Virus record (IMG/VR): IMGVR_UViG_3300027985_000091
Span: 1 to 20,414 of that record
Length of the DNA stretch: 20,414 bases
Strand: one strand, 5' to 3'
From: a virus
Below are positions 1 through 20,414 of this stretch, in pieces. Every line of letters starts with the position of its first letter. Positions within the stretch are counted from its first letter, which is position 1. The notes under the pieces are model-generated. The model saw only the letters and a list, made by a program, of their open reading frames with translations, was not told where the DNA came from and searched no databases. The position numbers were made by a program, and so were the translations under genes.

Positions 1-345
1 AAAGGCCAGTGCGTAGATTTTGCTTTCTCGTGTTCAATATGCCCTTTATTTGATTTTGACTGCGGGGGGTGTGATACGGTATCAAAAAAACAATGCAAAG
101 CCCGCCTGCGCAAGCTCGATGAACTCGACGGATTCCCGCACCAGTCGAAGAGCGAGAAGATAAAAGAGCTTCAAACAGAACTCGCAAACCTCAACACCGA
201 TTTTGCAAACATGGCACAAAACTGCATGGATGCTGAAAAGCAAGTATTGGAACTGAAAGAAAACATCAAAACACTGGAGAGCAAAAGCTTGGCGCAATTA
301 AATGAAATTATCAAGCAAGTAATAATGCACGGGACAATACCTTGA
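1..345 (+). CDS. Cysteine-rich coiled-coil protein, 5' end cut off by the window
   Basis: Frame 1 is open from the first base to TGA at 343-345, giving 114 residues with no start inside the window, so the N-terminus is missing. The visible protein begins with six cysteines in about 30 residues, including two CxxC pairs (CSIC at 11-14, CGGC at 21-24) plus Cys4 and Cys32. That spacing suits binding of a metal, probably zinc. From about residue 33 to 105 the sequence is charged and heptad-like, rich in Lys, Glu, Leu and Gln, and probably a coiled coil. The gene lies directly upstream of the small terminase, where phages often carry regulators or HNH nucleases, but I see no HNH motif and do not recognise the family. 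The coding call is good; the function is unknown. Confidence 0.6.
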   Translation, partial: KGQCVDFAFSCSICPLFDFDCGGCDTVSKKQCKARLRKLDELDGFPHQSKSEKIKELQTELANLNTDFANMAQNCMDAEKQVLELKENIKTLESKSLAQLNEIIKQVIMHGTIP

Positions 346-370
346 TAAAATCAAAGAATAGCTGTACACT
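342..370 (+). promoter_or_regulatory. Candidate sigma70-type promoter for the packaging operon
   Basis: TTGATA (342-347), a 17-base spacer and TACACT (365-370) match the -35/-10 consensus at 5 and 4 of 6 positions. The -35 overlaps the TGA stop of the upstream gene. Predicted transcription start is near base 377, the A of the small-terminase ATG, and no Shine-Dalgarno sequence precedes that ATG. Inference from pattern only. Confidence 0.4.
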
Positions 371-376
371 GATTAA

Positions 377-847
377 ATGAGCGAGAAACGAGGAAGAGGA
401 AAGCCAAGAATCAACGAAACTGATGAAATACTTTCCGAGAAGATAGAGCAGTATTTCAAAGATCATGAGCCGAAACCGGTTATGATACAAACCATTGACG
501 AAGATGGTGAAGAAGTTGAGACTGTGGCAACTGACAAATACGGCAAGCCTATTTTCATCGAAGACCCGCCAACTGTAGCTGGGCTTGCTTATTATTTGGG
601 GTACGAATCACGCCAAAGCATGTACGATCTTAGGCAGAGAAAAGATAATTATTCTTACCTCATAAAAAGAGCCATACTTAAAATCGAGTCAAATCATGAG
701 AAAAACCTATCTGTCAAGGACAAACCGACAGGAAGTATATTCTTTTTGAAAAATCACAACTGGGCAGACAATCAGAAGATCGAGATATCCGAAACAACAG
801 ACAAGGATAAATCACTCATTGAAATGTTGCTTGGTGATCCAGAATAA
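377..847 (+). CDS. terS: Terminase small subunit (DNA-packaging protein, gp3-like)
   Basis: 156 residues. Small terminases bind the packaging site on concatemeric phage DNA and load the large subunit onto it. A basic N-terminus (KRGRGKPR, residues 4-11) is followed by an acidic stretch at about 40-50. A helix-turn-helix-like region lies at about 64-90 (PPTVAGLAYYLGY then a basic helix), and the segment IFFLKNHNW near 121-129 is characteristic of this family. Length is normal. The stop codon overlaps the start of the large subunit by one base (TAATG), the usual arrangement for the pair. The ATG at 377 has no visible Shine-Dalgarno site but sits six bases downstream of a promoter-like -10. The position directly before a clear large terminase supports the call. 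Confidence 0.85.
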   Translation: MSEKRGRGKPRINETDEILSEKIEQYFKDHEPKPVMIQTIDEDGEEVETVATDKYGKPIFIEDPPTVAGLAYYLGYESRQSMYDLRQRKDNYSYLIKRAILKIESNHEKNLSVKDKPTGSIFFLKNHNWADNQKIEISETTDKDKSLIEMLLGDPE

Positions 848-2103
848 TGACGGTCTACCCGGTCAACAAAAAATCACGAGAAGCAATCAAACAAAACGGA
901 TTCCTTACAGTCTATGAGGGTGCTGTTCGTTCTGCAAAGACCGTCACCTCTTTAATCCAGTGGTATCGATACATAATCAACTCTCCTGAAAATGTGTTTC
1001 TTATGTCAGGTAATACTCTCGGATCAATCTCACGAAACTGTATCAATGGTGACTTTGGATTCATAGCTATTACTGGCGGTAAAGCTGTCCCGAAGACAGA
1101 CACGGACGGATCAAAGTATCTCTTGCTCGGTGCGAAAAAGATTTACTACTGCGGAGCTGATAACCATGCATCCTTTAAAAAAATACGCGGTATGACAATC
1201 GGCGGATGGTACGCTGACGAAATCCAGCTGCATGACAAATCATTCATAGAGACGGCATTTGCAAGATCGTTCGCATCAAGTGACCGGGTTAACATATGGA
1301 CGCTGAATCCTGACATCCCTACTCACTGGATATACAAAGAATACATTGATAAATACCTGGAAGAAAATGTGCCTGGGTATCGCTGGTTTCACTTCACTCT
1401 TGACGATAATCCGAAACTGACAGAAGAGAGGAAAAATGAGATTGCAAGCCAGTTCACCGGTGTATTCTACAAGCGGTATGTTCTCGGTCTCCGTGTTCGT
1501 GGATCGGGCGGCTGTTACACGTCATTCGTCAACAACAAGCCCGGAGAGGAAGGGAACATCATTGACAAGATACCCGCGGGTATTTTCCGCGTTACTGTTG
1601 GCGTAGACTTCGGCGGGAATAAATCGGCTACAGCATTCGTCGCTACTGGCTGGTATGTCGAAAACAAGGAACTGAAGATTATTACACTGGATGAGCTTTA
1701 CGACACGGAGAATAAGAACCCGGAAACGCTGTTCAATAACTGGAAGCGGTTTGTCAAGAAAATAGGTGAAATGTATACAATCGAAATGGCATACGTGGAC
1801 AGCGCGGAACAATTGCTCAAGAAGGGCATGAACGAACTTAACACCGGTATCCGGTGCATGGATGCAATGAAACGTGCTGTTATAGACAGAATCCGTTTAG
1901 CTGATGTATTATTTGCTCAAAGACGGAAAAGCATCATGAGGCATTGCAAGCACTTGATCGATGCATACGAAAACGCACAATGGGATGAGAAAAGCAACAA
2001 TGAATCCCGGCTTGACAACGGGTCGACAAACGTTGATAGCTTGGATGCAGACGAATATTCAACCGAAAGAGATATGAGCATGCTCATTAGGGGGGCAACA
2101 TGA
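847..2103 (+). CDS. terL: Terminase large subunit (packaging ATPase and nuclease)
   Basis: 418 residues, a normal length for the PBSX/Terminase_3-type large subunit. It pumps DNA into the prohead using ATP and cuts the concatemer. The Walker A-like loop is EGAVRSAKT (24-32), in which Ala30 replaces the more common Gly before Lys31. The Walker B region is GGWYADEI (119-126), with Asp124 and Glu125 as probable metal-binding and catalytic residues. The C-terminal nuclease domain starts near 249 with VGVDFGG (Asp254), followed by AYVDSAEQ (Asp318), as expected for an RNase H-like fold. It is translationally coupled at both ends: one base of overlap with the small subunit and four bases (ATGA) with the portal gene. 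Confidence 0.95.
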   Translation: MTVYPVNKKSREAIKQNGFLTVYEGAVRSAKTVTSLIQWYRYIINSPENVFLMSGNTLGSISRNCINGDFGFIAITGGKAVPKTDTDGSKYLLLGAKKIYYCGADNHASFKKIRGMTIGGWYADEIQLHDKSFIETAFARSFASSDRVNIWTLNPDIPTHWIYKEYIDKYLEENVPGYRWFHFTLDDNPKLTEERKNEIASQFTGVFYKRYVLGLRVRGSGGCYTSFVNNKPGEEGNIIDKIPAGIFRVTVGVDFGGNKSATAFVATGWYVENKELKIITLDELYDTENKNPETLFNNWKRFVKKIGEMYTIEMAYVDSAEQLLKKGMNELNTGIRCMDAMKRAVIDRIRLADVLFAQRRKSIMRHCKHLIDAYENAQWDEKSNNESRLDNGSTNVDSLDADEYSTERDMSMLIRGAT

Positions 2104-3518
2104 TTGAATTATGGCAGAAGATAGCCGAGTTTTTCAAAGGTCTGATTTCAGGGAAAACGAGACTGCCTCCTGAAATAGAATCCAGTCAATACAATCTGCT
2201 TGAGTTTTACGACATATACCGGTGTAAAGCGCCGTGGTTAAAATACGATTACGTTACATCGGACGGCCAGAAAAGAACGCGCCGCCGGTTGACGCTGAAT
2301 CCTGCCAAGATCGCATGTTCGGAGCTTGCCGGGCTTGTGCTTGCCGAGGTTCCAGAGGTTCAAGCCGGTGACCTGGTGGAATCAGTACTCACCAATGAAA
2401 GGTTCTTTGACAACCTGAGAAAAGCGATTGAGTATCAAGCTGCATTCGGCGGCCAAGCTATCAAGGCATATGTCACCAGTGACAGGCGAATCAAGATTGA
2501 CTTTGTGAAAGCGCCAAACTTCATCCCGCTTGAATGGGACAATGCGCAGGTCATTGAGGGATCATTCATTGACCGCAGGAAGAAGAACGGGAAATCATAC
2601 ATTCGCGTTGAAACTCACCGAATAGCAGAAAATGGGAAGTACGAGGTTGAAAACAAAGCATTCGACGAACTGACAAAAAAGGAAGTGCTACTTTCCGTCA
2701 TTGCTGACTGGGCGAAAATTGAACCTATCATGCCGATTGATTCAACCGTTCCGATGTTTGTTTATATCACAAACCCGGAAGCAAACAACATTGATCCCGA
2801 ATCACCTTTGGGAATATCTCTTTTCGCCAATGCAATTGACACAATCCAGGCACTTGACCTTGCATTCGACGGTATGAAAACAGAGATACTCACCGGGCGG
2901 CAGCGTGTGGCAATTCCGGCTATCATGATGAGGAAATACAAAGACCCTGAAGATGGGAAAATGAAAACCGGTTTTGACCCTACCGATGAGGCATACATCA
3001 AGCTTGAGGGTGACGATGCAAGCAAGATGACACCGACAGACCTGAGCGGCCAACTTCGTATGGAGCAGTGGAGACTTGCAATCCAGACACTTCTTGATAT
3101 CTATGCTGTACAGATCGGATACAACGCCGGGTATTTCTCGTTTGATGGCACAAGCATGAAGACTGCAACGGAAGTCATAAGTGAGAACTCAAAGACCTTC
3201 AAGACAATGCAGGCATACCGGGAAAATATTGATTTTGGCCTGAAACAGCTTTTCAGAATGATCAATGAGCTTGGCCGGATATACCAGATACAGGGCTTCA
3301 CGGCTGACGAACCGAATATCATTTGGGACGATTCTGTCATAGACGACAGACAAAGCCGGTATAATTACTATTCGCAAATGGTCGGATCAAAGCTGATTGA
3401 CAGGATCACCGCGCTCATGAGAGTACACGGAATTGACGAAGAAGCTGCAATCGAAATGAACGAGAAGATCAAGAAGGAAACGCAAGTAGCCATAGACCAA
3501 TCAATATTCGGTGCTTGA
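2100..3518 (+). CDS. Portal protein (SPP1 gp6-like)
   Basis: 472 residues. The portal is the dodecameric ring at one head vertex through which DNA enters and leaves; it also docks the terminase and later the connectors. Length, position and sequence fit the SPP1 gp6/A118-type portal family: an N-terminal region with an aromatic YDIYR segment near 36-40, the NPAKIACSELAGLVLAE helix at about 71-87, and a C-terminal region with IGYNAGYFSFDG near 338-349 and mainly helical sequence after it. The start overlaps the terL stop by four bases (ATGA). The TGA stop is followed closely by promoter-like sequence and the next gene at 3549. No truncation is seen. Confidence 0.9.
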   Translation: MIELWQKIAEFFKGLISGKTRLPPEIESSQYNLLEFYDIYRCKAPWLKYDYVTSDGQKRTRRRLTLNPAKIACSELAGLVLAEVPEVQAGDLVESVLTNERFFDNLRKAIEYQAAFGGQAIKAYVTSDRRIKIDFVKAPNFIPLEWDNAQVIEGSFIDRRKKNGKSYIRVETHRIAENGKYEVENKAFDELTKKEVLLSVIADWAKIEPIMPIDSTVPMFVYITNPEANNIDPESPLGISLFANAIDTIQALDLAFDGMKTEILTGRQRVAIPAIMMRKYKDPEDGKMKTGFDPTDEAYIKLEGDDASKMTPTDLSGQLRMEQWRLAIQTLLDIYAVQIGYNAGYFSFDGTSMKTATEVISENSKTFKTMQAYRENIDFGLKQLFRMINELGRIYQIQGFTADEPNIIWDDSVIDDRQSRYNYYSQMVGSKLIDRITALMRVHGIDEEAAIEMNEKIKKETQVAIDQSIFGA

Positions 3519-3543
3519 CGATTAAAAATTATAATGATAAAAT
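3515..3543 (+). promoter_or_regulatory. Candidate sigma70-type promoter after the portal gene
   Basis: TTGACG (3515-3520), exactly 17 bases, then TAAAAT (3538-3543): 5 of 6 matches in each box. The -35 contains the portal TGA stop. Predicted transcription start is around 3550, on the ATG of the next open frame. It is the strongest promoter match I noticed in the window. Inference from pattern only. Confidence 0.45.
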
Positions 3544-3548
3544 AAATC

Positions 3549-3767
3549 ATGTTGACCAGAATAAAGCAGGTTGATAATTTCATTGACCTGCTTGAAAAAT
3601 CGAGAGAAGATTTTAAACCGGAATACCGGAGCTTTATTGACTGGTTGACAAAAGGTGGCAATAGTGATCATACACGAAAAGGGATGGAAAGCGGAACGGG
3701 ACAGGAAAGCGGCGTTGACTCAATACGACGCGCTGACAAAGTATTTCAAGATCAAACGGCTGACTGA
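3549..3767 (+). CDS. Small hypothetical protein, overlapping the next gene out of frame
   Basis: 72 residues from an ATG with no Shine-Dalgarno site (upstream sequence is an A/T run). Residues 1-36 look like genuine protein: amphipathic, with a VDNFIDLLEKS helix and an RSFIDWLTK motif. After about residue 36 the frame overlaps the next gene by about 100 bases and turns into Gly/Ser/Gln-rich sequence that looks like a shadow of that gene. Either this is a short protein with a run-on tail, or it is the N-terminal part of a protein joined to the downstream frame by a +1 frameshift, programmed or mutational. I do not recognise the family. It sits between the portal and minor capsid genes. Confidence 0.45.
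   Translation: MLTRIKQVDNFIDLLEKSREDFKPEYRSFIDWLTKGGNSDHTRKGMESGTGQESGVDSIRRADKVFQDQTAD
3651..3658 (+). promoter_or_regulatory. Shine-Dalgarno site that decides a GTG start
   Basis: AAAGGTGG ends five bases before the GTG at 3664. The same octamer precedes the ribbon-helix-helix gene on the - strand, six bases before its ATG. This favours GTG 3664 over the alternative GTG at 3655, which lies inside the site itself. Confidence 0.5.
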
Positions 3768-4089
3768 TGTTGAAATAGCCGAACTGTCAAACAAGAAGCT
3801 GTACAAGATTTGCGAGGATATGTACAACCGTCAGTCACGCCGAAGCCAGATCAAATATGCTGAACACATCGGAAGCTATCGTGAGAAGCCGAAGGCGTTC
3901 AAGTGGTTCTTCCGTGATTACATGAAACTGAAAGCGCCTGGAAACATTTTCAGCATTCTTTTTATTGCGGTCCAGCTTCCGTTCAGATACCCGGGATTTG
4001 TCAAAAGGTTCGATGCTGCAACAAAAAAGAAGCAGGAAGAAACAGAGAAGAAGATCGTCACTTTCCCGGAGACTGACAAAATCCAATGA
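3664..4089 (+). CDS. Basic hypothetical protein between portal and minor capsid genes
   Basis: 141 residues when started at GTG 3664, chosen because AAAGGTGG stands at ideal spacing before it; a GTG at 3655 would add three residues. The protein is strongly basic, with many Lys and Arg residues. It is helical at the start (EKGWKAERDRKAAL), has a KLYKICEDMYNRQSRRSQ region in the middle, a hydrophobic patch NIFSILFIAVQLPF near 97-110 that could be a buried helix or a weak membrane segment, and a Lys/Glu-rich C-terminus. It overlaps the previous frame by 104 bases and the minor capsid gene by four (ATGA), so it is coupled to head morphogenesis. Family not recognised. If the upstream frame is joined by a frameshift, this would be the C-terminal part of a roughly 178-residue protein. 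Confidence 0.65.
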   Translation: MIIHEKGWKAERDRKAALTQYDALTKYFKIKRLTDVEIAELSNKKLYKICEDMYNRQSRRSQIKYAEHIGSYREKPKAFKWFFRDYMKLKAPGNIFSILFIAVQLPFRYPGFVKRFDAATKKKQEETEKKIVTFPETDKIQ

Positions 4090-5153
4090 CACCGCAAGAG
4101 CTTCTATATGCAGCAGAAACCGAAATACTCTTGAAAATAGCCTCAGAGCTATCAAAAGTGAAAATCGGTTCCGCTGACTGGAAGCTTGATAGACTCAAAA
4201 GACTGGGATACATAAACCAATACGCGCTTAACCTTATCAGCCGATACCGTGACAAAATCATTTTTGCAACAGACGATACAGTCAACCAAGCAATAATTGA
4301 GGAAGCTGTCAGGATCGACGATTCAGTTATCCGCGCACTTGGAGCAATTCCGAAAGATGCAAGCATAGCCGAGCCAATAAAAGACGAAGCTATGAAACTT
4401 ACTTTTGACACATGGCAACGGTCTGCAAAAAATGACATGAATATTACAATGTCATACCTTGCGCAGGCTTCCGGGAAAGTCTATTCGGATACCGTTTCCC
4501 GCGTGACGGCTGAAGTTCTATCTGGTGCGGAAACACCACAAAACGCGCTTGCTATAGCTTGCAGGGAATGGGCGAACCGCGGCATTCCGCTTCTCATTGA
4601 CTCTTCTGGCCGGCAGTGGATGACCGAAACATATGTGAATACTGTTATCCGGTCGAACGTCAGAAGGGCAACAACGGAAACAATGTTCGTCAGAATGAAT
4701 CAATACGGTACTGATCTGATTGAAGTATCGACACATTCAGGATCAAGGCCGTTGTGTGAACCGTTCCAGGGGCACATCTATTCCAGAAGCGGAAAGTCAA
4801 ACAAGTATCCAAGTTTGGCATCCACCAGTTACGGCGAACCGGCTGGATTATTCGGTATAAATTGCGGGCATGTATCGTACCCATATTTTGATGGTATTTC
4901 CAAGCGACGTAATGAACCGACAGAAAACAAACGCGAAAATGATCGCATCTATAAAGAAAGCCAGAAGCAAAGACGGCTTGAAGTGGCAATCAGGAACCAA
5001 AAAAGGGAGGTGGCAATATTTGAGCAACTCGGAGATAAAGAGGCGTTGAAAGCTTCACAGGCCGTACTTGCTGACAGGGAAGAAGCAATGCACAGATTCA
5101 TTCAGGAAACAGGACGAACCCGGAGAACAAACCGGGAATTAATCTATAATTAA
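4086..5153 (+). CDS. Minor capsid protein (Phage_min_cap2, MuF-like position)
   Basis: 355 residues. Proteins of this family sit by the portal in the mature head and are probably ejected or help assembly; they take the place of SPP1 gp7/MuF. The diagnostic part is about 217-280: the HSGSRPLCEPFQGHIYS segment, then GLFGINCGHVSYPY, which resembles the Cys/His-containing motif of the A118 minor capsid family. The N-terminal 200 residues are mainly helical. The C-terminus from about 280 is a highly charged helix rich in Arg, Glu, Lys and Gln. The start overlaps the preceding stop by four bases. Order (portal, small protein, this gene, scaffold, capsid) matches the family's usual context. Confidence 0.85.
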   Translation: MTPQELLYAAETEILLKIASELSKVKIGSADWKLDRLKRLGYINQYALNLISRYRDKIIFATDDTVNQAIIEEAVRIDDSVIRALGAIPKDASIAEPIKDEAMKLTFDTWQRSAKNDMNITMSYLAQASGKVYSDTVSRVTAEVLSGAETPQNALAIACREWANRGIPLLIDSSGRQWMTETYVNTVIRSNVRRATTETMFVRMNQYGTDLIEVSTHSGSRPLCEPFQGHIYSRSGKSNKYPSLASTSYGEPAGLFGINCGHVSYPYFDGISKRRNEPTENKRENDRIYKESQKQRRLEVAIRNQKREVAIFEQLGDKEALKASQAVLADREEAMHRFIQETGRTRRTNRELIYN

Positions 5154-5162
5154 GGGGAATGC

Positions 5163-5729
5163 ATGGCAGAAGAAGTTAAGACAGATGATACACAGACGCA
5201 GACTGGCACTCAGGATCAACAGCAGCAAACAGCAAAAGATGACCTGAAGTACACCGATAAACAGGTCAATGATATCGTTAAAGCCAGAAGTGACGAAAAG
5301 GTCAGTAAGCTATTGAAAGAACTTGGCCTTGAGAATGAAGGGACGCTCAAAGAGAAAATCCAGAAGCTCAAGGAATACGAGGATTCACAGAAGACAGAAA
5401 CCGAAAAGCTCACCGAAGCACAGAAGGAAGCTATCAAGAAAGCTGATGAGGCCAGAGCAGAAGCCGACGCAATGAGGGCAGAGAATGCCGCGCTCAAGTC
5501 AGGTGTTGATCCTGCTAAGGTTGACAAGTTCGTTAAAATTGCAATGTCATATGATGGTGCAACCGTTGCCGAAAAGGTGACAGCAGCACTTGCAGAGTTT
5601 CCAGAGTTTAAAAGCTCAACAGCTCCGGCTGGTGCATTCTCGACCGGATCGAAGTCCCAAACTTCGGGAACCAATGATGATATCGTTGCTCAAATGAGAA
5701 AAGGACTCGGAGTAACGAAAAAAGCTTGA
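5163..5729 (+). CDS. Capsid scaffold protein (DUF4355/Gp20-like)
   Basis: 188 residues. The scaffold guides capsid protein into a shell of the right size and then leaves. The N-terminus is Gln/Thr-rich and probably disordered (1-30). Residues about 33-112 form a long charged coiled coil (for example KLSKLLKEL-type and AQKEAIKKADEARAEADAMR heptads). A small C-terminal part follows, ending in DDIVAQMRKGLG, a probable capsid-binding helix. This layout, length and position immediately before the major capsid gene are typical of Gp20/DUF4355 scaffolds. AAGGGGA precedes the ATG at good spacing. The TGA stop is overlapped by a TTGACA promoter-like element. Confidence 0.85.
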   Translation: MAEEVKTDDTQTQTGTQDQQQQTAKDDLKYTDKQVNDIVKARSDEKVSKLLKELGLENEGTLKEKIQKLKEYEDSQKTETEKLTEAQKEAIKKADEARAEADAMRAENAALKSGVDPAKVDKFVKIAMSYDGATVAEKVTAALAEFPEFKSSTAPAGAFSTGSKSQTSGTNDDIVAQMRKGLGVTKKA

Positions 5730-5755
5730 CAAAATAATAAATCATGGTTTATGTT
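5726..5755 (+). promoter_or_regulatory. Candidate promoter before the capsid leader
   Basis: TTGACA (5726-5731, perfect -35), an 18-base spacer and TATGTT (5750-5755, 4 of 6). The -35 overlaps the scaffold TGA stop. Predicted start near 5762 would give a leader of about 145 bases before the capsid ATG, or a short RNA of about 125 bases if transcription stops at the T-run ending at 5885. The A/T-rich stretch around AATAAATCATG resembles the one before 3549. Confidence 0.4.
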
Positions 5756-5760
5756 GTAAC

Positions 5761-5810
5761 TGTCCAGAAATGGAGTTGAGGATGTCGGTGTCCTGAAAAC
5801 CGAGTTGAGG
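5761..5810 (+). repeat. Two direct repeats of about 21 bases in the capsid leader
   Basis: The units lie at 5761-5781 and 5789-5810, starting 28 bases apart. Shared pattern: TGTCC, one variable base, GAAA, two or three variable bases, GAGTTGAGG. The second unit's AAAACCGAGTT also forms the left arm of the long hairpin that follows. Such tandem units could be binding sites for a regulator. They also remind me of the repeated end sequences of IS21-type elements, but no transposase gene is present. Confidence 0.65.
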
Positions 5811-5885
5811 TAACGGCCTAATCCGTGAATCTGTCCTTTATGGGCGGGTATCAATAAGGGCTATAACCGGAAACTCGGTTTTTTT
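5796..5885 (+). terminator. Long nested hairpin with T-run upstream of the capsid gene
   Basis: Three stacked helices can be read directly. Outer: AAAACCGAGTT (5796-5806) with AACTCGGTTTT (5872-5882), 11 perfect pairs. Middle: GGTAACGGCC (5809-5818) with GGGCTATAACC (5858-5868), about eight pairs with mismatches. Inner: TGAATCTGTCC (5826-5836) with GGGCGGGTATCA (5842-5853), nearly complete with several G-U pairs and one bulge. Seven T's (5879-5885) follow the outer stem, as in an intrinsic terminator, yet the capsid ATG is only 23 bases further on. It may be an attenuator or conditional terminator, the 3' end of a small RNA starting near 5762, or a structured leader that tunes capsid synthesis. 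The rest of the 178-base gap holds no gene that I can support. Confidence 0.6.
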
Positions 5886-5907
5886 ATGCCCGAAGGAAAC
5901 ATGAACA

Positions 5908-7083
5908 ATGGCAAATACTATTGCTTATGCCAGCTTGTTCCAGCAGACTCTTGATGAGCAGATGCAGGAAATCCTCACTTCCCGATGGATGGAAGCGAAC
6001 GCAAGCCAGGTTATCTACAACGGCGGAAACACCGTCAAGATTCCCAAACTCACTACTACCGGCCTTGGTGACTATTCCAGGTCAACCTTCTTCCCTGCCG
6101 GTGCAATTACCCTTGAATATGAGACCCGCACATTCTCAATGGATCGTGGCACAGAGTTTGCCCTTGATTCAATGGATGTCGACGAATCAAACTTCGTATT
6201 GACAGCATCCCGCGTCATGGGTGATTTCCAGAAAAACCATGTTGCCCCCGAAGTTGACGCTTATCGGTATGAGCAGATTTTTAAGCAGGCAAACCAGAAG
6301 CTTAAAACCGAAGCTTATACACCAGCTGTAGGCACGGTTTACACTCAGTTGAAGAACAACATTGCCGCAGTTCAGAACATCATAGGTGAATCAGAGCAGC
6401 TTGTCATTGCAATGTCGTATACAGCAGCCAATCTGCTTTCACAGTCAACCGAGATTGAGCACGCCATTTCATTGACTGATTTCAACATGGGTGAGATCAA
6501 CACCAAGGTTGAAGCAATCGACGGCATCCCTATTTTCCGTGTTCCTGGTGCAAGGTTCAAAACAGCCTACACCTACAGCGCTACAAACGGGTTCGCCGCA
6601 TCTGCCGAGGCAATGGCCATTAACTGGGAAATCGTACCGATGTCACGTGTCATTGCAATTGTCAAGACAGACAAGCCGCGTATTTTCTCTCCTGAAGTAA
6701 ATCAGAGCGGCGATGCATGGCTGATGCAGTACCGGAAATACCACGACATATGGATGATGGACAATACTTTTGACGGCGTATGGGTATCTTATACCGCTAT
6801 TGCCGCAATTGCACTGACCGCAACCATTGCCGCTGGAACCGGAACAGGAAACACCAAGGCTACAGTAACCGTAGGCTCTGGAAACACCCTTGCGTACAGC
6901 ATTACCGATACCGCGCAGACCGCACTTCAGAACGCCATACCTACTGGTTTGACTGCGTATACCTCCGGCGCTGATATCGCAATCACTGCTGATAAGTATC
7001 TCAATCTGTACGAACTCGATGCAACTGGACATATCGTCAAGTTTGTATCTGTACAGGTAACATCCGGCGAGATTTCAGCGTAA
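5908..7083 (+). CDS. Major capsid protein with C-terminal add-on module
   Basis: 391 residues. This protein forms the icosahedral shell. Residues 1 to about 300 carry the HK97-like capsid part: MANTIAYASLFQQTLDEQM at the N-terminus, KIPKLTTTGLGDYSR near 48-62, EYETRTFSMDRGTEFALD near 72-89, and a segment ending INWEIVPMSRV at about 236-246 that resembles Firmicutes phage capsid proteins. Residues 302-391 are a separate, small, Gly/Thr/Ala-rich beta-type module that is also found at the end of the major tail protein of this phage (about 45 of 90 identical, no gaps). It probably sits on the outside of the head. AAGGA (5893-5897) is the likely ribosome site for ATG 5908; the nearer ATG at 5901 is out of frame. 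A terminator follows the stop. Confidence 0.88.
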   Translation: MANTIAYASLFQQTLDEQMQEILTSRWMEANASQVIYNGGNTVKIPKLTTTGLGDYSRSTFFPAGAITLEYETRTFSMDRGTEFALDSMDVDESNFVLTASRVMGDFQKNHVAPEVDAYRYEQIFKQANQKLKTEAYTPAVGTVYTQLKNNIAAVQNIIGESEQLVIAMSYTAANLLSQSTEIEHAISLTDFNMGEINTKVEAIDGIPIFRVPGARFKTAYTYSATNGFAASAEAMAINWEIVPMSRVIAIVKTDKPRIFSPEVNQSGDAWLMQYRKYHDIWMMDNTFDGVWVSYTAIAAIALTATIAAGTGTGNTKATVTVGSGNTLAYSITDTAQTALQNAIPTGLTAYTSGADIAITADKYLNLYELDATGHIVKFVSVQVTSGEISA

Positions 7084-7089
7084 TAACAC

Positions 7090-7118
7090 GGCGGCTTGAA
7101 ATATAGCCGCCAATTTTT
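7090..7118 (+). terminator. Intrinsic terminator after the capsid gene
   Basis: GGCGGCT (7090-7096) pairs perfectly with AGCCGCC (7105-7111) around an eight-base loop, followed by AATTTTT (7112-7118). It would lower transcription past the abundant capsid message while allowing read-through to the connector genes. Confidence 0.8.
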
Positions 7119-7130
7119 CAGGGGGTTGTG

Positions 7131-7364
7131 ATGTTCTATAAATTGACAAGGGCTACAGTATCGATCATACGCAGAACCGAGGCTGAATGCATCAAGGAAG
7201 CAGAACGCGGTTTTGTGGTGGTCGGTACTTGTGATAAAGATGGAAACCTGATTTCTTCGAATGTTGTTTTTGAACGAACGGAGCCAGTAAATACCGAAGA
7301 GGCCGACAAATCAAACATTGCCGCAGAAGCTCCAAAAAAACGCGGTCGAAAGTCCGGTGAATAA
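7131..7364 (+). CDS. Small hypothetical protein with basic AT-hook-like tail
   Basis: 77 residues from ATG 7131; a GTG one codon upstream is less likely because AGGGGG at 7120-7125 is spaced correctly for the ATG. The N-terminal half (residues 1-50) has alternating hydrophobic residues and a GFVVVGTCDKDGNLISSNVVF segment suggesting a small beta domain. The rest is acidic, then ends in PKKRGRKSGE, which contains an AT-hook-like RGRK core and could touch DNA or an acidic surface. It stands just after the capsid gene and its terminator, and its stop overlaps the next start by one base. Family not recognised; a head accessory role is possible but not shown. Confidence 0.6.
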   Translation: MFYKLTRATVSIIRRTEAECIKEAERGFVVVGTCDKDGNLISSNVVFERTEPVNTEEADKSNIAAEAPKKRGRKSGE

Positions 7365-7690
7365 TGCAAGTATCTGTACAATTGGTTATTCAAATATTGC
7401 TATTTGCATTGACGATAGCAGGCGTTGTTTACAAGTTTGGCCGTACAGGTCAAAAGATTGAGGATACGGTGCAGAAGCTTGACAAGGTTGAAGCAGATAT
7501 GAGCAACCGAATCAAGGAGCTGTCAGAGAAGAACTCTGAACAGCATCAAGAACTTTATACGAGCAGAAACGACATGAGTAATTTGCTGACAAGGCTTGCA
7601 ACGGTGACCGAGAACATGGAGCGCAGGCAAGAAAGTATGGAAAGCAAGATAGATATTCTTTTGTCCATGAGAAGGAAAGAAGATAAATGA
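7364..7690 (+). CDS. Membrane-anchored coiled-coil protein, unknown role
   Basis: 108 residues. Residues about 4-23 (VSVQLVIQILLFALTIAGVV) are a clear hydrophobic membrane-spanning helix without a signal-peptidase site. From about 28 to 100 the protein is a charged coiled coil (KIEDTVQKLDKVEADMSNRI and onward), ending in basic residues RRKEDK. That architecture resembles XhlA-like haemolysin or holin accessory proteins and phage membrane coiled coils, although XhlA has its membrane helix at the other end. It lies inside the head gene cluster, coupled on both sides (TAATG before, ATGA after), far from any lysis gene in this window. Function unknown; superinfection exclusion, lysis control or an injected membrane protein are only guesses. 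Confidence 0.65.
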   Translation: MQVSVQLVIQILLFALTIAGVVYKFGRTGQKIEDTVQKLDKVEADMSNRIKELSEKNSEQHQELYTSRNDMSNLLTRLATVTENMERRQESMESKIDILLSMRRKEDK

Positions 7691-8754
7691 CACAGTATAC
7701 GATAGGTTCAAGCGAATGGACGCAAATATCAAATCCCGGTGAATCTATCGAATGCTGGATTGATCCAGACAACAACGAAGGAAACCAGGCAGCCGACATC
7801 CGAATCCTTCAGTCAATCGATGAACCTGCAAAAAGTGACGCGACAAAAGGGAGGCAATTGTTCGTACCTCGTGGCAATCAGGACACATATAAAAAGCGTG
7901 CAAAGACTGAATTCTATTCATTCTGGGCGATTGCCAAGAACTCAAATACAAGTGTCATACAGGTAGAAACTGACAGCGGAGCTATTGATACAGTTGCACA
8001 GGACAATACAAGCCAGCAGGTCAATTTATATCTCAATAAAGAGCTGTCAGTATTTGTTCTTTCTGGAATACAAACAATCGGCTCTTTTACTCTCAACGTT
8101 GAATCAGGGCATGGGATCGTGCTTGGAACATATAGCCAATATGTTTGCATCCAGCAGGAAGATACTGAAAGAAAAATACTCAGGTTTTTTCAGGCTCGGA
8201 TTGTCTCTGTCGGCGCCACGACTCTGGAAGTATCAAGGCCAATAGATTTTGCATTCGATCCAGCGAAAGTGCTTTGCTCAAGGGCGACTCGTGTAAACAT
8301 GTCAGGGGAAGTCGGGACAACTGCCAGCCCGGTAATATATAGAATAGCGCCGAAGTATGGAGCATGGCATATTTACCAGCTTCATTTTTCTTTTTTCTCG
8401 CCATCAGGAACAATGGATGATGGAACTTTTGGGACTATCGCAAAATTGACATATGGAATAACAATCCGCAGAAATGACGGGTATTTATATAATATCATCA
8501 ATATCAGAAGTAATGGAGAATTGCTCGGATATGGTGAAAGCTCTCCGGGGTATAGTCCAAAGCCTCCAGCAGGTACTGGAGCAGGTTTCACAGGAACAAT
8601 ATCACTTAAAGATGGAAACGGCTCTGTCCCAATGCTTAAAGCTTCAGATGAAGGCTCTCTTGAGGTTGTGATACCAGAATCTCTCGCTTTAATGGTTGCC
8701 GGAAGCTCATTTGAAATAAAGGCCGAAGGGCATCAAGTAGTAGGGGTGTTTTAA
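7687..8754 (+). CDS. Putative virion structural protein, unknown family
   Basis: 355 residues, predominantly beta-strand-like, with no signal peptide or membrane helix. N-terminal region 1-150 is polar and begins MTQYTIGSSEWTQI. The middle (about 130-215) contains ESGHGIVLGTYSQYVCIQQ and a FQARIVSVGATTLEVSRPID segment. A following region at about 225-285 has YGAWHIYQLHFSFFSPSGTM and LTYGITIRRNDGYLYNII. A Gly/Pro-rich linker (SPGYSPKPPAGTGAGF, about 288-303) leads to a last small domain of roughly 50 residues. The linker plus terminal domain looks like a surface fibre or decoration protein. It sits between the capsid gene and the first connector, where many related phages have nothing of this size. 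Start overlaps the previous stop by four bases. A capsid-associated role is inference from position. Confidence 0.6.
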   Translation: MTQYTIGSSEWTQISNPGESIECWIDPDNNEGNQAADIRILQSIDEPAKSDATKGRQLFVPRGNQDTYKKRAKTEFYSFWAIAKNSNTSVIQVETDSGAIDTVAQDNTSQQVNLYLNKELSVFVLSGIQTIGSFTLNVESGHGIVLGTYSQYVCIQQEDTERKILRFFQARIVSVGATTLEVSRPIDFAFDPAKVLCSRATRVNMSGEVGTTASPVIYRIAPKYGAWHIYQLHFSFFSPSGTMDDGTFGTIAKLTYGITIRRNDGYLYNIINIRSNGELLGYGESSPGYSPKPPAGTGAGFTGTISLKDGNGSVPMLKASDEGSLEVVIPESLALMVAGSSFEIKAEGHQVVGVF

Positions 8755-9149
8755 TGGGATACATAACCGCTGATTATTATACAAACACCTATCTCGGAAT
8801 CCCTGCATCATCATCCGCTGAACTTCTCAAATACATCGAAAGGGCTTCGGATGATGTCAACCGGTCATGTCAGTGGGGAATCGTAATAGCAGATTTGGAT
8901 GCTGTTGAACTTGAACTGGTGCAGAAAGCGACTGCCGCACAGGTTGAATACTATGTCAAGAATGGTGATGTTTATAATCAAACAGGCTCAACATCCGAAA
9001 CAATTATGTCATATTCCAGGACTAAGAAGGATTCCGAATCAAAGAACCAGTCATTATCTGGTCGGGCTACAGGATACCTTGAACAAACCGGCTTGATGAG
9101 TAGACGAGTATACATAATAGACCAGAATAACAGGTGCTTCGATGAGTGA
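8754..9149 (+). CDS. Head-tail connector protein (SPP1 gp15/HK97 gp6-like)
   Basis: 131 residues. Connector proteins of this type form a ring below the portal that extends the DNA channel. The opening ITADYYTNTYLG, the central helix LLKYIERASDDVNR (about 24-37) and the helix ELVQKATAAQVEYYVKNGD (about 54-72) fit the small helical connector fold, in which a conserved AQVEYY-type segment is common. Length and position, first of four connector genes, agree. The start overlaps the preceding stop by one base (TAATG), and the end overlaps the next gene by eight bases. Confidence 0.75.
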   Translation: MGYITADYYTNTYLGIPASSSAELLKYIERASDDVNRSCQWGIVIADLDAVELELVQKATAAQVEYYVKNGDVYNQTGSTSETIMSYSRTKKDSESKNQSLSGRATGYLEQTGLMSRRVYIIDQNNRCFDE

Positions 9150-9477
9150 ACCAATTCCCAAAAACCTATTGGTACATTCAATCTCTGTCGAATCGTATGT
9201 ATCAATGGTTTCCGGTGCTGAGACATTCGGGACGGCATACACGATAAATAATGTCAGGGTTGAACCTGCATTCCAGAATAGATATACAGGAGTTGGCGAC
9301 AGTACACGTGATCAGTTCATTGTTGTAATCGACACTGTGAACAGTTCAAGCAGCGGGGCAGCCATAAAAAAGAAGGATCGAATAACCTTTGGTTCTCTGG
9401 TGTTGAGAGTCAGAAAAAACATACCGGCATATGGCGACACTTCAGCAGTCCATCATTACGAGGTGACTTGTGAGTGA
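9142..9477 (+). CDS. Head closure / minor capsid protein (Minor_capsid_1-like)
   Basis: 111 residues, mostly beta-strand. The family acts as the stopper that closes the head after packaging. Visible features are the N-terminal PIPKNLLVHSISVESY, an RVEPAFQNRYT segment in the middle and ITFGSLVLRVRKNIPAYGD near 82-100, followed by the C-terminal HHYEVTCE, all of which fit the small A118-type minor capsid protein 1. It is second in a run of four short overlapping genes with the sizes expected for connector, stopper, tail-completion and tail-terminator proteins. It overlaps the neighbours by eight bases on each side. Confidence 0.7.
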   Translation: MSEPIPKNLLVHSISVESYVSMVSGAETFGTAYTINNVRVEPAFQNRYTGVGDSTRDQFIVVIDTVNSSSSGAAIKKKDRITFGSLVLRVRKNIPAYGDTSAVHHYEVTCE

Positions 9478-9814
9478 TGTATCAATTGATTTTGATGTTA
9501 ACCAGGCAGTCAAAAACCGACAACCGGCATTCAGCCGCGCGCAGGCTGCACTTGACATACAGGTTATAAAGGATTCAAATTACTTCGTCCCAAAGGATGA
9601 AGGTGCGCTTGAATCATCGGCCTTGTTGTCAACAGATATCGGATCGGGTGTTGTGGTTTGGGGTGCTGATCATGCAAGAGACCAGTACTATAAATACCCG
9701 AACAAAAGCAAGGACAAAAACCCGAATGCAAGTATAGCATGGTTTGAAGAAGCAAAACGGGCATTCGGTGAAGACTGGAACGAAATAGCACAGGCGGAAA
9801 TAGATGGCGATTGA
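9470..9814 (+). CDS. Minor capsid / tail-completion protein (Minor_capsid_2-like)
   Basis: 114 residues from a GTG at 9470, supported by GAGGTG upstream and by the frame; the preceding gene ends eight bases later. The family joins the tail to the closed head. It contains AQAALDIQVIKDSNYFVPKD (about 25-44), a GALESSALLSTDIGSGVVVWG beta region, an ARDQYYKYPNK segment and the C-terminal NASIAWFEEAKRAFGEDW, closely following the known pattern of minor capsid protein 2 and of gp10-type tail-completion proteins (helix, beta sheet, C-terminal aromatic helix). Confidence 0.75.
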   Translation: MSDVSIDFDVNQAVKNRQPAFSRAQAALDIQVIKDSNYFVPKDEGALESSALLSTDIGSGVVVWGADHARDQYYKYPNKSKDKNPNASIAWFEEAKRAFGEDWNEIAQAEIDGD

Positions 9815-10199
9815 ATTAATGCAGACCATAAATGATTATCTCGTTACAAAGTTCACGCCATTTTCAACGATAAATGAGGATTTTACTACAGCTGACGGTG
9901 AAGAAGAATTAATGTGCAGGCATGATATTTCACCGCTGATTGTCAAGAAATACATGAATGGTACTGAATATAGGCGGTTTAATTTTTCATACTTTGCCAG
10001 AAGCAAAAATTCTATCCGGGCAAGGCAGCAGCTTGAAAGTGTTCAGGAAGCAATATACCTTGACCACTTTGTCGATATGCTTGGATTGAAAGAAGGCCGT
10101 TTAACAGTAGTCTCGCAACCGCATCCGGTGGGGAAAGATGATTCCGGGGCGATAATATATACAAGCGCGTATGCGCTTGATTACAAACAGGAGGCGTGA
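9804..10199 (+). CDS. Tail terminator / minor capsid protein (Minor_capsid_3-like)
   Basis: 131 residues. The tail terminator caps the tube at the head-proximal end. The N-terminus MAIELMQTINDYLVTKF is helical, the middle has MNGTEYRRFNFSYFARSKNS (about 51-70) with helix RARQQLESVQEAI, and the C-terminus ends in beta strands with IYTSAYALDYKQEA. Alternating alpha and beta elements, length and last position in the connector block match minor capsid protein 3 of A118-like phages. The start overlaps the preceding gene by 11 bases. AGGAGG at 10189-10194, inside the last codons, serves the tail protein gene. Confidence 0.72.
   Translation: MAIELMQTINDYLVTKFTPFSTINEDFTTADGEEELMCRHDISPLIVKKYMNGTEYRRFNFSYFARSKNSIRARQQLESVQEAIYLDHFVDMLGLKEGRLTVVSQPHPVGKDDSGAIIYTSAYALDYKQEA
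10189..10194 (+). promoter_or_regulatory. Consensus Shine-Dalgarno that sets the tail protein start
   Basis: AGGAGG lies nine bases before ATG 10204. It decides against an in-frame ATG at 10171, which falls inside the preceding gene and has no such site. A consensus site suits a highly made tail tube protein. Confidence 0.8.
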
Positions 10200-10203
10200 G
10201 AAA

Positions 10204-10914
10204 ATGAGCGCAAGTCTTAATTTTCAGGATTTGTTTGAAATCGATACGAACCCTGCCGGAACCGCGAACTGGGTGCGGCTCGGCGATGGTTTATCATCGG
10301 TAACACCAAACAACAATGAGGCAGTGGATACCAAGGCGTATCTCGACGATGATGGCGGCCAGACATCGGAGATCACTGGATTCCAGCACGTGATTGCATT
10401 TGCTGGGGACAGAATCAAGGGAGATGCCGCGCAGGATTTCATCTTTGGTAAACTGTTCACCCTTGGAGCATCACGAAAAACAAATGTAAGAAGCACCGAG
10501 GCAGACGGAACCGTCATTACTGGGGAATGCACAATCGCTTCACTTGTACCCGGTGGAGGAGACGCAAACGGGACAAAAGCTTGCTCGTTTGAACTTCGGC
10601 TCAATGGCAAGCCTACACGGACGGCTCCGGTCGCCGCAACTGCACTGACTGCGACAATTGCAGCCGGTTCCGCAAGTGGCACGACAAAAGCAACTGCAAC
10701 ACCTGGGGCTGGAAATAGTCTCGGTTACCTTCTCGCAGCACAGGCCGTCACTGCCAACAACCGCGAGTATGTTGATAATTACACAGCATACACAAGCGGT
10801 TCTGACATCCCTGCCGCCGCTGGACAGTTCCTTGCCGTCTATGAGCTTGATGCATACTTCCATGTTGTCAAGTTTGTATGTCAAGAACTTGCAGCTGGTG
10901 ATATCGCAGTTTAA
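10204..10914 (+). CDS. Major tail tube protein with C-terminal add-on module
   Basis: 236 residues from ATG 10204. Residues 1-145 form the tube domain typical of siphophages: LFEIDTNPAGTANWVRLGDG (about 10-29), NNNEAVDTKAYLDDDGGQTS (about 36-55), then EITGFQHVIAFAGDRI and the later ECTIASLVPGGGDANG strand region. Residues 147-236 are a separate module with ALTATIAAG, YTSGSDI, VYELDA and HVVKFV motifs, matching the last 90 residues of the capsid protein without gaps. In other phages, C-terminal add-ons of this kind decorate the outside of the tube. The gene is followed by a strong terminator, which fits a major structural product. Confidence 0.85.
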   Translation: MSASLNFQDLFEIDTNPAGTANWVRLGDGLSSVTPNNNEAVDTKAYLDDDGGQTSEITGFQHVIAFAGDRIKGDAAQDFIFGKLFTLGASRKTNVRSTEADGTVITGECTIASLVPGGGDANGTKACSFELRLNGKPTRTAPVAATALTATIAAGSASGTTKATATPGAGNSLGYLLAAQAVTANNREYVDNYTAYTSGSDIPAAAGQFLAVYELDAYFHVVKFVCQELAAGDIAV

Positions 10915-10920
10915 TCAAAA

Positions 10921-10945
10921 GCAGGGGGAAACCCCTGCACTTTTT
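10921..10945 (+). terminator. Intrinsic terminator after the major tail protein
   Basis: GCAGGGG (10921-10927) pairs perfectly with CCCCTGC (10932-10938) across a GAAA tetraloop, followed by AC and five T's (10941-10945). The downstream Shine-Dalgarno AAGGAG begins right after it. Confidence 0.85.
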
Positions 10946-10956
10946 AAGGAGTTTCA

Positions 10957-11367
10957 ATGTCAGAAATAAGATTCAAAAGCAAGAAAAATATTGTTACCAT
11001 ACCGGTAGAAAAGGAAATCGAAACTGGTGAGATCCAGAAGAAGATTCTTTCCTTTGATTGCTCCCCAACCAATTTCACATTTGTGAAAAAGGCAGCTGCC
11101 GCCGCCGACACCGTTCGCCGCATCATGGACATAAGCGCTGATGTAATGAGTGAATCAGAAATTGACGAACTCATGAAGGCTTGCCAATGTGCATTTGACG
11201 CAATGGCTCCCGGTAGATATTTGGAGTTTTTCGAATACCTCGATTATGACATTGTATTTATGGCCCAGCTTATCAACCATATGGTATCGCAAATCAAGAC
11301 AGCCGGAGTCAGTGCAAAGACTGAATCCATCATACACACCGAAGCACCGACAGAAGAAGATGTTTAA
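10957..11367 (+). CDS. Tail assembly chaperone (gpG position)
   Basis: 136 residues with AAGGAG upstream. Proteins in this place coat the tape measure and help polymerise the tail tube around it. The sequence starts with a short beta region (RFKSKKNIVTIPVEKEI), then helical DTVRRIMDISADVMSESEID and RYLEFFEYLDYDIVFMAQLI, and a flexible acidic end. It stands between the major tail protein and a Gp15-type protein, where the first chaperone always lies. The second chaperone begins eight bases before this stop in another frame; no slippery heptamer was seen and the frame relation is not a -1 shift, so the two are probably made separately. Family identification rests mostly on position. Confidence 0.7.
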   Translation: MSEIRFKSKKNIVTIPVEKEIETGEIQKKILSFDCSPTNFTFVKKAAAAADTVRRIMDISADVMSESEIDELMKACQCAFDAMAPGRYLEFFEYLDYDIVFMAQLINHMVSQIKTAGVSAKTESIIHTEAPTEEDV

Positions 11368-11932
11368 CCCGATCATTGACGCGCCTCCTACCTATGCAGA
11401 AATAAAAGGCAGGAGGCTTGCCATAAATACAGATTTCAAATACATGCTCGATTATTTAAGATTGTCAGCAGACGAAAACGAAACAGAAGAAGACAAAATC
11501 CTGTGTGGCCTTGATCTTATGTTTGAAAAGGGCTGGAACCGTGACGACATGCAGGAGATGCAGGATTTCTTGAATTGGTATGCAAATTGCGGTGAAGTTG
11601 TCGAAGAGAAAGAAAAAAAGAAGGCAAGCAGCGAACCGAAAAGCTTTGATATATTGATTGATTCTGGCCGTATTTATGCGGCTTTTTTGCAGGTGTACGG
11701 CATCAGCTTGCGGAAAGCAAAAATGCACTGGTGGATATTTATGACTTTGCTTGAGGGCTTGCCGTCAGGTACAAGGCTTTCAGAAGTGTGCGAATTGAGA
11801 TTGAGGAAAGAAACAAAAAGCATGAGCGCAGAAGACAAGGTGAAACTTGCCAAGGCTCAAGAAAGATACAGCTTGAATAAGCGCGAGACTGTATCAAAAA
11901 GAGTGGCTTCAATCATGCGGGGGATGTTGTAA
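11360..11932 (+). CDS. Tail assembly chaperone, bacteriophage Gp15 family
   Basis: 190 residues from ATG 11360 (FNPIIDAPPTYAEIKGR follows the Met). The open frame extends further upstream, but that part is a shadow of the previous gene. The recognisable core is RIYAAFLQVYGISLRKAKMH and WWIFMTLLEGLPSGTRLSEV (about 105-143), matching the typical Gp15 core (helix, HWW, LL-GLP, SE). Gp15 proteins replace the frameshifted gpT product as the second tail chaperone in many Gram-positive phages. It overlaps the first chaperone by eight bases and the tape measure by one. Confidence 0.82.
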   Translation: MFNPIIDAPPTYAEIKGRRLAINTDFKYMLDYLRLSADENETEEDKILCGLDLMFEKGWNRDDMQEMQDFLNWYANCGEVVEEKEKKKASSEPKSFDILIDSGRIYAAFLQVYGISLRKAKMHWWIFMTLLEGLPSGTRLSEVCELRLRKETKSMSAEDKVKLAKAQERYSLNKRETVSKRVASIMRGML

Positions 11933-14900
11933 TGGCATATGATGGATCGATACGATTTGACACAAAAATTGACCAATCAAAACTACCCGGGCAACTCAAT
12001 GATGTTAAATCCAAAATAAAGGATGCATTCTCATCAATCCGCGATATCATGCAAGGTCCAGTCCAAGCGATAAAGGAAATAGGTTCAGCGCTCGGTGCGT
12101 TGAAAAGTCAGGTTGATAAACTCGAAAGCTCATGGGGTGTTCAGGCCGAAGCAGTCTCTGTACTCGAAGCGACATTGAAAGCAACCGGCGCAACAGCATG
12201 GACAAGCTCAAAAGCTATTCAGGAAATGGCCTCACAGTTCCAGGGTATGACAAAATACGGAGACGAAACCGTATTGACCATGCAAAATGTGTTACTTGGA
12301 TTCAAAAATATTACCGGTGAAAACTTCGAAGAAGCAAGCCTTCAAATCCTGAACATGGCTACAGTCATGAAAATGGATTTAACTTCAGCTGCGCAAGCTG
12401 TCGGGAAGGCTCTCGATGATCCAATAGAGGGCATCAATTCACTTTCGCGGCAGGGTTTCAGATTTTCCGAGACTCAAAAAGACATGCTCGCGGCAATGGT
12501 GAATACCGGAAATATAGCCGGAGCGCAGAAGATTATTCTTGATGAACTGGCAACTACATACGGCGGTGCAGCAGAAGCGGCGGCGAAAACATCAACCGCA
12601 ATCAATGACCAGCTAAATAATGCAATAGGTGATTTTAACGAACAACTTGGCCGCGTAATTTCTGAAGGATTATACGGATTCAGAAAGTCAATGCTCGAAT
12701 CTGTCAATGATCTTGTGAAGTGGTCGAGTGAAGGAAACAACTTAAAGAATACACTTGCCGGGATCGGCACAGCTCTTGGAATTGCGACGGCATCAATTAG
12801 CACTTTCCTACTCGTTGCCGGAGGTGCATCAACAGCGGTCGGAGGGTTGACAATTGCATTTAAAGCATTGACAGCATCCATACTTGCAAACCCTCTCGCG
12901 CTTGCTGTATCCGGGGTAGTGGCACTCACTGCATCCATAATTGCATTCGGTCAGGCGGAAGGCCAAAAGTCAATTATCAGATCGGCAGAAAGTATCAAGC
13001 AAATAGGTATTGAGGCCGGAATATCATCTACAGAACTTGACAAGTTTGTTATTTCAGCAAAAGGGCTTGAACAGGTTTTGCAAAAAAATGTTTCGTCACT
13101 CGGGACACAAAAAGAACTTATCGAGTCAGTAGAGAGAATTGCACAGGCTCGCGGCTTGGAATATGACCAGATACAGAAGATCATTTCTGCAAGCAATGTA
13201 TTGACCAGCCAGCAGAAAAAGCAGCTTGACGATGCAATAGCCATTTTGTCAAAAGAACAGGACAGAGAAAGACTGTTAACAGCTCAGGTTATTACCAGAG
13301 AAAAAATACTTGAGTATTCGAATGCAGCGGCAGAAGCGGCAAAAACCGAAGCCGAACAGATGGAGAAAACCGCAGACCAGGCGCAGCGGTTACTTGACAT
13401 AAGAGAAAAGGCCGCCGGGGTAGAATCAACAGAAATGAAAAAGCGTGAGGCTGCGCAAGTTCTCCGTGACTCTGGATATATCACAGAACTCGAATACCTT
13501 CAGCGAATGATTGACTCATGGGATCGTCAGATAGAAGGGTACGCAGATGCAGGAGTAGTGTCAAAAGAAGTATACACAAACTCAATTAATTTCCTGAATC
13601 AGTATATAAACTTGCTCAAAAAAGCACAAACGCCCGGAACAGTTGCTATCGTCCAAGGAACCGCACCAAGCACAACGCCATCATCAGACACATCAACATT
13701 CAACAGGTCAAGAAGTTTTTCAATTGGCGATAGTGGCGGCGGTGAAGCGCAAACCCGCGGTATTGGTGATGTTCTATCATGGGTAACTGGAAAGCTTGGT
13801 GAAACGCTCAAAACATTCGCAGACTTTGCAAAGATTCTCGATCCAATAGGTACTGTTGTTTCAGCAATCGGAAAAACCCTGGAACCGGTAGTTTCAGAAA
13901 TGATGCAACCTCTTGTAGGAATGCTCGAGATGCTCGGAACTGCAATCGGTCAAATACTTGCACCGGCAATTCAACTTTTGACACCTATCATCATGTTCAT
14001 TGTTGAGGTGTTCAAGTTCCTATACAACAATATTGTAGTGCCGGTCGGTAATGCTATTATTGAGTTTTTCAACGGCCTGTACAATGCAATTGCCGGTCTT
14101 GTCAATGCAATAATCGATTTACTCAATAATATTCCAGGTGTTAACTTTAGCCGGGTCGAAGCAAAGGATAAAGATACCGGGAAACTTACCGCAATCACAA
14201 CGCAAGACATCCAGACAGGAGACGCGACAACACAGGCAACAGAACTTGCGCAGGCAATAAAAGACATCAACGAAGAACTCAAAAAGAATCGTGATCTTTT
14301 CAAGCTTGCCAGCAATGCCAGCCTTGCATATAAAACTGTTCTGAATAATGTCACCGGTACAGTCAATTCATTCTTCAAATCCCTGCAAAACATCGGTACG
14401 GGAATTGCTGATACTCTGGTTGACAACCTGATAAATGGATTCAGTAAAGACGATTTCCTTTTTGCAATGGAAGGATTCATCACTGAATCAGTCATCAAGG
14501 CAGCAGTATTCACCGATTCTTTCATGTCAAAAGTTTCAGAAATAGGGGCGAAAATAGCTCAAGGGATTGCTGGTGGATTTACACAAACAGGTCTTGAAGA
14601 TTTGAAAGGACAGCTTGGGTCATTATACACAAGCGCGGCAACAGCGGCAGAAACAGCAACCAGCCTTGTGTCAAGTGCTTTCAATTCCTACGATGGCGGA
14701 ACCCTGTCTGTGCGAGGTGATCAGCTTGCAAATATTCATAATGAAGAAATGATATTGACGCAAGGAATATCCGAAGAAGCCAGAGCAAGAGGTATAATGA
14801 TTGCTCCAATTAATTCACTTGATAATATAGGCGGAACCGGTGTACAATCAGGAATGATGATCAAGCTTGATGCAATGGGAATAATCAACATAGACGGGCG

Positions 14901-14964
14901 CGAAATTGGCCGCGTGGCATTCAACTTCTTTGATGAGTTTGCCGGGGCATCATATGGCTCTTAA
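11932..14964 (+). CDS. Tail tape measure protein
   Basis: 1010 residues. Its extended length sets tail length, and it is released into the host envelope on infection. The N-terminal 260 residues match the tape-measure family region: LEATLKATGA near 82-91, QEMASQFQGMTKYGDETVL, and ALDDPIEGINSLSRQGFRFS. Hydrophobic stretches at about 273-341 and 661-731 could cross the membrane during DNA entry. A coiled-coil, Glu/Ala-rich part spans about 440-500. The C-terminus has the YDGGTLSVRGDQLANIHNEE motif (about 924-943), typical of the end of tape measures. By the usual rule of about 1.5 angstrom per residue, the tail would be near 150 nm. Start and stop overlap neighbours by one and eleven bases. Confidence 0.92.
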   Translation: MAYDGSIRFDTKIDQSKLPGQLNDVKSKIKDAFSSIRDIMQGPVQAIKEIGSALGALKSQVDKLESSWGVQAEAVSVLEATLKATGATAWTSSKAIQEMASQFQGMTKYGDETVLTMQNVLLGFKNITGENFEEASLQILNMATVMKMDLTSAAQAVGKALDDPIEGINSLSRQGFRFSETQKDMLAAMVNTGNIAGAQKIILDELATTYGGAAEAAAKTSTAINDQLNNAIGDFNEQLGRVISEGLYGFRKSMLESVNDLVKWSSEGNNLKNTLAGIGTALGIATASISTFLLVAGGASTAVGGLTIAFKALTASILANPLALAVSGVVALTASIIAFGQAEGQKSIIRSAESIKQIGIEAGISSTELDKFVISAKGLEQVLQKNVSSLGTQKELIESVERIAQARGLEYDQIQKIISASNVLTSQQKKQLDDAIAILSKEQDRERLLTAQVITREKILEYSNAAAEAAKTEAEQMEKTADQAQRLLDIREKAAGVESTEMKKREAAQVLRDSGYITELEYLQRMIDSWDRQIEGYADAGVVSKEVYTNSINFLNQYINLLKKAQTPGTVAIVQGTAPSTTPSSDTSTFNRSRSFSIGDSGGGEAQTRGIGDVLSWVTGKLGETLKTFADFAKILDPIGTVVSAIGKTLEPVVSEMMQPLVGMLEMLGTAIGQILAPAIQLLTPIIMFIVEVFKFLYNNIVVPVGNAIIEFFNGLYNAIAGLVNAIIDLLNNIPGVNFSRVEAKDKDTGKLTAITTQDIQTGDATTQATELAQAIKDINEELKKNRDLFKLASNASLAYKTVLNNVTGTVNSFFKSLQNIGTGIADTLVDNLINGFSKDDFLFAMEGFITESVIKAAVFTDSFMSKVSEIGAKIAQGIAGGFTQTGLEDLKGQLGSLYTSAATAAETATSLVSSAFNSYDGGTLSVRGDQLANIHNEEMILTQGISEEARARGIMIAPINSLDNIGGTGVQSGMMIKLDAMGIINIDGREIGRVAFNFFDEFAGASYGS

Positions 14965-17900
14965 AGCATACATTCAAGGCGTTGAATATGCCGCAGTAGA
15001 TGATTATACAATCAAGCAACAGGGCGGGGCTGTCTCACAAACTACAATCACAGTTTACCTTGGAACCGGATCGGCTCCCGAACCTCTTCAGAGTGTATCA
15101 CTGTCACTTGACTCTGTTGTCATTTTTGGCGGGATAGTAAAAAGCTCCACCACTCCCGAATGGTCAACAACGTATGAATCATATGTATTTGTACTTGAGT
15201 GTCTTTCATGGGAAGCTGTTTTCAACTTCAGAACCATCAAACAAACATGGTTCAATAAAAAGTATTCCGAGATTGTACAAGATATCTTTGACACATATCT
15301 GACCGAAGAAAACTTGACAGCCGGAACAATCACGGCAACAACCGATGTCATCAAAAAGTACGAGGTACAGGACAAAAAGATTTTCGATGTACTCAGTGAT
15401 ATTGCAAAAAAAGTAGGCGGTGCGACATTTTATATCACCCCGCTGAAAGTGTTCAACTTCATTGTGCAGTCAGATTTTGCATCGATTTCAGCGCCAACTC
15501 ATATATCAAAACTTAAACTATCGAATGACTTTTCCGATATCAGAACTGTTCAAACTGTGCGCGGCTCTACTTCCCGGGTAACGGGCGAATCTACAAATGC
15601 AGCGCTCGTTTCATCAATCGCAACAAAAAGCGGATTGTCTGGAAAAATTGAATCAGTCATAACAGACAGTACAATTAGAAACACCACGGCGGCAGCAACA
15701 GAAGCAGCAAACCAGCTTGCGGTATATGGCGAAACTGAAAAGATATTAACCTGTCATACTCTCGACCTTGCATCCTCGCAGCTGTTTACAATGTGGTATG
15801 TGAATCAACCGGCGCTTGGAATAGTTGGATACTTTGTCATCACCGACAGGACAATTACTCATCTTTCTGGTAACGATGTCAATATAAATCTGACACTCAG
15901 GAACCGGAACTTTTTCACCCGGTATGGATACTCACTCAAGGCCGCCGCAAACGAAGCAGAAACAGTTTCCCGCATTGTGTCAGATTATGCAGCAGACAAC
16001 CGGCTATCACCAAACGACAAGATACAGACAAAAATTGACTGGACAACAATCTCCGGAGAGGTTGCGCAATATAACGCACTCGCAGATTCGTACGGCGTTG
16101 TCACTGAAAAAACCGCGTATAATGCAGCGTTCCAGGCACTCGCAGATACACTCAATAACGGCGTGACTTGGACAACCGGCCTGCCTGAATGGTTAACGGA
16201 AGACAACATGAGCGTGACAGAATCAATTGATTTTGATTCATTCCGGGCATTATGGGCTGATTATTTTGCGGCACGTGAAGCACTGGTAACAGCTTGTACG
16301 AATGTTGTCAACCAAGCGGCGGAAGATGCACAGACAGCAGCAGAGAATGCACAAACCGCAGCAGACGCAGCCGCTAAAATCTGGATACAGACAACAGCGC
16401 CGACAATTGGCTCAAGGCCGAATGCTATCAACGGCGATACATGGATTGATTCTGACAATGGAAATGTTTTCTATTCTGCAATTTCTGGCTCATGGGTACT
16501 TCAAACAACCTCACTTCCGCTTGATCCTACAATGTATTATTCGTTTGACGAAATACCAGAGATTCCGGACAACACAGCAGGAATTACATATCTTATAGGA
16601 AGCAACCATGCAGATATATGGACTGGATGGACTACTGGCGGCACTGGCGCGCCTACTGTTACATATTCAAACGGAGAGGCTATTCTCACATTTGCCGGAG
16701 CAGCGACAAATGTATCATTTGTTGCACCAACCACAATTGGAATCAACGGTAAAAACTTAATTTATTCTATAAATGCAGATCCAGCATTTATAATATCCTC
16801 TTATATTCAGATATTATCTACACCTTTTACAGTCCAAGACGTAATAAAGCCAAATTTAATAAAAGATACATATATAATTAGAAATGTTATAGTATCGGAT
16901 GCAACAGGTGTGAATCGGTTGTATTTTAGATTTGACGTAAATGCAGCATGTATAGTGAAAATTAAGTTTTTTTATCTTGGAACTGGTGCAACATTAAGCA
17001 AATGTATAGATAATTCAAAAAATGGCAAGAACGGTACTTTAAATGCCGTTACGCCAAAAGATGGAATATCTGGAAAAGCTGCATGGTTTAACAAAACCAA
17101 TTCTTCAATAGCAATTGAAAATAATAATACTGGTAAGCAGTTTTTTTCTTGTTGGGTCGAGGGTAAAACAAGGGATGCAGGCGTTTTATATATAGTTGAC
17201 TCGAAATATTCATTTTCATTTGCATACTATTTTGCCATTTCATCAATATCGCTATCACTTGTGATATCAGGTGATGGATCAACAACAAAGGTAGTAAGCT
17301 ACCCGACAACATTTACTGAAGATTGCCACATAGCTTGGTCTTTTAAACCATCAGTAGGTATCTATATATATAAAAACGGGGTAAAAGTTGCTGAATTAAC
17401 TACTGGAATACCTTCAGAGATATTTGCATCTTCTGCTCAAGCATATTTAGGCCGGAGGGATATATCATCAACACCATTATGGTTTGATGGCTGGATTGAC
17501 GAGGTTGTCAGATTTGACTACATCCCTACCGATGCCGAAATCCTGGGACTCTACAAAGCAAAAGCGCTCCCCAAAGCATACACATTCGCACAGTACCAAA
17601 ACGAACAAGCTGCAACTGACGGCGTGATCATGCCGCAAGAAAAAAAAGCCGTCTATACAAACTGGTTTGCAATCAACGGCAACGGATCAACTACCGGAAG
17701 TTACTGGACAGCCAGAGCTAAAGCAGTTTCCTTGTCAGTCTCCGTCACGTCGATTGACACAGCCAGAAACGCGCTATTCTCATACCTATACACAACGCCT
17801 GGTGTTTTGATAACCGCCTATTGGTTGTCGCCTATCACAATTTCAACGGCAACATACAATGCCCTGTGGTCAGATTATTATTCAGCTGAAGCAGCATTGC

Positions 17901-20062
17901 TCAATGCAATATCGAATGCAGAGGCAATAATATCACCTGCCACGTACTCGCCAAAATATCGCGGCATAGGTAGATTGTCTTCAACATCTACAGCCTTGTT
18001 TGCTGGCTACTCTGTATCATCAGCAGGCGGAATAGTTTCAACAGGAAATGTCACGCCAAATACAGGCGACTTCATGGTGAATTATTTTAATGCAGGAGTT
18101 TCAACGCTTGCTGTATTTTTATGGAACGGGTCAGCATGGACGCAGACAGGGGTAACGGCAGAGCATAGGGCGGCAGCAATAGAGGATATTTTTAGGCTGA
18201 ATATTGCGGGAATTGTAATAGATGAAGGCACTGTATATATTGAAAGCGTTATATATAAACTATTTGCAAAATACATAAAAATATTGACTGGCGGGTCGTT
18301 CAGAAGTGGGGACAGGTATGACGAGCTTGGAGCAATTATAGACGATTTTGCCAAGGGTGCGTTCATCGGTTCTGACGGTACGGTCAAACTTGCTCAGATA
18401 GAGTTTTCGGGAGACATGGACGCAGACAATAGTGTTATACGAGGAGTCCCGACATATGATTATAGAGATTATGTAAAAGTTCCAATACCTCCTACTTTTT
18501 CGTGGTCTCTGCCTTTTGGAATTTATACAGACGGAAAGGGAAATTATTCAACAGATTTTGATATTGACGATTACCTTCCGGTCATTGCCGGAACAACATA
18601 TTATATTTCAACAACTGGTAGTGATTCAAATACAGGGCTGTCCTCAACCGATCCGCTTTTAACAATAGCCGCCGCATTGAATAAAGGAGATGCAGCAAAG
18701 TTAATACTTGACGGAGGTGTATATCATTATGGTGTTCTTGGTACATATTCCAGTTCTGGAATATCTCAATCATTGATCATGGAATCACCAAGAGCAAACC
18801 CAGCGATAATATCAACACATAAATTATATACTTGGACAAAAACAGGCGGATATACAAATGTATATCAAGCTACAGAGGCAGCAACGGTATCAGATTGGTG
18901 TTTTGACTCGTATACAGATGACGGTGAAGGTAATTATAACAAGCTGACAAAAGTTGCATCGATAGCACTTGTAGATTCAACCGCCGGTAGTTTTTATCAA
19001 ACAGGCGGTGTCATATATGTTCACACCCCTGATTCACGCGCTCCATCAGGTGATGAGCTAAGAATGTACCTGAATGTACAAAATGTAAAAATGCTCGGCA
19101 ATGTTGATTTATTCATGAAAAATATTCAATTTGAGGGCGGAAACCAGGGGTGTGTATGGCTTCAGGATACCGCTGGCGGGTCTCCAAATATTTACGCGTC
19201 AAGATGTACTTTTAATTACTCTTCAGCAGGTCACGGCGGGTTTCACAGCGAGGGGGCTGGAAATACATTTTTTGTCAGATGTCGTGCGGTCTATAACAAT
19301 CAAGACGGCTTCAACTATCATGAGGGAGATTTTACAAGCGTAACAAAATCTTTGGAAATTGATTGTGTTGGAATGTTGAACGGTGACGATACAGCCGATA
19401 ATGACCAGGGATCGACAACGCACGACGGACTCGTAGCTGTAAGGGTAAACGGAATATACATAAAAAACAAAGCTCAAGGGATTGGAGACATCACAGCCGG
19501 TTCTCAATCTTTGTGTGTAGGAACTGTTGCCGGAGATTCAAAAGCTGTCATTGATGAGGATTATTCCGTATCTTTCTGCGCGTTCGAAGGTGCAGAAATG
19601 TGGCTGTTCGGCTGCACCTCGTATGGATCAAAGTTTGATGTAAGGGCAGATGTTGACGCAACAATATATATAGCTAACTGCAAGTTCGACAGAGCTGGAT
19701 ATAAGGGAGCTGGTGATTATTTCCGATATGATTATCGTGATTCAGTCGGCACTATGTCGCAAGGGGCGGTGGAAAATTATCAAGCATCAGGAGTTGTGTA
19801 TGCACAAAAAGGAAGGCTTGTTGCTGGGTATATAGCAGAGGCATCGGCTGCTGCTGGTGTAGTTTATAACGCACTTGATGCGGCAATACCGGCAAGCTTT
19901 TCTCAATATGTTGCAGCACATGGAACTTATAACAACGGAACTCAGCATATTATTTATATGGTCAGAAGGGCGGACGCAACAACAATCCGCGTATATTATG
20001 AGGGTGGATATGTAGCTGTTACCGCTGCATCAAGTGGCGGTGCATGGTATTTTTCATGGTAA
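14954..20062 (+). CDS. Tail-tip protein: hub-like N-terminus, LamG fibre and beta-helix depolymerase-like C-terminus
   Basis: 1702 residues from ATG 14954, chosen because the upstream part of the frame lies within the tape-measure gene. Rough modules: 1-330 baseplate-hub-like (VIFGGIV, ECLSWEAVFNF, FDVLSDIAKKVGG); 343-454 fibre module copy 1 (ADNRLSPNDK...FDSFRALWADYFAARE); 455-478 Ala/Gln helix; 479-517 GDTWIDSDNGN module; 523-542 and 683-875 LamG halves around an inserted beta module; 877-991 fibre module copy 2; about 1213-1600 right-handed beta-helix opening with YYISTTGSDSNTG; 1600-1702 C-terminal domain, perhaps for trimer formation. No separate Dit gene precedes it. It probably binds and may cleave host surface glycan, though catalytic residues cannot be named. 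Base composition is uneven, with AT-rich tracts at about 16745-17490 and again after 18190. Confidence 0.85.
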   Translation: MALKAYIQGVEYAAVDDYTIKQQGGAVSQTTITVYLGTGSAPEPLQSVSLSLDSVVIFGGIVKSSTTPEWSTTYESYVFVLECLSWEAVFNFRTIKQTWFNKKYSEIVQDIFDTYLTEENLTAGTITATTDVIKKYEVQDKKIFDVLSDIAKKVGGATFYITPLKVFNFIVQSDFASISAPTHISKLKLSNDFSDIRTVQTVRGSTSRVTGESTNAALVSSIATKSGLSGKIESVITDSTIRNTTAAATEAANQLAVYGETEKILTCHTLDLASSQLFTMWYVNQPALGIVGYFVITDRTITHLSGNDVNINLTLRNRNFFTRYGYSLKAAANEAETVSRIVSDYAADNRLSPNDKIQTKIDWTTISGEVAQYNALADSYGVVTEKTAYNAAFQALADTLNNGVTWTTGLPEWLTEDNMSVTESIDFDSFRALWADYFAAREALVTACTNVVNQAAEDAQTAAENAQTAADAAAKIWIQTTAPTIGSRPNAINGDTWIDSDNGNVFYSAISGSWVLQTTSLPLDPTMYYSFDEIPEIPDNTAGITYLIGSNHADIWTGWTTGGTGAPTVTYSNGEAILTFAGAATNVSFVAPTTIGINGKNLIYSINADPAFIISSYIQILSTPFTVQDVIKPNLIKDTYIIRNVIVSDATGVNRLYFRFDVNAACIVKIKFFYLGTGATLSKCIDNSKNGKNGTLNAVTPKDGISGKAAWFNKTNSSIAIENNNTGKQFFSCWVEGKTRDAGVLYIVDSKYSFSFAYYFAISSISLSLVISGDGSTTKVVSYPTTFTEDCHIAWSFKPSVGIYIYKNGVKVAELTTGIPSEIFASSAQAYLGRRDISSTPLWFDGWIDEVVRFDYIPTDAEILGLYKAKALPKAYTFAQYQNEQAATDGVIMPQEKKAVYTNWFAINGNGSTTGSYWTARAKAVSLSVSVTSIDTARNALFSYLYTTPGVLITAYWLSPITISTATYNALWSDYYSAEAALLNAISNAEAIISPATYSPKYRGIGRLSSTSTALFAGYSVSSAGGIVSTGNVTPNTGDFMVNYFNAGVSTLAVFLWNGSAWTQTGVTAEHRAAAIEDIFRLNIAGIVIDEGTVYIESVIYKLFAKYIKILTGGSFRSGDRYDELGAIIDDFAKGAFIGSDGTVKLAQIEFSGDMDADNSVIRGVPTYDYRDYVKVPIPPTFSWSLPFGIYTDGKGNYSTDFDIDDYLPVIAGTTYYISTTGSDSNTGLSSTDPLLTIAAALNKGDAAKLILDGGVYHYGVLGTYSSSGISQSLIMESPRANPAIISTHKLYTWTKTGGYTNVYQATEAATVSDWCFDSYTDDGEGNYNKLTKVASIALVDSTAGSFYQTGGVIYVHTPDSRAPSGDELRMYLNVQNVKMLGNVDLFMKNIQFEGGNQGCVWLQDTAGGSPNIYASRCTFNYSSAGHGGFHSEGAGNTFFVRCRAVYNNQDGFNYHEGDFTSVTKSLEIDCVGMLNGDDTADNDQGSTTHDGLVAVRVNGIYIKNKAQGIGDITAGSQSLCVGTVAGDSKAVIDEDYSVSFCAFEGAEMWLFGCTSYGSKFDVRADVDATIYIANCKFDRAGYKGAGDYFRYDYRDSVGTMSQGAVENYQASGVVYAQKGRLVAGYIAEASAAAGVVYNALDAAIPASFSQYVAAHGTYNNGTQHIIYMVRRADATTIRVYYEGGYVAVTAASSGGAWYFSW

Positions 20063-20067
20063 AATAG

Positions 20068-20090
20068 AGCGGTCATTTCGACCGCTTTTT
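20068..20090 (+). terminator. Terminator closing the structural operon, probably bidirectional
   Basis: AGCGGTC (20068-20074) pairs perfectly with GACCGCT (20080-20086) around ATTTC, followed by T's at 20086-20090. An AAAAT run on the left gives a weaker T-tract for the opposite strand. The convergent regulator gene ends within this hairpin (its stop is at 20073-20075). Confidence 0.85.
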
Positions 20091-20252
20091 ATTTGCCTCA
20101 ACTCTATTGATCTTTTCATTCACAGCCTGCATCACAAACAACCTCACCGCATGTTTTTTAGCATCATCACTGACCTCAAAGCCAGCAATCCCGGCAGCTT
20201 CTTCTATTTGCTTGTCCATCTCTTCAGAGAGCTTGATTACTACTGTTGACAT
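20073..20252 (-). CDS. Ribbon-helix-helix (CopG/Arc-type) DNA-binding protein
   Basis: 59 residues on the - strand, shorter than most gene-finding cut-offs. The start MSTVVIKLSEEMDKQIEEAA is the classic ribbon (alternating TVVIKL strand) plus first helix. It continues with AGFEVSDDAKKHAVRL and FVMQAVNEKINRVEANKK, the second helix and a basic tail. AAAGGTGG stands six bases before the ATG (on the - strand). RHH proteins bind as dimers to short inverted repeats, inserting the two-stranded ribbon into the major groove; targets are often their own promoter. Such repeats lie just upstream at 20280-20311. The gene is alone, convergent with the tail-tip gene, with no toxin partner downstream. It may be a phage regulator or a host gene beyond the phage end. 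Opposite-strand shadow frames here are not genes. Confidence 0.75.
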   Translation of the reverse strand: MSTVVIKLSEEMDKQIEEAAGIAGFEVSDDAKKHAVRLFVMQAVNEKINRVEANKKRSK

Positions 20253-20279
20253 AATTTACCACCTTTGGTATTTAAGATA

Positions 20280-20311
20280 ACTACCGTTACTGTATTGTAG
20301 TATCCGGTAGT
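20280..20311. promoter_or_regulatory. Inverted repeat, probable operator of the RHH gene
   Basis: ACTACCG (20280-20286) and CGGTAGT (20305-20311) are perfect inverted copies 18 bases apart, 28 bases upstream of the RHH start. Between them, the - strand reads TACAAT (20299-20294), a good -10 candidate, although I find no convincing -35. This suits self-repression by blocking RNA polymerase. Inference. Confidence 0.5.
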
Positions 20312-20357
20312 GTTAAAAATCAGTCTTCAATTGCAAATCAATAAACCGTTCTAAATA

Positions 20358-20371
20358 CCCCCATATGGGGG
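20358..20371. promoter_or_regulatory. Perfect CCCCCATATGGGGG palindrome
   Basis: A 14-base perfect palindrome within ATACCCCCATATGGGGGCAA, followed by TATAAT at 20394-20399 on the + strand. C-tract/G-tract palindromes next to promoters are typical operators of CsoR/RcnR/CstR/FrmR-family repressors that respond to metals, sulfide or formaldehyde. The regulated gene would lie beyond the window. The remaining sequence (20253-20414) shows no gene. Confidence 0.45.
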
Positions 20372-20414
20372 CAATAAGAAAATGTGTATCTTTTATAATA
20401 CCTGCTTTTCCAGG

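Follow-up and report, generated by a model that had tools for sequence, protein, structure and literature searches.

As judged by sequence comparison, the gap between the scaffold and major capsid genes of a 20.4-kb phage contig (IMG/VR record IMGVR_UViG_3300027985_000091; the whole stretch of 20,414 nt that was analysed is called the window here) holds a real, conserved and structured phage RNA segment with a promoter, hairpins and a terminator-like stem. The best single reading, which we favour but hold tentatively, is a promoter-driven leader whose intrinsic terminator gates capsid transcription and is possibly opened via tandem hairpins. Phages make capsid protein in large excess over its neighbours, which is generally ascribed to promoters and translation. 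A conserved promoter–hairpin–terminator leader dedicated to the capsid gene would, if this reading is true, be a compact RNA device for capsid excess and a directly testable system. We suggest that the virus, one of a family of uncultured bacterial viruses, probably meters or switches the production of its shell protein by RNA, a mode not yet described for phages.

A structured segment before the capsid gene

The head module of the contig has the usual order, with small and large terminase, portal, a 144-aa protein of unknown function, minor head protein, scaffold and major capsid protein, and more head and tail genes lie downstream of the capsid gene. The flanking reading frames (Table 1) confirmed the gap of 178 bases given in the initial annotation. 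The predicted RNA would span about 5762–5885, and its 124 nt agree, as a matter of length, with the small RNA of ~125 bases proposed earlier; the predicted 3′ end near 5885 is 22 nt upstream of the capsid ATG. The C-terminal SbsC-like domain of the capsid protein (PF18316) is also found in the tail-tube protein (10171–10914).

Table 1. Features of the scaffold–capsid gap and its flanks (positions in the window)
Feature	Position	Strand	Basis
Head scaffolding protein (phrog_2303)	5163–5729	+	
Predicted sigma70-type promoter: −35 TTGACA 5726–5731, spacer 18 nt, −10 TATGTT 5750–5755	5726–5755	+	sequence and relatives
First hairpin module: AACU 5758–5761 / AGUU 5774–5777, loop GUCCAGAAAUGG, then GAGG 5778–5781	5758–5781	+	GAGG test
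Second hairpin module P1: UCGGU 5785–5789 / ACCGA 5799–5803, loop GUCCUGAAA, then GUUGAGG 5804–5810	5785–5810	+	module also in relatives
Three-tier hairpin: outer stem H1 5796–5806/5872–5882, middle tier 5815–5819/5858–5862, apical tier 5826–5836/5842–5853	5796–5882	+	fold and relatives
Third hairpin P2: ACGG 5813–5816, loop CCUAAU, CCGU 5823–5826	5813–5826	+	GAGG test and relatives
Weak helix H3 flanking the T-run: GGGC 5858–5861 / GCCC 5888–5891	5858–5891	+	tentative, 4 bp in the window
T-run forming a putative intrinsic terminator; predicted RNA 3′ end near 5885	5879–5885	+	sequence and relatives
Shine–Dalgarno AAGGA of the capsid gene	5893–5897	+	read from sequence
Major capsid protein, 391 aa, phrog_422 core and C-terminal SbsC-like domain (PF18316)	5908–7083	+	

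Conservation in a capsid clade

Scanning viral and genome collections with the capsid as guide yielded 199 distinct loci. In about 185 of them, with capsids of ~300–310 aa, the scaffold–capsid gap has a median of 19 nt and is short in nearly all; named relatives from Listeria, Streptococcus, Clostridioides, Vagococcus and Lactococcus likewise have short gaps. The capsids of fifteen loci, the window among them, measure ~390–404 aa when complete (contig ends truncate two), and all 15 loci have gaps of ~140–300 nt, with one gap-end call uncertain; for L373 the gene caller gave 469 nt, and the nearer reading-frame end leaves ~178. In a tree of the first 310 capsid residues these 15 loci fell on one side of a single branch with support of 100/98. 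The C-terminal capsid extension is found in the RNA-bearing clade and is missing from nearly all outside relatives; the capsid of L173 is longer still (433 aa), yet that locus is without the RNA. The few long gaps outside the clade have other content. Clostridial prophages (L157, L175, L182, L184 and L187) have pre-capsid gaps of 190–360 nt with a partly shared, different sequence that had no Rfam match and is possibly another element.

L196, L199, L203, L271 and L193, but not the window, supplied the sequences for a covariance model of the three-tier hairpin. The model matched the window at 5799–5906 (E = 0.0024, the sole window match) and L198 (E = 2e-5), in both cases directly before the capsid gene. 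In a seven-leader alignment, which is structure-fitted and thus biased towards structure, 208 of 230 cells (90%) were standard pairs with 19 compensatory types, whereas sliding the partners by 1–3 columns left at most 55% paired and 0–5 compensatory types. Four further leaders (L034, L202, L208 and L373) are too divergent in sequence for the model, and their own minimum free energy (MFE) folds have the same tiered shape. Several leaders also matched the model on their opposite strand; this would be expected of a stem lying between an A-tract and a T-run, the shape of a bidirectional terminator. Compensatory changes in homologous gaps, which the initial annotation had named as a check, are therefore present, and the segment itself occurs in every clade member (15/15), ruling out a random insertion in one phage. 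An exact 15-mer stem search of viral contigs returned 19 matches, near chance, and among them no second site shared with the window.

The fold of the whole gap has z = −4.2, and that of 5796–5885 reaches −37.1 kcal/mol with z = −5.1, equalled by none of 200 shuffles. The closed three-tier hairpin, in which the 5′ and 3′ parts pair, has z = −4 to −7. A chance fold is ruled out both by the shuffles and by the relatives.

The promoter and the predicted terminator

The −35 hexamer overlaps the scaffold stop codon, and the predicted transcription start is near 5762. Promoters were scanned with a sigma70 matrix from just 5′ of the scaffold stop to ~100 nt before the capsid gene. The matrix consists of textbook E. 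coli frequencies, and the consensus of the host may differ. Over the whole window, promoter-like sites are no more frequent than expected (38 versus 37.6); the window promoter has p = 0.006 within its own region. Among the clade members, 12 of 15 have p ≤ 0.02, the promoter being weak in L199, L202 and L197, and 12 non-redundant members gave a combined p of ~6e-14 with this E. coli matrix. In relatives the promoter usually sits at the scaffold stop codon, with spacers of 16–18 nt whose sequence is unrelated outside a near-identical group. The perfect −35 and fair −10 described earlier hold, and an equivalent promoter is kept in most relatives.

The sequence and predicted fold have the arrangement of an intrinsic terminator, a stable stem followed by a T-run. 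The three-tier hairpin of ~87 bases with an 11-bp outer stem and seven T's was as first described, all 11 bp of H1 pairing and four of the seven T's lying inside the stem. The stem and T-run arrangement has p = 0.013 against shuffles in the window alone. A long-range stem whose 3′ arm adjoins the T-run has a combined p of ~1e-10 over nine non-redundant members, and nearly every T-run-bearing member beats its shuffles. The T-run is present in 12 of 15 members at the equivalent site, always 19–42 nt from the capsid start. Since the leaders of L195, L197 and L200 are without it, termination would not be universal in the clade. L201 has a shorter, local terminator-like hairpin. Pairing of the H3 type across the T-run is modest (combined p = 0.008 over members), and this tentative helix could form solely in read-through RNA.

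Tandem hairpins joined by GAGG linkers

The two 21-base direct repeats of the initial annotation are present, read from the sequence, as 20/21-nt imperfect repeats with one indel (GTCCAGAAATGGAGTTGAGG at 5762–5781 and GTCCTGAAAACCGAGTTGAGG at 5790–5810); an ungapped repeat search gave a 14-nt core, 86% identical. Both end in GAGG and form hairpin modules consisting of a stem, a loop with a CC...AAA tendency, the other stem strand and GUUGAGG. The first module is weak, its 5′ strand precedes the predicted start, and the MFE fold has an alternative local hairpin there (UCCA-gaaa-UGGA). The 3′ strand of P1 also contributes to the terminator stem, within its 5′ arm, and the window MFE fold uses small hairpins other than P1. 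P2-equivalent stems vary in relatives yet pair, as CUUGG/CCAAG, CUAGA/UCUAG, UUCAGG/CCUGAA and others.

MAFFT column alignment of the modules slipped in register, and we therefore used an alignment-free test in which every GAGG in the 15 leaders was checked for a hairpin of at least 4 Watson–Crick pairs ending just 5′ or beginning just 3′ of it. Among 16 non-redundant sites, 12 had a hairpin upstream (3.5 expected), 13 had one downstream (2.6 expected) and 10 had hairpins on both sides (0.59 expected). The linker that joins the tandem mini-hairpins in relatives is (GU)GAGG, and the number of copies differs between members: L200 has four GAGG linkers. Taken one member at a time, the tandem arrangement is weak against shuffles (combined p = 0.015), so it is the recurrence around GAGG that carries the evidence. 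Support for a pseudoknot joining the P2 loop to a downstream UAAGGG strand is weak (combined p = 0.02). Inspection by eye led us to drop a T-box reading, as UGG in the loop region is not conserved.

Competing folds and a model for the leader

In 7 of 8 members examined a tandem hairpin overlaps the terminator 5′ arm by 4–5 nt. In the window, L196, L199, L193 and L198, that arm includes the 3′ strand of the hairpin preceding GAGG; in L202 and L034 it includes the 5′ strand of the next hairpin, and in L208 it includes neither. Because of these shared bases, tandem hairpin and terminator cannot coexist in most lineages. Blocking the terminator 3′ arm made the best fold 9–19 kcal/mol less stable, against about +1 to −7 kcal/mol for the small hairpins. 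By these values the equilibrium default is the terminator, and the weak tandem hairpins would win only with help or by kinetics.

We infer from the sequences, for termination, read-through and its regulation, and a factor acting in trans alike, that the gap may serve the major capsid gene as a conserved leader acting in cis. The promoter at the end of the scaffold gene would start a transcript near 5762, whose nascent RNA would first fold the small tandem hairpins with their GAGG linkers; the three-tier long hairpin and the T-run would then end most transcripts near 5885. A factor holding the tandem hairpins would let the polymerase read on into the capsid gene. Candidates are RNA polymerase itself, a protein of the host, or one from the phage structural module, for instance scaffold or capsid. 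A more specific version, in which GAGG-linker hairpin arrays of variable copy number are recognised by a capsid-assembly protein or the host RNA polymerase and open the long-range terminator, is doubtful in our estimation. If true, it would couple capsid synthesis by RNA to assembly or late infection and represent a new phage RNA regulatory class.

Alternative readings of the element

The segment could instead be an independent gene for a small RNA of ~124 nt, equipped with its own promoter and terminator and acting in trans or structurally in assembly, with the capsid gene served by read-through or by an upstream operon promoter. A conserved promoter and terminator bracketing a structured RNA, the closed three-tier hairpin and the variable number of tandem hairpins are consistent with this, and such a phage small RNA would be new too. 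However, every member found adjoins a capsid gene, with none elsewhere in the sequences searched, three members have no T-run, and the weakly conserved H3 pairing could arise in read-through RNA alone. We regard a stand-alone gene as rather unlikely.

Another alternative is a passive attenuator, insulator or mRNA stabiliser, that is, a strong promoter and a terminator of fixed, incomplete efficiency that would set the capsid level relative to upstream genes, and silence the gene in a lysogen, without a regulator. We scanned for the pattern of a T-run, GCCCGAAGG and a start codon, and recovered the known members together with many unrelated phage genes that have a plain terminator in front, including tape-measure-like and capsid-like proteins (names judged from sequence). 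L443, L449, L450, L452, L453, L456, L461, L464 and others have a short terminator hairpin, a T-run and GCCCGAAGG before an apparent structural-gene start, and in these unrelated contigs the stretch that follows the T-run is able to pair with the terminator 3′ arm. Since many unrelated phages have one there, a terminator ahead of a structural gene is not unusual in itself, and the earlier remark that one in front of the capsid gene makes little sense unless conditional was too strong. The plain terminators (L443, L464, L450 and others) resemble the element in having a hairpin and T-run within ~25 nt of the start codon and GCCCG after the T-run; compared on hairpin and T-run alone, those of L443, L464 and L450 are short single hairpins, unlike the three-tier element, of which the promoter, the hairpin array and the three-tier stem are the distinctive traits. 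A passive role would also suit the terminator fold being by far the most stable, the strong two-way hairpins 3′ of the capsid gene (7090–7111) and the tail-tube gene (10921–10938), and the integrase gene of the L199 phage, from which at least part of the clade is likely temperate. A fixed terminator, however, needs neither a long three-tier stem with conserved tiers nor GAGG-linked tandem hairpins, and we consider this explanation unlikely.

Translational control, in which the leader hides or exposes the capsid ribosome-binding site and is possibly bound by surplus capsid or scaffold protein, would fit an element ending within ~22 nt of the start codon, H3-type pairing that abuts the Shine–Dalgarno sequence and clade-shared phage proteins that are essentially structural-module ones, but is very improbable given that the Shine–Dalgarno sequence and start codon lie largely outside the conserved hairpin, that H3 has just 4 bp in the window and that the conservation of T-run and promoter points to transcription.

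Comparison with known RNA systems

The ANTAR-target leaders of EutV, NasR and AmiR have dual hairpins, one of which overlaps an intrinsic terminator; the protein must hold the small hairpins, whose hexanucleotide loops have A at position 1 and G at position 4 (PMC3369931, PMC8934654). The capsid leader resembles them in having small hairpins in tandem, separated by a linker of ~5–12 nt; one of these hairpins shares bases with the 5′ arm of an intrinsic terminator that precedes the gene under putative control. Two tandem stem-loops with terminator overlap are predicted in most members. It differs in loops of 6–14 nt with a CC...AAA tendency, GAGG linkers and a long-range terminator with a three-tier stem. 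ANTAR-target identity was rejected because the A1/G4 loop rule does not hold for the window loops (GUCCUGAAA and CCUAAU) or the 6–14-nt loops of relatives. The ANTAR domain PF03861 was found in none of 16 records, in a search whose control was silent too, and a host protein could serve.

Other systems share parts of the layout. In lambda, pR′–6S RNA–tR′ places a promoter, a short leader RNA and a terminator ahead of the late genes, with Q antitermination; our element shares promoter, short leader RNA and terminator before structural genes, but lies directly before the capsid gene within the structural module and has tandem hairpins. Among the 20 proteins of the L199 phage, the one relative whose early-region proteins were scanned, no Q-like family was found. 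The put RNA of HK022 has tandem hairpins upstream of terminators, and put sites in early operons act on distant terminators. By description alone, the element is like put in carrying tandem hairpins in a phage transcript upstream of a terminator, and is set apart by not being of the early-operon, distant-terminator kind. In type III toxin–antitoxin loci, the tandem RNA repeats of the ToxI array lie between a promoter and a terminator, followed by a ToxN-type nuclease gene, an order like the one before our protein gene; ToxI identity was rejected because the downstream gene encodes a phrog_422 major head protein, not a ToxN-family nuclease.

A search of Rfam 15 gave no family at the gathering cut-off for the element, the best weak matches being snoRNA noise (E about 5), in line with the initial annotation, which knew of no RNA family with such a layout. 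No description of such a capsid leader was found in the literature. The proposal of a structured RNA or attenuator of undescribed layout stands as to structure and novelty, given the missing Rfam match, the compensatory changes and the presence in all clade members; attenuation is kept as part of the tentative reading above. The only Rfam match was a tRNA in L197, tRNA-Val (anticodon TAC; L197 2783–2855, L033 2277–2349), which lies between a plain post-scaffold terminator and the leader element.

Candidate factors and distribution

No clade-wide regulator outside the structural module was common to the four large relatives compared with the window. As the shared genes are all structural-module ones, a phage factor common to the clade would be a structural-module protein, or the factor would be the host's. 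Two proteins of unknown function on either side of the head genes have homologues in the relatives compared, the 78-aa protein (7128–7364) in 4 of 4 and the 144-aa protein (3655–4089) in 3 of 4. The gene that takes the place of the 78-aa protein in a C. difficile plasmid phage has a Rho_N domain. In 84,980 species genomes, none of the 80 best of 185 relatives was a clade member, and a sample of 398 genomes within the phylum of one relative contained none either. One bacterial genome has a related capsid gene (L479, G314:C1:1103443-1104372) that is read with one in-frame TAG.
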